This document shows, piece after piece, positions 1 to 64,000 of a DNA stretch of 64,000 nt. The stretch covers positions 3,363,001 to 3,427,000 of the forward strand of contig NZ_JAFIMU010000007.1 of NCBI RefSeq assembly GCF_017302985.1, in the 5' to 3' direction. The DNA comes from Corallococcus macrosporus (GTDB lineage Bacteria > Myxococcota > Myxococcia > Myxococcales > Myxococcaceae). The notes below the pieces were generated by a model. The model had not been told where the DNA came from. It worked only from the letters and a program-made list of their open reading frames with translations, and did not search any database. The position numbers and the translations under genes are program-made. Each line of letters opens with the position of its first letter. The first letter of the stretch is position 1.

Positions 1-1
1 G

Positions 2-1489
2 ACGGGGCGGGGACTCAAGGACGTCGCGTGGGTGCTGACGACCCTCGTGATGGCGTTGACCGCGACCGGTTGCGGTGATGAGTGCACCGATGATTTCGAC
101 TGCCGCGACCAGGGCACTCCCGCGGAGGGCCAGCGGTATGTCTGCGTCGAGAACCGTTGCGAGCTGACGTCCAACCCCGTGCCTGATGCGGGCACGGGTA
201 GCGACGCGGGCTCGAACACCGACGCGGGCACGGGTGGCGATGCCGGTGCGACCACGGACGCGGGCACCGTCACCGACGCGGGCTCGAACACCGACGCGGG
301 CACGGGCACCGATGCCGGTACGTCGACCGACGCGGGCACGAGCACGGACGCTGGGACGACGACGGACGCGGGCACGGGCAGCGATGCCGGTACGACGACC
401 GACGCGGGCACGAGCACGGACGCTGGAACAACCACCGACGCGGGCACGGAGACGGACGCGGGCACGGAGACCGACGCAGGAACGGATCCGTGCGCGAGCG
501 CCACCTACGACCCGAAGCTGGGCACGCTCCAGCTCCAGACGGGCTTCGTGGCCGGTGAGTCCGCGCCGCTGCCCACGGCCGCGGGCCCGGTGGGCGTGAC
601 GCCCGGCCCCACGTACTCGCTCTTCACGGTGGTGTCGGAGGGCTACACCGGCCCGCATGCGCTGTACTCGCTGGGCACGTGGCCGCAGGTGTCGCTGGGC
701 GCGACGCCGCTGTTCGACGTGGCCGCTCCCGCCGACCGGGGCCCCTCCGCCGCGATCTTCCTCAGCCCCTTCGTGGAGACGGATGGTCAGCGCGTCCTCA
801 CCGGCTACACGAAGTCCGGCGGTGGCTTCCCCGGCTCCGTGGGCGTCTACGACAGCGCCACTCCGTCCTCCTCCACCTACGTCTCCGCCCCGAGCAACTT
901 CTCCGCGGGCGTCGTGCCGGGCGCGTTCCTCGTCAACGGCGGTGGGCTCGGCACGGTGTCGGCGGGCCTGGGCATCTACGCGTTGAGGACGGACACGTTC
1001 AGCGCGCTGAAGGTGGGCACGCTCCCTCCGGAGACGGGCGGCAGTGGCTTCACCGCCGTGTCCACCAACGGCGTCGCGATGCTCGGCTACTACTCCGACG
1101 ACACCTTCCTCAACGAGGGCCGCGCGGTGGGCCCCGCGACCATCGCCCAGGCGCTCTCCTCCGGCACGCCGTTCGACGTGGCGGCCGCGCCCGCGCTCGA
1201 GGTGGGCTCCAACTTCGTCGCCGCCTCCGGCCACGGCGAGGGCGTGTCGGTGCTTCGCGGTGACTACGTTCCCCCGAACTACAACTTCGAAGGCACGGAC
1301 GTCTCGCGCTTCGCCTTCACCGTGACGGATGCCGGCGCGACCGTGTCCATCGGCGCCCGTCAGCCCGTCCTCGTCTATGCGGATCAGTGCACGCGCGTGA
1401 CCGGGCTGACCTCGCTCGGCTCGGACCTGCTCGTCGGCGTGGATGACAAGAACGGCACGCGCCTCGTGCGCATCCAGCAGGCCCGGTGA
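2..1489 (+). CDS. Family A surface lipoprotein with DAGT linker (A1), 5' partial
   Basis: Secreted lipoprotein of unassigned family, first of three paralogues here (with 2783-4189 and 4602-5954). The frame stays open to the window edge. A GTG at 32 could start it, but the paralogues have longer basic N-termini, so the true start is probably upstream. A hydrophobic signal segment ends in a lipobox-like ATGC just before GDEC. It is followed by a conserved Cys-rich patch (ECTDDFDCRD), a 17-unit Asp-Ala-Gly linker, and a roughly 330-residue C-terminal domain beginning near TYDPKLGTLQLQTGF. The C-terminal domain is rich in short beta-like repeats and could be a beta-propeller (inference). The stop overlaps a GTG of the next gene, but that gene's better start is the ATG at 1498, so the two probably form one operon. 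The third paralogue lies behind a cobalamin riboswitch, which suggests a role in surface capture of corrinoids; that link is inferred for this copy. Confidence 0.8.
   Translation, partial: TGRGLKDVAWVLTTLVMALTATGCGDECTDDFDCRDQGTPAEGQRYVCVENRCELTSNPVPDAGTGSDAGSNTDAGTGGDAGATTDAGTVTDAGSNTDAGTGTDAGTSTDAGTSTDAGTTTDAGTGSDAGTTTDAGTSTDAGTTTDAGTETDAGTETDAGTDPCASATYDPKLGTLQLQTGFVAGESAPLPTAAGPVGVTPGPTYSLFTVVSEGYTGPHALYSLGTWPQVSLGATPLFDVAAPADRGPSAAIFLSPFVETDGQRVLTGYTKSGGGFPGSVGVYDSATPSSSTYVSAPSNFSAGVVPGAFLVNGGGLGTVSAGLGIYALRTDTFSALKVGTLPPETGGSGFTAVSTNGVAMLGYYSDDTFLNEGRAVGPATIAQALSSGTPFDVAAAPALEVGSNFVAASGHGEGVSVLRGDYVPPNYNFEGTDVSRFAFTVTDAGATVSIGARQPVLVYADQCTRVTGLTSLGSDLLVGVDDKNGTRLVRIQQAR
185..490 (+). 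repeat. 18-bp coding repeat (DAGxxx), 17 units
   Basis: Seventeen in-frame hexapeptide units of the form Asp-Ala-Gly-Thr/Ser-x-Thr/Ser/Gly, encoded by 18-bp degenerate repeats. They form an extended linker between the lipidated N-terminus and the folded C-terminal domain. Unit number differs among the three paralogues (17, 9 and 8), consistent with slippage or recombination. Confidence 0.9.
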
Positions 1490-1497
1490 GGACACCC

Positions 1498-2172
1498 ATG
1501 AAGACCCTTCTTCCGAAGTCGTTCGCGCTGGGCTTCACCGCGCTGCTCGCCGTGGCTTGCGGCGGCGAAGACATGCAGGACTCCCTCCAGACACAGCCGC
1601 TCGTGGGCGACGCTTTCGCGGACCGCATCGAGTCCTTCTCGCCGGGCACCGGCGCCGGGTTCGGTCAGTCGCAGCTTCCGGGCATCGTGCTGGGCGCTCC
1701 GCAGGGGGCTGGCGCGGGGTCGGGCTCGCTGGACGTGGTGTCGCTCGGGTTCAACGGCGTCATCGTCCTGGAGTTCACCGACATCGCGGTGACGGACGGG
1801 CCGGGCGTGGACCTGCTGGTCTTCGAGAACGCGTTCATCAAGCCCAGCGGCAAGCCGTTCGCGGAGACGGGCGTGGTGGCCGTCAGCGACGACGGCGTCA
1901 CCTGGCACGAGTTCCCGTGCGCGTCCTCGGACGTGACGAACAACTTCCCGGGCTGCGCGGGCGTCACGCCCGTGTACTCGAGCTCCGCCAGTGGCATCTC
2001 GCCCACCGACCCGGCCGTGGCGGGCGGGGACGGCTTCGACCTGGCGGACGTGGGCCTCACCCGGGCCCGCTTCGTGCGCATCCGCGACTCCGGCGCCAAC
2101 GGCTACGCGGGCACCAGCGGCGGCTTCGACCTGGATGCCGTCGCGGTGGTGAACGGCGTGCAGTTGCCGTAG
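1498..2172 (+). CDS. Family B surface lipoprotein (B1)
   Basis: Predicted 224-residue exported lipoprotein. The ATG at 1498 gives MKTLLPKSFALGF and a signal peptide ending in the lipobox LAVAC. A GTG at 1486 overlaps the upstream stop and is a less likely start. The mature domain contains GAPQGAGAGSGSLDVVSLG, LEFTDIAV, DLLVFENAF, VSDDGVTWHEFPC and a C-terminal GGDGFDLADVG...GGFDLDAVAVVNG stretch, all strongly conserved in the paralogue at 5954-6742. The pattern (smooth beta strands, DLLVFENAF, then an exposed SDDG loop) looks like a beta-sandwich surface protein. I recall similar cell-surface proteins beside vitamin B12 uptake genes in Bacteroidetes, but no homology search was possible. It follows a family A gene, as B2 follows A3, so A-B pairs probably act together. 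Confidence 0.75.
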   Translation: MKTLLPKSFALGFTALLAVACGGEDMQDSLQTQPLVGDAFADRIESFSPGTGAGFGQSQLPGIVLGAPQGAGAGSGSLDVVSLGFNGVIVLEFTDIAVTDGPGVDLLVFENAFIKPSGKPFAETGVVAVSDDGVTWHEFPCASSDVTNNFPGCAGVTPVYSSSASGISPTDPAVAGGDGFDLADVGLTRARFVRIRDSGANGYAGTSGGFDLDAVAVVNGVQLP

Positions 2173-2317
2173 TCGCGCGCGCGAGCGCCGGGGCCGTTCT
2201 CCAGCGGACGGTCCCGGCGGCTTCGCGCGCCCATACGGCGAGTCCGGGCCGCACGAGGCTTCCGGGGTGGGGGCGGCGGCATTACATGCGCGCTGTCCCT
2301 CCCCCGGATGTGCCTCC

Positions 2318-2653
2318 ATGAATCGTCGTCTCGCCTCACTCCTCGTGCTGCTGGGCGTCCTGCTCGGCGCGGCCGCCACCTTCCTCGTGCCCTCGGCGGT
2401 CTGGGCCCAGACGTCGCGCACCCGGGCGGCGCCCGCGAAGGAGGCACCGCCGCCTCCGCCCGCGCCTCCGCCGGCTCCCGCGTACGAGTACACCTTCCTC
2501 AAGCGCGAGGGCCCGGACGAGGACCTCGTGGAGCTCCAGCGCCTGGGCGCGGAGGGCTGGCGCGTGGTGTCCACCGTCGTCGTGGACGGCAGCACGCGGC
2601 GCTACGTGCTGATGCGTGACCGCCGCGCGGAACCCGCGCCGCGGGCCCCCTGA
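2318..2653 (+). CDS. Small exported protein with DUF4177-like C-terminus
   Basis: Predicted 111-residue protein starting at ATG 2318. Residues about 1-30 form a signal peptide or single membrane anchor (MNRRLASLLVLLGVLLGAA...AVWAQ). A proline/alanine-rich linker follows, then a C-terminal module with YEYTFLKREG, LQRLGAEGWRVVS and RYVLMRDR. The pattern of an opening YEY strand, GAEGW helix end and closing YVLMR strand resembles DUF4177-type domains of unknown function. It sits between B1 and A2 and does not resemble either, so a link to the lipoprotein cluster is uncertain. I do not recognise a specific function. Confidence 0.6.
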   Translation: MNRRLASLLVLLGVLLGAAATFLVPSAVWAQTSRTRAAPAKEAPPPPPAPPPAPAYEYTFLKREGPDEDLVELQRLGAEGWRVVSTVVVDGSTRRYVLMRDRRAEPAPRAP

Positions 2654-2782
2654 CACCGGGTCACCCTCGTCCCGCCCATCCGCGGCGCAATTGCTGGCGG
2701 CGACTCCGCGTCCCTGTCCTTTACTCCTCGCCACCGATACCCGTGCGCCATCACGGCTCACGGGCAAGGAGCGAGGACGCGG

Positions 2783-4189
2783 ATGCGTAGCGACAGCAAC
2801 ACGATGTGGATGGGCAAGAAGGCGCAGCGCGCGGGACTGCTGGGCACCCTGCTGGCGGTGATGCTGGGGAGCACGGGCTGCGGCGAGGAGTGCGTGGACG
2901 CCTTCGACTGTCGTGACGAGGGCACGGCGCCGACGGGCAAGGCCTGGGCCTGCGTCGAGGAGAAGTGCACCCAGGTCGCCATCACCAACCCCGATGGCGA
3001 CGACGCGGGGACGCAGACCGACGCAGGAACACAGACGGACGCCGGAACACAGACCGACGCTGGGACGCAGACCGACGCTGGGACGGAAACGGACGCGGGC
3101 ACGCAGACGGACGCGGGCACGGAGACCGACGCCGGAACGGATCCGGACGCAGGGCCGGACGTGGGCTCCGACCCGTGCGAGACCGCCACGTATGATCCGA
3201 AGCTGGGCACGCTCCAGCTCCAGACGGGCTACGTGGTTGGCGAGTCCGCGGCGCTGCAGGGCCCGGCCAACAGCTCGGGCTTCATCGTCGTCACGCCCGG
3301 CCCCACGTATGCGCTCTACGCGGTGATTGGTGGCTCGGTGCAGTCCAGCGAGGCGCCCATGGTGTATTCGCTGGGCACCTGGCCCCAGGTGGAGCTGGGA
3401 GCGACGCCGCTGTTCGACGTGCTCGCTCCCGAGGACCGGAACACGACCCCTGGGTGGATCGCCAGCGCCCTCGTGACGGATGGCCAGCACCTCCTCACCG
3501 GCTACATGCGGCCCAGCGGAGGCATTGCACCCGCGGCCGGGGCGGTGGGAGTCCACGACCTCGCCACGTCGGCCGCCTCCACGTATCTCCCCGCGCCCAA
3601 CATCCTCTACGCGGGCGCCGCGCCCGGCGTGTTCCTCACCGTCAGCGATGGCCTGGGCACCGTGTCCGAGGGGCGGAGCGTCTACGCGCTCAAGACCGAC
3701 GCGTCTCCGTTCACCGCCCTGAAGGTCGGCACGTTCCCGGCGAACATCCACGGCGGGGGTGCCATCAGCGTCTCCACCCATGGCGTCGCCATGCTCAGCT
3801 ACCTCTCCCAGGCGGACAATCGCTACCACGGCCACGCCGTGGCGCCGGCCGTGCTGACACAGGCGCTCACCACGGGGACGCCGTTCGCCGTGGCGGAGGC
3901 TCCCGAGGTGGACACCTTCCTGGGCCCCGTCTCCGCGATGGGCGAAGGCGTCGCGGTGCTGCGCGGCGGCGACACGCCGCCCGACTTCGGCTTCACGGAC
4001 ATCGCCCGCTACGCCTTCACGGTGACGGGTGCGGGCGCGACCGTCACGGTGGGTGCTCCCGAGCCCGTCCTCACCTTCCCGAACCAGTGCACCCTGGTTT
4101 CGATGATGGTCCCCATGGGCTCGGACCTGCTGGTCAAGGTGCAGGACAAGAACGGTGCGCGGCTCGTCCGCATCCACGACGGGCGATAA
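2783..4189 (+). CDS. Family A surface lipoprotein with DAGT linker (A2)
   Basis: Second family A paralogue, 468 residues. ATG 2783 lies after AGGAGCGAGGACGCG, the same leader that precedes A3. The N-terminus is a basic stretch (MGKKAQR), a hydrophobic core and a lipobox-like STGC. The Cys-rich patch GEECVDAFDCRDEGT follows, then a 9-unit DAG linker and the conserved C-terminal domain (ATYDPKLGTLQLQTGY, TPGPTYALYAV, YSLGTWPQVELGATPLFDV, GSDLLVKVQDKNGARLVRI). This copy has no family B partner downstream; the riboswitch for A3 lies just after it. The function is inferred only from A3's riboswitch: a candidate cell-surface corrinoid-binding lipoprotein. It could equally be a general adhesin-like surface protein. 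Confidence 0.85.
   Translation: MRSDSNTMWMGKKAQRAGLLGTLLAVMLGSTGCGEECVDAFDCRDEGTAPTGKAWACVEEKCTQVAITNPDGDDAGTQTDAGTQTDAGTQTDAGTQTDAGTETDAGTQTDAGTETDAGTDPDAGPDVGSDPCETATYDPKLGTLQLQTGYVVGESAALQGPANSSGFIVVTPGPTYALYAVIGGSVQSSEAPMVYSLGTWPQVELGATPLFDVLAPEDRNTTPGWIASALVTDGQHLLTGYMRPSGGIAPAAGAVGVHDLATSAASTYLPAPNILYAGAAPGVFLTVSDGLGTVSEGRSVYALKTDASPFTALKVGTFPANIHGGGAISVSTHGVAMLSYLSQADNRYHGHAVAPAVLTQALTTGTPFAVAEAPEVDTFLGPVSAMGEGVAVLRGGDTPPDFGFTDIARYAFTVTGAGATVTVGAPEPVLTFPNQCTLVSMMVPMGSDLLVKVQDKNGARLVRIHDGR
3002..3163 (+). repeat. 18-bp coding repeat (DAGTQT/DAGTET), 9 units
   Basis: Nine in-frame DAG hexapeptide units, mostly DAGTQT, linking the lipidated N-terminus of A2 to its folded domain. The units are more uniform than those of A1, which suggests recent expansion. 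Confidence 0.9.
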
Positions 4190-4244
4190 GCGTCTTCATT
4201 CCCACGCGGTCGCCCTGGCGGCCGCGTGTGGAACCCGCACCGCA

Positions 4245-4271
4245 TTGACTTTGCCCCGGGGCCGCCATAGT
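4245..4271 (+). promoter_or_regulatory. Candidate sigma-70-type promoter for the riboswitch transcript
   Basis: TTGACT at 4245-4250 and CATAGT at 4266-4271, spacing 15. Transcription would start near 4278, right at the 5' edge of the cobalamin riboswitch. Four of six bases match in the -10 and five in the -35; the spacing is short, so this is a moderate call. Confidence 0.45.
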
Positions 4272-4279
4272 CCCGCCCC

Positions 4280-4416
4280 GTCATCGATGCCTTCCCGCCA
4301 TGGGGTAGGAGGGCTTCCAGGGAACCCGGTGTGAGTCCGGGACTGCCCCGCAGCGGTGAGCAGGAGCGGCGTTCGCACGAACCCCGCTCCCGCGAGTCCG
4401 AAGACCTGGCGACGAC
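4280..4416 (+). promoter_or_regulatory. Cobalamin (adenosylcobalamin-class) riboswitch
   Basis: The leader has the hallmark B12 riboswitch blocks in the right order: GGGAACCCGGTGTGAGTCCGG at about 4320-4340, the CTGCCCCGCAGCGGTGA box at about 4343-4359, and the downstream GAGTCCGAAGACCTGGC block at about 4394-4410. Together they form the conserved P3-P6 core and the P7-J6 region that binds the corrinoid. The 5' boundary is approximate. It lies on the strand of, and about 185 nt before, the family A gene at 4602. Established knowledge of this RNA class predicts repression of downstream genes when cobalamin is abundant. The A3-B2-Rieske genes are therefore likely B12-repressed. Confidence 0.9.
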
Positions 4417-4445
4417 CCGGCGCCCCTCCTCACGGAGGGGCCCGG
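4417..4445 (+). terminator. Hairpin immediately after riboswitch (possible expression platform)
   Basis: GCCCCTCC (4422-4429) pairs perfectly with GGAGGGGC (4434-4441) around a TCAC loop. The stem extends through CCGG/CCGG with one bulged C, giving about 12 GC-rich pairs. There is no U-tract, so it is not a canonical intrinsic terminator. It could act as a Rho-linked or anti-structure element between aptamer and gene. Confidence 0.4.
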
Positions 4446-4601
4446 CTACAGACCGGAACCTCCGAGGGGAGCTGACGGCGAAGGCAGGCCTCCAGCGCGC
4501 GACACGCGCCTGGCGGTCCGGTGCCTCGCGTCCGTGCCGCCCCCCGCCAGGAGAAGGCCTTGTCCGCCTGCGTGCGGAGAAGGGCCAGGAGCGAGGACGC
4601 G

Positions 4602-5954
4602 ATGCGGACCGACATGAAGCGGATGGGCACGAAGGGCCAGCGCGCGGCGCTGATGGGCGCCCTGCTGGCGGTGGTGCTGGGCGGTACGGGTTGCGGCGAG
4701 GAGTGCGTGGACGCCTTCGACTGCCGCGACAAGGGCTCGCCCCCGGAGGGCCGGGCCTGGGCCTGTGTCGAGGAGACGTGCACCCAGGTCGACGTCTCCA
4801 CGGGCGGCGACGACGCGGGCACGGACACCGACGCGGGCACCGGCACGGACGCGGGCACGAACACCGACGCGGGCACGAACACCGACGCGGGCACCGGCAC
4901 GGATGGCGGCACCGGTACGGATGGCGGCACCGGTACGGATGGCGGCACGGCCTCCTGCGGCCCGCTGCCTCGCGAGTCGGTGCTGGGCACGCTCCAGCTC
5001 CAGACGGGCTTCGTCGTCGCGGAGTCCGCGCCCCTGTCCACGGAGGTGGTCGCGGTGGTGTCCACGCCCGGCCCCACGTACTCGCTCTTCGGGCTGCGCC
5101 AGACGGCCACGGGCCGCGACGTCTTCTCGCTGGGCACCTGGCCGGACGTGCAACTGGCGGACGCGGCGCTCGACACGGTGCTCGCGCCCGCGGACCGTGC
5201 CAACGCGGCCGGCACCTTCCCGTCCTACTTCCTGGCCCATGACGGCACGCGCCTGCTCGCGGGCTACACGAAGAGCGGCTTCCCCGCTCCGGGCTCCGTC
5301 GCGGTGGTGGATCCGGCCGGGCGCGACGCGACGGACTACCTCGACGCGCCGGACAACTACACCGCCGTGGGCACCACGGACGCGTTCCTCATCAACGGCG
5401 GCGGCCTGGACACGGTGTCGGAAGGCTTCGGCGTCTACGCGCTGGTGACCTCCGCCAAGCCCTACGCCGCGGTGAAGGTGGTGGACTTCCCGGCGCAGGT
5501 GGGCGGCAGCGGCTTCTCCGCCATCGCGAGCAACAACATCACGGTGTTCGGCTACTCGCTGCCGGACACGTACGTGAACGTGGCCCATGCCGTGGCCTAC
5601 GCGAAGCTGGGCGAGGCGCTGGCCTCGCGCACACCGGTGGTGCTCACGAACGAGCCGAAGGTGGACGTGGGCTCGAACTTCAACGCCGCCGCGGGCTTCG
5701 GCAGCGGCGTGGCGATGGCGCGCGGCGCCTACAATGCCTCCTTCACCTTCGAGGTCTCCGACGTGTCGCGCTTCTCGCTCACCCCGGGCCTGGGCGGCAA
5801 CCAGCCCATCAGCGTGGGCACCCGCGAGCCGGTGGTCACCGCCACGGACGCGTGCACGAGCGTGAACCTGCTGTCGTCGCTGGGCTCGGACCTGCTCGTG
5901 GGCGTGACGGACGTCAACGGCCGCCGCCTCGTGCGCATCCAGCAGGCTCCGTGA
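4602..5954 (+). CDS. Family A surface lipoprotein with DAGT linker (A3), riboswitch-controlled
   Basis: Third family A paralogue, 450 residues. I chose ATG 4602 because AGGAGCGAGG lies just upstream and because MRTDMKRMGTKGQRAALMG then matches A2's N-terminus. It has a signal peptide with lipobox GTGC, the Cys-rich patch GEECVDAFDCRDKG, an 8-unit DAG/DGG linker, and the conserved domain (SVLGTLQLQTGFVVAESAPL, TPGPTYSLFG, FSLGTWPDVQLA, GSDLLVGVTDVNGRRLVRI). The cobalamin riboswitch ends about 185 nt upstream on the same strand. The stop codon overlaps the start of B2 (TGATG). The regulation is well supported by sequence. The proposed job, binding corrinoids at the outer membrane surface in the manner of BtuG-type beta-propeller lipoproteins of Bacteroides, is inference; no TonB receptor is visible in the window. 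Confidence 0.88.
   Translation: MRTDMKRMGTKGQRAALMGALLAVVLGGTGCGEECVDAFDCRDKGSPPEGRAWACVEETCTQVDVSTGGDDAGTDTDAGTGTDAGTNTDAGTNTDAGTGTDGGTGTDGGTGTDGGTASCGPLPRESVLGTLQLQTGFVVAESAPLSTEVVAVVSTPGPTYSLFGLRQTATGRDVFSLGTWPDVQLADAALDTVLAPADRANAAGTFPSYFLAHDGTRLLAGYTKSGFPAPGSVAVVDPAGRDATDYLDAPDNYTAVGTTDAFLINGGGLDTVSEGFGVYALVTSAKPYAAVKVVDFPAQVGGSGFSAIASNNITVFGYSLPDTYVNVAHAVAYAKLGEALASRTPVVLTNEPKVDVGSNFNAAAGFGSGVAMARGAYNASFTFEVSDVSRFSLTPGLGGNQPISVGTREPVVTATDACTSVNLLSSLGSDLLVGVTDVNGRRLVRIQQAP
4812..4955 (+). repeat. 18-bp coding repeat (DAGTxT then DGGTGT), 8 units
   Basis: Eight in-frame hexapeptide units. The last three have Ala changed to Gly (DGGTGT) with near-identical DNA (GGTACGGATGGCGGCACC), indicating recent local duplication. 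It is the linker of lipoprotein A3. Confidence 0.88.
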
Positions 5955-6742
5955 TGAAGCGCCCGTTGCTCGCGCTCGGCGCGCTGCTGACCCTGGGCGC
6001 GTGCTCGGGCGACCCGGACCCGGCGCCGCCGCCGGGCTCCGACATCGTGGACGCCGGCACCCGCGCGGATGCCGGTCCGTCCGATGCCGGCGTCACCGAT
6101 GCCGGGGCGGACGTGGACGCGGGGACGGACACGGATGCCGGTGCCGACGCGGGCTCGCGGCCGGTGGATCCGTTCGCGGACCGGGTGACGGCGTATCACT
6201 TCGGCGACGCGGCCGGCTTCGGGCAGGACCGCTTCCCGGGCGTCGTGCTCGGGGCTCCGGTGGGGGCGGGCCAGTACACGGGCTCGCTCGACGTGCTGTC
6301 GCTGGGGAAGGGCGGCTCCATCACCCTGGAGTTCACCGACCTGTTCGCGGTGGACGGCCCGGGCGTGGACCTGCTCGTGTTCGAGAACGCCTTCCAGAAG
6401 GTGGGCGGCGACATCTTCGCGGAGACGGCCAGCGTGTCCGTCAGCGACGACGGCCTCACCTGGTTCGACTTCCCCTGCGCCTCCACCGACAAGGACGGCG
6501 GCTTCCCGGGCTGTGCCGGGACGCATCCGGTGCACTCGGCGCCGGACAACGGCGTGTCCCCCACCGACCCGGCCGTGGCGGGCGGGGACGGCTTCGACCT
6601 GGCGGACGTGGGGCTCGCCCGCGCCCGCTTCGTGCGCCTCACCGACACGGGGCTCAACGGCTACGCGGGCACCAGCGGCGGCTTCGACCTGGATGCGCTG
6701 TCCGTGGTGAACGGGCAGCTGCCGGACGGTGGCGTGCCGTGA
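5954..6742 (+). CDS. Family B surface lipoprotein with DAG linker (B2)
   Basis: Paralogue of 1498-2172, 262 residues. ATG 5954 overlaps A3's stop as TGATG, implying translational coupling. The signal peptide MKRPLLALGALLTLGAC ends in a clear lipobox. Unlike B1 it carries an irregular DAG-rich linker (about residues 30-67), as if acquired from family A. The domain then matches B1 block for block: GAPVGAGQYTGSLDVLSLG, SITLEFTDLFAVDGPGVDLLVFENAF, VSDDGLTWFDFPC, FPGCAGTHPV, GGDGFDLADVGLARARFVRL and SGGFDLDALSVVNG. It is in the riboswitch-controlled operon, so expression should fall when B12 is plentiful. The molecular function is unknown; an outer-surface partner of the family A protein is the simplest reading. 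Confidence 0.85.
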   Translation: MKRPLLALGALLTLGACSGDPDPAPPPGSDIVDAGTRADAGPSDAGVTDAGADVDAGTDTDAGADAGSRPVDPFADRVTAYHFGDAAGFGQDRFPGVVLGAPVGAGQYTGSLDVLSLGKGGSITLEFTDLFAVDGPGVDLLVFENAFQKVGGDIFAETASVSVSDDGLTWFDFPCASTDKDGGFPGCAGTHPVHSAPDNGVSPTDPAVAGGDGFDLADVGLARARFVRLTDTGLNGYAGTSGGFDLDALSVVNGQLPDGGVP

Positions 6743-7281
6743 GCCCGCGTGCGCTCCACCCGCCTTCCGAAGACGCGGGGGTGGGTGGAGTGGATCGCCG
6801 TCAGGCGCTGTGCACGCTGCTGCGCGGCACCTGCGCCCTGGCCGCGCTGGGCTGCGGCGGTGACTGGCGCGAGGCCGTGGTGCTCCCCGCGCCGGAAGGG
6901 GACGAAGACCCCGTGCCCGCCACCTGCGGCGACACCGGGGTCCCCGGCACGGCCCAGGAGGGGTGGGTGGAGGTCCCGCTCCAGCAGCATCCCGCCCTGC
7001 GCGAGCCGGGAGGCCAGTCCACCGTCCGCGTCCCGGACGCGCTCCTGGACGTGGTGGTGGTGCACACGGCGGACGGCTGCTACCGGGCCGTGTGGCGCAC
7101 CTGCACCCATGGCGACTGCGCGGTGGCCTGGGACGGAGCGCTGGGGCTGGTGGAGTGCCCCTGCCATGGCTCGCGCTTCGGCCTGGACGGCCGCGTGGTC
7201 CGGGGCCCCGCGTCCCGGCCGCTGACGGCCTTCCGCACCCTGCGCGTGGGTGACTCCCTCTTCATCCACCGCCCCAGGTGA
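6739..7281 (+). CDS. Rieske [2Fe-2S] lipoprotein, Tat-like signal
   Basis: Predicted 180-residue exported Rieske protein. GTG 6739 overlaps the TGA of B2 (GTGA); an in-frame GTG at 6790 would give a shorter form starting just before the twin-arginine segment. VDRRQALCTLLRG followed by LAALGCGG looks like a Tat-type signal joined to a lipobox, which fits export of a folded iron-sulfur protein. The cluster ligands are visible: Cys122-Thr-His124 (CTHGDC) and Cys140-Pro-Cys-His143 (CPCHGSRF), with the flanking FGLDG loop. It is the last gene of the B12-riboswitch transcript. A role in electron transfer at the cell envelope, perhaps to a bound corrinoid or an oxygenase, is speculation. Confidence 0.85.
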   Translation: MSPRALHPPSEDAGVGGVDRRQALCTLLRGTCALAALGCGGDWREAVVLPAPEGDEDPVPATCGDTGVPGTAQEGWVEVPLQQHPALREPGGQSTVRVPDALLDVVVVHTADGCYRAVWRTCTHGDCAVAWDGALGLVECPCHGSRFGLDGRVVRGPASRPLTAFRTLRVGDSLFIHRPR

Positions 7282-7289
7282 ACTCCGAC

Positions 7290-7317
7290 CCCGGCCCGGC
7301 TCCCAGCGCGGGCCGGG
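7290..7317 (+). terminator. GC-rich hairpin after the Rieske gene
   Basis: CCCGGCCCG (7290-7298) and CGGGCCGGG (7309-7317) form a perfect 9-bp stem with a 10-nt loop, 9 nt past the stop. There is no U-tract, so it is a possible transcript end or 3' stabiliser rather than a textbook intrinsic terminator. Confidence 0.4.
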
Positions 7318-7427
7318 CCCCCTGGGTATGACGCGACGCGGGAGGGCTTCCGGGGCCTTGGCTGGACGCCCGTATTCCACGGGAAAGCGTCTCGGACTCT
7401 CGGAAGATTGGGAGGTCGTGTAATGTC

Positions 7428-9131
7428 GTGGGCCCGATGTGGCAGATCATCATCAACGGGCCCGGCTACTTCGACACGTCGTACGACCTGCCCGAGGGCG
7501 TCACCAGCCTCGGCCGTGCCGACGAGAACGACATCGTGCTGGGCGGTGACCTCGTGTCGCGCCGGCACGCGCGCCTCTACGTCGAAGGCGATGTGCTGCG
7601 CATCGAGGACCTGGGCAGCCGCAACGGCAGCCGGGTGAACGGCGCGCCCCTGCAGGGCAGCAAGCACCTGAACGCGGGCGACACCGTGGCGCTGGGGGAG
7701 AACACCCTGGCGGTGCGCCAGCCGCACACGGTGGAGAACGCCGCCACGGAGATGATGGACCTGGGCGCGGGCGGCGTCGTGCGCTTCGGGCACGGCACGG
7801 ACGTGGGCCCGGCCGTGCTGATGGCCAAGAACGTCAAGGACGCGGACGTGCTGCGCCTGCTGGACAACGTGGGGCCGCTGCCGTTCGACGACGCGTTCTC
7901 CGGCCCCTCGCCCGTGCCCGCGGGCTCCGCCGTCGCCAGCCCGCGCGTGTCGTATGAGACGCTGGTGCTGCTGGTGCACGCCGCGGAGGCGCTGGCCACC
8001 GCGCGCACGCTGACCGCGTTCCTGGAGTCCGCGATGGACCGGCTCCTGGAGCGCACCGACGCCACGACGGCGGTGGTGCTGCTCAAGCACGCCGCCGGGC
8101 CGCTGGTGCCCGCGGCGGTGCGCCACCGGGGACGGCTGGCCAAGGGCGAGGTGCCCGTGTCCGACGCCATCGTGGACGAGGCCCTGCGCCAGGGCCGCGC
8201 GCTCGCGGTGGGCGACGTGAAGGACGACCGCCGCTTCGCCGGACGCGAGAGCGTCATCATGTACGGCGTCAACCGGGTGCTGTGCATCCCCATCGGCACC
8301 GAGCCGCCCTTCGCGGGCGTGCTCTACGTCAACGTGCCCGCCGAGGGCGACACCAGCCTGGAGCTGATGCTGGACGCGTGCACCGCGGTGGCCCACCTGG
8401 TGGCCAGCGGCGTGCAGCGCTTCGCCGTGCGCGACGGCTCCAGCACGGACCGGCTGCGCCGCAACCTGGAGCGCTTCCACTCGCCGGAGGTGGCCGAGCG
8501 CCGCTCCGCCGAGGCCCAGCGCACGGGCGGCAAGCTGCCGGGCCTGGAGGAGAAGAACCTCACCGTGCTGCACGCGGAGCTGGCGGACTTCGGCGCCGTC
8601 ATTGGCCGGCTGGGCGCGGCGCGCGCCACGCAGCTGCTCAACGACTTCCACGCGCGCATGAGCGGCATCGTCTTCAGCTTCGAGGCCACCGTCGAAGGCT
8701 TCATGGGCGAGTCCATGCGCGCGCTGTTCGGCGTGCCCTACGCCAAGGGCGACGACGCGGTCCGCGCGGTGCGCGCGGCGCTGGCCCTGCGCGCGGACTG
8801 GGAGCGGGGCATGGCCCGCCGGCCCCAGGACGAGCGCTGCGACCTGAGAATCGCGCTGCACTCCACCAAGGCGCTGGTGGGGATGATCGGCACCGAGTCG
8901 CGCACGGAGTACAGCGCCGTGGGAGAGGGCATGGGGGTGGCAGGCTGGCTGGCCTCCACCGCGGCCCCCGGCCAGGTGCTGATGACGGGCAAGCTGCTGG
9001 CGGCCACCGGGGCGCGCTTCGACGTGATGCCGCTGGGGGAGCGCGTGGTGCGGCCTCCGCGCGACAAGGTGGCGGTTTTCGAGGTGATTGAAGAGGACAT
9101 GGGCATGCTGACCAACCCCGGTATCCGGTGA
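7428..9131 (+). CDS. FHA-GAF-adenylate/guanylate cyclase-like protein, catalytic residues lost
   Basis: Cytoplasmic 567-residue signalling protein. The start is GTG 7428 behind GGAGG; ATG 7437 is the alternative. Residues 1-100 are an FHA domain with the phosphothreonine-binding GR (29-30), SRRH (44-47) and NG loop (65-71). About 175-325 resembles a GAF domain. About 374-545 has the fold pattern of a class III nucleotide cyclase (LTVLHAELADFG, VEGFMGESMRALFG, GTESRTEYSAVGEGMGVAGWL). The catalytic positions deviate: both metal-binding Asp are Glu (384, 428), the substrate-selecting Lys is Gly (424), and the transition-state Asn and Arg are Gly and Trp. It is therefore probably a pseudo-cyclase acting as a sensor or scaffold. 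The downstream Ser/Thr kinase is an obvious source of phosphothreonine ligands for the FHA domain. Confidence 0.85.
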   Translation: MGPMWQIIINGPGYFDTSYDLPEGVTSLGRADENDIVLGGDLVSRRHARLYVEGDVLRIEDLGSRNGSRVNGAPLQGSKHLNAGDTVALGENTLAVRQPHTVENAATEMMDLGAGGVVRFGHGTDVGPAVLMAKNVKDADVLRLLDNVGPLPFDDAFSGPSPVPAGSAVASPRVSYETLVLLVHAAEALATARTLTAFLESAMDRLLERTDATTAVVLLKHAAGPLVPAAVRHRGRLAKGEVPVSDAIVDEALRQGRALAVGDVKDDRRFAGRESVIMYGVNRVLCIPIGTEPPFAGVLYVNVPAEGDTSLELMLDACTAVAHLVASGVQRFAVRDGSSTDRLRRNLERFHSPEVAERRSAEAQRTGGKLPGLEEKNLTVLHAELADFGAVIGRLGAARATQLLNDFHARMSGIVFSFEATVEGFMGESMRALFGVPYAKGDDAVRAVRAALALRADWERGMARRPQDERCDLRIALHSTKALVGMIGTESRTEYSAVGEGMGVAGWLASTAAPGQVLMTGKLLAATGARFDVMPLGERVVRPPRDKVAVFEVIEEDMGMLTNPGIR

Positions 9132-9157
9132 GGCGGTCGGCGCGGCCGGTTGACGGG

Positions 9158-9187
9158 TTGAAGCGGGGGGCCTGCCCGGGGTTCAAT
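9158..9187 (+). promoter_or_regulatory. Candidate promoter for the Ser/Thr kinase gene
   Basis: TTGAAG (9158-9163) and TTCAAT (9182-9187) with 18-bp spacing, four of six matches each to the sigma-70 consensus. It would start transcription about 20 nt before the ATG at 9217. Confidence 0.3.
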
Positions 9188-9216
9188 GCGGTTTCCGTGG
9201 TGGACCCCCGCACCGC

Positions 9217-12200
9217 ATGAACTCTTCGACCCAGCCCGCCCGATTGCGTCCCTTCCGGCCGCAGCCCTTCGGCCGGTACACGCTCCTGTCGCACCTGGCC
9301 ACCGGCGGCATGGGGGAGATCTACCTCGCCCGTCTGGAGGGCGCGCAGGGCTTCGAGAAGCTGTGCGTCATCAAGAAGATCCTCCCGCAGTTCGCGGAGG
9401 ACCAGGACTTCGTCGACCGCTTCGTGGGTGAGGCGCGCACGCTGGTGCGGCTGGGGCACGGCTCCATCGCGCAGGTGCTGGACATGGGCGTGCACGAGGG
9501 CGAGGCCTACATGGCCCTCGAGTACGTGGACGGCAAGGACCTGCGCAAGGTGGCCGCGCGCGTGCGCGACCGGCAGACGCCGCTGCCGCTCACGTTCGTG
9601 CTCTACGTGATGGGCCGCGTGCTGGACGCGCTCGCGTACGCGCACCGCAAGCGGGACGAGGACGAGAAGGAGCTGAAGCTCGTCCACCGGGACATCTCGC
9701 CGCAGAACATCCTCATCTCCTACGAGGGGGAGGTGAAGGTCATCGACTTCGGCCTGGCGAAGAGCCGGCTGTCGGCGGCCAAGACGAACCCCAGCATCAT
9801 CCTGGGCAAGTTCCTCTACATGTCGCCCGAGCAGGCCCGGCACCAGCCGGTGGACCGCCGCAGCGACCTGTACGCGGTGGGCCTGTGCCTCTACGAGCTC
9901 ATCTCCGGCAAGAACCCCTTCGACGCGATGCCGCCGGGCGAGCTGATGTCCGCCGTCGCGAACCCGAAGGTGGCGCCGCTCAGTGAAGTGGAGCCGCTGA
10001 CGCCGCCGGCGGTGTCGCAGCTGGTGGCGAAGGCGCTGGCGGTGGAGCCGGCCCAGCGCTTCCAGACGGCGGAGGACTTCCGGGTGCGCCTGCAGGCGTG
10101 CCTCATGGAGATCGACACCAGCGCGGGCCCGGAGAGCGTCAGCCGCTTCATGCGCGACCTGTTCTCCTCGGACTACCAGTCCGAGCGCCGCCTGCTGGCG
10201 TCCCTGCGCGAGGTGTCGCGCGACGTGCGCGCCAGCGGCACGTACGAGTCGCTGGGCCCCGCGCCGCGCCCGACGATGCCGGCGCCCACGCTGCCGGCGA
10301 AGACCATCCGCCTGGACGGGCCGGTGGAGCCGCTGTCGTTCCACCCCACGCCGCGCAGCCGCGAGGACGGCGGTGGCGCGCGCGACGACGGTGAGACGCG
10401 CCCTGGCGTGATGGTGGACGAGTCCACCCGCCCCGCGTTCCCGGTGGAGGCGCTGGAGGAGGCGGCCCGCGCGAAGATGCGGCCCAGCCCCGCGTCCTCG
10501 GAGCCGTCGCCCACGGTGGAGGTCCGCCAGGACGCGATGGAGCGGCCCACCATCCTCGAGGGCCTGCCCGCCATCCGGCTCCCCTCGGACCGCGCGGTGG
10601 AGGCGGAGGCTCCGGTGGCCCCGCCGCTCGGCGAGCCCACCGCGCCCCGGACGGAAGCGCTGCCCGTGGCGGAGGCGAGAGGGGAGCCCACCGCGCCGCG
10701 CGCCACGTCGCTGCCGTACGCGGATGCAGGGCTGCCGTCGCGTGACGCGCCTCCCGTGGAGGACGTGCCCGCGCCGACGCCGTTCGCGGACGCGGGACGG
10801 GGGGCTTCGCTGCCCTTCTCGGATTCGGTGGGGCCTCGTGGCGTGCCGCCGCCCGCGCCGATGGCGGCGATCCCCGCCGTGCGGCCGGCGGATGGACCCG
10901 TGCCCTTCGTGCCGGCGGATGCGTCGCGGCCGGTGTCGCCTCCGCCGATGCCGTCGTCGTTCGACGCCGGGGCGGAGCGGTTCGATACGTCCGGCGAGTC
11001 GCTGCCGTTCATGGAGCCGCCGCCTCCGCCGGACGGCCCGTTCCTCGATGACGAGGAGGAGCTTCCCGAGAGCGACTACCCGTGGCCGGCGCCCATCGTC
11101 GAGGGCGTCCAGATCGAGTCTCGCGCCGCCGAGCCGCGCATTCCGGAGGGGCAGCGCCCCACCGCCGCGATGCCGTCCCTGTCGTCGTCGCGCCCCGGGG
11201 TGACGACGCCGTCGAATGGCAGCCGTCCCGTGTCGCCGCCCCCGTTCGACGCGGCCCGCACCCCGGAGCCCCTGCCGACCTTCGAGCCGGTGCGCGCGCC
11301 GGAGTCCTCGCGCGGCTTCGACCCGCCGCGCAGCCCCGAGTCGTCCCGAGGCTTCGATGCGCCCCGCGCCGAGCCGCGCATTCCGGAAGGCCAGCGCCCC
11401 ACGGCCGCGATGCCATCGCTGCCGTCCTCGCGCCCTGGCGTGACGACACCGTCGAATGGCAACCGGCCGGTGCCGGCGTACGCCGCGCCCACCATCCAGG
11501 TGCCCTCCATCCAGCCCGGCGCCTCGCGCTCCATCGACTACGACGAGGCGCCGCTGGGCTCCGAGCCGCTCGATTCGGGGCCGGCGCCCCGGCCCACGAT
11601 GCAGGACACGCGGCCGTCGGAGGAGCTGATCTCGGTGGATCCGCGCGCGCTGGAGGTGGACTCCAGCGTGCCGTACATCTCCGCGGATCCGGACGACGCC
11701 CTGGCCGCGCGCGAGGGCGACGCGGACACGCACCCGCGCATCCAGATGCCTCGCCCCCCGCGCCGCGAGGAGCCCCAGGCCCGCGTGGTGCTGGACGAGG
11801 CCGCGCTGCGCGAGCCCTCCACCTCCTCCGGCAAGCGCGATCCCGACACCGGCCCCACGGGGCCTGCCCGGGGCCGCACGGGGTCTCGCCGCGCCGTGCG
11901 CGGTTCGTCTCCCAGCACGCCGCCTCCGCGCTCCAGCACCGCGTCGAGCATGCGCGCCGTGGCTCCACCCCGCGCCGCCGCGCCCTCCGTGGACCCGGAC
12001 GAGTCCTCCACCTCGCGCTCGACGCGTGACGACTCGACCCGGCGCAAGGCGATGCCCGTACGGCCGGAGCCCTCGGAGCCGGCCCCTGCCTCGCGGCGTG
12101 AGCCGGCGCCGGCCCGCAAGGGTGGCGCGCTGCGCTCCGTGCTGATGTTCACGCTGCTGATGCTCGTGGCGCTGTCCATCGTGGGCGCGGGGCTCTTCTT

Positions 12201-12822
12201 CGTCCCCGAGCTGCGCGTGGCCGTGGGCCTGGAGCAGTCGCGCACGTCGACGCCGGCTCCGCCGACGAAGGTGCAGCCGATTCCGACGACGCTGCCCCCG
12301 ACCCCGCCGGTGCGCCCGTCCACGCCCGCGCCGTCCGAGGACACGAAGCCAGACCAGGAAGTGGCCGCGACGCCCACCGCCGAGCCGGCGGAAGTCACGC
12401 CGCCACCCGCGGAGCCCGTGCAGGCCGCCGCCGAGACCGCCGCCCCGGCAGAGACTCCCGCCGAGCCCTCGACGCTGGCGCTGGAAGACATGCTTGGCCC
12501 GGGTGGGCAGGCCGAAGGGACCGCTGCTCCCGGCTCCACGCCGGCCACTCCCACGGGGAAGAAGGCGGCTCCGGCCCGCCCGGCCAAGCGCACCGCCAAG
12601 GAGGCCGCCGCGACCACCGAGCTGGAGCGGGAGTGGGCGAAGACGAAGGAGCTCTTCCTGAAGCTGGAGAAGAACCACAGCTGCGCGGCCATGGCCATGC
12701 AGTGCAGCCGCTTCGGCACGCTCCTGGAGGACTTCAACGAGGGCGGCAGCAAGACGCCGACCCTCAAGGAAGTGCGAGCCCTCTACAACCAGCTCAAGGA
12801 CGTGCAGCGCCGTCAGGAGTAG
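9217..12822 (+). CDS. Membrane Ser/Thr protein kinase with long proline-rich linker
   Basis: A 1201-residue Hanks-type kinase. Residues about 18-290 are the kinase domain: glycine loop GGMGEIYLA, Lys53 (CVIKKIL), catalytic His157-Arg-Asp159 (HRDISPQN), Asp177-Phe-Gly, and the SPEQA activation-segment end. All residues needed for activity are present. About 300-965 is a Pro/Ser/Arg-rich, probably disordered region with several internal repeats. Residues about 970-994 (SVLMFTLLMLVALSIVGAGLFF) form a single membrane helix. About 1000-1201 is outside: a Pro/Thr/Ala-rich stalk then a small C-terminal domain with a Cys pair (HSCAAMAMQCSRFGTLL). The DISPQN catalytic loop and SRFMRDLFSSDY tail are typical of myxobacterial kinases. 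A role upstream of the adjacent FHA protein is inferred. Confidence 0.93.
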   Translation: MNSSTQPARLRPFRPQPFGRYTLLSHLATGGMGEIYLARLEGAQGFEKLCVIKKILPQFAEDQDFVDRFVGEARTLVRLGHGSIAQVLDMGVHEGEAYMALEYVDGKDLRKVAARVRDRQTPLPLTFVLYVMGRVLDALAYAHRKRDEDEKELKLVHRDISPQNILISYEGEVKVIDFGLAKSRLSAAKTNPSIILGKFLYMSPEQARHQPVDRRSDLYAVGLCLYELISGKNPFDAMPPGELMSAVANPKVAPLSEVEPLTPPAVSQLVAKALAVEPAQRFQTAEDFRVRLQACLMEIDTSAGPESVSRFMRDLFSSDYQSERRLLASLREVSRDVRASGTYESLGPAPRPTMPAPTLPAKTIRLDGPVEPLSFHPTPRSREDGGGARDDGETRPGVMVDESTRPAFPVEALEEAARAKMRPSPASSEPSPTVEVRQDAMERPTILEGLPAIRLPSDRAVEAEAPVAPPLGEPTAPRTEALPVAEARGEPTAPRATSLPYADAGLPSRDAPPVEDVPAPTPFADAGRGASLPFSDSVGPRGVPPPAPMAAIPAVRPADGPVPFVPADASRPVSPPPMPSSFDAGAERFDTSGESLPFMEPPPPPDGPFLDDEEELPESDYPWPAPIVEGVQIESRAAEPRIPEGQRPTAAMPSLSSSRPGVTTPSNGSRPVSPPPFDAARTPEPLPTFEPVRAPESSRGFDPPRSPESSRGFDAPRAEPRIPEGQRPTAAMPSLPSSRPGVTTPSNGNRPVPAYAAPTIQVPSIQPGASRSIDYDEAPLGSEPLDSGPAPRPTMQDTRPSEELISVDPRALEVDSSVPYISADPDDALAAREGDADTHPRIQMPRPPRREEPQARVVLDEAALREPSTSSGKRDPDTGPTGPARGRTGSRRAVRGSSPSTPPPRSSTASSMRAVAPPRAAAPSVDPDESSTSRSTRDDSTRRKAMPVRPEPSEPAPASRREPAPARKGGALRSVLMFTLLMLVALSIVGAGLFFVPELRVAVGLEQSRTSTPAPPTKVQPIPTTLPPTPPVRPSTPAPSEDTKPDQEVAATPTAEPAEVTPPPAEPVQAAAETAAPAETPAEPSTLALEDMLGPGGQAEGTAAPGSTPATPTGKKAAPARPAKRTAKEAAATTELEREWAKTKELFLKLEKNHSCAAMAMQCSRFGTLLEDFNEGGSKTPTLKEVRALYNQLKDVQRRQE
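11128..11468 (+). repeat. Two copies of a ~100-bp coding repeat in the kinase linker
   Basis: The stretch at about 11128-11228 recurs at 11368-11468, 240 bp apart and in frame. It encodes AEPRIPEGQRPTAAMPSL followed by SRPGVTTPSNG with only a few changes. A shorter SRGF-D-PR repeat lies between the copies. This points to expansion of the disordered linker by tandem duplication. Confidence 0.85.
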
Positions 12823-12834
12823 CGTCTCCTGACG
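12811..12834 (+). terminator. Hairpin spanning the kinase stop codon
   Basis: CGTCAGGAG (12811-12819) pairs perfectly with CTCCTGACG (12826-12834) around a 6-nt loop holding the TAG stop. There is no U-tract. It lies between convergent genes, so it may be a bidirectional transcript-end structure. Confidence 0.4.
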
Positions 12835-12855
12835 GCCCTGGATTCACGGGTGCGC

Positions 12856-13323
12856 CTAGCGCCGCGTGCCAGCGTCGCGCGTCGTGCCCGCGTCCATCAT
12901 CCCCGTGCCCGCGTCACGCGTGGTGCCCGCGTCCATCATCCCGGTGCCCGCGTCGCGGCCGGAGCCGCCCGTGCCCTGGTAGCTCTCCGCGAGCCCCGTG
13001 CCCAGCTCCTGGTTGCCGCCGGTCTTCCGGCCGGAGTTGTTCGGGGCGTCGCCCTCCACGGCGTTGGGGGCGGACGTGCCGCCACCCAGCGCGGCCTGGC
13101 TGTCGCTGTTGTAGGGCCTGCCGCCTCCCTCCTCGGTGGAGGGGTGGCTCAGGTTGCTGCCAGCCTCCCGGCCCGCGGGCGCCGGCTGGGAACGGTGCTG
13201 GAGCTGCACGGGGTCCTGGAACCCCTGGGGGCCTCTTGAAGCCTGCTCGCTGTTGCAGCCCCAGGCCGCCAAGGCACCACCCACCAGCAGTCCCAGCCCC
13301 ATCACGCGCTTGATGCCCTTCAT
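12856..13323 (-). CDS. Small lipoprotein with C-terminal DAGT repeats
   Basis: Predicted 155-residue lipoprotein of unknown function, convergent with the kinase gene. MKGIKRVMGLGLLVGGALAAWGC is a signal peptide with lipobox AWGC. The mature part is hydrophilic and low in complexity (Gly, Asn, Ser, Gln-rich) with no recognisable fold. It ends in a repeated RDAGTGMMDAGTT unit (two 13-residue copies plus a partial). The DAGT motif is the same kind used as a linker in the family A lipoproteins, but here it is at the very C-terminus. It is likely a surface or periplasmic lipoprotein; nothing more can be assigned. Confidence 0.7.
   Translation of the reverse strand: MKGIKRVMGLGLLVGGALAAWGCNSEQASRGPQGFQDPVQLQHRSQPAPAGREAGSNLSHPSTEEGGGRPYNSDSQAALGGGTSAPNAVEGDAPNNSGRKTGGNQELGTGLAESYQGTGGSGRDAGTGMMDAGTTRDAGTGMMDAGTTRDAGTRR
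12868..12955 (-). repeat. 39-bp tandem coding repeat, about 2.3 copies
   Basis: CGTCCATCAT-containing units recur at exactly 39-bp spacing (12891 and 12930). They encode DAGTGMMDAGTTR twice plus a partial third copy at the 3' end of the small lipoprotein gene. Confidence 0.85.
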
Positions 13324-13451
13324 GGTTTCCCCCTCGGGCGCGAGGACCTCCGCGCCTGTCCGTCCGGGAAGTTAGGACCGACGCCCGCTGGGGCCACCCA
13401 CCCCAGCAGCAGCCCGCCTGCTTGCCCGCCGGGCGCCAGGACGTGCCCGTG

Positions 13452-13482
13452 TTGACAAGACTGTCGCCCTGGCGGGAAACAC
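13452..13482 (+). promoter_or_regulatory. Candidate promoter for the spermidine-synthase-like gene
   Basis: A perfect TTGACA at 13452-13457, with AACACT-like sequence about 19 bp downstream as a weak -10. A start site near 13488 would exclude the GTG at 13484 and favour the ATG at 13535 as the translation start. Confidence 0.35.
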
Positions 13483-13534
13483 TGTGAGCGCGGGAAGTCC
13501 TACGCCGTGCGTCTTGCCCCGCTCCCGAGGTCGC

Positions 13535-15736
13535 ATGGTCCGCTACGCCCTCGCCATCTTCACCAGCGCCTTCCTGCTCTTCGGCGTCCAACCGCTGGCG
13601 GGCCGCTACGCGCTGCCGTGGTACGGCGGCACGCCCGCGGTGTGGACGGTGTGCATGCTGTTCTTCCAGGCCGTGCTGCTCGCGGGCTACGCCTATGCGC
13701 ACGCGGTGGCCTCGCGGCTGCGCCCGCGCGCGCAGGCCTTCCTGCACCTGGGGCTGCTGGCGGTGGCGCTGGGCGCGCTCGTGGCGCGGGCCTCGTGGAC
13801 GGGCTCGCCGCTGGCGCCGGGGGAGGGCTGGCGCCCGGTGGATGATCACCTGCCCGTGCTCCGGCTGATGCGGATGCTGGCCGCCACGCTGGGCCTGCCC
13901 TTCTTCGTGCTCAGCACCACCGGGCCGCTGCTCCAGTCGTGGTTCGCGCGCGCGCGGCCGGAGCGCTCGCCGTACGTGCTCTACGCGCTCTCCAACGCGG
14001 GCTCGCTGCTGGCGCTCTTGGGCTACCCGTTCCTCGTGGAGCCCTGGGTGGGCCGCAGCGCGCAGGCGTGGGGCTGGGCCGCGGGCTTCGTCCTCTTCGT
14101 CCTCTTCGTCCTGGCCTGCGCCCGGGACCTGCTGCGCCGCGCGCCCGGGGCGAACGCGCCCGAAGCTCCAGCCGAAGCCCACCCCGAGGCTCAGGCCGAC
14201 TCACCGCGCCCCGGCGTGGGGCGCACGCTGACGTGGCTGGCGCTGAGCACGTGCGCGTCGGTGCTGCTGCTGGCCACGACGAACAAGCTCTCCCAGGACG
14301 TGGCGGCGGGCCCCTTCCTGTGGGTGATGCCGCTGGCGGTGTACCTGGTCACCTTCATCCTGGCCTTCTCGCGCGAGTCCCTCTACGCGCGCACGCCGTA
14401 CTCGGTGGCGCTCATCGCCTCCGTGGTGCTGGTGACGTACGCGCACAAGGAGGGCCCCGCGCTGGGCCTGGGGTGGCAGGTGCTCTTCCACGCGTCCGCG
14501 CTCTTCACGGGCGCCATGGTGTGCCACGGCGAGCTGTACCGGCGCCGCCCGGCTCCGCGCTACCTGAGCGCCTTCTACCTCTGGGTGTCCGTGGGCGGCG
14601 TGGCGGGCGGCGTGTTCGTCAACCTGGTGGCGCCCGCCCTCTTCAACACCTACTGGGAGCACCCGCTGGCCCTGGCCGCGTGCTGCGCGGTGGCCTTCGC
14701 CGGGCTGCTGCGCCGGCCGAAGGAGGAGACGGCGGTGGTGCGCACGCAGCGGCTGCTGCGCGGGGCCATGCTGGTGGGCGTGGCGCTGCACCTGCCGCTG
14801 CTCGTCGCCTCGGACCAGGAGCGCGTGCGCTTCGCCGCGCGCAACTTCTTCGGCGTGGTGCGCGTGCTGGAGCTGTCCCCGGAGGACCCCCAGCAGCACC
14901 AGTTCGCCCTGCGCCACGGCGCCATCACGCACGGCTGGCAGTACATCCGTCCGGAGCGCCGCCACATCCCCACGGCGTATTACACGCCGGACACCGGCCT
15001 GGGGCTCGCGCTCGCGGAGCAGCGCCGGTGGCGCCAGTCCCAGGGGCTGCCCACCGGCCTGCACGTGGGCATGCTGGGGCTGGGCGTGGGCAACAGCGCC
15101 ACGCTGATGGCGGCCGGGGACGACGTGCGCTTCTACGAAATCAACCCCGTCATCATCGGCCTCGCGCGGGGCCAGGGCGGCTTCTTCAGCACGCTGACGG
15201 ACACGCCCGCGCGCGTGGAGGTCATCGAGGGCGACGCGCGCATCTCGCTGGAGCGGGAGCTGGAGCACGGCTCGCGGAAGTTCGACGTGCTGGCGCTGGA
15301 CGTCTTCAGCTCGGATGCCATCCCGGTGCACCTGCTGACGCACGAGGCGGTGGCGCTCTACCTCCAGCACCTGGCGCCGCGTGGCGTGCTGGCGCTGCAC
15401 ATCAGCAACCAGCACCTGGACCTGGTCCCCATCAGCCTGGCGCACGCGCGCGCCTCCGGCCTGTCCGCGGCGCTGGTCACGGTGGACGGCCAGGGCGACA
15501 CGGTGTCGAGCTCGTGGATGCTGCTGAGTCCGGAGCCCGGGTTCTTCGCGGGCGCCACCTTCACCGGTGGCCCCGCGCACGTGCGCCGGCTGGTGCTGCG
15601 CGGCGAGCCCGCCTACGTCTGGACGGACGAGCGCAGCAGCGTGCTCCAGGCCCTGCGCCCCCGGGCCCAGGGCCGCGCCGCGGCGGACCCCAACGTCACG
15701 GACGCGCCCGCGGTGGCCCGGCCCTCGGAGCCCTGA
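13535..15736 (+). CDS. Polytopic membrane protein fused to spermidine-synthase-like domain
   Basis: A 733-residue fused MFS-like/spermidine synthase-family protein. I prefer ATG 13535 (GAGG upstream, hydrophobic N-terminus MVRYALAIFTSAFLLFG); GTG 13484 would add 17 non-hydrophobic residues. Residues 1 to about 430 contain roughly ten or more membrane helices. About 480-720 is a Rossmann-fold methyltransferase/aminopropyltransferase domain with the nucleotide loop GMLGLGVGNSATLMA, the acidic FYEINP strand, a VIEGDAR motif and LALDVFSSDAIPVHLL. In spermidine synthases the corresponding Asp residues bind decarboxylated SAM and polyamine. Whether this fused form makes polyamines is unknown. The stop abuts the convergent DUF1275 gene with no spacer. 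Confidence 0.85.
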   Translation: MVRYALAIFTSAFLLFGVQPLAGRYALPWYGGTPAVWTVCMLFFQAVLLAGYAYAHAVASRLRPRAQAFLHLGLLAVALGALVARASWTGSPLAPGEGWRPVDDHLPVLRLMRMLAATLGLPFFVLSTTGPLLQSWFARARPERSPYVLYALSNAGSLLALLGYPFLVEPWVGRSAQAWGWAAGFVLFVLFVLACARDLLRRAPGANAPEAPAEAHPEAQADSPRPGVGRTLTWLALSTCASVLLLATTNKLSQDVAAGPFLWVMPLAVYLVTFILAFSRESLYARTPYSVALIASVVLVTYAHKEGPALGLGWQVLFHASALFTGAMVCHGELYRRRPAPRYLSAFYLWVSVGGVAGGVFVNLVAPALFNTYWEHPLALAACCAVAFAGLLRRPKEETAVVRTQRLLRGAMLVGVALHLPLLVASDQERVRFAARNFFGVVRVLELSPEDPQQHQFALRHGAITHGWQYIRPERRHIPTAYYTPDTGLGLALAEQRRWRQSQGLPTGLHVGMLGLGVGNSATLMAAGDDVRFYEINPVIIGLARGQGGFFSTLTDTPARVEVIEGDARISLERELEHGSRKFDVLALDVFSSDAIPVHLLTHEAVALYLQHLAPRGVLALHISNQHLDLVPISLAHARASGLSAALVTVDGQGDTVSSSWMLLSPEPGFFAGATFTGGPAHVRRLVLRGEPAYVWTDERSSVLQALRPRAQGRAAADPNVTDAPAVARPSEP

Positions 15737-16507
15737 TCAGCGGTCCGGAGCGGCGGGGGACGGCGCGGGCTTGACGTTCAGCCGCAAGTCCAGCGCGGCC
15801 AGCACGCCCAGCACCACGCACGGCAGCACCAGCGTCAGCGCCCCGTGGCGCAGGAAGAGGTAGGGGCCCAGCGTGGAGCCGGCGAGGAACGCCAGCGCCA
15901 GCCCCAGGTGCAGCCGCGTGCGCTCGAACTGCACGGCGGAGGGCAGGTCCCGCACGCGCTGCCACAGCCCCGGCGCGCCTTCCCCCCGCAGGCCGTCGCG
16001 CACCCACGCCAGCATCTGCACCCCCTGGATGCCGATGTCCGTGAGCAGCCCCGTCACGTGGCTGGTGCGCACCACCGCGCCAGACACCCGCGTGACGAGC
16101 GCGTTCTGCAGCCCCATGGCGAAGGCGATGCCCCAGAGCGGCCCCGGCGCGCGCGCGCCCGGCGTGGACGCCATGCCCAGGCCCACGCCGCCCAGCACGA
16201 GCATCTCCAGCAGCAGCGCGGCCACGTGCCGTCCTCGCGTGCGGTGCCGCGAGGCGTCCAGCAGCCCCGTCGCGCAGAAGGCCCCGGCGACGAACAGCCC
16301 CATCAACTGCGCGGGCAGCCGCGCCGTGTCCCAGCGGCCCTGGGCCAGGGACTCGCCCAGCGTGGCCATGTTGCCGGACATATGGGACGCATGCGCGCCC
16401 AGCGCCACGAACCCCACGGCGTTGACCGCGCCGGCCACGGAGGCCAGCAGCACGGCGAGGAGGGAGTAGGCGCGGCGCGACTGGGGCGACGACTGGGCAC
16501 TGAACAT
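15737..16507 (-). CDS. DUF1275 (YoaK-type) membrane protein
   Basis: A 256-residue integral membrane protein with about six helices. The family signature is clear: AVNAVGFVALGAHASHMSGN near residues 28-47, then GIAFAMGLQNALVTR and TSHVTGLLTDIG, the usual DUF1275 core where the SHMSGN and THVTG-type motifs line the membrane segments. The family has no firmly established function; transport has been proposed. The stop meets the upstream gene's stop tail-to-tail inside the palindrome TGATCA. The HIT gene lies 15 bp upstream on the same strand, so the two are probably co-transcribed. Confidence 0.88.
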   Translation of the reverse strand: MFSAQSSPQSRRAYSLLAVLLASVAGAVNAVGFVALGAHASHMSGNMATLGESLAQGRWDTARLPAQLMGLFVAGAFCATGLLDASRHRTRGRHVAALLLEMLVLGGVGLGMASTPGARAPGPLWGIAFAMGLQNALVTRVSGAVVRTSHVTGLLTDIGIQGVQMLAWVRDGLRGEGAPGLWQRVRDLPSAVQFERTRLHLGLALAFLAGSTLGPYLFLRHGALTLVLPCVVLGVLAALDLRLNVKPAPSPAAPDR

Positions 16508-16522
16508 GAACGGCGAAGGCGG

Positions 16523-16873
16523 CTAGCCCGGGGGCCAGTGCAGGGGACGGCCCGCGAGCAGGTGCAGGTGGATGTGGAACACCGTCTGGCCCGCGTCGCG
16601 CTGGGTGTTCATCACCACGCGGTAGCCCGTGTCCGCGAAGCCCCGTTCGCGCGCCAGCTTCGCCGCGCCGATGTAGAGGCTGCCCACCACCTCGCGGTCC
16701 TCCGTCGTGATGTCGTTCACCGTGGCGATGTGCTTGCGCGGGATGAACAGCACGTGCGTGGGAGCCTGCGGGTTGATGTCCTCGAAGGCCAGGCAGTCCG
16801 CGTCCTGGTAGACGACCTTCGCCGGGATGAGGCCATCGCGAATCTTGCAGAAGAGGCAGTCGGATTCGGGCAT
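16523..16873 (-). CDS. HIT-family nucleotide hydrolase (HinT-like)
   Basis: A 116-residue cytoplasmic HIT protein, the usual length for HinT. DCLFCKIRDGLIPAKVVY at the N-terminus carries the two-Cys motif, and DINPQAPTHVLFIPRKHI is the central core. The catalytic histidine triad HIHLH (His100, 102, 104) is followed by LLAGRPLHWPPG. Family members hydrolyse AMP-lysine and other purine phosphoramidates through a His-AMP intermediate. A gap of 15 bp separates it from DUF1275. All catalytic residues are present. Confidence 0.93.
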   Translation of the reverse strand: MPESDCLFCKIRDGLIPAKVVYQDADCLAFEDINPQAPTHVLFIPRKHIATVNDITTEDREVVGSLYIGAAKLARERGFADTGYRVVMNTQRDAGQTVFHIHLHLLAGRPLHWPPG

Positions 16874-16935
16874 GGCCCTGGCTTACCAACCCGCTGGTGG
16901 AGCCGGAAGGGTCTTCTGGACCCGAACTGTCCCCC

Positions 16936-18429
16936 TCAGGGCAGTCGCCACGAATAGCCGGGGTCCGGCGTGCAGCCCGCGATGGGCAGCTTCACCAGCA
17001 CCAGCGAGCCCTCCCGGGCCACCGCCGTGCCCGCACCCTCGTAGCCCGCCGCGGTGATGACGTGGCTGAAGCGGTTGGAGCCCCGGCCGGGGCCGTTGTG
17101 GGCGTACAGCGGCACCTTCCGGTGGAAGTAGCTGTAGCCCCCCGTCCACGCCTGGTGGACCGCCTCCACCTTCAGGCCGCACACGTCGTCGAGCCGCCCC
17201 GCGGCCTCCAGCAGCCGGTTGACCGGGCCCTGGTCGTCCCACGCGCTGTCCTGGGGGCGCACGCGTTCGTACTGGCCCAGCTCGCCGAAGGTGAGCGTCC
17301 CCGCGTTGGCGCCGGACAGGAGCGCCGCCGCCACCACCGCCAGCGCGACGGTGGCCCGCGCGGGGAAGCCCCGGAGCACGCGCAGGACGGAGTCCAGCCC
17401 CACGCCCGCCAGGGCCGCCAAGAGCGGCATCGCCGGCACCAGGAAGCGCAGCTCCTTGTGCGGCTGGGCCGCGTGCAGGAGCACGAAGGCGGCCGTGAGG
17501 AAGGACAGCCCCCACGCCCGGGGCAGTGCCAGCAGGGCCAGCGCGCCCACCAGCAGGGACAGGCCCGGCATCGCGCGGCGCAGGATGCGCGGGTAGTAGT
17601 CGAAGGCCTCCGTGCCCCACTGGGCCGCCTTGCCCTGCACCACGTTGAAGTCCAGGTAGACGATGGCGGAGTGGAACCACCGGCCCCAGGTGAGCTTGTC
17701 CAGGAGGCCAAAGGCCAGCGCCCACCCGGCCAGCACCGCCAGCGCCACGCCCGCCTGCCGCCACTGGCGCCGCGCCAGGAGCACCGCCAGCAGCCCCACG
17801 CAGAAGACGCCGTTCTGCAGCCGCAGCAGCACCGCCAGCCCCAGCAGGGACGCCCCCGTCACCAGGGCCCGCCGGGACGCGGTGGCCGGCAGCACCAGGG
17901 CCAGGCCCAGCGCCACCGGCAGCACGGAGGCGTTCTCGCTCATGGCCCGGGGGGCGAAGTACAGGGGTACCGACGCCAGCGCGAACAGGGCCGCGCCGCC
18001 GGAAGCCGCCAGGGTGGAGGCCCCGGACGCGCGGGCCAGCCGCCACGTGGCCCACGCCGTCGCCGTGCCAAGGAGCGCGAAGCAGCCCTTCACCAGCGCC
18101 AGGTAGCCCGCCGGCTCCGTCAGCCCCACCGCCCGCCCCAGCCCCAGCAGCGCCGCCACCAGCGCCGGCAGGGCCCAGTTGCGGGCCCCCTCGACGAACT
18201 CCCAGGCAATCAGGCCGTAGCCGTAGACCAGGCGGTGGGCGGGCTCCAGGCTCTGGTAGACCTCGTCCGGCCAGTAGATGCCGTCGTCGTACAGGGCCCA
18301 GTACAGCCGGAACGCCGCGCCCAGCCCCAGCACGCCCAGCAGCAGCAGCAGGCCCAGCCGGCGCTCGGTAGGGGCGTCGGCGCCAGCCTCGGAGGCGGCT
18401 GTAGGGGAGGCGGGGGGGACGGCGGACAC
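16936..18429 (-). CDS. Membrane glycosyltransferase (GPI mannosyltransferase-like, GT-C fold)
   Basis: A roughly 497-residue polytopic protein. GTG 18429 is chosen because GGAGGTG lies 9 nt upstream; GTGs at 18441 and 18468 are alternatives. After a short cytoplasmic tail comes a first helix (LLLLLGVLGLGAAFRLYWA), then the GT-C hallmark acidic loop DDGIYWPDEVYQSLEPAHRLVYGYG. Next are EFVEGARNWALPAL, AMSENASVLPVALGLA, LRLQNG and HKELRFLVPAMPLLAALAG, the HKELRF motif being typical of ALG12/PIG-B-type enzymes. These use lipid-linked sugars on the outer face of the membrane. About ten helices and a soluble C-terminal domain follow. It is divergent from hprK across about 50 bp. The substrate cannot be told from sequence. 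Confidence 0.85.
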   Translation of the reverse strand: MSAVPPASPTAASEAGADAPTERRLGLLLLLGVLGLGAAFRLYWALYDDGIYWPDEVYQSLEPAHRLVYGYGLIAWEFVEGARNWALPALVAALLGLGRAVGLTEPAGYLALVKGCFALLGTATAWATWRLARASGASTLAASGGAALFALASVPLYFAPRAMSENASVLPVALGLALVLPATASRRALVTGASLLGLAVLLRLQNGVFCVGLLAVLLARRQWRQAGVALAVLAGWALAFGLLDKLTWGRWFHSAIVYLDFNVVQGKAAQWGTEAFDYYPRILRRAMPGLSLLVGALALLALPRAWGLSFLTAAFVLLHAAQPHKELRFLVPAMPLLAALAGVGLDSVLRVLRGFPARATVALAVVAAALLSGANAGTLTFGELGQYERVRPQDSAWDDQGPVNRLLEAAGRLDDVCGLKVEAVHQAWTGGYSYFHRKVPLYAHNGPGRGSNRFSHVITAAGYEGAGTAVAREGSLVLVKLPIAGCTPDPGYSWRLP

Positions 18430-18477
18430 GGTGCGGTTCACCTCCGGAGGCCGGTGGGTGATATCCACGTCCTGACG

Positions 18478-19443
18478 ATGAAATCCATTCGCATCTCCCA
18501 GCTCCTCGAGGACCAGGGCCACGACCTGCGGCTGACCCTGATGGCGGGCAGCCAGGGCCTGACGCGCACGGTGGACTCCTCGCGCATCCAGAAGCCGGGC
18601 CTGGCGCTGGCGGGCTTCACCGAGCACCTCCACCCGCACCGCGTCCAGGTCTTCGGCAACACCGAAATCTCCTACCTGGCCACCCTGGCGGAGGACGCGC
18701 AGCGCGCCTCGCTGGCCAAGCTCTTCAGCGAGGAGGACCTGGCCTGCGTCGTGGTCACCAAGGCGCTGGACGTGCCGCGTGCACTGGTGGACGCCTGCGA
18801 GGCGGCGGGCCTGTCGCTGATGAAGACGCCGCTGCTCTCCAGCGAGTTCATCCAGCGGGTGCAGAGCTTCCTGGAGGACGCGCTCACGGAGTCCAGCAGC
18901 CTGCACGGCGTGCTGATGGACGTCTTCGGCGTGGGCATCCTGCTCTTGGGCAAGAGCGGCATCGGCAAGAGCGAAATCGCCCTGGACCTGGTGATGCGCG
19001 GCCACCGGCTGGTGGCGGACGACATCGTGGACGTGACCCGGAGGAAGGGCGCCGTCTACGGCGCGGGCAACCCGGTCATCAAGCACCACATGGAGATTCG
19101 CGGACTGGGCATCATCAACATCAAGGACCTCTTCGGAGTGTCCGCCGTCCGGGAACAGAAGAAGATTGAGCTTGTGATCGAGCTGCAGGAATGGGATCCG
19201 CACCAGGAGTACGACCGCCTGGGCGTGGAGGACAAGCACCTGCAGATCGTCGGCGTGGACATCCCCTTGTCGGTCGTGCCGGTGCGTCCTGGACGCAACA
19301 TGGCCACCATCGTGGAGGTGGCCGCGCGCAACCAGTTGTTGAAGCTTCAGGGCCACCATTCGGCGCGAGAGTTCGCCGAGCGACTCAATCGAGCCATCGC
19401 CCAGGGGGCGATGCGCCGCACCTTGGGAGAAGAGGTCGAGTGA
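18478..19443 (+). CDS. hprK: HPr kinase/phosphorylase
   Basis: A 321-residue HprK that phosphorylates and dephosphorylates HPr on a serine. The N-terminal domain (about 1-135) precedes the Walker A loop GKSGIGKS at residues 158-165. The conserved ADDIVDVTRR segment and the second signature EIRGLGIINIKDLFGVSAVR follow. The start ATG gives MKSIRISQLLED, the normal N-terminus. The stop overlaps the GTG of rapZ (GTGA), a common pairing in bacteria. Its likely substrate, HPr with a serine in the regulatory position, is encoded at 31971 in the same window. In Gram-negatives this kinase usually tunes PTS activity rather than CcpA-type catabolite repression. Confidence 0.96.
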   Translation: MKSIRISQLLEDQGHDLRLTLMAGSQGLTRTVDSSRIQKPGLALAGFTEHLHPHRVQVFGNTEISYLATLAEDAQRASLAKLFSEEDLACVVVTKALDVPRALVDACEAAGLSLMKTPLLSSEFIQRVQSFLEDALTESSSLHGVLMDVFGVGILLLGKSGIGKSEIALDLVMRGHRLVADDIVDVTRRKGAVYGAGNPVIKHHMEIRGLGIINIKDLFGVSAVREQKKIELVIELQEWDPHQEYDRLGVEDKHLQIVGVDIPLSVVPVRPGRNMATIVEVAARNQLLKLQGHHSAREFAERLNRAIAQGAMRRTLGEEVE

Positions 19444-20303
19444 CCGCCCCCGCGAAGCAGATCATCGTCATCACCGGCATGTCAGGTTCCGGAAAGTCCA
19501 CCGCCATCCGGGCGCTGGAGGACGCCGGCTTCTTCTGCATCGACAACCTGCCGGTGCTCCTCTTGCCCAAGCTCACGGAGCTGGCGGGCGGCGGCAACAT
19601 CGAGCGCATGGCGTTGGTGATGGACGCGCGCGAAGGCGTCTTCCTCAAGGACGCGCCGCGCGTGCTGGATGAGGTCCGCCGCGCGGGCCACCAGGTGGAC
19701 GTGCTCTTCCTGGACGCCAGCGACGACAGCCTCATGCGCCGCTTCAGCGAGACGCGCCGCCGTCACCCGCTGGCCCCGGACGGCACGGTGGCGGAGGGCA
19801 TCCACCTGGAGCGCGAGGCGCTCAAGGACCTGCGCGAGCTGGCGGATCAGGTCATCGACTCGTCGGCGCTCAACGTGCACGATCTGAAGCGCATGGTGCA
19901 GGGGCGCTTCAGCCCGGAGCCCACGACGGGCCCCAGCCTGTCCATCATGTCCTTCGGCTACCGCTACGGCGTGCCGCCGCAGGCGGACCTCGTGTTCGAC
20001 GTGCGCTTCCTGCCGAACCCGTACTTCGTGCCGGAGCTCAAGGGGCTCACCGGCAAGAACCCGAAGGTGTCCGGGTACGTGCTGGAGCGCGAGGAGACGC
20101 AGCAGTTCCTGGAGAAGGTCGTGGACCTCTGCCGCTTCCTGTTCCCGCGCTACCAGAAGGAGGGCAAGGCGTACCTCACGGTGGCGCTGGGGTGCACGGG
20201 CGGCAAGCACCGCTCGGTGGCGCTGGCGGCGGAGATGGTGCGCCGGCTGTCCGCGGACTACGGCCGCGTGCAGCTGTGGGACCGGGACATCGAGAAGGAG
20301 TAG
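19440..20303 (+). CDS. rapZ: RapZ-family nucleotide-binding RNase adapter
   Basis: A 287-residue RapZ/YvcJ protein. The start GTG 19440 overlaps the hprK stop by 4 bp. Walker A is GMSGSGKS at residues 13-20, followed by GFFCIDNLPVLLL and the Walker B-like VLFLDASDD. The C-terminal domain has SFGYRYGVP, DVRFLPNPY and GCTGGKHRSVALA, the anion-binding site that senses metabolites in the E. coli protein. RapZ guides RNase E to small RNAs controlling amino-sugar synthesis in enterobacteria; the role in myxobacteria is not established. Association with hprK and the PTS genes downstream suggests a link to PTS signalling. Confidence 0.95.
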   Translation: MTAPAKQIIVITGMSGSGKSTAIRALEDAGFFCIDNLPVLLLPKLTELAGGGNIERMALVMDAREGVFLKDAPRVLDEVRRAGHQVDVLFLDASDDSLMRRFSETRRRHPLAPDGTVAEGIHLEREALKDLRELADQVIDSSALNVHDLKRMVQGRFSPEPTTGPSLSIMSFGYRYGVPPQADLVFDVRFLPNPYFVPELKGLTGKNPKVSGYVLEREETQQFLEKVVDLCRFLFPRYQKEGKAYLTVALGCTGGKHRSVALAAEMVRRLSADYGRVQLWDRDIEKE

Positions 20304-20330
20304 GCCCGCTCGGCCGGCCCCGGCGCCTCT

Positions 20331-21173
20331 TCAGTGCCGGGTGTCGGTGACGGGCGTGAAGCGCGCGCCGGTGACGCGCTCCTTCTCCAGGGCTTCCTTC
20401 ACGACCTCGGAGACGACGAGGGTGACGGGCCAGCCCCAGGGGCGGAACACGCGGGCGCGGCCCACCTGGGCGGGGTCGATTCTCAGGCCCCGGACGGAGC
20501 GGTACTGGCCCACGCGCGCGGGGATGCCGTCGCCGGGGCCGTAGCGGTGGAGCTCCAGGCAGGCGGCCTCGTCCACGCAGCGGATGAGGCGCGTGGCGAC
20601 GACGAGGAAGTACGGCTCCGGCTGGCCCTCGATGTCCACGGGGATGAGCTGCACGTCCTCCGGGGCCAGGCGCGCGAACACGGCGGCCACGCGCGGGTGC
20701 ACCACGGGGGTGAGGCCTGCGCCCGCGAGGCTGAAGTCCAGCGGGGCGGCCCGCTCCTCGTTGGGGATGTGCAGGGGCCCAGGCGGATCCACGGGGCGCC
20801 CGGCGGTGAACATCCACACGTCGCCCACCACCTTGTCCTCCAGGTCCTGTGGGTCGCCGGGCTCCCAGCGGCCGGGGGCGCGGAAGTCGTCGTGCAGGTC
20901 GTAGAAGCGCGCGGAGGTGACGCCGGCGCGGCGGACCTTGCGGTTGCTGACGTGCGGGGTGGCTCCGTGCGCGACGATGCGGACGGCCGGACGGCGGGGA
21001 CGGCTGGTGCCGTGCTTCGCCTGGGGGGAGGGTTCCTCCGCGACCGACGCACGCGAGCGCCGGGGCGCGGCGGCGGGTTCGGTCCCGCCGGCCGGGCTCT
21101 GCCGGTCCGGAGGGCTGCTTTCGGCGGGGCGGTGCCACAGCCGTCGCAGCGCGTTGGTGAGACGCCTGAACAT
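20331..21173 (-). CDS. Imm11-family (DUF1629) immunity-like protein
   Basis: A 280-residue protein starting at ATG 21173 (a TTG just upstream is unlikely). Residues 1-85 are basic and low in complexity. About 88-270 match the Imm11 pattern abundant in myxobacteria: RFYDLHDDFRAPGRWEPGDP, GDVWMFTAGRPV, PLDFSLAGAGLTPVVHPRVA, LAPEDVQLIPVDIEGQPEPYFLVVATRLIRCVDE, QYRSVRGLRIDP, FRPWGWPVTLVVSE. Members neutralise polymorphic toxins delivered between kin or rivals. No toxin gene is adjacent, so it may be an orphan immunity gene or a domesticated copy; its unusual basic N-terminal extension supports the latter. It is convergent with rapZ, 27 bp away. Confidence 0.75.
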   Translation of the reverse strand: MFRRLTNALRRLWHRPAESSPPDRQSPAGGTEPAAAPRRSRASVAEEPSPQAKHGTSRPRRPAVRIVAHGATPHVSNRKVRRAGVTSARFYDLHDDFRAPGRWEPGDPQDLEDKVVGDVWMFTAGRPVDPPGPLHIPNEERAAPLDFSLAGAGLTPVVHPRVAAVFARLAPEDVQLIPVDIEGQPEPYFLVVATRLIRCVDEAACLELHRYGPGDGIPARVGQYRSVRGLRIDPAQVGRARVFRPWGWPVTLVVSEVVKEALEKERVTGARFTPVTDTRH

Positions 21174-21352
21174 CAAGCGATGTTACCCAAGCGCCTGCTG
21201 GAGGGGAGCCCCTACCGTACGGCTTCCTCGCCCGTCCTCAAGGCAGGCCGGCAGCCGTCGGGGGTGGCCCATGTGGGGCCATGGGAGACGGGGCCTGCCG
21301 GGAGCCGCTTCGGACGTGGCCGGGCCACGGGGCCATGCCATGGTCCGCGCCC

Positions 21353-22492
21353 ATGACGACCCCGAGCCCGAAGTCCGAAGCCCCCGCGACGCCGGAAGCC
21401 GTGTTCGCCCGCCTGCTCCAGGGGCTGAGGGAGGCGGGCAGGGCTCCGGCTGGAGCGCCGGCCACGCCGAAGACGCCCGAGGCGCTGGCGGCGGCCCTCT
21501 TCGACGTCGCGGGAAGCACGGGCGCGGCGATGTTCTCCGTCTGGGCGGCGGATGACACGGACAGCGCCGAGGACGGGGACGGGGAGGGTGGGGACGTGGG
21601 GGCAGGGGAGCGGATCATCAACGCGGGCATCTCGCTGTTCTTCATCGCGAAGGACCCGTCAGGCACGGTGGGACTGCTGGGCGCGGAGCGGATCCCGGTG
21701 CGTCAGCCCATGGCGTACGAGCTCTACCGGCCACTGGGCAACGCGCTGACGGCGTACGCGAAGCGGGGCGCGGATCCGGTGATGCCGGACCGGGGCAGCG
21801 TGGCCTTCCCTGCGGGCGCGGCGGATCCGGACGTCGAGTTCCGCGTGTCGTTCCGCGAAGACGCGCTGGGCACCTGGACCACGGCGCTGGCGAGGGACCG
21901 GGAGACGCGCAAGGCGTACCCGAGCATCGCCAGCCTCCCGCTGTCCGCCGAAGCGGCGCGGTTCCTGAAAGGGCTCTTCAACCGCCTGGACAAGTCGCTG
22001 TTCAACGGCCAGGTGGTCCTGCTCACGGGCGCATCCAGCACGGGCCGCAGCACGACCCTGCGGGCCGTGATGGACGCGCTACCTGACAACGTGCACGCGC
22101 TGGCGGCGGTGGAGGATCCGAAGGGCGGACCGGGAGGGGCCATCGGCGTCGTGAAGGTGGGCGGGGAGTTGCCGCTGACGCAGGCGCTGCGTTCATTCCT
22201 GCGGCAGGACCCGGACCTCGTCTTCGCGGACGAGGTGCGCACGCTGGAGGACATGCAGATGCTCTGCAACGCGGCGTTCACGGGACACGCGGCGGTCAGC
22301 GTCCTGGAAGCGAAGACCCCCGAGGAGGGCTACGCCTGGCTGACCGAAGCCATGCCGGGACTGCCCGTCTCTGCGTTCATCGTGCATCACACGCGCGACG
22401 CGGCGGGCACACTGGCGATGACGCTCCACGAGACGAAGTCCACGGAGGACGGCAACACGCTGCGCCTCGTCCCGTGGACGCCTGGGAGCTGA
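21353..22492 (+). CDS. PilT/GspE-like ATPase with altered Walker A
   Basis: A 379-residue protein with a secretion-ATPase-like C-terminal half. ATG 21353 is the preferred start; upstream ATGs lie in GC-rich sequence without a ribosome site. Residues about 200-375 contain LSAEAARFLKGLFNRLDKSLFNGQVVLLTGASSTGRSTTLRAVMD. The P-loop here is GASSTGRS (226-233), with Arg232 where the family has the catalytic Lys. The Asp box region and LRQDPDLVFADEVRTLEDMQMLCNAAFTGHAAVSVLEA correspond to the LRQDPDvimvGEiRD...A.TGH motif of PilT/GspE. The His after TG is kept. Residues 60-190 resemble a divergent N-terminal domain. There are no pilus genes nearby. It is either a regulatory or degenerate ATPase. Confidence 0.7.
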   Translation: MTTPSPKSEAPATPEAVFARLLQGLREAGRAPAGAPATPKTPEALAAALFDVAGSTGAAMFSVWAADDTDSAEDGDGEGGDVGAGERIINAGISLFFIAKDPSGTVGLLGAERIPVRQPMAYELYRPLGNALTAYAKRGADPVMPDRGSVAFPAGAADPDVEFRVSFREDALGTWTTALARDRETRKAYPSIASLPLSAEAARFLKGLFNRLDKSLFNGQVVLLTGASSTGRSTTLRAVMDALPDNVHALAAVEDPKGGPGGAIGVVKVGGELPLTQALRSFLRQDPDLVFADEVRTLEDMQMLCNAAFTGHAAVSVLEAKTPEEGYAWLTEAMPGLPVSAFIVHHTRDAAGTLAMTLHETKSTEDGNTLRLVPWTPGS

Positions 22493-22843
22493 TCAGGCCT
22501 CTGGGAAGATGGTCCCGATGGTGTCCTTCACCACGGGGTACTTGAAGAGGAAGGGCGGTCCCGCGCCCAGCGGCTTCCATCCCGCGCGGAGGGCCCGCCG
22601 GATCATCTCGCGAACCATGGCCGTGGTGATGCCGGTCTGATGCGGGACGATCCAATTGTCCGGACGGCTGATGCCGAGCCGGACGACCAGGACCCGTCGA
22701 GGACCCTCCGAGAGGGCCTGGACCGCAAGGTTCATGGGGCCGGCGAAGTCCGCCTGGAAGTGCGTCGGCTTCCGTCGGATGTGCCAGAGGTACTCGGTCC
22801 CATCGACCTCGACGCGGCGGCTGCCCTTCCTGGGAAGGCTCAT
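22493..22843 (-). CDS. Hypothetical protein, 116 aa
   Basis: I do not recognise a named family. The 116-residue protein starts MSLPRKGSRRVEVDGTEYLWHIRRKP, continues with a beta-rich core (RRVLVVRLGISRP), and ends ITTAMVREMIRRALRAGWKPLGAGPPFLFKY. This layout (a two-strand DGTEYLWHIRR start and an RRALRAGWKP helix-turn near the C-terminus) recurs in uncharacterised myxobacterial proteins. There is no signal peptide or membrane segment. The stop meets the convergent PilT-like gene tail-to-tail in TGATCA. Its ATG overlaps the stop of the upstream methyltransferase (ATGA), so the two are translationally coupled. Confidence 0.65.
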   Translation of the reverse strand: MSLPRKGSRRVEVDGTEYLWHIRRKPTHFQADFAGPMNLAVQALSEGPRRVLVVRLGISRPDNWIVPHQTGITTAMVREMIRRALRAGWKPLGAGPPFLFKYPVVKDTIGTIFPEA

Positions 22844-23670
22844 GTCGCGCGAGCCTCGCGCGTCGCCGTCAGCTGCCGCATGCCCCAGCGCAATGGAACG
22901 CTGCCGTCCGTACGCCGCAGTGGTTCCACGGCCTGGAGGAACGCGGCCTGAAGAGACGCCTGTGCCGCTGGAGACAGACGGTCCGCGTCGTACGTCGTGA
23001 GCAGCGACTCCCAGACCTCGCTCGGTGACCCATCTCCCTGCACGGAGAGGGACCGCACCGTGACGTCCGCGAAGCCCTCGGCGAAGAGTTCCCGCAGCCC
23101 ATCCACGGAGCGGACACGCGAGTCGCCCAGCCGCGTGGGAGGAACCGTCGCCGTGCTCTTCATGAGCCCTGCGAAGACTTCCAGCGCCTGCCCCGGCACC
23201 ATGTCCCCGCCCACGACGATGGACACCCGCCCGCCCGGCTTCAGCACGCGCCGCAATTCCGCGAGCACGGTCTCCACGTCGTCCATCAGCATGAGCGCCA
23301 GGTGGCTCAGCACCACGTCCACGCTGGCATCCCCGAATGGAAGCGACTGCGCCCGTCCCTGGATCAGCGTCGCCGCTCCGTTCAACCGCGCCCGCGCCGC
23401 ATCCAACTCATGCGCGCTCATGTCGAGCCCGACGAGCGACAGCCCCGGTTGCTCCCGCCGCGCAAGCAGCTCCAACAGGTGCCCATCTCCACACGCCAGG
23501 TCGAGCACCGTCAGGGGCCGTGCATCGCGAGGCACGACGGCCTCCAGCAGCGCATAGGTCGAAGGAGCCGATTCCTTCGCGTGCACGGGCGCGTGCGCGA
23601 ACCACCGCGAGGTCACCCCCGCGAGGCGCGCATGGAAGTCGAGCAGGTAGGACTCGGAAGGGGAGGGCAT
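22840..23670 (-). CDS. Class I SAM-dependent methyltransferase
   Basis: A 276-residue protein from ATG 23670; in-frame sequence further upstream looks non-coding. Residues about 45-150 contain the Rossmann methyltransferase motifs: VLDLACGDGHLLELLA (SAM-binding motif I), LVGLDMSAHELDAARARL (acidic residue for the ribose), LIQGRAQSLPFGDASVDVVLSHLALMLM (motif IV) and LRRVLKPGGRVSIVVGG (motif VI). This is the UbiE/Methyltransf_11-type pattern acting on small molecules; the substrate is unknown. It is the first gene of a two-gene unit with the hypothetical at 22493. Confidence 0.85.
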   Translation of the reverse strand: MPSPSESYLLDFHARLAGVTSRWFAHAPVHAKESAPSTYALLEAVVPRDARPLTVLDLACGDGHLLELLARREQPGLSLVGLDMSAHELDAARARLNGAATLIQGRAQSLPFGDASVDVVLSHLALMLMDDVETVLAELRRVLKPGGRVSIVVGGDMVPGQALEVFAGLMKSTATVPPTRLGDSRVRSVDGLRELFAEGFADVTVRSLSVQGDGSPSEVWESLLTTYDADRLSPAAQASLQAAFLQAVEPLRRTDGSVPLRWGMRQLTATREARAT

Positions 23671-23675
23671 GGGCA

Positions 23676-24302
23676 CTACATCCAGGAGAGCCATTCCGTT
23701 GGGGGCGTCCAGCGATGGGCGTACTGCTGCCGCTCCGCAGGGGGCAGGCGCTGCCAGAATGAAGACCAGACGTGAGCGAGCCAATACTCTCCGTTGCCTT
23801 GACGCCATCCTGACGACACAGGGCCGTACCCGGGAAATGCCTTCCAGGGAGGTGCCATGTCCCCGGTCTGGTTGAGTTCACGGGTCCTGAGGAGAAATGC
23901 TTCGTTCATCCCGATCAGGGCAATCTGGCAGACCCATTCGCTCCAGGAATTCACCTGGACCAGGAGGCGTGCTTCCTCCTGACGCCCATGCTCCTCGCAA
24001 TGCGGAACCCCGTCGAGGAGCCGTTCTCTACGAAGGAGCCCCAACCATCCTGGGGGCGCATGAACGGGAAGCCAGCGCTGCACGGCCCGCAGGCAGACGC
24101 AACATTCCTGGGGGAACGCCAGGGAGTGTTCCTTGCGCCAGCGTTCCAAAGCCGGGACGGCCAGGAACACCTCTGTCTGCCGCAGCGTGGGATAGCCCAT
24201 GAATGCCAGGCTCGTATTACTTATGGCCTGAGATTGCTCTCGGGCAGGGACCGAGGACTTCGCAAGCCTGAAGACACGTTGGATCTGTCGGTCCAGATTC
24301 AT
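23676..24302 (-). CDS. Putative immunity protein for the adjacent LysM toxin
   Basis: A 208-residue soluble protein of no recognised family. ATG 24302 overlaps the stop of the toxin gene by 4 bp (ATGA), the arrangement expected of a toxin-immunity pair. The sequence is Trp- and Cys-rich with the notable stretches CCVCLRAVQRWLPVHAPPGW, HCEEHG and WSEWVCQIALIGMNEAFLLRTRELNQTGDMAPPWKAFPGYGPVSSGW. It has no signal peptide, so it would act in the cytoplasm or at the inner face of the membrane. Lower GC than its neighbours suggests transfer. Assignment as an immunity gene rests on coupling and context only. Confidence 0.55.
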   Translation of the reverse strand: MNLDRQIQRVFRLAKSSVPAREQSQAISNTSLAFMGYPTLRQTEVFLAVPALERWRKEHSLAFPQECCVCLRAVQRWLPVHAPPGWLGLLRRERLLDGVPHCEEHGRQEEARLLVQVNSWSEWVCQIALIGMNEAFLLRTRELNQTGDMAPPWKAFPGYGPVSSGWRQGNGEYWLAHVWSSFWQRLPPAERQQYAHRWTPPTEWLSWM

Positions 24303-25347
24303 GATCCCCAAGAGTCAGGCCACTGGTTTTCGTCGATCAAGTCCGCGACCCAGTCTGCCCCGAAGTACCCTGCCGTTCCAACGATGAGCGCGCCTGCGAA
24401 TCCGGTGAGAATGGCTCCTGGGCCCGTTTCGAATCCCAGCGTGGCACCGGTCAGTGCGCCAACCTTCATCCCTGCCATGGCCGCGGCCCACCCACCGACC
24501 TGGCGGATTCCTTCCGCGGTGATGGGCTTGATGGAGGCCTGCTTCACGGACTTCTCGGTGGCCTTGCTGACGTCATAAACCGTGAACGCCAGGCCAATGA
24601 CCTGGATTGCCTTCAAGCTTCGAGCCGCAGTCATCGCATGATGAGTTCGTTTGATGGCTGACGCGGGCACGTTTCCTTCCAGCAGGACCTCGCCTTCCAT
24701 CACGATGGCCTTCCTGAGCTTGTCGATGCGGGTTCGCCAGTCAGGGTGGGCTTTCTCGAGACGCGCGAGATCCTCCAGGATGGCTTCTGTCGAGTGAATT
24801 TTCACCCCTGCGTCCGTTGCCTTCTGGATGTCGATATAGACAGGGCGTCCCGTGATGTTGGGCGCACCAGCCCTCTGGGTGCTCGCCGAAAGGAACCTGC
24901 TTTGATTGTGTCCCAGCGCGTGCTCTCCCAGTGAGAAGGATGAGGTGGGACTTGGGGGCTTCATGCCAAAGATTTCTGGGTTCGCCAGGAAGTACTCCGC
25001 CTGACTGGCGCCCGGGAACTCAAGCACCTTCCTCACGACCTTCCCGGAAGGGACGGTTTCATCCACGACCACGAAAAAGAAGCCCCTCCACTTGTCGCTG
25101 TCCAGGGGGTGTTCGTGGACGGCTTGGAGTGCCTTGTGGCAAGGACCTCCTCCTGGGCCAGGGGAAGGTAGACCTTGTCTCCGACCTGCAACCATCCACG
25201 GCGCCGATGTCCTGATGGGAGCCGGCCCATGATGAGTGGGTTCTGCTGCTCAAGCGCACTCATTGGAACCTTGTAGTGCTTGGCGATGAGCCACAACGAA
25301 CTCAGACCGTCTGATTCATTGACCACATGGATGCCGGGCACACTCAC
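24299..25347 (-). pseudogene. LysM-type polymorphic toxin, frameshifted
   Basis: Two overlapping reading frames that together look like one gene. Frame one starts near GTG 25347 and encodes an N-terminal LysM-like module (HVVNESDGLSSLWLIAKHYK ... NPLIMGRLPSGHRRRGWLQVGDKVYLPLA). It then runs out of sense and stops at 25033. Frame two carries on with sensible protein from about 25140 (DKWRGFFFVVVDETVPSGKVVRKVLEFPGA...). It continues with a helical middle domain and a C-terminal hydrophobic, Gly-rich region (AIQVIGLAFTVYD; GWAAAMAGMKVGALTGATLG; AILTGFAGALIVGTAGYFGADWVADLI), ending at 24299. The shift lies about 25120-25165; one deleted base would explain it. The architecture suggests a peptidoglycan-targeted, membrane-active toxin. 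It is coupled by ATGA to the putative immunity gene. Sequencing error is possible. Confidence 0.65.
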
Positions 25348-25499
25348 CTCCGCAATGGCAATGCAAGGGTGAGCCAAAGAGGAGCTGCAAGACAAGGAGG
25401 GTGGATACCGCGTCGCTGGTTCTTTGAAGACACCACTCCAAGGGATGCGTAGCCTCAGGCCACCTCTCCGGTCCTTCCTTGGCTGTGTATGTTATTGAG

Positions 25500-25514
25500 G
25501 CCCATGACATGGGC
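25500..25514. promoter_or_regulatory. Perfect 15-bp palindrome upstream of the LysM toxin
   Basis: GCCCATG-A-CATGGGC, 7-bp arms around one base, in the 187-bp gap between the toxin start and the end of the GspE-domain gene. It lies in an AT-richer stretch, suited to a dimeric repressor site controlling the toxin pair. Confidence 0.35.
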
Positions 25515-25533
25515 ATGAACGCCGCACGCACCT

Positions 25534-26934
25534 TCAGCGCCGGGGCTTCTTCTGTCCCGCGTTCGTGGCTTCAGCCGTGAGGGCCAGCACGGAGTACAGG
25601 TTCATCGTGTAGACGCTGTTCTCCGGCTCCAGGTCCGAGGCCTTCTGGAAGAACGCACTGGCGCGCTCGTAGTCGCGCTGGTGGTTCAGGAGGATCATCC
25701 CCATGCGGTTGTAGAGCGGCGCGGGCTTCGGCAGGAGCCCGATGCTGCGCTCCAGCAGGTCCAGCGCCTCCGCCAGCTTCCCGGCCTGCTCCAGCCGCAC
25801 GACGCGCTGGAGCACCTCCTCCCGCGTGTCCTCCACCCTGGGCGGTGACACCGGCGGCATCGTGGGAGGCTTCGCCGTCAGCGCCGTCCCCAACGTCACG
25901 GACGGCGTCGGTGCCGGAGGCCGGGCCGCCGGAGCACGGGCCGCCACCGCCTTCGCGGACGGCGGCGGCTTCGGCTCACCCCGGTCGAACACGGGCGTGC
26001 CATCCCCGGAGAACGATGCATCCGTCGAAGCCAGCGTGCCCACCAGCTTCGTCACGCCGCGCTCGGACAGCGACTCGAACACCGCGCGCAGCTCCAGCTC
26101 CGTCACCTGCGTGATCAGCGCCATGTCCGACAGCGCCGTGCGCCCGTCCACGAACGACAGCACGTACGCCTCGAACGGGCTCAGCGGCTGGTTCACCAGG
26201 TCCAGCCCCGCCACGATGACCGGCCGCACCGGCGGCCCCTTCTTCGCCGTGGCCTGCGCCTGGAACGCCACGACCCGCGTCGCCTCCTGCTGGGGCGGCC
26301 GGGGCACGCCGCGCGCTCCCGTCTGCTCGGGCTTCGTGAGCAGCGCGCGCACCAGCGACACGTTGTCCCGGGGCGGCAGGTCGTCCACGCTCCGCACGAG
26401 CAGCAGCTCACAGCGCGCGCACTGGAAGTCCCCCGGCATGCACGACGCTCCGCAGTGCGGACACACCAGGTCCTCCGGCGGGTGCTCGAAGGCGTTCGCG
26501 TCCGCGTAGTAGTGCTTGCGGATGGCCGCGCGGATGGACCGGCGCACCGCCACGAACGGCAGCACCTGCGCCACCCCCACCGTCGAGGCAATCTCCTCCA
26601 GCGCCCGCTGCCGCTGCGGCTCGGAGATGGCCACGTACAGCGCGTCCTGTGCCAGCCGCAGCGGCATGAAGTCGAAGCCCTCCGCCAGCCGCACCGGCAC
26701 GCGCTCCAGGAGTGCGGGGTCCACCTTCGCCTGCGCCAGCTTCTCCGTGGACACGAAGCGCGTCTTCAGCTCCTGCGCCAGGAGCCGCAGCACCGGCGTC
26801 TCGTCCACGCCCAGCCGCACCAGGCACTCGCCCAGCTTCAGCCCCGTCTCCTGCTGCCGCGCGAGCGCCCGGGACAACAGCTCCGGCGTCAGCACTCCAT
26901 CCAGGACCAACTGCTCCCCGAGCTTGCGCGTCAT
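25534..26934 (-). CDS. GspE N-terminal-domain (MshEN) / zinc-ribbon / TPR regulatory protein
   Basis: A 466-residue soluble protein. Residues 1-140 are a type II secretion/pilus-ATPase N-terminal (MshEN) domain: GEQLVLDGVLTPELLSRALARQQETGLKLGE, LLAQELKTRFVS and AISEPQRQRALEEIA. MshEN domains can bind cyclic-di-GMP, though the key binding residues cannot be verified here. About 156-175 is a zinc-ribbon CPHCGASC...CARC. About 225-300 resembles a DUF4388-like segment (PLSPFEAYVLSFVDGRTALSDMA). After a Pro-rich linker the C-terminus (about 370-455) holds TPR-like helices (AGKLAEALDLLERSIGLLPKPAPLYNRMGMILL). No ATPase domain is present, so it is a regulator or scaffold. It is divergent from the SPFH operon. 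Confidence 0.8.
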   Translation of the reverse strand: MTRKLGEQLVLDGVLTPELLSRALARQQETGLKLGECLVRLGVDETPVLRLLAQELKTRFVSTEKLAQAKVDPALLERVPVRLAEGFDFMPLRLAQDALYVAISEPQRQRALEEIASTVGVAQVLPFVAVRRSIRAAIRKHYYADANAFEHPPEDLVCPHCGASCMPGDFQCARCELLLVRSVDDLPPRDNVSLVRALLTKPEQTGARGVPRPPQQEATRVVAFQAQATAKKGPPVRPVIVAGLDLVNQPLSPFEAYVLSFVDGRTALSDMALITQVTELELRAVFESLSERGVTKLVGTLASTDASFSGDGTPVFDRGEPKPPPSAKAVAARAPAARPPAPTPSVTLGTALTAKPPTMPPVSPPRVEDTREEVLQRVVRLEQAGKLAEALDLLERSIGLLPKPAPLYNRMGMILLNHQRDYERASAFFQKASDLEPENSVYTMNLYSVLALTAEATNAGQKKPRR

Positions 26935-27013
26935 GCCCCCGATTCAAGGCCGCCCGGGCCCACCCCGTCCACCGGCATCCACGCCACCTACACCGCTTTC
27001 CCTCCAACCTGTG

Positions 27014-27058
27014 TTGCGAACGTGTATGGATGACACTAAGATGGTGTCGAAAATACAC
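27014..27058 (+). promoter_or_regulatory. Promoter with nested dyad operator before the SPFH gene
   Basis: TTGCGA (27014-27019) and TAAGAT (27037-27042) are spaced 17 bp, as a sigma-70-type promoter. The -10 sits in the centre of a strikingly symmetric dyad: GTGTAT (27022-27027) and GACAC (27032-27036) mirror GTGTC (27044-27048) and ATACAC (27053-27058), with equal 4-bp spacers. A repressor dimer or tetramer bound here would block the promoter. A second GTGTT half-site lies at 27011. Confidence 0.5.
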
Positions 27059-27086
27059 AAACGCAGCAGGTGAGGGGGATGCGCGG

Positions 27087-28106
27087 ATGTTCTTCGGGTA
27101 CATGAAGTCAACGCCGACCACGTACGTGATGCAGTACCGGGACGGCGAGGTGGTCCGCGAAGGTGCGGGCCTGTCGTTCCTCTACTGGAAGCCGGCGACG
27201 ACGCTGGTGGCGGTGCCGCTGTCGAGCGCGGACGTCCCGTTCGCCTTCAACGAGGTCACCCGCGACTTCCAGCCGGTGACGATTCAGGGCCAGCTGACAT
27301 ACCGGGTGGACGACCCGCGCAAGCTCGCGGGGCTCCTGGACTACTCCATCACCCCGTCGGGGCGTCACCGCTCGGAGGACCCGGAGAAGCTGGCGGACCG
27401 GCTGGTGCAGGCCGCGCAGGTGCGTGCCCGCGCGGTGGTGCAGTCCCTGAGCCTGCGCGAGGTGCTGGTCCAGTCCGACATGCTGGAGGCGCGCGTGCTG
27501 GCGGCGCTGGCGGAGGCCGAGTCCGTGAAGGCGCTGGGCGTGCACGTGATGGCCTTCTCCGTGCTCTCCATCCAGCCCACGCCGGAGATGGCGCGCGCGC
27601 TGGAGGCCGCCGCGCGCGAGGGGCTCCAGCGGGAGGCGGACGAGGCCATCTACGCCCGCCGCAACGCGGCCGTGGAGCAGGAGCGGCGCATCAAGGAGAG
27701 CGAGCTGGCCACGGAGCTGGTGGTGGAGGAGCGCCAGCGCCAGATTCGCGAGGCGAAGATGGCCGCGGACATCGCGGTGGAGGAGCAGCGCGCCGCCCTC
27801 ATGGAGCGCTGGGTCCAGAACGAGCGCCAGTCCGCGGACGCGCGCGCATACACCCTGGAGAAGACGCTGGAGCCGGTGCGCAACATGGACTGGAAGACGC
27901 CGCTGGCCACGTCCTCCAACGGCGGCGACCCGGCCCTGAACATCGCCCTGGCCTTCCGCGAGATGGGCGAGAACGCGGAGCGCATCGGCGAGCTCAACGT
28001 GTCGCCGGACCTCCTGCGCTCGCTGCTCCCCGCGGACTCCAGGCCGCACAAGCCGAACAAGCCCCCCCGGGCCGAAGTCCAGACCTTCGACCCTCGCGAC
28101 CGCTGA
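27087..28106 (+). CDS. SPFH/band 7 domain protein
   Basis: A 339-residue protein starting at ATG 27087. Residues 1 to about 215 form an SPFH/PHB domain: YREGAGLSFLYWKPATTLVAVPLS, FNEVTRDFQPVTIQGQLTYRVDDP, LVQAAQVRARAVVQSLSLREVLVQSDMLE and ALGVHVMAFSVLSIQPTPEMARALE. Residues about 215-275 are a charged coiled coil (RIKESELATELVVEERQRQIREAK). There is no membrane segment, unlike most flotillins, so it may be cytosolic or peripheral. It is followed by an NAD-kinase-like gene 13 bp downstream; the two recur together as far as I recall. The function of the pair is unknown. Transcription is probably controlled by the dyad operator just upstream. Confidence 0.85.
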   Translation: MFFGYMKSTPTTYVMQYRDGEVVREGAGLSFLYWKPATTLVAVPLSSADVPFAFNEVTRDFQPVTIQGQLTYRVDDPRKLAGLLDYSITPSGRHRSEDPEKLADRLVQAAQVRARAVVQSLSLREVLVQSDMLEARVLAALAEAESVKALGVHVMAFSVLSIQPTPEMARALEAAAREGLQREADEAIYARRNAAVEQERRIKESELATELVVEERQRQIREAKMAADIAVEEQRAALMERWVQNERQSADARAYTLEKTLEPVRNMDWKTPLATSSNGGDPALNIALAFREMGENAERIGELNVSPDLLRSLLPADSRPHKPNKPPRAEVQTFDPRDR

Positions 28107-28119
28107 AGGGAGGCCCCGG

Positions 28120-29049
28120 ATGAACACCCCGTTCGAGAAGGTGGTCCTCGTCACACGCAAGACGCGGCTGGCGGACCTGGTGGTGCGCTTCAACACGAAG
28201 AAGCAGGCGAAGTTCTATGTGGAGCGCAACAACCAGGACTTCAACGCCTTCGAGGCGGAGGACGACACCTACCGCCGCGCGGTGGACGGCCTGCGCTCGC
28301 AGTTGGACGTGGGGCTGCCGGTGCAGCAGGTGGACCGCTCGCTCGTACCCACCTTCCTCTTCACCGGCAAGGAGCTCGTCGTGGCGGTGGGGCAGGACGG
28401 GCTCGTCGCCAACGTGGCCAAGTACGTGGGCAGCCAGCCGCTCGTGGGCGTGAACCCGGACCCCGAGCGCTTCGACGGCGTGCTGCTGCCGTTCCTCCCG
28501 CGCGACGCCCGGGCCGCCGTGCTGCGCACGCTGGAGGGCCGCGCGAGGGTGCGCCAGGTGCAACTGGCGGAGGCGCGGCTCCAGGACGGCCAGCGGCTGC
28601 TCGCCTTCAACGACCTGTTCATCGGCGCGCGCACGCACGTGTCCGCCCGCTACGAGGTCCGCTACGGCGGGAAGGAGGAGTCGCAGTCCTCCAGCGGCGT
28701 GCTCGTGTCCACCGGCGCGGGCTCCAGCGGGTGGCTGTCGTCCGTGTTCGCGCTCGCGCGGGGCCTCACCCGGTGCACGGGCGGCACGCCGGGGAAGCCC
28801 TGGACGCTCGGTTGGGAGGAGGCGCGGCTCGCCTTCGTCGTGCGCGAGCCCTTCGTCAGCCGCCACTCGGGCGCGGACATCGTCGGCGGCTTCGTCACGG
28901 CCCAACAGGAGCTGGTGCTCGAGTCCCGCATGCCCCAGGGCGGCGTCATCTTCAGCGACGGCATGGAGGAGGACTTCCTCACCTTCGGCGCCGGCGCCAC
29001 CGCGCGCATCCGTCCGGCCGAGCAGAGGGCACGCCTGGTCGTCCACTGA
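28120..29049 (+). CDS. NAD-kinase-like protein with altered GGDG motif
   Basis: A 309-residue protein related to ATP-NAD kinases by its order of motifs: VAVGQDGLVANVAKYVG (the family's GGDGT loop, here Gly91-Gln-Asp-Gly94), VGVNPDPERFDGVLLPF, LAFNDLFIGA (equivalent of the NExxI loop), and STGAGSSGWLSS (equivalent of STPTGSTAY). A C-terminal region with DGMEEDF matches the family's closing DG. The catalytic Asp is kept but the preceding Gly is Gln, and the substrate loop is changed. It may phosphorylate a different dinucleotide or only bind it. It sits in one operon with the SPFH protein, which suggests a membrane- or scaffold-linked complex. Confidence 0.75.
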   Translation: MNTPFEKVVLVTRKTRLADLVVRFNTKKQAKFYVERNNQDFNAFEAEDDTYRRAVDGLRSQLDVGLPVQQVDRSLVPTFLFTGKELVVAVGQDGLVANVAKYVGSQPLVGVNPDPERFDGVLLPFLPRDARAAVLRTLEGRARVRQVQLAEARLQDGQRLLAFNDLFIGARTHVSARYEVRYGGKEESQSSSGVLVSTGAGSSGWLSSVFALARGLTRCTGGTPGKPWTLGWEEARLAFVVREPFVSRHSGADIVGGFVTAQQELVLESRMPQGGVIFSDGMEEDFLTFGAGATARIRPAEQRARLVVH

Positions 29050-29465
29050 GACACCGCACCCGATGCGACAGGTCCCAAGAATCCGGGACGCCCCGAGTAT
29101 CGATGGACCTCGCGGGCACTCCCCGGATTTCCGGGTGATACAGCCGCTTCCACGCGATGGCCCGGTCGCCTTCCTACCCACCGAGCGGGGACCGTGGAGT
29201 CGCCCCGGAGGGCACGCACCGCGCGGGTGCGCCGTGCATCTCTACAGCGTGGGGAGACCGCGCCCGGCTCCCCGTCCGGCAGACGACACCGTGTCCCTTC
29301 CCCGGACCTGAAATTCCAGGCATGGTGGGCGCAGTCGCCTTACCTTCGAAGCGTAGTCGTTGGGGCAGTGGTCCCAGGTGCAGGCGGAAAACTTCGCCGG
29401 AGTTGCGTCCGGTCGTTGATGGGCGTAGGACGCAAATCTCCCGGGAAGTTGCTCAGGGGTGATCA
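29050..29465. other. 416-bp intergenic region before the PTS operon
   Basis: No convincing coding sequence is seen; short open frames here lack ribosome sites and sensible protein. It must contain the promoter of the PTS operon, but no clear sigma-70 or sigma-54 pair stands out. A small CCCGG-ATTT-CCGGG hairpin near 29123-29136 could end the NAD-kinase-like transcript. Confidence 0.4.
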
Positions 29466-29888
29466 ATGGTCGGCCTCGTCATCGCATCGCACGGGCGTCT
29501 CGCGGATGAGCTTGTCTCAACCGCTGAACAGATCGTGGGCAAGCTGCCCGCCGTGGCCACGTGCAACATCGAGCCGGGGGCTCCCGTCGAGGACCTCCGC
29601 GCCAAGATGAAGCTGGCGGTCAAGGCCGTGGATGAAGGGGACGGTGTCATCATCATGGCCGACCTCTTCGGAGGTACCCCCTGTAAGGAATCGCTGATGA
29701 TGTGTCAGCGGATGAATCTGGAGGTCCTGGCCGGCGTCAATCTGCCCATGCTGCTGAAGGCCAACTCGCTCCGTTCGGAGCAGATGGCCCTGTCGGACAT
29801 GGCCAACCAGCTGGCGTCGTACGGCCAGCGCAACATCACCTGTGCATCCGCCCTGCTTCGCGAGGCCCAGCAGCAGCCGCGAACTTGA
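29466..29888 (+). CDS. PTS EIIA, mannose family
   Basis: A 140-residue EIIA-Man type phosphocarrier. VIASHGRLADELVSTAEQIVG carries the active-site His9, phosphorylated by HPr. GDGVIIMADLFGGTPCKESLMM is the conserved helix-loop of the family (usually DLFGGTPxN). It is cytoplasmic and would pass phosphate to the EIIB encoded 33 bp downstream. It begins the PTS operon EIIA-EIIB-EIIC-EIID-HPr-EI. The full cascade being co-encoded points to either real hexose uptake or a regulatory relay with a transport module kept intact. Confidence 0.93.
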   Translation: MVGLVIASHGRLADELVSTAEQIVGKLPAVATCNIEPGAPVEDLRAKMKLAVKAVDEGDGVIIMADLFGGTPCKESLMMCQRMNLEVLAGVNLPMLLKANSLRSEQMALSDMANQLASYGQRNITCASALLREAQQQPRT

Positions 29889-29921
29889 CGGACCCGCCCG
29901 GGTCGGCGATTCGAGACTGCC

Positions 29922-30407
29922 GTGATCACCCTGGTCCGCGTCGACAACCGCCTCATCCATGGTCAGGTCGTCGAAGCCTGGCTTCCCCACCTCAAGGTGT
30001 CCCGTGTGGTGGTGGCGGACGATGAGGCGGCCTCCAGTCCCCTCATCCGTGCCGCCATGGCGCTCGCCGTGCAGAGCGCCATCGAGGTGCAGATCCTCCC
30101 GCTTGCCCAGGTGGACTTCGCCGCCCTGTCCAAGGACGGCGTGCGCACCCTGGTGCTCTTGAGGGACGTCGCCTCCGTGCCGTTCGCCTTCCAGCACGGG
30201 CTGGCCATGGACCAGCTCAACCTGGGCAACGTGCACTTCGGCACCGGCCGGCGGCAGGTGTCGCCGTCCGTCTTCCTGGCGGAGGGCGAGCTGCAGGCCC
30301 TCCAGCAACTGTCCGCGCAGGGCGTGCGCGTGGAGGCGCGCGCCGTGCCCGCGGAGAAGTCCGTGGACCTGCCGGACCTGACCGAGCGCTGGTCGAAGGC
30401 CGGGTGA
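29922..30407 (+). CDS. PTS EIIB, mannose/fructose/sorbose family
   Basis: A 161-residue EIIB. The start is GTG 29922, giving MITLVRVDNRLIHGQVVEAW with the phospho-accepting His13 in the family's DxRLIHGQV motif. VVADDEAASSPLIRAAMALA and LVLLRDVASV follow, then NLGNVHFGTGRRQVSPSVFL with the conserved NVG-type loop. It is a cytoplasmic domain protein that accepts phosphate from EIIA and passes it to sugar bound by EIIC/EIID. It ends 4 bp before EIIC. Confidence 0.94.
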   Translation: MITLVRVDNRLIHGQVVEAWLPHLKVSRVVVADDEAASSPLIRAAMALAVQSAIEVQILPLAQVDFAALSKDGVRTLVLLRDVASVPFAFQHGLAMDQLNLGNVHFGTGRRQVSPSVFLAEGELQALQQLSAQGVRVEARAVPAEKSVDLPDLTERWSKAG

Positions 30408-30411
30408 GCCG

Positions 30412-31131
30412 GTGAACGTCGGCTGGACCCAGGTGGCGCTCGCGTGTCTCTGGGGGGGCCTGGTGGCCGTGGAGCGCAAGGCGTTCCTCCAGGCCATGCT
30501 GTCCCGGCCCCTGGTGGCCGCCACGTTCATGGGCGCCCTGCTGGGTGACGTGGGCGGGGGCCTGTCCGTCGGCATGCTGCTGGAGCTGTTCTACCTGGGG
30601 ACCGCCAACCTGGGCGCCTCCCTGCCGGAGAACGACACCATCGCGGCCACTGGCACCGCCGCCGCCGCCGCCACCCTCACCACCGCCACGGGCGCGGGCT
30701 CCACGCCGGCCATCTGGTCGCTGGCCGTGCTGCTCTTCATCGGCCTGGGGCGGGTGGGGCGCCGGCTGGACCGGCTGCTGGAGGGCTACTCCGCCCGGCT
30801 CGCGCGCGTGGCGCTGGCGTCCGCGGAGGCCGGCAACCTCACGCGCGCGATGCGGCAGAACCTGTGGGGCATGTGGCCGCACTTCGTCTGCTACGGCGCC
30901 ATCACCGGCGCGTGCGCGCTGGCCGGCTACTTCCTGGAGCCGGTGATGGTGGCGCTGCCGCACGGGCTGGTGCGGGGCCTCGCGTGGGCGTACCCGGCCA
31001 TGGCGTCCGTGGCGGCGGCCATCGCGGCGCAGTCCAGCCACGCGAAGCGCGCTCCCCTGTACGCGGGGCTTGCCGCGGCGGCCGTCACCGCGGCGGTGGT
31101 GCTGGTGCAGTTGCAGGAGCAGCGGCCATGA
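30412..31131 (+). CDS. PTS EIIC, mannose family (membrane)
   Basis: A 239-residue polytopic protein from GTG 30412. Motifs of the Man-family IIC are visible: GGLVAVERKAFLQAMLSRPLVAATFMGALLGD at the N-terminus and GMLLELFYLGTANLGASLPENDTIAA in the middle, followed by several Ala-rich helices. Together with EIID it would form the transmembrane sugar channel. It overlaps EIID by 4 bp (ATGA), so the two are made at equal amounts. No truncation is seen. Confidence 0.9.
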   Translation: MNVGWTQVALACLWGGLVAVERKAFLQAMLSRPLVAATFMGALLGDVGGGLSVGMLLELFYLGTANLGASLPENDTIAATGTAAAAATLTTATGAGSTPAIWSLAVLLFIGLGRVGRRLDRLLEGYSARLARVALASAEAGNLTRAMRQNLWGMWPHFVCYGAITGACALAGYFLEPVMVALPHGLVRGLAWAYPAMASVAAAIAAQSSHAKRAPLYAGLAAAAVTAAVVLVQLQEQRP

Positions 31132-31934
31132 GCGTGCAGACGACGCCCACGCCCGCGGCCGCCCCCGCCTTCACGCCGCCCGCGCGGCTGTCGCGGGGCA
31201 CGGTGCTGCGCGTCTTCCTGCGCTCGCTCTTCCTCCAGGCGTCGTGGAACCCCAAGGGCATGCAGAACCTGGGGCTCGCGTACGCGGTGTATCCCGCGCT
31301 GGAGCGGCTGTACCCGCCGGGCCCGCAGCGCGAGGCGGCGGTGCGCCGGCACCTGGTCTTCTTCAACACGCACCCATACGTGGCCGCGGCCATCGTGGGC
31401 GGCGTGGTGAACCACGAACAGAAGATTGCCCGGGGGGAGGAGACGCCGGACCGGGTGGTGGGCTTCAAGGCGGCGCTGATGGGGCCGCTGGCGGCGCTGG
31501 GGGACGGGTTCTTCTGGCTGTCGCTGAAGCCCGCGGTGGGCGGCCTGTGCGCGGCCATGGTGCCCTTGCTGGGCGTCTGGGCGGTGGTGCTCTTCCTGGT
31601 GCTCTACAACCTGGTGCACCTGCTCTTGCGCATCCGGCTGTACTGGCTGGGCCTGAGCCTGGGGGACCGGCTGGTGGAGGCCGTGGCGCGGGTGAACCTT
31701 CCTGCCAAGGGCGCCCGCCTGCGGGGCGTGGCGGCGGCGAGCGCGGGCGGGCTGGCCGCGTGGCTGGCGGTCAGCTTCGGGGCGACGGCGGGCGGGACCT
31801 GGGCGCCGTTCCTGGCGGTGGGGTGCCTGGCGGTGGGCGTGTTGGCGTACGTGGCCGTCAACCGGCGGGTCCCCACCTACGTGGTCCTCTATGTCGCGGC
31901 GGGATTGGCCTGCGCGGCGGGCGCCTTTCTGTGA
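31128..31934 (+). CDS. PTS EIID, mannose family (membrane)
   Basis: A 268-residue protein from ATG 31128, coupled to EIIC. After a Pro/Ala-rich N-terminus the IID signature appears: FLRSLFLQASWNPKGMQNLGLAYAVYPALERLYPPG, then HLVFFNTHPYVAAAIVGGVVNHEQKIARGEE and FKAALMGPLAALGDGFFWLSLKP. C-terminal helices complete it. This protein class exists only in Man-type PTS. Its presence with EIIC makes a complete permease and argues against a purely regulatory PTS. Confidence 0.92.
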   Translation: MSVQTTPTPAAAPAFTPPARLSRGTVLRVFLRSLFLQASWNPKGMQNLGLAYAVYPALERLYPPGPQREAAVRRHLVFFNTHPYVAAAIVGGVVNHEQKIARGEETPDRVVGFKAALMGPLAALGDGFFWLSLKPAVGGLCAAMVPLLGVWAVVLFLVLYNLVHLLLRIRLYWLGLSLGDRLVEAVARVNLPAKGARLRGVAAASAGGLAAWLAVSFGATAGGTWAPFLAVGCLAVGVLAYVAVNRRVPTYVVLYVAAGLACAAGAFL

Positions 31935-31970
31935 GTACGAACACCTTTTGAGTGAAGCAGGAGTCGCACG

Positions 31971-32249
31971 ATGGCGAGTGAAGCCGAGGGAACCTTCGAG
32001 ATCATCAACGCGCTGGGGCTGCACGCCCGGGCCGCGGCGCAGATGGTCAAGGTGGCCAACCGCTTCAAGAGCGAGGTCTCCATCCAGGCCTCCGGGCAGC
32101 GCGCCAACGCCAAGTCCATCATGGGCGTGCTGATGCTCGCGGCGGCCCAGGGCACCAAGGTGAAGCTCACCTGCAAGGGCGAGGACGCCGAGGCCTGCCT
32201 GTCCGAATTGAAAAAGCTCATCGAGGACCGGTTTGGCGAAGCGCAGTGA
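31971..32249 (+). CDS. ptsH: Phosphocarrier protein HPr
   Basis: A 92-residue HPr. GLHARAA holds the PEP/EI-phosphorylated His18. AKSIMGVLMLAA holds Ser49, the equivalent of the regulatory Ser46 phosphorylated by HPr kinase. The presence of that serine motif matches hprK at 18478. AGGAG lies upstream of ATG 31971. EIID ends 36 bp upstream, and EI starts 43 bp downstream. Confidence 0.95.
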   Translation: MASEAEGTFEIINALGLHARAAAQMVKVANRFKSEVSIQASGQRANAKSIMGVLMLAAAQGTKVKLTCKGEDAEACLSELKKLIEDRFGEAQ

Positions 32250-32292
32250 GCGTCGAAAGGGGAGGTAGACTCCCCTAGAGGTCAGGAAAACC

Positions 32293-34101
32293 GTGAGCAG
32301 CCAGGCCACCCCCACACTCAGGTTGACGGGCATCGGCGCCTCCCCGGGCGTGGCGGTGGGCCATGCCTTCATCCTGGACCGGAAGCGCATCCGCACCCCC
32401 AAGCTGCGCCTGGCGGACGCGGAGGTGGAACCCGAGCGGATGCGGATGAAGACGGCCATCGACCTGTCCGACCGCCAGCTCGCGGAGCTGAAGGACCAGA
32501 TTACGCGCACGGAGGGCAGCGACCACGCCCTCATCCTGGAGGCGCACCGGCTGATGCTCCACGACCCCATGCTCGTGGACGAGGTGAACCGCCTCATCGT
32601 GGAGGACCGCATCAACGCGGAGTGGGCCGTCCGCCGCACGGCCCGCAAAATCAAACACCTCTTCGACAACATCCCGGACGAGTACTTCCGCGAGCGCCGC
32701 TCGGACGTGGACTACGTGGCGGACCGCATCATCCGCAACCTCATGGGCCAGGTGGTGGACGAGGAGGTGGAGGTGCCGGCGGAGGCCATTGTCGTCGCGC
32801 ATGACCTGCCGCCCGCGGACGCCGCGATGATGGCTCGCAGCGGACGCGTGGCGGGCTTCGTCACGGATTTGGGCGGACAAACGAGCCACACCGCCATCGT
32901 CGCCCGCGCGCGGGAGACGCCCGCGGTGGTGGGCGCGGGGCGCGCGAGCGAGCAGATCTCCCCGGGCGACCTCGTGGCCATGGACGGCACGCGCGGCGTG
33001 GTGCTGGTGAACCCCACCGAGGACCAGCTGGCGCTGTTCCGCGAGGAGCAGCGCCGCTACCTGGAGAGCGAGCAGCTGGCGCTGGCCACGAAGGACCAGC
33101 CCGCGGTGAGCACGGACGGCTTCCGCATCCGGCTCAACGGCAACATGGAGTTCCTGGAGGAGATCCCCTCGCTCTTGGCGCACGGCGCGGAGGGCATCGG
33201 CCTGTACCGCACGGAGTTCATGTTCCTGGACCGCAAGACGGCGCCCACGGAAGAAGAGCACTACCGCGCCTACAAGCAGGTGCTGGAGGCCATGGGCGGC
33301 CGGCCCGTCACCATCCGCACGCTGGACCTGGGCGGCGACAAGGTGCCGGGCAAGACGAAGCACGAGAAGGAACCCAACCCGGCCATGGGCCTCAGGGCCA
33401 TCCGCTACTGCCTGTCCAACCGGGAGCTGTTCCGCGTCCAGCTGCGCGCGCTCTTGCGCGCGAGCGTGCACGGCAACCTGCGCCTCATGTTCCCGCTCAT
33501 CTGCGGCGTCAGCGAACTGCGCGAGGCGCGCAGCGAGCTGGAGGCGTGCCGCACGGCGCTGGGGCGCGCGGGAGTGCCGGTGGGCAAGCGCTTCCCGGTG
33601 GGCATCATGGTGGAGACGCCCAGCGCGGCGACCATCGCGGACCGGCTGGCGCAGGAGGCGGACTTCTTCTCCATCGGGACGAACGACCTCATCCAGTACT
33701 CGCTCGCCATCGACCGCCAGAACCGCGAGGTCGCGTACCTCTACCGGCCGCTGCACCTGTCGGTGCTGCGCATGCTCCAGGGCATCGTGGACGCGGCGAA
33801 GAGCGCCAACATCCCCGTCTCCATGTGCGGTGAGATGGCCGGTGACCCGCTCTTCACCCTGGTGCTCCTGGCGCTGGGCTTCGACGAGCTGTCCATGACG
33901 TCCGGGCAGATTCCGGTGGTGAAGCGGCTGATGCGCCGGGTGAGCCGGAGCGAGGCGGTGGAGATGCTCCAGGGGGCGATGGAGCTCACCACGGCGGAGG
34001 AGATCGAGCGCTTCGTGCGCACGGAGATGGACCGGCGCTTCAGCGGCCAGGAGGGCTCGCTGCTGTCGCCCGTGCGGGACCCCGAGCCGGAGCCCGTGTA
34101 G
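32293..34101 (+). CDS. ptsI: PTS enzyme I (PEP-protein phosphotransferase)
   Basis: A 602-residue EI starting at GTG 32293. The N-terminal HPr-binding and phosphohistidine domain has GGQTSHTAIVAR with His199 as the phosphorylated residue. The C-terminal PEP-binding TIM barrel shows EGIGLYRTEFMFLDR, GGDKVPGK, NPAMGLRAIRYC, MFPLICGVSELREAR, GIMVETPSAATIADRLA, FFSIGTNDLIQYSLAIDR and SMCGEMAGDP with catalytic Cys512. The length and all motifs are standard. It starts the phosphate relay EI to HPr to EIIA/B and is last in the operon. Confidence 0.97.
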   Translation: MSSQATPTLRLTGIGASPGVAVGHAFILDRKRIRTPKLRLADAEVEPERMRMKTAIDLSDRQLAELKDQITRTEGSDHALILEAHRLMLHDPMLVDEVNRLIVEDRINAEWAVRRTARKIKHLFDNIPDEYFRERRSDVDYVADRIIRNLMGQVVDEEVEVPAEAIVVAHDLPPADAAMMARSGRVAGFVTDLGGQTSHTAIVARARETPAVVGAGRASEQISPGDLVAMDGTRGVVLVNPTEDQLALFREEQRRYLESEQLALATKDQPAVSTDGFRIRLNGNMEFLEEIPSLLAHGAEGIGLYRTEFMFLDRKTAPTEEEHYRAYKQVLEAMGGRPVTIRTLDLGGDKVPGKTKHEKEPNPAMGLRAIRYCLSNRELFRVQLRALLRASVHGNLRLMFPLICGVSELREARSELEACRTALGRAGVPVGKRFPVGIMVETPSAATIADRLAQEADFFSIGTNDLIQYSLAIDRQNREVAYLYRPLHLSVLRMLQGIVDAAKSANIPVSMCGEMAGDPLFTLVLLALGFDELSMTSGQIPVVKRLMRRVSRSEAVEMLQGAMELTTAEEIERFVRTEMDRRFSGQEGSLLSPVRDPEPEPV

Positions 34102-34107
34102 GCCCTG

Positions 34108-34134
34108 CTCCCCCTGGCTGAATGCAGCGGGGAG
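34108..34134 (+). terminator. Hairpin after ptsI
   Basis: CTCCCC-CTG (34108-34116) pairs with CAG-C-GGGGAG (34125-34134), one bulged C, loop of 8. It lies 7 nt past the ptsI stop. Only a weak T-run follows, so this is a probable but non-canonical end of the PTS operon. Confidence 0.4.
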
Positions 34135-34196
34135 GGGGTCGCCGTTTCCAGGCAGGGTGCACACTTTGGCCGGACACGGATGCAGGAGGCAGCAGC

Positions 34197-34523
34197 GTGT
34201 TCAAGCCAACGGACATTCAGCGGGGCATGACGGTGCGGGACCGGGACGGCGAAGCGCTCGGGGGCATCGTCGCGGTGGACCCGCGCGGCTTCACCATCGG
34301 CAAGGGGCGCATCTTCGAACGGGAGTACCCCGTGCGCTTCTCCGACGTCGCGGACCTGGACGGGGATGACGTCTACCTGCGCCGGGACCTGGCCAGCCTC
34401 CCGGGCGCCATGCTGGCGGAGGGCGCGCTGGAGCTGGAGGACGGCCACTGCCACCCGGACACGCCGCACCGGCCGGTGGCCTACACGCACGACCTGACGG
34501 GCGCGCTGGTGCCCATGGAGTAG
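34197..34523 (+). CDS. Small PRC-barrel/DUF2171-like protein
   Basis: A 108-residue protein. The start GTG 34197 is 7 nt after AGGAGG. The sequence DIQRGMTVRDRDGEALGGIVAVDPRGFTIGKGRIFEREYPVRFSDVADLDGDDVYLRRD resembles the DUF2171/PRC-barrel fold: a short beta barrel with a VRDRDGE...G opening and a closing DVYLRRD. The C-terminal tail is acidic and His-rich (EDGHCHPDTPHRP). There is no signal peptide. The function is unknown; such modules often act in small-molecule or rRNA/photosynthesis-related binding. It is a single gene. Confidence 0.65.
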   Translation: MFKPTDIQRGMTVRDRDGEALGGIVAVDPRGFTIGKGRIFEREYPVRFSDVADLDGDDVYLRRDLASLPGAMLAEGALELEDGHCHPDTPHRPVAYTHDLTGALVPME

Positions 34524-34564
34524 GAGCGAATCGCAGCGGCCGCTCGCTCGGTGCGCCGCGCGCT

Positions 34565-35104
34565 TCAATCCGGACGGGACTCCTCCTCACCCAAGGGGGG
34601 CCCGTCTTCGTCGTTCTTGCCGCCGCTGGAGCGCTCCCTGGGGCGCCCGCCGTGGCGATGCTCGTCGGGCGTCAGCAGGCGGGAGACGGGGCGCAGCACC
34701 ACCAGTGACAGCAGGGCCAGGGCCACGGTGGCGCTGGCGGCCATGTAGAGGCCCAGGCCGCAGGCCAGGCCCACCGCCGCCGTCACCCAGAGGTTGGCCG
34801 CGGTGGTGAGCCCCTTCACCGCGCCCCCGTTGCGCAGGATGACGCCCGCGCCCAGGAAGCCGATGCCCACGACAATCTGGCTGGCGATGCGGCTGATGTC
34901 CGTCTGCGTGCCGCCGGGGTTGGCGCCGGAGCGCAGCAGCTCCTCCGTGTAGACGCTGGAGAGCGTGAAGCAGCACGCCCCCAGCGCCACCAGCGTGTGC
35001 GTGCGCAGCCCCGCGGCCTGGTTGCGCGCCTCGCGCTCCACGCCCAGCACGCCGCCCAGGAGCGTGGCCAGCACCAGGCGCCAGATGAGGACTTGAGGAT
35101 CCAC
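34565..35104 (-). CDS. MgtC/SapB-family membrane protein
   Basis: A 179-residue inner-membrane protein. The MgtC N-terminal domain is intact: LVLATLLGGVLGVEREARNQAAGLRTHTLVALGACCFTLSS, ISRIASQIVVGIGFLGAGVILRNGGAVKGLTTAANLWVTAAVGLACG, then two more helices. The five-helix core and GLRT/GAG motifs are typical. The C-terminal 30 residues are charged and lack the ACT-like domain of virulence MgtC. Family roles include magnesium homeostasis and acid tolerance. It is 12 bp downstream of the lipoprotein gene on the same strand. Confidence 0.92.
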   Translation of the reverse strand: MDPQVLIWRLVLATLLGGVLGVEREARNQAAGLRTHTLVALGACCFTLSSVYTEELLRSGANPGGTQTDISRIASQIVVGIGFLGAGVILRNGGAVKGLTTAANLWVTAAVGLACGLGLYMAASATVALALLSLVVLRPVSRLLTPDEHRHGGRPRERSSGGKNDEDGPPLGEEESRPD

Positions 35105-35116
35105 CGGGCCTGGACG

Positions 35117-35719
35117 CTACTCGCCCAGGTCGATCTTCTCGTCCTTGTCCGCTTCGTTCAGTTCGGGATTGGGCAGCGTGTCCAGCGTGGCCACCAGCAG
35201 CTTGTAGGACGGGACGACGTAGGGCTCCACGTCCGGGCCCAGCTCCTTCACGTACTGCTCCTTGCGCTCCACGTACTTCTTGTCCTCGGAGTCCCAGCTG
35301 CCGCCGGCCTCCGCGGCCCAGACCTCCTCGCCGTCGCGGCAGCGGATGAGCTGCGCCTTCAGCGCCACCTCCGCGCCGTCCTCCACGCGCTTCACCGTCG
35401 GGTCCAGCCAGAGCACGCCCTCGATGCCCTCCACGCACTGGTCCTTGAAGGTGGTGTCCGTGGGGCGCTCCGGCAGGGACGTGTTGGCCTTCACCAGGTA
35501 GTCCCGGTTCTGGTTCAGCCACTGCCGGGCGATGAGGCTCCACAGGTCACCGATGTACTGCTGCCCCTGGGGGAACGGCTGCGTCACCACCGCCAGCCGC
35601 TTCACCTGCTGCCGGTCCACCGTGGCGTAGTCGTCGCGCAGCCGCTGGCTCTTCACCGTGCCGCAACCCGTGAGCACCATCAGGCCCAGCACCGCGCCCA
35701 CCCGCTTGAACGTCCCCAT
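35117..35719 (-). CDS. Lipoprotein, unknown function
   Basis: A 200-residue lipoprotein starting at ATG 35719. The signal peptide MGTFKRVGAVLGLMVLTGCG has the lipobox LTGC. The mature sequence includes LRDDYATVDRQQVKRLAVVTQPFPQGQQYIGDLWSLIARQW, an ADP-ribose-like or TolB-N-like beta start (KRLAVVTQP), CVEGIEGVLWLD and RCRDGEEVWAAEAGGSW. This arrangement of strand, helix and 'W-AAEAGGSW' resembles GNA1162/LpoB-like outer-membrane lipoproteins, but the match is only suggestive. It lies downstream of the MMPL gene but is separated from it by a strong intrinsic terminator, so it probably has its own promoter. Confidence 0.7.
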   Translation of the reverse strand: MGTFKRVGAVLGLMVLTGCGTVKSQRLRDDYATVDRQQVKRLAVVTQPFPQGQQYIGDLWSLIARQWLNQNRDYLVKANTSLPERPTDTTFKDQCVEGIEGVLWLDPTVKRVEDGAEVALKAQLIRCRDGEEVWAAEAGGSWDSEDKKYVERKEQYVKELGPDVEPYVVPSYKLLVATLDTLPNPELNEADKDEKIDLGE

Positions 35720-35732
35720 GGCTTGAAGCTCC

Positions 35733-35781
35733 CGAAGAAAAGAACGGCCCCGCGCTTCCCTTTGGGGGAAGGCGGGGCCGT
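35733..35781 (-). terminator. Intrinsic terminator of the MMPL gene
   Basis: On the minus strand ACGGCCCCGC (35781-35772) pairs with GCGGGGCCGT (35753-35744), continued inward by CTTCCC/GGGAAG with one bulge, 16 pairs in all around a 5-nt loop. TTCTTTTCTTC follows. It is 40 bp after the MMPL stop. Confidence 0.85.
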
Positions 35782-35820
35782 GAGGTCCGGCGCGGGATAT
35801 TAAGCGCTTCTTTCGCGCTG

Positions 35821-38472
35821 TCAGGCGGCGCGTGTGGAGGACGTGTCGCCCCCCGTCGCGGAACCGCCCTCTGGCGAACGTCCCGCGTCCTTCTGCCGCT
35901 TGTCGTGCATCAGCTGCATCACCGCCGCCAGCACCGTGAAGGACACCAGCAGCGTGGTGATGAGGCCGATGCAGGCCACAAGGCCCATGGAGCGCAGGCC
36001 GTTGTGGCTGGCCACCAGCAGCGCCGCGAAGCCCGCCACCGCCGTCAGCGTGGAGGACGCCACCGCCGCGCCCACGCTGCGCAGCGCCACCAGCGGGGAC
36101 GTGCCCTCCAGGAAGCGGTGCAGCAGGTACAGGCCGTGGCTCACGCCGAAGCCCAGGAGGATGGGCAGGATGATGATGTTCATGAAGTTCAGGCGCAGGT
36201 CGAACAGCGCCATGAAGCCCATCATCATCGCCAGGCCCACCGTCAGCGGAATCACGGACGCCAGCGCCAGCTTCGCGTTGCGGAAGTCCGCGAAGTGCAT
36301 CACGAGAATCCACAGCGCGGTGAGGATGACCGTGAGCTTCGCGTCCTTGAGCACCATGCGCGCCAGCGACGCGTAGAGCTGCGTGGCGCCCGCGGCGCGG
36401 AACTCCTTCTCCACCGGCGCGCCCGTGGGCCCGCCTGTCGTGAACTTGCCCGGCGTCACCATTCCCTTGATGGAGGAGGTCTGGTCCGCGAACTGGAGCA
36501 TCTGCTTGCCGTCCCACAGGTCCACGCTCGGGTAGATGAACGTGAGGTAGCCGTGGTTCTCCGGGCTGGTGGTGGGCAGGTGGCGGAACTGCGACGCGTA
36601 GATTTCCGGCACGTGGTGCACGTCGAAGGGACGGGCCTCCAGCATCTTGAAGAACAGGGCCGCCTTCTCCTGCGTCTCCGGCGGCAGCGCCTTCACGTCG
36701 ATATCCTTCAGCTCCTCCTGCCACTCCTCCAGGATCTTCGTGTTCGCCTGCGCGATGCCCTCCGGCGGCACGAAGGTGAAGAGGCTCATCACCTGGGAGA
36801 TGGCGGGGCGCTTCTTCGGGTCGGTCGTCAGCTCCTTGTAGAGGGCCTCCGTCTCCGCCAGGTCCTTCGTGTAGACGGCCAGCGGGTCGCTGGCGATCTT
36901 GAAGCGCGCGTTGATTTCATCCTGCAGCACCACGGACGGCTGGTTCGCCGGCATCAGCGCGCGGGTGTTGTAGTTGAAGCGCACGCCGTAGGGCAGCCGC
37001 GCGAAGAAGCCCGCGTCCGCCGGGGGCTCGCCGCTCTTCCACGGGATGGCCGCGCCGCACACCACGGCGACAATCACGCAGCCCACCGCCAGCACCAGGC
37101 CGGGGCGCGGGATGCGCAGCTCCTTGCCGGACGCGTTGTTCGCGGGCGGCGGCTTCATGATGCCGATGAGCTTCTGGGGCAGCTCCGGGTTCTTCCGGCC
37201 GGCCAGCGCCAGCATCGCCGGGCACCAGGAGAACAGCGTGAAGCCCAGCATCAGCGTGCCCGTGCCGGCCAGGAAGCCGAACTGGGAGAAGCCTTTGAAC
37301 TCGCTCACCATCAGCACGTAGAACGAACCCGCCACCACCACCGCGGACACCAGCGCCGGACGGCCCGCGTTGATGACCGCGTCGCGGATGGCCACGTCGT
37401 AGCGCTTGCCCGCGCCCAGCTCCAGGCGCGTGCGGAAGATGAAGTGGATGCCGTAGTCGATGCCGAACCCCATCAGGATGCCGCCCAGGATGGAGGTGAT
37501 CATGTTGAGCTCACCCAGCGTCGCGTAGGTGAAGCCCAGCGTGTACAGCGTGCCCGCCACCGTGCCGCTCACCACGATGAGCGTGGGCGCCCACTTGCGG
37601 AAGAACGCGATGGTGATGGCGAAGATGGCGACCAGCGCGATGATGGTGACCGGCTGGAGCGAGTCCTCGATGGCGTACGAGTCGTCCACCGCCGTCTTGT
37701 AGGAACCCGTGAAGCCGTAGGCGACCGTCTTCTTGTCGCCCATCTTGTAGTAGTCCTCCACCAGCTGCACGCCGGCCTTGTTGCTCTTGGAGTACTGCTC
37801 CAGGTCCGCGCGCAGCTTGTCCACGTACAGCTTCGTCTGGCCAATCTGGTTGGTGTCCCACATCGGCTTGATGAGGAGCAGCAGCAGCTTGCGGTCCTGG
37901 GAGATGTAGTAGTCGTCCGCGATGCTCTTGTTGCCAACGCTGGAGTACTTGTCGACCAGGTCCTGCAGGTCCAGCTTCACCGGCTCCGTCTTCTTGATCT
38001 CGATGTAGAAGGGGTTCGCGCGGCGGATCTGATCCTTGAGGAACGCCATGATGCGGCGCTTGCCCTCGGCCAGGTCCTCCGTCTTCACGAACAGCACCAT
38101 GTTGTTCTGCACGAACTCGACGGGGATCTTGTAGGTGATGGAGCGCGCGTGCTCCTTGTCGTTGCCCACCATCACCGCCAGGTCGTCCGCCACCTTCTTG
38201 AGCGTGGCCTCGTCATCGCCGCGCAGCGCGACCATGAAGAAGCCGCTGCCGCCCACCATGTCGATGACGCGCTTGACGTCCTTCACCTCCTGCAGGTCCT
38301 GGGAGATGAGGTCCAGCTGGTTGGAGTTGATGGTCAGCTTCGACGTGCCCCACACGGCCAGGCCGAGCAGCAGCAGCAGCACGGTCATGACGGTGCCGGG
38401 GCGCCGGACCAGCATCTCTGCGTAGGCCAGGGCGAGGCGGGGCGGGGGATGGGACGAGGGATTGCCGCTCAT
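35821..38472 (-). CDS. RND/MMPL-family lipid transporter
   Basis: An 883-residue inner-membrane protein with two MMPL halves. The first helix is about residues 29-47 (VMTVLLLLLGLAVWGTS), followed by a large periplasmic domain. Helices cluster around 275-435 (TIIALVAIFAITIAFF; LGELNMITSILGGILMGFGIDYGIHFIFRTR with the conserved GIDYGIH; a second loop). The second half begins near 470 and ends with the LRLNFMNIIILPILLGFGVSHGLYLLHRF helix set near 790. The GIDYGIH Asp-Tyr is the proton-relay motif; in the second copy it is GFGVSHGLY without the Asp. This matches transporters of hopanoids or other lipids (HpnN-like). The MlaC-like gene at 40826 is on the same strand. Confidence 0.9.
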   Translation of the reverse strand: MSGNPSSHPPPRLALAYAEMLVRRPGTVMTVLLLLLGLAVWGTSKLTINSNQLDLISQDLQEVKDVKRVIDMVGGSGFFMVALRGDDEATLKKVADDLAVMVGNDKEHARSITYKIPVEFVQNNMVLFVKTEDLAEGKRRIMAFLKDQIRRANPFYIEIKKTEPVKLDLQDLVDKYSSVGNKSIADDYYISQDRKLLLLLIKPMWDTNQIGQTKLYVDKLRADLEQYSKSNKAGVQLVEDYYKMGDKKTVAYGFTGSYKTAVDDSYAIEDSLQPVTIIALVAIFAITIAFFRKWAPTLIVVSGTVAGTLYTLGFTYATLGELNMITSILGGILMGFGIDYGIHFIFRTRLELGAGKRYDVAIRDAVINAGRPALVSAVVVAGSFYVLMVSEFKGFSQFGFLAGTGTLMLGFTLFSWCPAMLALAGRKNPELPQKLIGIMKPPPANNASGKELRIPRPGLVLAVGCVIVAVVCGAAIPWKSGEPPADAGFFARLPYGVRFNYNTRALMPANQPSVVLQDEINARFKIASDPLAVYTKDLAETEALYKELTTDPKKRPAISQVMSLFTFVPPEGIAQANTKILEEWQEELKDIDVKALPPETQEKAALFFKMLEARPFDVHHVPEIYASQFRHLPTTSPENHGYLTFIYPSVDLWDGKQMLQFADQTSSIKGMVTPGKFTTGGPTGAPVEKEFRAAGATQLYASLARMVLKDAKLTVILTALWILVMHFADFRNAKLALASVIPLTVGLAMMMGFMALFDLRLNFMNIIILPILLGFGVSHGLYLLHRFLEGTSPLVALRSVGAAVASSTLTAVAGFAALLVASHNGLRSMGLVACIGLITTLLVSFTVLAAVMQLMHDKRQKDAGRSPEGGSATGGDTSSTRAA

Positions 38473-38560
38473 GGGCGCGGGACCCTATCGCTGAACGTTC
38501 CCGCCCGGAAGCAAAGCCCGGGATGCCTGTCCGCCCTACCTGCGCGCAGGACAGGGCCTC

Positions 38561-40708
38561 TCACCCGCCGGGAATAACTCCTGGCTGGACCTCCGCCCCG
38601 GCGGGGACGGGCTCGTCCCGGGGCGGGAGGAGGAAGGGACCGGGCTGGCGCAGGAAGCGCAGGGCCATGGCGCCCATGAAGCGCAGGCCCTCGCGCAGCG
38701 GCACGTCGCGGGCGCGCAGGGCCACGCCCAGGGCCAGCGCGAAGGACACGCCGAAGTTGACGACGCCGACGACGAGCACCCCCGCCACGGCCGCCAGGAA
38801 GTCCGGCTCCAGGACGGCGGACGGGCCCAGCGCGCAACCGGCCAGGGTCAGCGACGCGAAGGAGAACGTGACGTGCCGCACGTCCAAGGGCAGGCCGAAG
38901 AAGCCGCCCACGCCCGGCGCCACCGCCAGCAGCACGCCCAGGGTGATGCTGCCGCCCACGCCCGCCGCGTGGTGCATGAGGGCGTCCGCCACGCGCCGCG
39001 CCCCGCCCGCGCCCACGAGCGCGCGCAGCACCCGGTGGTGGGCCAGCGACTCCGGCAGGCGGCGGTAGACGACGAAGTTCTCGAACCAGCCCGCGGCCAC
39101 GCTGGACGCCCACAGCAGCACGCCGGTGAGCGCGGCGTACAGGAGCGTGGCGCTCTTCCACGGGTGCAGCGCGTCCACCACGTGGCGGGCCTGCGCCTGC
39201 TCCAGGAACGGGTGGCCCGTGAACGCCTGGAGGCCCAGCGCCAGCGCCACCGCGACGGGCAGCACGCAGCCCAGGTTGCCCAGGATGGCCGCCAGTTGTG
39301 AGCGGGTGACGCGCGGCACCAGGGCAATCAGCCGCTCCATGCGCCCGGAGCCCGAGTCCTCGCCCACCGCGGCCGCCAGCGTGGAGGCCGTCATGGACGG
39401 CTGCTTGGTGGCCAGGGTGAGCCCCAGCAGCTGCATCAGCACGAAGCCGCCGGCGTAGTTGAGCGCGACGAAGAGGCCCGCGAAGAAGGGGGCCAGCGGC
39501 AGGCCCACCAGGACGAACTTCAGCGCGGCGGCGAGCGTCGCCACCAGCCCGCCGCCCGCCGCCGAGTGCACCATGTGGTGGTACTCGGCGGGCGTGGAGG
39601 TGATGTAGTGCTCGCCGCTGGTGCCGGTGCGCTCGATGATCTTCCGCGCCATCAGCCGCGTGTTGCGCCGCACCAGCGCGCGCACGGAGCGGTCCGCGTG
39701 CGCCAGCCGCAGCAGCTCCGACAGGAGCGCCAGCGCCTCGCGCCAGCGGGCCTCGCCCCGGGCCGCGCCCAGCACCCGCGCGATGGCCTCCATCCGGTCC
39801 AGGCCGCGCCGGATGCGCTCCAGCCGGTACACCAGGTCCACGCTGACGCCGGAGGACTCCAGCTGCCGCGTGACGGAGCGGGCCACGCCCCGGCAGTCAT
39901 CCACCGCGCGCGTCAGGTCCTTGAGCGCGTCCGGGGCCGCGTCGCGGGCCAGCACCACGTCGCACACCATGCGCAGCCGCAGGAACGGGGATGCGCGGAA
40001 GGACAGCTCCGGGGTGCGGTCGCGCACGTCCTCCGCCAGCCCCAGCGCCGCCACCTGCACGCCCAGCATCAGCAGCGCGTCCATCAGGTCGCCGCGCACG
40101 CGCGAGGACGGGGTGGGGTCCGGTGGCGGCGGCTCGCCCACCAGCGCCGTCAGCCGCGCCAGCAGCACCGGGGACAGCGCGCCCAGCCACGCCGCGTCCT
40201 CCGGCACCGGGAACAGGCGCAGGAGCAGCTCGGACAGCTTGCCCGGCTCCGGCGGCGTGGGCAGCACGCCGCGCACGAAGCGGTCCGTCAATTCGGAGAA
40301 GAAGCCGTTGCCCGCGCTCAGGCCCACCTGGGCGAAGAGCTTCAGCCCCCGGCTGCCCGCGCACACCCCGGACACCAGCCGCGTGACGGACGCGCGCAGG
40401 GCGGGCTCACCCTCCAGCACGCGCACCAGCAGCGCCAGCCGCGAGTTCGTGGGGGAGAGGGTGGGGTCCTCCGCGTCCGTGAGGCCCTGGGCGGGGATGC
40501 GGTCGCGCATCCAGTGGATCCACCGCGCCACCCACTCCAGGCGCGGCTCCAGGCCGTCACCCGGGACCTCCGACAACAGCCGGAGCAGGTCCCGCACCGC
40601 GGGGTGGCCCGGCGCCCGGGGCGCGTACTGCACACAGAACGCGTCCACCTCGCGCGCGGACGGCGCGCTGCGGGCCCGGAACGGCGGGGCGGGGGTGGAA
40701 ACGGTCAT
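38561..40708 (-). CDS. SpecificRecomb-family (Gcr-type) membrane protein
   Basis: A 715-residue protein of the family annotated as 'site-specific recombinase' (Gcr, PF10136). The hallmark block is RNTRLMARKIIERTGTSGEHYIT, followed by several helices (VATLAAALKFVLVGLPLAPFFAGLFVALNYAGGFVLMQLLGLTLATKQPSMTA). About eight membrane helices occupy residues 400-690. No tyrosine or serine recombinase catalytic motif is visible, so the family name may be a misnomer. The N-terminal 390 residues are soluble and helical. It is a single gene, 88 bp upstream of the MMPL gene on the same strand. Confidence 0.85.
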   Translation of the reverse strand: MTVSTPAPPFRARSAPSAREVDAFCVQYAPRAPGHPAVRDLLRLLSEVPGDGLEPRLEWVARWIHWMRDRIPAQGLTDAEDPTLSPTNSRLALLVRVLEGEPALRASVTRLVSGVCAGSRGLKLFAQVGLSAGNGFFSELTDRFVRGVLPTPPEPGKLSELLLRLFPVPEDAAWLGALSPVLLARLTALVGEPPPPDPTPSSRVRGDLMDALLMLGVQVAALGLAEDVRDRTPELSFRASPFLRLRMVCDVVLARDAAPDALKDLTRAVDDCRGVARSVTRQLESSGVSVDLVYRLERIRRGLDRMEAIARVLGAARGEARWREALALLSELLRLAHADRSVRALVRRNTRLMARKIIERTGTSGEHYITSTPAEYHHMVHSAAGGGLVATLAAALKFVLVGLPLAPFFAGLFVALNYAGGFVLMQLLGLTLATKQPSMTASTLAAAVGEDSGSGRMERLIALVPRVTRSQLAAILGNLGCVLPVAVALALGLQAFTGHPFLEQAQARHVVDALHPWKSATLLYAALTGVLLWASSVAAGWFENFVVYRRLPESLAHHRVLRALVGAGGARRVADALMHHAAGVGGSITLGVLLAVAPGVGGFFGLPLDVRHVTFSFASLTLAGCALGPSAVLEPDFLAAVAGVLVVGVVNFGVSFALALGVALRARDVPLREGLRFMGAMALRFLRQPGPFLLPPRDEPVPAGAEVQPGVIPGG

Positions 40709-40825
40709 GCTCCAGGCGCTCCGGGAACGGGGAACGCCCGAGCCTACCCGGCCCGCGCCTCCCCCGGAACCCGGAGGGAGGACGAGGGCCTGACTGATTG
40801 GCTGCTGAAGGGGGGAACGGCTGGA

Positions 40826-41422
40826 TTACTTCAGCTTCACCGCACCCAGTTCGTCGTTCTTCTTGCGCATGGCGCCGAGCAGGCCGTCCCAGCCGCCCTC
40901 CTTGAAGAGGGGGCGGACCTGATCATCGCGGATGCCGGTGAGCATGGAGTCACCCAGCACGGACACGTCCACGACCTTCCAGTTGGCGCCCACCTTCTCC
41001 ACGGCGTACTTCAGCTTCATCTCCTGCTTCTTGAGCGGGTGGTTGATGAAGATGGTGGAGCCCACGAGCGCCTTGTCGCCCGTCACCTGCGGCTCGTCGT
41101 AGGTGATGGAGTCCAGGTTCTTGAAGTTCTCGCGGACCTTGGGGAAGGCGATCTTCGCGAAGAGGCTCTGGAACAACTGGGTGAACTCCTTGCGCTGGGC
41201 GTCCGTGGCCTTGGTCCACTCGTCGCCGAGCAGGAAGAGGCCCTGCTGGTCGCTGCCCAGGTTCTCCAGGGCCTTGAGGTCCTTCTCGTAGCGCACGGAC
41301 TGCACGACGGTCTTCACCGGCTTGGTGATGGCTTCGGACGCCTTGGGCGCGGCGAGCGCGGGCACGGCGAAGGTGAGGGCAACCAGGAAGGGGAGGGTGC
41401 GGATGCGGGCGTTCAGGTTCAT
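40826..41422 (-). CDS. MlaC-like periplasmic phospholipid-binding protein
   Basis: A 198-residue exported protein. The signal peptide is MNLNARIRTLPFLVALTFAVPALAA. The mature sequence follows MlaC/Ttg2D: FTQLFQSLFAKIAFPKVRENFKNLDSITYDEP, KLKYAVEKVGANWKVVDVSVLGDSMLTGIRDDQVRPLFKEGGWDGLLGAMRKK. These are the helix that covers the lipid pocket and the strand-helix end 'WKVVDVSVLG.S...RDQ'. MlaC carries phospholipid between outer and inner membrane. The Mla transport ATPase and permease are not in the window. It is divergent from metK. Confidence 0.88.
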   Translation of the reverse strand: MNLNARIRTLPFLVALTFAVPALAAPKASEAITKPVKTVVQSVRYEKDLKALENLGSDQQGLFLLGDEWTKATDAQRKEFTQLFQSLFAKIAFPKVRENFKNLDSITYDEPQVTGDKALVGSTIFINHPLKKQEMKLKYAVEKVGANWKVVDVSVLGDSMLTGIRDDQVRPLFKEGGWDGLLGAMRKKNDELGAVKLK

Positions 41423-41472
41423 ATGGGTCGTGACCTCCAGAAGAAGGGCGCGGGTCGTGTAGCCAGGGGAAC

Positions 41473-41504
41473 GCCCGGCGGACCATTAAATTCATCCGGC
41501 GGGC
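41473..41504. promoter_or_regulatory. Inverted repeat in the mlaC-like/metK divergent region
   Basis: GCCCGGCGGA (41473-41482) and TCCGGCGGGC (41495-41504) are inverted repeats with one mismatch in ten, around a 12-bp AT-rich centre (CCATTAAATTCA). It is a candidate operator or transcript hairpin shared by both promoters. Confidence 0.35.
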
Positions 41505-41576
41505 GGGCACACCCGGCGCGTCGGGTCCGCCCGGCCAACGGGCGCTGCCCCCGAATAAAGCCGGGCACCTGCAGGT

Positions 41577-41604
41577 TTGACTCTGCTGGGACCGCACGTT
41601 TAGT
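41577..41604 (+). promoter_or_regulatory. Candidate metK promoter
   Basis: TTGACT (41577-41582) and TTTAGT (41599-41604) with 16-bp spacing; five and four matches to the sigma-70 consensus. A start near 41611 leaves a 43-nt leader to ATG 41654. No SAM riboswitch pattern is seen in this leader. Confidence 0.5.
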
Positions 41605-41653
41605 GTCCGCCCCCTGCGCTGCGTCACCGAAATAGCGCGAAGCCCGAGACGAC

Positions 41654-42847
<1,194 letters not shown>

Positions 42848-42878
42848 GGCACTTCCGGTAGGCACTCCGGTTGAGCCC

Positions 42879-42914
42879 ACGCGCTCGTCCCTCCTTTGGG
42901 GCGAGCGCGTTTTC
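42879..42914 (+). terminator. Intrinsic terminator of metK
   Basis: ACGCGCTCGTCCC (42879-42891) pairs with GGGGCGAGCGCGT (42898-42910), 13 bp with one G-U, loop TCCTTT, then TTTCATT so that T residues follow directly. It is 31 bp after the metK stop. Confidence 0.9.
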
Positions 42915-42957
42915 ATTCGCCGGGCATTCACGGTGGGTGAATTGTTAGGACACGGCC

Positions 42958-43875
42958 ATGCCGACTTCCGGTGCCGCGTCTGGCTGGCGCATCGTGCTGC
43001 TCACCGTGGCCCCCGCGGTGGCGCACGACTTCACGTTGTCGCTGCGGGCCCAGGGACACGAGGTGGTGGCGCTGGTGGTGCCGGCGGGCGTCCGGGGCCT
43101 GCGTCCGCTGGACCTGGAGGGGTGGGCGGAGCTGGGGCGCCTGTTCGAGGCCGCGCCGCCGTCATTGGACGTGCTGCTGGTGAGCGAGCGGGCGCACCTG
43201 ACGTCCCGGCTGACGGAGCTGAGGCCGGACCTGCTGCTGTGCTTCTTCTTCCCGTGGAAGCTGCCGCCGGAGTCGCTGGCGCTGCCGCCGCTGGGCGCGG
43301 TGAACGTGCACCCCTCGCTGCTGCCGCGCTACCGGGGGCCGTGCCCGCTGGGGTGGGCGCTGCGCGAGGACGCGCGCGAGGTGGGGCTGACGTTCCACCG
43401 CATGGACGCGAGCTTCGACACCGGGCCCGTGCTCGCGCAGGGGACGTTCCCGCTGCGGGACGAGGACACGGAGGAGCTGATCTTCGAGAAGCTGATGCTC
43501 GCGTCGCGCCGGCTCCTGCCGCGCGTGATGGAGCGCGTGGCGCGAGGGGACGTGGGCGAGCGGCAGCTGGAGGCGGCCGCCACCTTCGCGCCCTTCTTCG
43601 AGCCCGCGTACCGGGACATCGACTGGCATGACAGCGCTCGCGCCGTGCACCTGAAGGTGCGCGCGTGCCGCTTCGCCGCGTGGCGCGAGGGCAACGGCGA
43701 TGCGAGGGCCCGGCTCCAGGGCCGCTGGATGCGCGTCCAGCGCACGCGGGCGTGGCGGGGGGAGGACCCTCGCTCGGCGCCGGGCACGCTCCTGGCCCGG
43801 CAGGGGGACGAACTGCTGGTGCAGTGCGGGGATACGCCCCTCTGGGTCGTGTCGCACGAGCCGGAGGTGGGCTGA
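42958..43875 (+). CDS. Formyltransferase-family protein (Fmt-like)
   Basis: A 305-residue member of the 10-formyl-THF-dependent formyltransferase family. The catalytic triad is in place: Asn116 and His118 in AVNVHPSLLPRYRGPCP and Asp154 in SFDTGPVLAQG. The N-terminal Rossmann half starts RIVLLTVAPAVAHDFTLSLRAQGHEVVALVVP. A C-terminal domain (about 205-300) resembles the Fmt C-terminal barrel. The opening lacks the usual FxGTPxFA of tRNA formyltransferase. It is therefore probably a sugar-nucleotide or other formyltransferase, not the housekeeping Fmt. It is followed by a TreT-like glycosyltransferase 80 bp downstream. Confidence 0.8.
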   Translation: MPTSGAASGWRIVLLTVAPAVAHDFTLSLRAQGHEVVALVVPAGVRGLRPLDLEGWAELGRLFEAAPPSLDVLLVSERAHLTSRLTELRPDLLLCFFFPWKLPPESLALPPLGAVNVHPSLLPRYRGPCPLGWALREDAREVGLTFHRMDASFDTGPVLAQGTFPLRDEDTEELIFEKLMLASRRLLPRVMERVARGDVGERQLEAAATFAPFFEPAYRDIDWHDSARAVHLKVRACRFAAWREGNGDARARLQGRWMRVQRTRAWRGEDPRSAPGTLLARQGDELLVQCGDTPLWVVSHEPEVG

Positions 43876-43954
43876 GCCCACCGCCGCGGGCAGACGGGCG
43901 GGGACCGCGGGCGCGTGGGTGGCGCCTGCGGGCGTGCGGACGCAGACCAAGGGC

Positions 43955-45205
43955 ATGGCGAAGAATCCCAGAGACCCGTCCCCGCTGGTCCAGGTCGAGC
44001 ACTACGAGCGCTACGTGGGCGCGGAGGCGGTGGAGCGCATCCTGGAGAAGGCGCGCCCGCTGCAGGACCTGCGGGTCGCGCACGTCAACTCCACGTACTA
44101 CGGCGGCGGGGTGGCGGAGCTGCTGTCGCCGCTGACGCTGCTGACGAACAGCGTGGGCATGGCCACGGAGTGGCGGGCCATCCAGGGGCCGCCGGACTTC
44201 TTCAACATCACGAAGAAGATGCACAACGCGCTGCAGGGCGCGGACATCCACCTGACGCCCATGAAGGCGACCATCTACGAGGAGGTCGTCTACGAGAACG
44301 CGGTCCGCAACCGGCTGGACCACGACCGCGTCGTCATCCACGACCCGCAGCCGTTGCCCATCGTGCGGCACAGCCGCAAGCGCGGCCCGTGGATCTGGCG
44401 CTGCCACGTGGACCTGTCCCACCCGGAGCCGTCCCTGTGGGCGTACCTCAAGCCGTTCGTGGAGCAGTACGACGCGACGGTGCTGAGCGTCCCGGAGTAC
44501 GCGCGCGAGCTGTCCGTCCCGCAGGTGTTCTTCATGCCAGCGATTGATCCGTTCTCCATCAAGAACCGGGAGATGCACGAGGCTGAAATCGAGGAGCGGC
44601 TGCGCCACCACCGCATCCCCACGGACCTGCCGCTGGTGGTGCAGGTGTCGCGCTTCGACCGGTGGAAGGATCCGGAGGGCGTGGTGGCCGCGTGGCGGCT
44701 GGCGCGCAAGGAGATGCCGTGCACGCTGGTGCTGCTGGGCAACATGGCGTCGGACGACCCGGAGGGACAGAAGGTCTACGAGCAGGTGATGCGGCACAAG
44801 GACGAGCGGCTGATGGTCCTCAGCCGCGAGGACACGGCGCTGGTGAACGCGCTCCAGCGCCGCGCGGCGGTGGTGGTGCAGAAGTCGCTGCGAGAGGGCT
44901 TCGGGCTGACGGTGGCGGAGGCGATGTGGAAGGGCACGCCCGTCATCGGCGGGAACGTGGGAGGCATCCGCCACCAGATTGAAGACGGGCACAACGGCTT
45001 CCTGGTGGACACGGTGGACCAGTGCGCCGCGCGCATCGTGCAGGTGCTGCGCAACCCCAGGCTGCGCCACCAGCTGGGGCACCGCGCGCACGAAACGGTG
45101 CGCCGCCGCTTCCTGCTCACGCGCTACCTGGAGCAGTACCTGGACCTCTTCAACGCCTTCGAGGCCCGCTACCACCTGCGCCCCTTGCCGCACGTCTCGA
45201 CGTGA
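43955..45205 (+). CDS. GT4 glycosyltransferase, trehalose synthase TreT-like
   Basis: A 416-residue GT-B fold enzyme from ATG 43955. The N-terminal half has LRVAHVNSTYYGGGVAELLSPLTLL, the trehalose-synthase (TreT) type sugar-nucleotide start, then VVIHDPQPLPIVRH and WIWRCHVDLSHPEPSLWAYLKPFVEQYDA. The C-terminal half has VVQVSRFDRWKDPEGVVAAW, KSLREGFGLTVAEAMWKGTPVIGGNVGGIRHQIEDGHNGFLVD, the EGFGLTxxEAMxxGTPVI motif with the donor-binding Glu. TreT makes trehalose from NDP-glucose and glucose. Myxobacteria accumulate trehalose in development, so this is plausible; the acceptor is not proven. Confidence 0.85.
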   Translation: MAKNPRDPSPLVQVEHYERYVGAEAVERILEKARPLQDLRVAHVNSTYYGGGVAELLSPLTLLTNSVGMATEWRAIQGPPDFFNITKKMHNALQGADIHLTPMKATIYEEVVYENAVRNRLDHDRVVIHDPQPLPIVRHSRKRGPWIWRCHVDLSHPEPSLWAYLKPFVEQYDATVLSVPEYARELSVPQVFFMPAIDPFSIKNREMHEAEIEERLRHHRIPTDLPLVVQVSRFDRWKDPEGVVAAWRLARKEMPCTLVLLGNMASDDPEGQKVYEQVMRHKDERLMVLSREDTALVNALQRRAAVVVQKSLREGFGLTVAEAMWKGTPVIGGNVGGIRHQIEDGHNGFLVDTVDQCAARIVQVLRNPRLRHQLGHRAHETVRRRFLLTRYLEQYLDLFNAFEARYHLRPLPHVST

Positions 45206-45377
45206 GGCCGCGTGCCGCTTCGCCACGCGGGATGCGCGCGGTGACATGACACGGTGGCGCGTCGCACAGGACCTTCGCGCCAGAAAGACAGACATGGCCT
45301 TTCGAGTTGAGGGGCCGCGAGGGTGGAGGGGCGCGGGCCTGCTGATTGCAATCACAGCCATCCCGGGAGGCAGGGAC

Positions 45378-45785
45378 ATGGCAAGAGCGCAGCGACGTCA
45401 GCGGGGCATGACGCTGTTGGAGATCATGGTCGTCATCACCATCCTGGGGCTCATCGCCGCCGTCGTGGGCGTGTCGGTGCTGGACCAGTTCGGGGATGCG
45501 AAGCAGAAACGGGTGAAGCTGGACTTCGGCTCGCTGGGCCAGGGCCTCCAGCTGTACGCGATGAAGCGGGGGCGGCTGCCGGACACCTCCACGGGGCTGC
45601 GCGCGCTGGTGGAGGACCGCATCCTCACCGAGCTGCCCCGCGACCCGTGGGGCAACGACTACGTGTACACGCTGGACCGGGGCGTGCCGGCCATCGTGTC
45701 ACTGGGCGCGGATGGCGCTCCGGGCGGCGACGGGGATGCGCAGGACCTGTCGTCGCTCGACCGGGACGCGCGGTCCCGGGAGTGA
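45378..45785 (+). CDS. gspG: Type II secretion-like major pseudopilin GspG
   Basis: A 135-residue pseudopilin from ATG 45378 behind GGGAGG; an upstream ATG at 45294 would add a long basic leader. RQRG^MTLLEIMVVITILGLIAAVVGVSVLD is a type III signal peptide cut after the Gly, with Glu at +5. The rest matches GspG: KVKLDFGSLGQGLQLYAMKRGRLPDTSTGLRALVEDR, PRDPWGNDYVY and SLGADGAPGGDGDAQDL with Ca-binding-like Asp residues. No other gsp genes lie nearby, so it is either an orphan or works with a distant secretion locus. It is followed by a structured RNA and a terminator. Confidence 0.85.
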   Translation: MARAQRRQRGMTLLEIMVVITILGLIAAVVGVSVLDQFGDAKQKRVKLDFGSLGQGLQLYAMKRGRLPDTSTGLRALVEDRILTELPRDPWGNDYVYTLDRGVPAIVSLGADGAPGGDGDAQDLSSLDRDARSRE

Positions 45786-45801
45786 CGGACGGTCGGGAAA
45801 A

Positions 45802-45925
45802 GGGTGCTGCCCGAGTGGAGAAGCCACGTTGGGTGGCGTGATAGGCCAGGACGGATTCGAACCGTGAGTTCCCTTGAGGGGAACCTTACCAGGGCGTGTA
45901 GGGCCTCTTCGGCCGGGCAGCACTC
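45802..45925 (+). ncRNA. Candidate multi-branched structured RNA
   Basis: A 12-bp closing stem joins G802-GGTGCTGCCCG (45802-45813) to CGGGCAGCAC (45914-45925), one G-U. Inside, on the same strand, are GCCAC/GTGGC (45823-45837), ACGG/CCGT around ATTCGAA (45851-45865), GTTCCC/GGGAAC (45868-45884) and GGCC/GGCC (about 45902-45913). Together they form a multi-loop. An intrinsic terminator follows at 45937. It could be the gspG 3' UTR or an independent small RNA. I cannot match it to a known family. Confidence 0.45.
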
Positions 45926-45936
45926 CCAGGGACGCA

Positions 45937-45979
45937 GGCGCCGCGGAAATCCTGACGGGGGATTTTCGCGGGCCTTTTT
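45937..45979 (+). terminator. Intrinsic terminator after the structured RNA
   Basis: CCGCGGAAATCC (45941-45952) pairs with GGATTTTCGCGG (45960-45971) with a G-U, extended by GGC/GCC across a bulge, around a 7-nt loop. TTTTT follows at 45975-45979, the last T being the first base of the YchJ stop complement. Confidence 0.85.
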
Positions 45980-46452
45980 CAGTCCACCGCGAAGGTGTCG
46001 AGCGTGAGGGTTTCCGGAGGGACCTTCAGCTCGCGCGGCAGCTTGAGGACGCCGTCCAGGTAGCGCCAGCCGGTGCCGTCGTGGCGGAAGTCCGAGCGCT
46101 CCACGAAGGACTGGTCCTTTCCCTTCTCGAACACCTTGGCGAAGAAGAGCACGCGGGACAGCCCCGTCGCGTCCGGAGGCTGGTGGCCCAGCACCACCAG
46201 CCCCGGGTACTGGTGCGCCTGCGCGAAGGCGCGCAGCTCGCGCACGACGTCCGCTTCCGGACGGGCCCGCATGGGGTGGTCGGGGTGGAGCGTCTTCCAC
46301 AGGTAGGCGGCTTCACGCAGGGCGAAGGCGCTGTAGCGGCTGCGCATGAGGCGCTCGGCGTCGGGGGCTTCCGCCTCGGCTTGGTGGAAGGGGGCGCAGC
46401 ACTGCTTGTAGCGCTGGCCGGAGGAGCAGGGACACAGGGGGGCGGGGGGCAT
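45979..46452 (-). CDS. YchJ/UPF0225-family SEC-C zinc protein
   Basis: A 157-residue cytoplasmic protein. MPPAPLCPCSSGQRYKQCCAPFH is a SEC-C zinc motif (CPCSSGxxxxxCC). Then RLMRSRYSAFALREAAYLWKTLHP is the YchJ signature helix, followed by the NTF2-like middle domain (FFAKVFEKGKDQSFVERSDFRHDGTGWRYLDG). The family function is unknown. It is convergent with gspG. The stop coincides with the end of the plus-strand terminator. Confidence 0.93.
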   Translation of the reverse strand: MPPAPLCPCSSGQRYKQCCAPFHQAEAEAPDAERLMRSRYSAFALREAAYLWKTLHPDHPMRARPEADVVRELRAFAQAHQYPGLVVLGHQPPDATGLSRVLFFAKVFEKGKDQSFVERSDFRHDGTGWRYLDGVLKLPRELKVPPETLTLDTFAVD

Positions 46453-46577
46453 GGCGGGGCCCAGCCTACCCGGGTTGCCGGGGCGGACGGTCGGGTGGCG
46501 GACCCGGGCCGGGGTGTGGGGAACCTTCGCGCTTGCGGGGCAGGGGGGCAGGGCATATCCCTGGCGGCCACGCCCCT

Positions 46578-47471
46578 ATGAGCCTGCTCGAAGCCATTGT
46601 CCTGGGTCTGGTCCAGGGTCTCACGGAGTTCCTGCCCATCAGCTCCACCGCGCACCTGCGCATCGCGCCGGAGCTGTTCGGCTGGCCCGACCCGGGCGCC
46701 GCGTACTCGGCCATCATCCAGTTGGGCACGGTGGCCGCGGTGCTCATCTACTTCCGCAAGGACATCGTCGCGCTGGTGAAGGCGTTCGTCGTGGGGCTGG
46801 TGAAGCGCGACCCGTTCGGCACGCTGGAGGCGCGGCTCGCGTGGTTCGTGGGCGTGGGCACGCTGCCCATCGGCATCTGTGGGCTGGCGTTCAAGAAGCT
46901 CATCGAGACGCAGTTCCGGTCGCTCTACGTCATCGCGTTCAGCCTCATCGTGCTGGCCATCGTGCTGTTCGTCGTGGAGAAGCGCGCGTCGCACCAGCGC
47001 ACCGTGGCGGACATGACGTGGAAGGACGGCATCCTCATCGGCCTGTGGCAGGCGCTGGCGCTGGTGCCGGGCTCGTCGCGCTCCGGCACGACGCTCACGG
47101 GCGGCCTGTCGCTGGGGCTCAAGCGCGAGGACGCCGCGCGCTACTCGTTCCTCCTGTCCATCCCGGCCACGACGCTGGCGGGCATCTTCGAGTTGAAGCA
47201 CCTGCTGGAGGCCACGCAGCGTCCGTCGACGGTGGCACTGGTGGTGGGGACGCTGGTGGCCTTCCTGTCGGGCATGGCCGCCATCGCATGGCTGTTGAGC
47301 TTCCTGAAGCGGCGCACCACCCTGGTGTTCGTGGTGTACCGCATCGCGCTGGGCCTGGTGCTGCTGGGGCTGTTGCAGGCGAGCATCCTCAAGCCGATGT
47401 CCGGCGTGGAGAACCTGTCGACGCCCGACGCCCCGACGAAGCCGCCGGTGGAGAAGCAGGTCACGGATTGA
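46578..47471 (+). CDS. uppP: Undecaprenyl-diphosphatase (BacA/UppP)
   Basis: A 297-residue integral membrane protein. SLLEAIVLGLVQGLTEFLPISSTAHLRIAPELFGWPDPG has the first motif with catalytic Glu and the SSTAHL segment. GLWQALALVPGSSRSGTTLTGGLSLGLKREDAARYSF is the second motif with PGSSRSG and its catalytic Arg/Ser. It removes a phosphate from undecaprenyl-PP to recycle the lipid carrier for peptidoglycan and O-antigen. All key motifs are present. The Nudix gene follows 20 bp downstream. Confidence 0.97.
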   Translation: MSLLEAIVLGLVQGLTEFLPISSTAHLRIAPELFGWPDPGAAYSAIIQLGTVAAVLIYFRKDIVALVKAFVVGLVKRDPFGTLEARLAWFVGVGTLPIGICGLAFKKLIETQFRSLYVIAFSLIVLAIVLFVVEKRASHQRTVADMTWKDGILIGLWQALALVPGSSRSGTTLTGGLSLGLKREDAARYSFLLSIPATTLAGIFELKHLLEATQRPSTVALVVGTLVAFLSGMAAIAWLLSFLKRRTTLVFVVYRIALGLVLLGLLQASILKPMSGVENLSTPDAPTKPPVEKQVTD

Positions 47472-47491
47472 GGAAGGGGGAGGTCGTGCGT

Positions 47492-48109
47492 GTGCAGGCC
47501 CTGTTCGATGCGCTGGAGACGCGGCTGAAGGCGAGGCCGGCGCTGACCTTCGAGTGGAAGGGCCGGGCGCTGCGAGAGGCCGCGGTGCTCCTGCCCCTGT
47601 TCGAGCGGGAGGGCGTGCCCTACGTGGTCTTCACCCGGAGGCCCGCCACCCTGCGCACGCACGCGGGGCAGTACGCGTTCCCGGGCGGCGGCCAGGAGGC
47701 GCGCGACGTCACGCCGCTGGAGACGGCGCTGCGTGAGACGGAGGAGGAACTGGGCATCTCGCGCGCGGGGGTGCGGGTGCTGGGCCTGCTGGACGAGACG
47801 CCCACCACGTCCGCGTACCGCATCCGTCCCTACGTGGGCGTCATCCCGGGGGACGGGACGTACGTGCCCAATCCGGTGGAGGTGGACCTGGTGCTGGAGG
47901 TGCCGCTGGTGCGCCTGCTGGACCCGGCCATCGTCCGCGTGGAGCGGCACACGTGGGAGGGCATGGAGCACGACGTGCACTTCTACACGCACGGAGAGCA
48001 CGTCATCTGGGGCGCCACGGGGCGCATCCTGCGCAACTTCCTGCAGTTCGTGGCGGAGGTGCCGGGCATCCAGGGGCTCCTGGACGCTCCCCCGCCTGCT
48101 GGGCACTGA
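47492..48109 (+). CDS. Nudix hydrolase, CoA pyrophosphatase (NudL-like)
   Basis: A 205-residue Nudix protein. GTG 47492 is favoured because GGGGGAGG lies 8 nt upstream; GTG 47486 would be too close. TRRPATLRTHAGQYAFPGGGQEARDVTPLETALRETEEELGI carries the CoA-pyrophosphatase (NudL/YeaB) signature (THxGQxxFPGG) and the Nudix box with its metal-binding REtEEE glutamates. It cleaves CoA and derivatives into phosphopantetheine and 3',5'-ADP. The coupling to uppP is probably only operon sharing. Confidence 0.93.
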   Translation: MQALFDALETRLKARPALTFEWKGRALREAAVLLPLFEREGVPYVVFTRRPATLRTHAGQYAFPGGGQEARDVTPLETALRETEEELGISRAGVRVLGLLDETPTTSAYRIRPYVGVIPGDGTYVPNPVEVDLVLEVPLVRLLDPAIVRVERHTWEGMEHDVHFYTHGEHVIWGATGRILRNFLQFVAEVPGIQGLLDAPPPAGH

Positions 48110-48210
48110 GCCCCGGAGTCCATGCGGGCGGGCGGTCCGGGCGGAGGACGCCTTGTCGCTCTGTGGGGGCGGTCCCACGTTGAGGGACAGACCCTTCGAA
48201 GGGACGCGAC

Positions 48211-49158
48211 GTGGACGGTGGCGATGGGCACGGGATGGCAGAGGTGAGGGAAGCCGCGCTGACCGCGCTGGGAGAGGCCCTGCGAGCCACGGGCTATGCC
48301 TTCACGACGGTGACTCCGGAGACGCACCGGCGGGTGAATGAACGGCCGGGGGCGAAGGAGGCCCATTCGCTGCGGGACGTGTTCGGGTGGAGCCGCCGCT
48401 TCAGGCCGGGCGTGGTGGAGCCGCGGATGCTGGCGCTGCTGGAGCAGGCGGGCGCGCTGGTGGACTGCAAGGACGGGACGCACCGGAGCCGGGTGCGGTT
48501 CTCCACGCTGGGGACGGGGCTGTATGTCCATTCCGCGTGGCCCACGTCGGAGAAGGACGCGGTGTTCTTCGGGCCGGACACGTACCGGTTCTGCGCGTTG
48601 CTCCAGCGGGTGCCGGGCACGTTCCGGCGCGCGGTGGACCTGGGCTGCGGCTCCGGAGCCGGTGGGCTGTCGGTGGCGCAGCGGAGCAGGGAATTGGTGC
48701 TCGCGGACCTGAACCCGTTGGCGCTGGAGTACTCGCGGGTGAACGCGCGGCTGAACGGCGCGCATGCGGTGGAGGCGGTGCACTCGGACCTGCTGCGGGA
48801 CGTGTCGGGCCGGTTCGACCTCATCATGGCGAACCCGCCGTACCTGGCGGACACGGACGGCCGCACGTACCGCGATGGCGGCGGCACGCACGGCACGGAG
48901 CTGTCGGTGCGCATCGTGCGGGAGAGCGTGGAGCGCCTGGAGCCAGGAGGCACGCTGGTGCTCTACACAGGCGCGCCGGTGGTGGAGGGAGAGGACCTGC
49001 TGCGCACCGCGCTGGAGCCGGTGTGCCGGAGCGCGCCCCTCACGGACGTGGTCTACGAAGAACTGGATCCCGACGTCTTCGGCGAGGAGCTGGAGAAGGA
49101 GCCCTACGCCGGCGTGGAGCGCATCGCGCTGGTGGCCCTGACCGCCCGGCGAAGTTGA
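48211..49158 (+). CDS. N5-glutamine-type SAM-dependent methyltransferase (PrmC-like)
   Basis: A 315-residue methyltransferase. GTG 48211 has a weak GAAGGGA site; ATG 48235 is the alternative. The N-terminal domain (1-130) is helical. AVDLGCGSGAGGLSVAQRSRELVLADLNPLALEYSRVNARLNG gives SAM motifs I-III, and FDLIMANPPYLADTDGRTYRDGGGTHGTELSVRIV carries the NPPY catalytic motif. The order (DLGCGSG...LADLNP...NPPY) is that of PrmC/HemK and N6-adenine families; the substrate could be a protein glutamine or another amide nitrogen. It stands alone before the low-GC island. Confidence 0.85.
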   Translation: MDGGDGHGMAEVREAALTALGEALRATGYAFTTVTPETHRRVNERPGAKEAHSLRDVFGWSRRFRPGVVEPRMLALLEQAGALVDCKDGTHRSRVRFSTLGTGLYVHSAWPTSEKDAVFFGPDTYRFCALLQRVPGTFRRAVDLGCGSGAGGLSVAQRSRELVLADLNPLALEYSRVNARLNGAHAVEAVHSDLLRDVSGRFDLIMANPPYLADTDGRTYRDGGGTHGTELSVRIVRESVERLEPGGTLVLYTGAPVVEGEDLLRTALEPVCRSAPLTDVVYEELDPDVFGEELEKEPYAGVERIALVALTARRS

Positions 49159-49504
49159 GGAGGCGCCAACCCGCTCCAGTCTCCTGGGGTTCTTGCCGTC
49201 GATGGCGCGCCAAAGGTCGCCGAAGCTCCCGCCTTCCAGGACCTGGCCGGTTGGCTCGCGTCGGACGGTTCTCGCGCGGTTGCCATATCGTCACTGGGTT
49301 TGTTGAGCTGCCTGCGCCAGAGGAACGCTCAACTCAATTGGGGTGGGTTCAATCGCTCCCACCACGCCTTGGGCGTGGATGTGCTCGACGAAAAGAAACT
49401 CATGCGGTTGGCCACGCAGTCAGGCATTCGGTGCCGCGAGCCGCCCCTGCGACAGGGATGCGTGATCGGCTATCCTGCTCCCAACCATTACTGATGGGGG
49501 AGTG
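49159..49504. other. Intergenic region before the toxin island
   Basis: 346 bp with lower GC than its surroundings. One short frame (49300-49494) encodes a 64-residue peptide but has no ribosome site and no recognisable sequence. No tRNA, att-like repeat or strong hairpin is seen. It probably holds the promoter of the toxin gene and marks the edge of an inserted segment. Confidence 0.35.
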
Positions 49505-51313
49505 ATGTCGAACCAATGGGTTCTGTCTGGGGCATCCTCGGACTATGCCTATCTCGTCGTCTGGTCCAAGGATGCGGCGACGCAGGACACCCGTCGACGA
49601 GTCTCTCCCTTCCAGGCCTGCGCAGCGCTCGAACAGTGGCTCCGCTTGAACAAGCAAAGTCTTGGGGAAATCTATGACCGCCTGGGCGAGGGGCGGGTGC
49701 AAGGGGCTTCATGCGTGCAGACGCTGCCGGATGACGGGCTCATCAGGCGCCGCGTATCCGAAGCGCTTCTGTCGGGCCGGCTGATCGCCATTGAAAACAA
49801 GCCACAAATCGGTGCTGGAGCCGGTTTCGATGGGGATGCCCCTGTCTCAAACAGAAGCCCAGTCCCACAGAAACAAATGATTCTCCGGCTTGGAGTTGCC
49901 TATAGGCCAGAGGGAGTCAACTTGCGCGAGGCGCCATCGCCCGATGCGCGTGTTTTGATGCGCTTGGGTTTCAATTCTCGCGTCTTCGTTGACTCACACG
50001 ACAACGGGTGGCTCTTCGTCTCCACTGATAAAGGGAATTTCGGCTACTGTGTTGCGTCGCACATCGACACCCGCTTGCCCGAGCCTCACGCACGGGTTCA
50101 TTGGGTTCAGAGCGGTGATTCGGCGCTCTCAATCTCGCACAGGTACTACGGCGGGATGGCTCAGTGGGGAAGTGACCATCGCTTTTACGTGGAGGGCCTT
50201 GTCTACGCCAATTTGAACTCCAGGCAACAAGGCATCTACAAGGAAGACCCTGCGGCTGGTTGGGACACCACGAGCGTGACCGCAGGCCGGATGATTTGGA
50301 TTCCCAGCCTCGCGTTCTTGAAATCGCTTCGCGGAAAGGTCTCGTCCGAATCATTCACCTACGACGCGTGGACGACAGCGAAATGGGCAGCCGATGCGGT
50401 CGCCGACTTCAGCGTTGGAACCGCGGCCTTCATCGCAGGGATCATCCACGGCGCACTCGAGTCGTTGTGGGACGTCCTGGTCGGGTTCAAGGACCTGGCG
50501 GTGATGCTCTGGGACATCCTTTCCAGTCTGCTCACCGGGAACCTGCTTTCGGACGCCCGTACTCTTTGGAACGATGTAAGCAAGACTGACTGGAACACGC
50601 TCGCGCATGGCTGGGTGGCTCGTTTCGACGAGCAATGGAACGATTCCCAGGTGCTCCGGCGCTGGCACTTTCGGGGCTGGGTGATTGGCTATGTTCTCAT
50701 GGAAGCCCTGATGCTCTTCTGCTCGGGAGGCATGGTCCAGGGCATCAAGTGGGTGGGGAAATCGTCCAAGGCTTCGAAATTCATCAAGTCCCTGCCGCAG
50801 GTGCAGAAACTCGCCAGGACGGTCAAGGAAAGCAACGCGTTCCAAAAGGTCGCCAGGGCATTGGGCAAAGGCGCACCTCTCGCTGAGAATGCAACGGATG
50901 CCAAGAGGTGGATAGAGCGGCTCCTCCTCAATCCTAAACGCATCTGGGGTAAGGGTCCGGATCAGATCGCGGAGGTCTTCCGACAAGCAGGGTATAAAGT
51001 CGAGATAGCGCCATCGACCAAAGGATCGAGACTTTCCAAGCAAATCCAGATCAAGAACTCCGACATCCAGAACATCCAGGTCCACCCAGGAGGGGGAAGG
51101 CACGGTGGTTCCTATTACAAGCTTTCCACCTCCTCCAAGGGGATCCTCAAGGTGGTTGACCGGGCGACGTATATTCCGACATTGGGCGAGAAGGCGACCA
51201 TCATCTACGTGGATGTCGGTCTCCAAGGCTGGATGCTGCAAGCGGCCACTGCGAATGCTGCGATGCAGAACGCTCTGGATGAGCTCGGCGCTGATGGTGG
51301 GGGTGATAGATGA
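49505..51313 (+). CDS. SH3/LysM-like polymorphic toxin with C-terminal toxin domain
   Basis: A 602-residue protein from ATG 49505. Residues 1-120 are an N-terminal helper domain (YAYLVVWSKDAATQDTRRRVSPFQAC). About 122-190 resembles a bacterial SH3 domain (LRLGVAYRPEGVNLREAPSPDARVLMRLG). About 195-265 is LysM-like (VHWVQSGDSALSISHRYYGG ... GRMIWIPS). Hydrophobic helices lie at about 295-345 and 395-420. The C-terminal 130 residues (IWGKGPDQIAEVFRQAGYKVEIAPSTKGSRLSKQIQIKN ... VHPGGGRHGGSYYKLSTSSKG) resemble exchangeable toxin tips. I recall this GRHGxxxYxK pattern in CDI/RHS-type toxin tips, but the activity is uncertain. It overlaps the next gene by ATGA. Lower GC suggests transfer. Confidence 0.75.
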   Translation: MSNQWVLSGASSDYAYLVVWSKDAATQDTRRRVSPFQACAALEQWLRLNKQSLGEIYDRLGEGRVQGASCVQTLPDDGLIRRRVSEALLSGRLIAIENKPQIGAGAGFDGDAPVSNRSPVPQKQMILRLGVAYRPEGVNLREAPSPDARVLMRLGFNSRVFVDSHDNGWLFVSTDKGNFGYCVASHIDTRLPEPHARVHWVQSGDSALSISHRYYGGMAQWGSDHRFYVEGLVYANLNSRQQGIYKEDPAAGWDTTSVTAGRMIWIPSLAFLKSLRGKVSSESFTYDAWTTAKWAADAVADFSVGTAAFIAGIIHGALESLWDVLVGFKDLAVMLWDILSSLLTGNLLSDARTLWNDVSKTDWNTLAHGWVARFDEQWNDSQVLRRWHFRGWVIGYVLMEALMLFCSGGMVQGIKWVGKSSKASKFIKSLPQVQKLARTVKESNAFQKVARALGKGAPLAENATDAKRWIERLLLNPKRIWGKGPDQIAEVFRQAGYKVEIAPSTKGSRLSKQIQIKNSDIQNIQVHPGGGRHGGSYYKLSTSSKGILKVVDRATYIPTLGEKATIIYVDVGLQGWMLQAATANAAMQNALDELGADGGGDR

Positions 51314-52008
51314 GACGGAAGATTGTTGTTCATGTGCACGGTGTCGCTTCGCCTGAGGAGGCGGAGCAGCTTGAGTCGTTGGGCGTAGACCTCGTGGGTG
51401 TGGTGATGGGCAGTCACACCGCAGGGCGGGTTGTTGGCGGCGACGACGTTCCTTTGATCGCAGCGAGCCTCAAGCGGGCTCGGCTGTGCGTGGAGCCCCT
51501 GGGGGGGGCAGCGGCTCTGGATGCCAGAACAGCACAGCGTATGGGAGTTCGAGTGGTGCAGGTGCCTTGGGGAACGGAGGTGACTACGGGATGGCGCCAA
51601 GCACTCGCGCATGCAGGAGTCGAGTGGGCACTCATGCGGGTGGCTGCCGAGGCGGACGATGATCCTGCATGGGTGAGGACACGACTGGTGGACACAGGCG
51701 CGCCTCCGCCTGCATGGGCACAGGTGGAAATCTGCCCATCGCTTGATGATGGCTGGCGCATCATCCGCGAGTTGAATGAGAGTGAATTGGATGCTCACGA
51801 CCTCAATGTGATCGCCTCGGAGATTCCTGTCCTGTTCTCCCTTCCCCTATCGCTTGAAGACGTTCACGACGTGTGTCAGGGATTGAGTCATGCGAAGGGT
51901 TTCTCTTTCGTTCTTGGAGATCAGTCAGGCATGGCCCCAGGTGCTCATCACATCACCTTGGAGCAGTTGAACATGCTGTTGGGGCGGTTGGACACCGAGG
52001 GGCAGTGA
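51310..52008 (+). CDS. TrpF-like protein, putative immunity protein
   Basis: A 232-residue protein starting inside the toxin stop (ATGA), the usual toxin-immunity layout. KIVVHVHGVASPEEAEQLESLGVDLVGVVMGSHTAGRVV resembles the first barrel strands of phosphoribosylanthranilate isomerase (normally KICGI...A...GAD.LGFVF...SPR.V). The catalytic Cys position (KxCG) is His-Gly here (VHG), and the rest diverges, with EICPSLDDGWRIIREL, SLPLSLEDVHDVCQGLSH and SFVLGDQSGMAPGAHHIT. It is likely a TIM-barrel protein without isomerase activity, reused as an antitoxin. A tryptophan-pathway role is unlikely given the context. Confidence 0.6.
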   Translation: MRRKIVVHVHGVASPEEAEQLESLGVDLVGVVMGSHTAGRVVGGDDVPLIAASLKRARLCVEPLGGAAALDARTAQRMGVRVVQVPWGTEVTTGWRQALAHAGVEWALMRVAAEADDDPAWVRTRLVDTGAPPPAWAQVEICPSLDDGWRIIRELNESELDAHDLNVIASEIPVLFSLPLSLEDVHDVCQGLSHAKGFSFVLGDQSGMAPGAHHITLEQLNMLLGRLDTEGQ

Positions 52009-52084
52009 GGGCGAGGACAGAGCTTTTGGCAATAAATGATGTCAGTTGACGGGACATGCGTTGCAGTGCTCCGCTCAACAATGA

Positions 52085-52101
52085 TCCAACAGGCTGTTGG
52101 A
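52085..52101 (+). terminator. Hairpin downstream of the toxin/immunity pair
   Basis: TCCAACA-GGC-TGTTGGA, perfect 7-bp stem, 77 bp after the immunity stop and before the convergent exported-protein gene. There is no clear U-tract. Confidence 0.35.
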
Positions 52102-52144
52102 CGATTGCGGCCTCGTTCAATGCATTGGGAACGCTGACGCCGGA

Positions 52145-52738
52145 TCAGGGCTGACGTTTGACGTCGCAGCGGGCGGAGGCCTTCCTGGCGAGGTCCTCCG
52201 CCACGGAGCGCAGGAGGCTTCCCAGGACGGGCGTCCCGGAGGACGCGGGCTCTGACTGCGTGAGCCAGCGCGCCATGCGGCCCAGGCTCGCGGCCGTCAC
52301 GACCTGGAGCCTGACCTCCACCTGGATGACGAAGTGCTCGTCCGCTTCGGGCCTGGCCTCCAGCGTCCAGGCCATTCGCTCCAGCTCCAGCGTCGCCACG
52401 CCTCCTGGCAGCTCCCTTCCGTCCAGCAGGTAGCCCGCGCTCGTGAACGCGAGCACCTGGGTCAGCCTCGCGCTGTCCACGTGCGCGTCGAACCAGAAGG
52501 CCCGGCGGCGCCAGAGCGTCAGCTCCACCTCCAGCTTCCCCGCGAGCCCCAGCCGTACCAGCCGGTCCAGCTCCGGGGAGATGAAGGCGCGTGCCTCCGG
52601 CCGGACCGTCACGCGCCTTCCGGAGAGCGTCGCCGTGCAGGCCGCGGACGCTTCTTCCGCCCGCGCTCCGGACGCGAGCAGGCACGCCGCGACGACGAGC
52701 GCCGCGCCACGCCTGCTCTGGGTTGCGTGCCTTCCCAT
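52145..52738 (-). CDS. DUF4390-like exported protein
   Basis: A 197-residue exported protein. MGRHATQSRRGAALVVAACLLASGARAEE is a signal peptide. The mature region (SPELDRLVRLGLAGKLEVELTLWRRRAFWFDAHVDSARL, VLAFTSAGYLLDG, VATLELERMAWTLEARPEADEHFVIQVEVRLQVV) is beta-rich and resembles DUF4390-type periplasmic proteins. It starts 3 bp from the stop of the upstream Omp85-like gene, so the two form one operon; it may assist assembly of that protein or its cargo. Confidence 0.65.
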   Translation of the reverse strand: MGRHATQSRRGAALVVAACLLASGARAEEASAACTATLSGRRVTVRPEARAFISPELDRLVRLGLAGKLEVELTLWRRRAFWFDAHVDSARLTQVLAFTSAGYLLDGRELPGGVATLELERMAWTLEARPEADEHFVIQVEVRLQVVTAASLGRMARWLTQSEPASSGTPVLGSLLRSVAEDLARKASARCDVKRQP

Positions 52739-52741
52739 GGC

Positions 52742-55078
52742 TCAGAAGGTCCGGTTGAACAGCAGCCGCGCCTCGGGCGTGAGCCGGGCCTTGTCGTCGA
52801 GGCGCCACGCGGCCTCGAAGCGCACGTCGTCACCGAAGTGGAAGCTGCCACCCAGGCTCAGCTTCGCGTCCGACCACTCCGACGCCGCGTGCACCGAGCC
52901 CAGGTCCGCGAACACGCCCAGGCCGTGCCAGCGGTACTCGGCGCTCGCCAGCACCGAGCTGTCGCCTCCGCGGTACTCCTTGAAGCCGAAGCCCCGCAGC
53001 GCGCTCCAACCGCCCAGCGCCTCCTGCTTCTGGAGCGGCAGGTCGTGCCCCGTCGCGGCCCGCAGGCGCAGGCTCAGGCCCGTGTGCCAGTTGACCGGCA
53101 GGTCCATGGCGACGTCGCCCACCAGCTTCCAGAAGCGCGCATCCGCTCCGTCCGCCCCCGGCCCCTCGCCCACCTCCATCGTCACGAAGCCGCGCAGCGC
53201 GGGCTCGCGCTTCCAGCCTTCGTGGCGCTCGAAGAGGGACGTCTCCGGCGTGCGGAAGAGGGAGCCCACGCGCGTGCCCCGCTCCGCCGCGCCGCTGTAC
53301 TCCAGCCGCAACACCGCCGAGCGGAAGCGCCCCTCGTTCACGGGCGCGTTCGGGAAGGGCGGGTGGTCGTTGCGGAAGAGGCTCAGCGGCGGGGTGAACG
53401 ACTGGAGCGAGCTGACCGTGTCGCCGCGCACCTCCACGCCCGCGAGCCACGAGCGCTGCCAGCGCCAGGTGGCGAAGGCCGTGAACCCCTGACGGCGGAA
53501 GTAGTCCCGGTCCGGCCGGTTGATGAGGAACGAGTAGAAGTACGAGTCGAAGTCCCCCAGCCGCCAGCGGTCCAGCGTGTCGATGAAGTCATGCGCCTGC
53601 GCGCCCAGTTCCTCCAGCCCCAGCGCGGGCAGTTGCACCTTCGCGCCGCCCAGCAGGTTGACGCGGCGCTGACGGCGCGTGCCCTCGGGGTCGTCCGGCA
53701 GCCGCTGTCCGCCCAGCCGCAGGGGGATGAAGAAGGCCGCGTCCAGCGTCGTGTGCACCCGGTCCTTCGGGTCCCAGAAGCGCAGGTTCGCCTTGAGCCC
53801 CGGCGCGAAGCCCGTCACCTGCGTGTGCACGGGCAGCAGGTCCACGTCCAGGTCCGGCGGCCGCGGACGCACGTGCACGATGAGGCGCTTGCCCTCCATC
53901 GTGAGGCCTTCACTGCTGGCGTCGTCTCCGTCGTTGAAGAGCCGGCCCCAGCCCACCTCGAACTCCACGCGCTCGTGGCGCCGCGACTTGCGCGGGGCTT
54001 CCTCGCGGGTGCTGTAGCGGCGCGTGCCGTCGGCCTCGCGCTCCTCGACGATGCGCACCGTCGTGCGCTTCTCATCGAGGTCCTCGTTGTCCTCCCTCTG
54101 GAGGAACGGCAGCCGCGACTCCATGCGCTCGAGGGCGCGGCGCGCGTCACTGCGGAGGAAGACGCTGCCGGGCTCCAGGTTCAGGGCCTCCCGCACGCGA
54201 GCCGCCATCGGCTCGTCCACGCCGCGCACCTCCACGGACTCCAGCCGGCCTTCGTCCACGGTCACGACCAGCCGTCCCTCGGGAGACAGCGTCGCGGTCA
54301 CCGTGGCCAGCAGGTAGCCCTCGTCCTCGCGGAGGGTCTGGAGGATGCGCTCGAGCGCGGCGTCCAGGCCGCCGAGCATGATGCCGGGCTGGAACTTCCC
54401 GTCGTCCCTTCGCGCCAGCCAGGGCCGGGGCGGACGCGGCGTGGGGCACTCGCTGACGACGCGCAGCGTCCCGTGGCGCTTGTGCAGCCGCAGCGTCGCG
54501 ACCTCTTCCTGCGTGTCGTTGTTCTCGGGGAAGCGGGAGGGCAGCTTGAACAGCGCGTCCCACAGGTCATCGGGACGGAGCTCCTGAAGGCCCACGAACT
54601 CCACCGACGTGAGCGTGGGGTACTCCTCCAGATTCACCTCGAGCACCGCCGGCCCCTGCTCGCTGACGCGAACGCGGGGCTCCACGCGAGCGAAGAGGCC
54701 GGTGCGTGCCAGGCGCTGCAGCAGGGCCTGCACCTCGTTGCCTGTCAGGGTGCGTGAAGCGTCCGCGGGCGGTGCGCCCACGAGCTTGCGGACCTGCGGA
54801 TCCGTGAGCCGCTGGAGCCCGCGAAGCTCCAGGCCCGTGGGCGTGAGTCCCTGGCCAGCGACCTCCACCTGCATGGCCCCAAGGACCGAGGAGTCCGCGG
54901 GCTCCGCCGAGTCCTCGCTGAAGCCCTCCGGGCACGTCGGGTAATCGGAGTCCTCTGAGGCGGTGGTGGCTTCAGGGGGAGTGTCGGTCGTGGATGCGGC
55001 GGAGGTGCCGGCATCCTGGGGAGGCTGGGCCAGGGCCGTGAACGAGAGGAAGCAGAGCGCCAGTGCGAGACGGTTCAT
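52742..55078 (-). CDS. Omp85-family outer-membrane protein (BamA/TamA-like)
   Basis: A 778-residue outer-membrane protein from ATG 55078 (an in-frame ATG at 55096 would add MLLPPF). MNRLALALCFLSFTALAQ is a signal peptide. An acidic Ser/Glu linker follows, then several POTRA-like modules: LELRGLQRLTDPQVRKLVGA, YPTLTSVEFVGLQELRPDDLWDALF, LVVTVDEGRLESVEVRGVDEP and VRIVEEREA. The C-terminal half is a beta barrel with GGWSALRGFGFKEYRGG (the conserved GGxxxLRGF of Omp85) and terminal LLFNRTF ending in Phe. Omp85 proteins insert or export outer-membrane and surface proteins. It is probably a TamA-like paralogue, not the essential BamA, because there is no bam context. Confidence 0.85.
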   Translation of the reverse strand: MNRLALALCFLSFTALAQPPQDAGTSAASTTDTPPEATTASEDSDYPTCPEGFSEDSAEPADSSVLGAMQVEVAGQGLTPTGLELRGLQRLTDPQVRKLVGAPPADASRTLTGNEVQALLQRLARTGLFARVEPRVRVSEQGPAVLEVNLEEYPTLTSVEFVGLQELRPDDLWDALFKLPSRFPENNDTQEEVATLRLHKRHGTLRVVSECPTPRPPRPWLARRDDGKFQPGIMLGGLDAALERILQTLREDEGYLLATVTATLSPEGRLVVTVDEGRLESVEVRGVDEPMAARVREALNLEPGSVFLRSDARRALERMESRLPFLQREDNEDLDEKRTTVRIVEEREADGTRRYSTREEAPRKSRRHERVEFEVGWGRLFNDGDDASSEGLTMEGKRLIVHVRPRPPDLDVDLLPVHTQVTGFAPGLKANLRFWDPKDRVHTTLDAAFFIPLRLGGQRLPDDPEGTRRQRRVNLLGGAKVQLPALGLEELGAQAHDFIDTLDRWRLGDFDSYFYSFLINRPDRDYFRRQGFTAFATWRWQRSWLAGVEVRGDTVSSLQSFTPPLSLFRNDHPPFPNAPVNEGRFRSAVLRLEYSGAAERGTRVGSLFRTPETSLFERHEGWKREPALRGFVTMEVGEGPGADGADARFWKLVGDVAMDLPVNWHTGLSLRLRAATGHDLPLQKQEALGGWSALRGFGFKEYRGGDSSVLASAEYRWHGLGVFADLGSVHAASEWSDAKLSLGGSFHFGDDVRFEAAWRLDDKARLTPEARLLFNRTF

Positions 55079-55227
55079 GAAGGGCGGCAGGAGCATGGGC
55101 CGTTCCAGGCGGGGGCTCACGGCAAGTGCCCGGAACGACGAAGGGCGAGCAGGCGGGCGGATGTCATGGACACATCCGGATGTATCGGGCGGTTGTGGCC
55201 GTGACATCACCCCGCCTTCCCACGCGG

Positions 55228-56579
<1,352 letters not shown>

Positions 56580-56583
<4 letters not shown>

Positions 56584-57812
56584 GCGGCCACCTGGGAGAC
56601 GTCGGAGGAGGGAATGCGCGGCAGCACCACCTGGGCCCGTGTGCCGCCCTGGGGGCCCGGCTCCAGGCGCAGACTGCCGCCGTGCTCGTGGGCGATCTTC
56701 TGCGCGATGGGCAGGCCCAGCCCGCTGCCTCCGGGCTTGGTGCTGAACAGCCCTCGCGTGAGGACGGGGCCCTCCAGCACTTCGGAGATGCCGCTGCCGC
56801 CGTCGCTCACGGTGACGTGCACGCGGCCGTCCTCCGCTTCGCGCAGCGCCACGTGGACGGGCGGGGCATCCGGCGGGGACGCTTCGGTGGCGTTCTTCAC
56901 CAGGTTGCCGAAGAGGCGGCGCAGTCCGTCGGGGTCGGCGCGCAGCGACACCTCGTCGCCGGGGTCCAGCACCACGGGCACGGAGGAGGTGCCCTCGTAC
57001 AGGGCGCACACCTCCGCGAGCAGCGGACGCAGCGCCACGTCCTGGAAGCGCGGGGCGGGCAGGCGCGCGAAGGTGGAGAAGCTCTGGGTCATGCGCATGA
57101 GCAGGTCCACCTCCTCCTGGAGGAGCGACACCGCTTCGGCGAGGCGCGTCGGGTCGGGCAGGGTGCCGGCATCCTGGGGGGACAGACGCGCGAGCGACAG
57201 CCTCATTGCGGTCAGCGGGTTCTTCAACTCGTGGGCGAGCGCGCGGGCCACGTCCTGCCACGCGGCGATCTGCTCGGCGGCCTTGAGGCGTTCGCGCTGG
57301 CCCAGCAACTCCTGGCCCATGCGGTTGAACTGGCCCAGGAGGAACTGGAGCTCGTCGCGCGCGGGTTCAGGCACGGGCAGGCGGACCGACAGGTCTCCGC
57401 GCGAGTAGGCCCGCATGCCTTCCAGCAGCGTGGCCATGGGGCGCGTGAGGACACGGCCCAGGAGCACCGCGGACACGGCCAGCACGACGGCGGCGAGGGC
57501 GCCCACGCCCACGATGAACACGGGCACGCGGCGCACCAGGGCCCGCCGCGCCAGCTCCGCCTGCGCCAGGTTCAGCCGGGCCTCGTCGAGCGCATCCGGC
57601 GGCAGCCCCCGGCGGGTCAGCTCGTCGGACACGCCGTCGAGCACGTCCTCCACGGGCGCGATGGAGATGGAGAGCACGCGCTCCAGCACGCCCTGCGCGA
57701 GCGCCCCCAGCAGCGCCAGTGGGATGAGGCCCGCGAGCAGCATCACCGCCAGCAGGCGCCGGCGGAAGCGGAACGGAGGCGGCGGTGGATCCACGGGCGG
57801 TGCGCGGTGCAT
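56580..57812 (-). CDS. Sensor histidine kinase, NtrY-like
   Basis: A 410-residue membrane kinase from ATG 57812. Two helices (RRRLLAVMLLAGLIPLALLGALAQGVL and IVGVGALAAVVLAVSAVLLGRVL) flank a roughly 80-residue periplasmic loop. HAMP follows (TRPMATLLEGMRAYSRGDLSVRLPV), then the dimerisation helix with the phospho-His in ALAHELKNPLTAMRLSLARL. The ATPase domain has the N-box LFGNLVKNATEASPP, G1 VSDGGSGIS and GGSGLGLPIAQKIAHEHGG. All catalytic motifs are intact. The ATGA overlap shows it works with the regulator downstream. It lies 111 bp from the divergent serine hydrolase gene. Confidence 0.95.
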
Positions 57813-57923
57813 CACACGCTGTTCATATCGCGGAGCGCCAGGGCCGTGGCCGTGCATCGTTCGGGTGGGCGGAGACTCTTCATGGGATGGCACGGCCCAT
57901 GAGGGCCGGGCGTTGGGGGTCCC

Positions 57924-59321
57924 ATGCGCAGATCCTGGATGTCGTTCGCGTTGGCCGTTGTCCTCCTGATGGTGGCCCCTCCCGCTCGGGCCCATGAGTC
58001 GCTTCGCGAGCGCATCGACGCGTACGTGCGCGCGGAGCAGAAGCGGCTGGGGATCCCGGGGCTCGCCGTGGGCGTGGTGAGCCACGGCCGGGTGGTGCTG
58101 GCGAAGGGATATGGCCTCGCGAACCTGGAGCACCAGGTCCCGGTGGGGACGGACACGCTCTTCCAGTCGGGCTCGCTGGGGAAGATGTTCACGGCGACGG
58201 CGCTGATGCTCCAGGTGGAGGCGGGGCGCGTGTCGTTGTCGGACAGCGTGACGAAGTATTTCCCGGATGCGCCCGCGACGTGGAAGCCCATCACGGTGCG
58301 CCATCTGTTGACGCACACGTCCGGCATCGCGGACCTGGAGGGGCTGCTCGACGAGCGCAAGGACTACACGGACCAACAGTTCGCGGAGTTCATCTACGCG
58401 CTGCCGCTGGATTTCCCGGCGGGGCTGCGGTGGCGCTACAGCAACTCCGGCTACGTGCTGCTGGGCATCCTGGTGAACCGCGTCGCGGGCATGACGTATC
58501 AGGAGGTGCTGGGGCGCCAGGTCTTCAAGCCCGCGGGCATGAAGACGGCGCGTGGCATCAGCGAGGCGGACGTCATCCCGAACCGTGCCGCGGGCTACCA
58601 GTTGGTGGGCGGCGTGGTGAAGAACCAGGGTTGGGTGTCGCCGTCGTTGAACACGACGGGGGACGGTTCGCTCTACGTCTCGTTGAAGGACCTGCTGGCC
58701 TGGGAGGAGGCGGTGGAGGAGCGCGCCATCCTGACGCGGGGCAGTTGGCGGGAGATGTTGTCGCCCGCGAAGTTGAACAGCGGCGCCACGTATCCGTACG
58801 GCTTCGGGTGGGAGGTGCTGGAGCGCAACGGCCAGCCGCTGCACCAGCACACGGGAGCGTGGCAGGGGTTCCGGACGGCCTACTCACGGTTCCTGGGGGA
58901 TGAGCTGTCCATCGTGGTGCTGGCGAACCTGGACCGGGCGAATCCATCGCTGTTCGTGGAGGGCATCGCGGCCATCGTGAATCCGGCGCTCGCGGTGCCG
59001 CCGCTGGCACCCATTCCGGACCTGGAGCCGGAGATGACGGCGCGGCTCACGGAGTTGTTGGAGAAGACGCGGCAGGGCGCGTGGGAGCCGTCCATGTTCG
59101 CCTACGTGCCAGACTGGTACGTGGCGCAGGCGGGGCCGCTCTTCCAGTCCATCTTGCAGGGGCTGGGGCCCGCGGGTCCGCTGGTGCTAGCGAAGCGTGA
59201 GGTGAAAGGCGACGACCGCATCTACACGTACCTGGTGCAGTTCGGCACCGCGACCTGGCGCTACCGCGTGGGGCTGACCCCGGACGACCGCATCACCCTG
59301 TTCACCCTCCAGGTGAACTGA
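57924..59321 (+). CDS. Exported serine hydrolase (class C beta-lactamase/PBP-like)
   Basis: A 465-residue protein with signal peptide MRRSWMSFALAVVLLMVAPPARA. The beta-lactamase-like fold motifs are present: Ser84-Leu-Gly-Lys87 (nucleophile and base), YSNSGY (YxN) and HTGAWQGF (HTG, in place of KTG). IDAYVRAEQKRLGIPGLAVGVVSHGRVV is the usual start of the family. About residues 395-465 form an extra beta C-terminal domain. Likely roles are peptidase or esterase in the periplasm or outside; true beta-lactamase activity is less likely with the HTG variant. It is divergent from the NtrY-like gene and may be its target. Confidence 0.9.
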   Translation: MRRSWMSFALAVVLLMVAPPARAHESLRERIDAYVRAEQKRLGIPGLAVGVVSHGRVVLAKGYGLANLEHQVPVGTDTLFQSGSLGKMFTATALMLQVEAGRVSLSDSVTKYFPDAPATWKPITVRHLLTHTSGIADLEGLLDERKDYTDQQFAEFIYALPLDFPAGLRWRYSNSGYVLLGILVNRVAGMTYQEVLGRQVFKPAGMKTARGISEADVIPNRAAGYQLVGGVVKNQGWVSPSLNTTGDGSLYVSLKDLLAWEEAVEERAILTRGSWREMLSPAKLNSGATYPYGFGWEVLERNGQPLHQHTGAWQGFRTAYSRFLGDELSIVVLANLDRANPSLFVEGIAAIVNPALAVPPLAPIPDLEPEMTARLTELLEKTRQGAWEPSMFAYVPDWYVAQAGPLFQSILQGLGPAGPLVLAKREVKGDDRIYTYLVQFGTATWRYRVGLTPDDRITLFTLQVN

Positions 59322-59377
59322 AGCGGTCAGGTACACTCGGCGGGACAGCGCGTCCCGTCGAGGGTGGACGGAGCGCT

Positions 59378-59821
59378 GTGGAGATTCCAGTGCTGAAGCC
59401 GCATCACGTGCTCCTCTTCGTCTCGCTTCTCCAGGACGGAGGGATGGATGGCCCGCGGACTGGTATTGCCGTCGAGAACGCAAGAACCGCACGCGAGCCC
59501 ATGGTCGCGGAAGGCATCCAGTGGCCTGAAGACCTTCAGCCCCTGGCGACGCTGGATGGGCCCGCGGTTCTTGCAGCGCACGCCGCATTGCAGCGGAGGC
59601 TCTCCCGTTATCCCAAGGAGTACGCCAAGAGCTGTGCATTCTCCGCGAAGGGAATGGAAGTCATCGTGGGCGAAGAACGGGGGATGTACTTCGTCCGCAT
59701 CAACCCTCGACCCGACAAGTGCGGTTGGGCGCCGGGCACGGTGCTCGGGTTCGACGAGTTCGAACTGTATGCCGTCTCACCCGAGGGCAAGGTGCTGGCT
59801 CGGTATCCGTACATGCCCTGA
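59378..59821 (+). CDS. Hypothetical protein, 147 aa
   Basis: I do not recognise this family. From GTG 59378 it has a short hydrophobic N-terminus (VLLFVSLLQDGG) that could be a poorly defined signal sequence. A mature part with RRLSRYPKEYAKSCAFSAKGMEVIVGEERGMYFVRINPRPDKCGWAPGTVLGFDEFELYAVSPEGKVLARYPY follows. The two Cys could form a disulfide. The pattern of beta strands ending in 'ELYAVSPEGKVLARYPY' is shared by uncharacterised myxobacterial small exported proteins. It is a single gene; the start is uncertain. Confidence 0.55.
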   Translation: MEIPVLKPHHVLLFVSLLQDGGMDGPRTGIAVENARTAREPMVAEGIQWPEDLQPLATLDGPAVLAAHAALQRRLSRYPKEYAKSCAFSAKGMEVIVGEERGMYFVRINPRPDKCGWAPGTVLGFDEFELYAVSPEGKVLARYPYMP

Positions 59822-59836
59822 GCGAAGCGCGCGTAC

Positions 59837-61309
59837 TCAGAACTGCAGGTACACGTACGGGCGGGTCTCCAGGGTGGAGAGCTGACGGATGCCCAGGCCC
59901 AGGAGCACCAGGACCACGGCCCTTGCCGGCGCGGGCAGCTTGAGGAACGCGAGCGCGGTCATGTCGTAGAGCTTCATCGGCACCGCGTGCGCGATGATTG
60001 CGATGGCCAGCATGCTCCAGACCAGCGGACCTACGTTCGCCAGGCCCGGGATTCCCGCCAGCATCCGCGCGTAGAACTCTCCCGCGTGCGCCATGTCCGG
60101 CGCCCGGAACACCACTCGCGTCAACACCACCAGCGTGAACGTGGCCAACATCCCCAACGCCACACGCACCGGCCCCGGCTCCTGCTGCTTGCCCCGGTAC
60201 CACCACCAGCAGCGCACCGCGCACAACGCCACGCCGTGCACCGCGCCCCAGACCGCGAAGCGCCAGTCCGCCCCGTGCCACAGGCCTCCCAGCACCATCA
60301 CCATCATCAGGTTGAAACACACCCGCGGCTTCGACCGGCGGTTGCCGCCCAGCGGGATGTACAGGTAGTCCCGCAGCCATGACGACAGGCTCATGTGCCA
60401 GCGGTTCCAGAACTCGAACAGGTTCTTCGCCAGGTACGGCCGCGCGAAGTTCTCCGGGAACTTGAACCCGAACAGCGACGCCACGCCGATCGCGATGTCC
60501 GAGTACCCCGAGAAGTCGTAGTACAGCTCCAGCGTGTACGCGACCGCCGCCACCGCGCACTCCGCGGACGAGTACGCGTGCGGACTGCCGAACACCGGAT
60601 CCACGATGCCGCTGCCCAGCACGTCCGCGATGACCAGCTTCTTCACCAACCCGACGGCGATGCGGAACAGCGCCTTGTTCCCGTCATCCGACGACAGCGA
60701 GGGCACTTCCCGGAAGTGCGCCATCAGCTCCGACGCCCGGACGATGGGCCCGCTCAACACGCGCGGGAAGAACAGCATGTAGAGCAGGTGCTCCACGAAC
60801 GAGTGCTCGGAGCTCGCCTTCCCCCGGTACACGTCCACCGTGTAGCTGATGGACTGGAAGACGAAGAACGACAGGCCCACCGGCAACAACAGGTGGAAGG
60901 GCTCCGGCCGCACCTCCACGCCCCACGGCCCCAGCAGCGACGCCACCGTCCGGCGCAGCAGCTCCAGGTACTTGAAGCCCGCCAGCAGCCCCAGGTTGGA
61001 GACGATGGACAGCACCACCAGCGCCTTGCGCACGCCGGGCCGCTCCGTGCGCCCCATCCCCTTCACCAGCACGTGATCCACCGTCACGCCGGCCACGAAG
61101 ATGAACAGCGGCACCAGCTTCACGATCAGCGCGCCGGGCGGCATCCCGCCCACGAACGCGGACAGCGGCACCCCGAGGAACGAGACGTAGACGAACAGGC
61201 TGGCCGTGAGCAGCAACAGCATCCGCGGCCAGTAGTAGCGGTGCAGCGCCCAGTAGAGCGCGAACACCAGGATGACGAAGATGACGTACTGGAGGCTGTG
61301 GGACAGCAC
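59837..61309 (-). CDS. MBOAT-family O-acyltransferase (AlgI-like)
   Basis: A 490-residue integral membrane protein with about 11 helices. The catalytic region is NLFEFWNRWHMSLSSWLRDYLYIPLGGNRRSKPRVCFNLMMVMVLGGLWHGADWRFAVWGAVHG, with the MBOAT Asn and active His in LWHGADW. The N-terminal part has YSDIAIGVASLFGFKFPENFARPY, the AlgI/DltB-type motif. Such enzymes move acetyl or D-alanyl groups across the membrane to a periplasmic SGNH or AlgJ/X-like partner. It lies 3 bp downstream of the tandem-SGNH gene, its likely partner. Confidence 0.93.
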   Translation of the reverse strand: MLSHSLQYVIFVILVFALYWALHRYYWPRMLLLLTASLFVYVSFLGVPLSAFVGGMPPGALIVKLVPLFIFVAGVTVDHVLVKGMGRTERPGVRKALVVLSIVSNLGLLAGFKYLELLRRTVASLLGPWGVEVRPEPFHLLLPVGLSFFVFQSISYTVDVYRGKASSEHSFVEHLLYMLFFPRVLSGPIVRASELMAHFREVPSLSSDDGNKALFRIAVGLVKKLVIADVLGSGIVDPVFGSPHAYSSAECAVAAVAYTLELYYDFSGYSDIAIGVASLFGFKFPENFARPYLAKNLFEFWNRWHMSLSSWLRDYLYIPLGGNRRSKPRVCFNLMMVMVLGGLWHGADWRFAVWGAVHGVALCAVRCWWWYRGKQQEPGPVRVALGMLATFTLVVLTRVVFRAPDMAHAGEFYARMLAGIPGLANVGPLVWSMLAIAIIAHAVPMKLYDMTALAFLKLPAPARAVVLVLLGLGIRQLSTLETRPYVYLQF

Positions 61310-61312
61310 GGC

Positions 61313-64000
61313 TCAGGGCGCTCCCGCGGCGGAGGCCGTCGGCTCGCCGCCCTTCTTCGTGGACTCGTACGCCGCCATCAGGTCCTTCACGAACGCGTTC
61401 GCCAGCACCGCGTACCCCTGCGGCGTCAGGTGCACGCCGTCCGCGTGGCCCAGCGGCACCGGCTGACGCTGCCAGCGCTGCATGGACCGCTCACCGCCCA
61501 TCGCCGCGCGCGCGGACCAGTACGCACACCCCGCGTCCTTCGCCACCTGCGGCAGCGTGTTCAACACCTTCCCGAGCGACGGCGCCTCGCTCCAACGGCC
61601 GTTCGCATCCTGTGCCAGCCGGTCCGTGGGCCCGATGAGCAGGCACTCCGCGCCCGTCGCCTTGCGCATGCGCCCAATCAGCGCCGCGTAGTCCTGGCGC
61701 AGCCCGCTCGCGTCCAGCTCCGGCAGCTCCGCCTCGTTGGTGCCGTACCAGAACACCAGCAGGTCCGGCCGGCGCGCGGTGAGCTGTGCGTCCATCGCCG
61801 CCGCGTCCATGTCCCGCGCCGTGAACGCCGTGGCCCCGGGCAACCCCAGCGCGTCGTACACCAGCCCCGGCGTGTCGTACTCCAGCGACGCGCCCAGCAC
61901 CGTCGCGCTGCCGCCACCCTCCGGCACCTTCACCTGGACCGAGTGCGCCACGCCCGTCACCGGGAACGAACGGATCCGCACCGTGGGCTGCGTCAGCGGC
62001 TCGGGGGGCGGCGCTTCGGGAGCAATCGCCTCGCCGTCCACCGTGATTTCAGGCGCGGCGGCCCCGGGCGCGTCCAGCGCGTACAGGTCCAGCCGGCCCT
62101 GGCGGTTCTTGTCCTCCGCGCAGCCGTCACAGAAGGAGATGCCCAGGCTCGAGCCGGGCGTGCCCACCGCGCGGATGCCGGTGAGGCCCCACAGCCCTCC
62201 AGGCGTGGCCTTCGCGTCCTCCACCGTCCACTCGCCGTCCAGCGAGCGCGTCACGTGCGCCGCCTCCAGCCGGGACGACGGCTTGCCCGCCGCGATGAAG
62301 CCCCGGCCCGCGTCGCCGAAGCGCTTCGTCAGCGCGTCGCGGACCTTGTCGGAGAAGTAGTGCGCCGCCGTGTGCGACGCGCCCAGTTGCGCGATGCCCA
62401 CGCGCAGCTTCGCGCCGGACTCGCGGCGGGCCAGCGACTCGAACGTGCGCTTCAGCGCCGGGGTCACGTTCTGCAGGCCGGTGGTGTCCGTGCCCGGCAC
62501 GCGCGGCGGATGCGTGCGCGCGAAGGCCCGCTGCAGCGCCAGGTCGAACAGGTGGCCCAGCAGGTTGGAGCCGCGCACGCGCGGGTGCACCAGGTCCTCC
62601 AGCATCAGGCCGGACTCCAGCCACTTGAGCGCGGAGCCCTCGCCACCCATCGCCGCCAGCGTGTCGTAGAAGGCGCAGCCACCGGCGCACGCCTCCTCGC
62701 GGAACACCTCCGACACCTCCGCCGAGTGCCGGCGCGTGATCAGCTCACCGCTCAGCGTGCGCACGCCCGCGTCGATGGGCGACATCACGAGGCACGCCGC
62801 GTCCGGCACCGCCGTGCGCACGCGCGACACCAGTTCCTTCATCTGCGAGCGGACCGCGTCCAGCGTGGTGCGCTCGCGCGAGAGGAAGAACGCCTCGTTG
62901 CCGCCCACCATCAACACCACCAGCGACGGCTTGCGGTGCTTGAGCTGCGCGCGGAACGCCTGGGGCTGCGCGCGCAGGTACACCTCCGCCATGCCGCCCA
63001 GCAGGCCCACCGTGTCGTAGACGACGCCCGGCGTGCCGGACTCCAGCGAGACGCCGTGCAGCTCCGTCTTGCCGCTCGCGGTGAGCGTCAGCGTCTTCGC
63101 GCCCTCCGGAAGCTTCAGCCGCGCGAACGCCGCTTCCGCCTTGGGGCCGAACGCGCGCGTCTGGATGCGCTGCGTGTTCTTGCCGTCCACCGCCACCTGC
63201 ACGGCGCCGTTGGAGGGCTGGGCCAGGAAGAACAGCTCCGCGTCGCGCACGCCCTCCACGGAGTAGCGCGTGGCCTGCGCGGGGCCGCTCGTGGAGAAGG
63301 CCACGCCCGTCCAGCCCACGCGGTCCCTGGGCCAGTGCGTGTCCACCAGCCGCTCCATCTTCCAGCCGTCGGTGCTCGCGGTGCCCGCGCGCGTGGCGCG
63401 GCCGGCGCTCGCCAGCCGGTGGATGTAGAGGAAGCCCGGGCCGCCCGAGCCGAAGCGCTCCTGGAGCCGGTCGCGCACCACGTCCGTGATGTAGTCCGAG
63501 GCGATGAGCGAGTCGCCCAGGTGCACCACGCGCACCGGCGTGCGCCGCGCGTCCGAGCGCAAATCCCCCAGCGCCTTCATGAACGGCGCGAGGCCGTCCT
63601 CGTCACAACCGCCGTCCGCGCGCGTCTTCCGGCAGTTGAGTTCGATGTCCACATGCTTCGCGCCCATGCGCTCGCGCAGCGCTTCCAGCTCCCGCGCGGT
63701 CGTCAGCGTGGGGGCGCTCAGCTCCTCCAGGCCGATGCCGGGCACGGCGGGCGCTTCGCCCACCTGCGGGCCCGCCTGCGGATCCGTGTCGTTGACGGCG
63801 GTGTCCGCTTCCGCGAGCGCGGAGGGCGGAGCATCCGGCGCCAGGCCGTCGGCGGGTGGACGCCCGGCCTTCACGCCGCGCAGGGACGCGGGCAGCACGA
63901 GGGCCGCCACCTTGGGCCCGAGCGAACCTTCCTGACGAAGGGTGGGGAGGGGGCGGAACTTCTCCGGCAATGGCGCCAGGGACACTCCCACCGCCAGGAG
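61313..64000 (-). CDS. Tandem SGNH/GDSL hydrolase, 5' partial
   Basis: At least 895 residues; the frame is open to the window end, so the start lies beyond it (the first visible codons LLAVGVSLA look like the end of a signal or membrane helix). Two SGNH domains follow one another. Domain 1 has VVHLGDSLIASDYIT (catalytic Ser), VLMVGGNEAFF (block III) and EDLVHPRVRG (Asp-x-x-His). Domain 2 has IAQLGASHTAAHYFSDK, with the Asp before Ser lost, then WYGTNEAELPELD and ADGVHLTPQG. Both keep Ser, Asn and His. It shares an operon with the AlgI-like MBOAT; together they probably acetylate an extracellular polysaccharide, with this protein as acyltransferase or esterase. Confidence 0.85.
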   Translation of the reverse strand, partial: LLAVGVSLAPLPEKFRPLPTLRQEGSLGPKVAALVLPASLRGVKAGRPPADGLAPDAPPSALAEADTAVNDTDPQAGPQVGEAPAVPGIGLEELSAPTLTTARELEALRERMGAKHVDIELNCRKTRADGGCDEDGLAPFMKALGDLRSDARRTPVRVVHLGDSLIASDYITDVVRDRLQERFGSGGPGFLYIHRLASAGRATRAGTASTDGWKMERLVDTHWPRDRVGWTGVAFSTSGPAQATRYSVEGVRDAELFFLAQPSNGAVQVAVDGKNTQRIQTRAFGPKAEAAFARLKLPEGAKTLTLTASGKTELHGVSLESGTPGVVYDTVGLLGGMAEVYLRAQPQAFRAQLKHRKPSLVVLMVGGNEAFFLSRERTTLDAVRSQMKELVSRVRTAVPDAACLVMSPIDAGVRTLSGELITRRHSAEVSEVFREEACAGGCAFYDTLAAMGGEGSALKWLESGLMLEDLVHPRVRGSNLLGHLFDLALQRAFARTHPPRVPGTDTTGLQNVTPALKRTFESLARRESGAKLRVGIAQLGASHTAAHYFSDKVRDALTKRFGDAGRGFIAAGKPSSRLEAAHVTRSLDGEWTVEDAKATPGGLWGLTGIRAVGTPGSSLGISFCDGCAEDKNRQGRLDLYALDAPGAAAPEITVDGEAIAPEAPPPEPLTQPTVRIRSFPVTGVAHSVQVKVPEGGGSATVLGASLEYDTPGLVYDALGLPGATAFTARDMDAAAMDAQLTARRPDLLVFWYGTNEAELPELDASGLRQDYAALIGRMRKATGAECLLIGPTDRLAQDANGRWSEAPSLGKVLNTLPQVAKDAGCAYWSARAAMGGERSMQRWQRQPVPLGHADGVHLTPQGYAVLANAFVKDLMAAYESTKKGGEPTASAAGAP

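Follow-up and report, generated by a model that had tools for sequence, protein, structure and literature searches.

A cobalamin riboswitch-led lipoprotein operon of Corallococcus encodes a protein distantly homologous to the B12-binding domain of BtuH

The window analysed, a 64-kb stretch of Corallococcus DNA, harbors near its left end a cobalamin riboswitch followed by an operon of three genes, A3, B2 and R, which lies downstream of three related genes. The features are as follows.

1–1489, + strand: A1, an ORF of the unit led by riboswitch RS2 and a paralogue of A3 (54% identity), starting left of the window (L004:12981)
1486–2172, + strand: B1, a paralogue of B2 (61% identity) overlapping A1
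2783–4189, + strand: A2, a further paralogue of A3 (50% identity)
4245–4271, + strand: promoter-like pair TTGACT-15 nt-CATAGT, read from the sequence; 4245 is also where the sequence-only reading began the operon
4268–4427, + strand: cobalamin riboswitch aptamer, RS3 of the locus (RF00174, 61.7 bits, E 7.6e-13)
4428–4601, + strand: leader from the aptamer to A3, with GC-rich hairpins and the conserved block ACAGACCGGAACCTCCGNGGGGAGCTGACGGCG
4602–5954, + strand: A3, a lipoprotein ORF (450 aa, ATG start) with an Asp/Gly/Thr-rich stalk followed by a predicted β-propeller
5954–6742, + strand: B2, a lipoprotein (262 aa) with a BtuH-like jelly-roll domain, the mature domain covering about 6149–6739
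6739–7281, + strand: R, a Rieske [2Fe-2S] lipoprotein (180 aa, GTG start) with a Tat-like RR signal

A cobalamin aptamer had been claimed at 4280–4416 from the letters alone, and the covariance-model scan located RF00174 at 4268–4427, aligned over the full model (1–189) and well above the gathering score of 31.5 bits. It was the single Rfam match above gathering in the window. Cobalamin control of the operon, as had been proposed along with the aptamer, is supported. The promoter-like pair was kept as TTGAC[T/A] and CATAGT in 8/8 aligned orthologous leaders; its spacing is 15 nt, and a promoter scan requiring 16–18 nt returned no consensus promoter in the leader. The stretch at 4428–4601, in which the block ACAGACCGGAACCTCCGNGGGGAGCTGACGGCG is conserved across the 8 aligned leaders, gave a fold z of -2.36 and could possibly serve as the expression platform. 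A scan of the leader for intrinsic terminators found none. Kissing-loop pairing between L5 and L13 in the 8 leaders averaged 4.1 pairs for cognate loops vs 3.7 in mismatched pairs.

The ORFs and the sequence confirmed the gene content described in the sequence-only reading, i.e., two lipoproteins and a Tat-like Rieske lipoprotein, all overlapping, behind the riboswitch. The overlaps are TGATG (A3/B2) and GTGA (B2/R), and a lipobox-like end with its Cys is visible by eye in all three proteins. B2 matched Pfam LPAM_1 with 19.6 bits, slightly below the 20-bit cut-off. R carries a Pfam Rieske domain (E 1.4e-11), and the cluster ligands (C-x-H ... C-x-x-H) were present as CTHGxC and ECPCHGS in 13/13 aligned sequences. 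The Rieske gene was found in 15 of 25 A-B loci and not in the other 10 as retrieved, among which the L050 stretch stops shortly past B. The Rieske lipoprotein is proposed to be a conserved yet optional redox partner.

The sequence-only reading was right in seeing a riboswitch-led operon, though not a lone one. One 9-kb locus contains three units led by riboswitches, A3-B2-R being the third, and has a TonB-dependent receptor next door. Immediately to the left of the window there are two further RF00174 riboswitches, one at G000:C7:3358698 (69.3 bits) and one at 3362601 (98.9 bits, RS2), and a search of the 9.8-Mb genome gave three matches, all in this locus; by the same matches, A2 has no riboswitch of its own. 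The first unit, left of the window, contains the receptor, whose best NCBIfam match was TIGR01779 (TonB-B12, BtuB) at 118 bits, below the curated cut-off of 599.7 bits. FecCD-type permeases gave four matches in the genome and none in the locus. CobJ had no match in this genome nor in those of 15 congeners, and the host appears to be a soil-dwelling myxobacterium without the ability to make vitamin B12.

The AlphaFold2 model of B2 (pLDDT 94.6) best fitted two known B12-binding domains, namely, that of BtuH2 (7biz; Z 13.5, 155 aligned residues, rmsd 3.1) and the H-domain of BtuG1 (8blw_B; Z 12.9, 158 aligned residues, rmsd 2.9), the next row standing at Z 9.8. Foldseek with the same model gave a single match at E ≤ 0.001, again 8blw_B. 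A profile of 40 B sequences, which takes in planctomycete members, was compared with 177,635 distinct PDB sequences, and its sole match at E ≤ 10 was also 8blw_B (E 3.7e-7). The narrower profile of 32 rows recovered neither BtuH entry at E ≤ 10, giving seven unrelated matches (best 7awz, E 1.3e-4), and single-sequence PDB searches with B2 and A3 gave weak unrelated matches only. Profile-profile alignment with hhalign against four BtuH domains yielded E 2.4e-13 for the 40-row profile, with a match restricted to B residues 8–112, and E 8.4e-8 for a narrower one; the control pairs A-BtuH and B-BtuG were null. Hence, owing to the fit of its predicted fold to the BtuH2 and BtuG1 domains and to the selection of BtuG1 from the PDB by the broad profile, B2 is more than an analogue, being distantly homologous to the domain with which BtuH binds B12.

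The mature domain of A3 (4938–5951) was modelled by AlphaFold2 at pLDDT 94.1 and matched β-propellers at Z 16–19, a generic fold. No BtuG chain was present among the 50 best rows, which were filled by generic propellers. In hhalign comparisons with four BtuG/DUF5074-type propellers, neither A (probability 0.2%) nor the lipoprotein G (0.6%) showed detectable homology, and the A and G profiles had no meaningful match in the PDB. The models thus suggest that A3 shares with BtuG the β-propeller fold class alone. The structural comparison with BtuG advised in the sequence-only reading led to a BtuH-type domain for B2 and a generic propeller for A3; its description of the pair as analogous to BtuG/BtuH but different in sequence gives way, for B2, to distant homology.

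In two phyla, most of the loci examined have a cobalamin riboswitch upstream of B. A riboswitch was located no more than 6 kb upstream of B in at least 59 of 73 genomes and was not listed there for 14; by coordinates, it preceded B in 35/40 named loci and was not found upstream in the other five (L055, L057, L059, L065, L069). Direct scanning of nine distant loci was positive in seven, with none upstream of B at the gathering score in L061 and L066, and the planctomycete set of 20 short loci had one in 12 and none in 8. The receptor T and the lipoprotein G were found near B in 17 of the 40 loci. In the record of Myxococcus xanthus AM003 (L049), a single stretch carries T, G, A, B and R. The worry that homologues might never occur near B12 genes is answered by B homologues that adjoin cobalamin riboswitches. 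CobJ exceeded its cut-off in 8/73 B-bearing genomes vs 3/72 other genomes of the order, so that B is unsupported as a marker of B12 non-producers in the order. No relative of B was seen in a scan of viral contigs, nor of B2 on plasmids.

Taken together, A3-B2-R quite probably serves as an accessory unit, repressed by cobalamin, in a locus of the Bacteroides BtuG/BtuH kind for corrinoid uptake at the outer membrane. The capture role put forward in the sequence-only reading remains the best one, with B12 binding by B2 predicted from its homology. Going by the riboswitch class, scarcity of B12 would permit production of A3-B2-R; A3 and B2, judged by their motifs, would be exported, lipidated and tethered via a flexible stalk. 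The jelly-roll of B2 would then capture corrinoid, its invariant Asn probably gripping the nucleotide-loop phosphate. By analogy with Bacteroides BtuH/BtuBG, the corrinoid may pass to the propeller lipoprotein A3 or to the receptor-linked lipoprotein G and from there to the first unit's TonB-dependent receptor. The Rieske lipoprotein might help the capture pair at the cell surface by altering the redox state or the axial ligand of the cobalt in the bound corrinoid, which would allow a very tight binder to release its cargo to the receptor, a role that we regard as unlikely; among open-licence PMC papers, no description of a redox-assisted step in B12 uptake was found.

The residues in contact with B12 in BtuH2 bear on what is captured. 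N80 is invariant in 40/40 B sequences and F82 is kept in 35/40, and they align with Asn399 and Phe401 of BtuH2, of which Asn399 contacts the B12 phosphate. In complete cobamides, the parts touched by these two residues are the nucleotide loop and the lower ligand (PMC8941943). By our own reading of the alignment, the corrin-ring contacts of BtuH2 (His476, Tyr510, Trp511, Trp577) fall in stretches absent or unconserved in B, and a small residue stands opposite Gln333. Since these ring contacts are not recognisable in B, and since neither A nor G is a BtuG protein by sequence, the operon might handle another cobalt species or a corrinoid precursor (cobinamide, a cobalt chelate), B12 being the end-product signal only; the kept equivalents of Asn399 and Phe401 argue for complete cobamides and make this improbable. 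There is likewise a small chance that A3 and B2 act at the surface as lectins or adhesins under B12 regulation, a CBM32/discoidin-like jelly-roll with a propeller, directed at glycans or partners rather than corrinoid. CBM32 and similar domains come next in the structural list of B2 (Z 8–9), two B members weakly match Pfam F5_F8_type_C (best E 0.13), the A3 propeller is generic, and binding of laminin and plasminogen is reported for the related Leptospira lipoprotein LIC_13355 in a paper whose abstract names no B12 role (PMC11891782). Against this, both BtuH domains stand 3 Z units over the remaining rows, the only PDB sequence singled out by the broad profile is BtuG1, and the loci are tied to cobalamin riboswitches in two phyla.

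Gut Bacteroidetes are the bacteria in which BtuG and BtuH were described. As B2, in a myxobacterium, is distantly related to these B12-catching surface proteins of gut bacteria, surface B12 scavenging of their type is probably more widespread than thought, and a BtuH-like family tied to riboswitches in both Myxococcota and Planctomycetota would make the capture strategy older or more mobile than thought. A testable function is also provided for the B family, left without one by the family libraries searched, and for the Leptospira LIC_13355 family that it touches. The frequent Rieske linkage raises a new question, that of redox chemistry in corrinoid uptake.

Among known families, NCBIfam NF033170 (Leptospira LIC_13355 family lipoprotein) matched 35/40 B members at E ≤ 0.1 (best 8.4e-18), B2 itself reaching 28.8 bits where the cut-off is 120, and it weakly matched a Persicobacter BtuH-like domain (E 0.012). 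BtuJ/DUF4465 (PF14717) proteins are jelly-roll B12 binders from riboswitch loci, reported in Myxococcota too (PMC13398666). B shares the jelly-roll and the riboswitch loci with them but is not a member, as 0/40 B sequences matched DUF4465 at E ≤ 1, while a Bacteroides DUF4465 protein used as positive control was found at 8.5e-38. BtuH2 of Bacteroides thetaiotaomicron (7BIZ) is, like B2, a lipoprotein of a B12-riboswitch locus with a jelly-roll domain and an Asn-x-Phe motif. It differs in having PKD domains and about 280 residues, compared with about 190 in the B domain; B has no recognisable ring-contacting aromatic or His residues, and the sequence similarity is distant only. Bacteroides BtuGH (BtuG1, 8BLW) resembles A-B in joining a β-propeller and a BtuH-type domain in a riboswitch locus with a TonB-dependent receptor. 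In the present locus, unlike BtuGH, the A propeller, which has no BtuG sequence homology, and the H-like B domain are separate overlapping genes, occurring twice, and the adjacent A-B genes resemble a Bacteroides BtuGH fusion divided into two genes.

A covariance-model scan confirmed the cobalamin aptamer that the sequence-only reading had placed upstream of the operon (RF00174, full model, 61.7 bits where the gathering score is 31.5), and the three overlapping downstream genes were likewise borne out. An alignment showed the leader from the promoter-like TTGACT (4245) to the A3 start to be conserved in all eight orthologous leaders, with a mean column identity of 85%. The window takes in the right-hand portion of the larger locus L004, and the three RF00174 matches found in a search of the genome all lie inside 9 kb. 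The features are as follows.

L004:8698-8936, left of the window: first riboswitch, leading T
L004 8986-10980: T, TonB-dependent receptor, behind the first riboswitch and overlapping G
L004:12601-12824, left of the window: second riboswitch, leading A1-B1, then A2
Window 4268-4427: third riboswitch, leading the A3-B2-Rieske unit
Window 4602-5954: A3, predicted beta-propeller lipoprotein, overlapping B2
Window 5954-6742: B2, predicted jelly-roll lipoprotein, overlapping A3 and the Rieske gene
Window 6739-7281: Rieske lipoprotein, overlapping B2

The top NCBIfam match of T was TIGR01779 (TonB-B12 receptor), at 118 bits far under the cut-off of 599.7. The lipoprotein G combines STIG1-like stretches rich in Cys with a C-terminal domain. 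A2, downstream of A1-B1, has no riboswitch of its own, and to the left of the first riboswitch there are two more paralogues of A. A small ORF with a hydrophobic N-terminus (window 2318-2653, between B1 and A2) matched DUF4177 weakly, below threshold (E 0.0056). Elsewhere in the genome, a stand-alone A paralogue (L032:8790-9794, minus strand) shares 69% identity with A3; genome searches found neither a B gene nor an RF00174 riboswitch with it.

B2 shares 86% identity with a protein of Corallococcus sp. AS-1-6, which makes a Corallococcus the likely source. B2 had no Pfam match except a lipid-attachment hint, and the two true BtuH domains scanned were likewise blank in Pfam. The AlphaFold2 model of B2, built on 32 sequences, was confident (pLDDT 94.6). 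In a structural comparison its top match was the B12-binding domain of Bacteroides BtuH2 (7biz; Z 13.5, 155 residues, 3.1 A, 17% identity), with the BtuG1 H-domain second (8blw chain B; Z 12.9, 158 residues, 2.9 A, 20% identity), after which the next row dropped to Z 9.8. With Foldseek, 8blw_B was the sole match at E <= 0.001. It was also the only PDB sequence matched at E <= 10 by a 40-member B profile including planctomycete members (E 3.7e-7), and was missed by a narrower 32-row profile. The alignment of B with four Bacteroidota BtuH domains, sourced from plasmid records, gave E 2.4e-13 over B residues 8-112 (hhalign), and the control pairs A-BtuH and B-BtuG were null. Assignment of B to DUF4465, a separate jelly-roll family of B12 binders, was rejected on sequence, as 0/40 B members matched and the positive control did.

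The residues named for BtuH2 include Gln333, Asn399 and Phe401 (PMC8941943), and a single numbering offset put all three on the correct letters. In profile alignments, Asn399 corresponds to N80 of the B2 model, kept in 40/40 B members, and Phe401 to F82, kept in 35/40; at the position of Gln333, B has a small residue. When the alignments were read by eye, no recognisable counterparts of the corrin-ring contacts His476, Tyr510, Trp511 and Trp577 were seen in B. On this evidence B is remotely related to BtuH and shorter, belonging either to the BtuH kind itself or to a sister group, and it conserves the nucleotide-loop side. For B2, the proposed analogy is thereby corrected to a distant homology with BtuH.

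B was present in 76 of the 145 genomes of the order, with strong matches in 73. Among the matches listed, RF00174 lay within 6 kb upstream of B on the same strand in at least 59 of these 73 genomes, and the riboswitch-to-B distance was 1.4-1.9 kb, leaving room for gene A, in at least 59 of 74 B genes; the chance expectation, at about three RF00174 sites per 10 Mb, is about one in a thousand. For four of the remaining 14 genomes (G162, G164, G165 and G168), which had no site among those listed, one was found at a matching contig number and position, apparently in the same genome. By coordinates, a riboswitch preceded B in 35/40 named loci, and direct scanning of nine distant loci revealed a cobalamin-class riboswitch upstream of B in seven (six RF00174, one RF01482). 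In a 199-genome sample of the phylum to which the Phycisphaerales record L071 belongs, B occurred in 27 genomes, L071's included; 30 loci were fetched, and RF00174 lay upstream on the same strand in 12 of the 20 short ones scanned. The companions of B in 40 loci were A (25/40), T and G (17/40) and the Rieske gene (15/40). In locus L070, B, G and T stand in a row, with T in two frames. A different lipoprotein-like ORF without a Pfam match replaces A between riboswitch and B at L060:9102-9935 and L062:8490-9794, and is a candidate further B12 accessory family. Two planctomycete loci carry a tandem pair of B-like domains within one ORF, 536 aa long in L126 and 480 aa in L128. A Myxococcus-like T-G-A-B-R locus (R, the Rieske gene) was seen in a record titled Comamonas sp. 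(BNCN01000012.1), a label that is probably wrong. The Leptospira lipoprotein family LIC_13355 (NCBIfam NF033170), matched by 35/40 B members, is on this profile evidence related to the B family; it has been published as a laminin/plasminogen binder, in an abstract that names no corrinoid role (PMC11891782).

CobJ carries out a step of corrin-ring synthesis. It had no match in the organism's own genome or in 15 congeners, and was over the cut-off in 11/145 genomes of the order. Hence, judging by this one enzyme family, the organism probably depends on imported corrinoid.

The best-supported reading of the operon is that cobalamin would repress its expression, as expected of this riboswitch class, and that the proteins, which carry lipidation motifs, would reside at the surface. 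Corrinoid would be captured by B and, by analogy with Bacteroides, handed to the propeller lipoprotein and then to the TonB receptor. The earlier proposal of a cobalamin-regulated surface corrinoid-capture system was right in kind; its details are corrected by the BtuH homology of B2 and by the three-riboswitch locus with T. In the Rieske protein, CTHG-x-C and ECPCHGS, which we take to be the pattern of high-potential Rieske clusters, were kept in 13/13 aligned sequences; the gene was not found in 10/25 A-B loci as fetched. A putative role in redox-assisted release or conversion of corrinoid would be the boldest reading.

The mature domain of A3 was confidently predicted as a beta-propeller (pLDDT 94.1), with propeller matches in structure searches. 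A propeller, with seven blades, is also the fold of BtuG2 (PMC10404256). No sequence link of A or G to four BtuG-type propellers was found (hhalign), so the comparison with BtuG extends to the predicted fold and not to sequence homology, and A3 may work like BtuG. In B. theta BtuG1, the BtuH domain lies in one chain with the propeller (PMC10404256, PMC12751083), whereas here the propeller and the H-like domain are encoded by separate, adjacent, overlapping genes, an arrangement that occurs twice in the locus.
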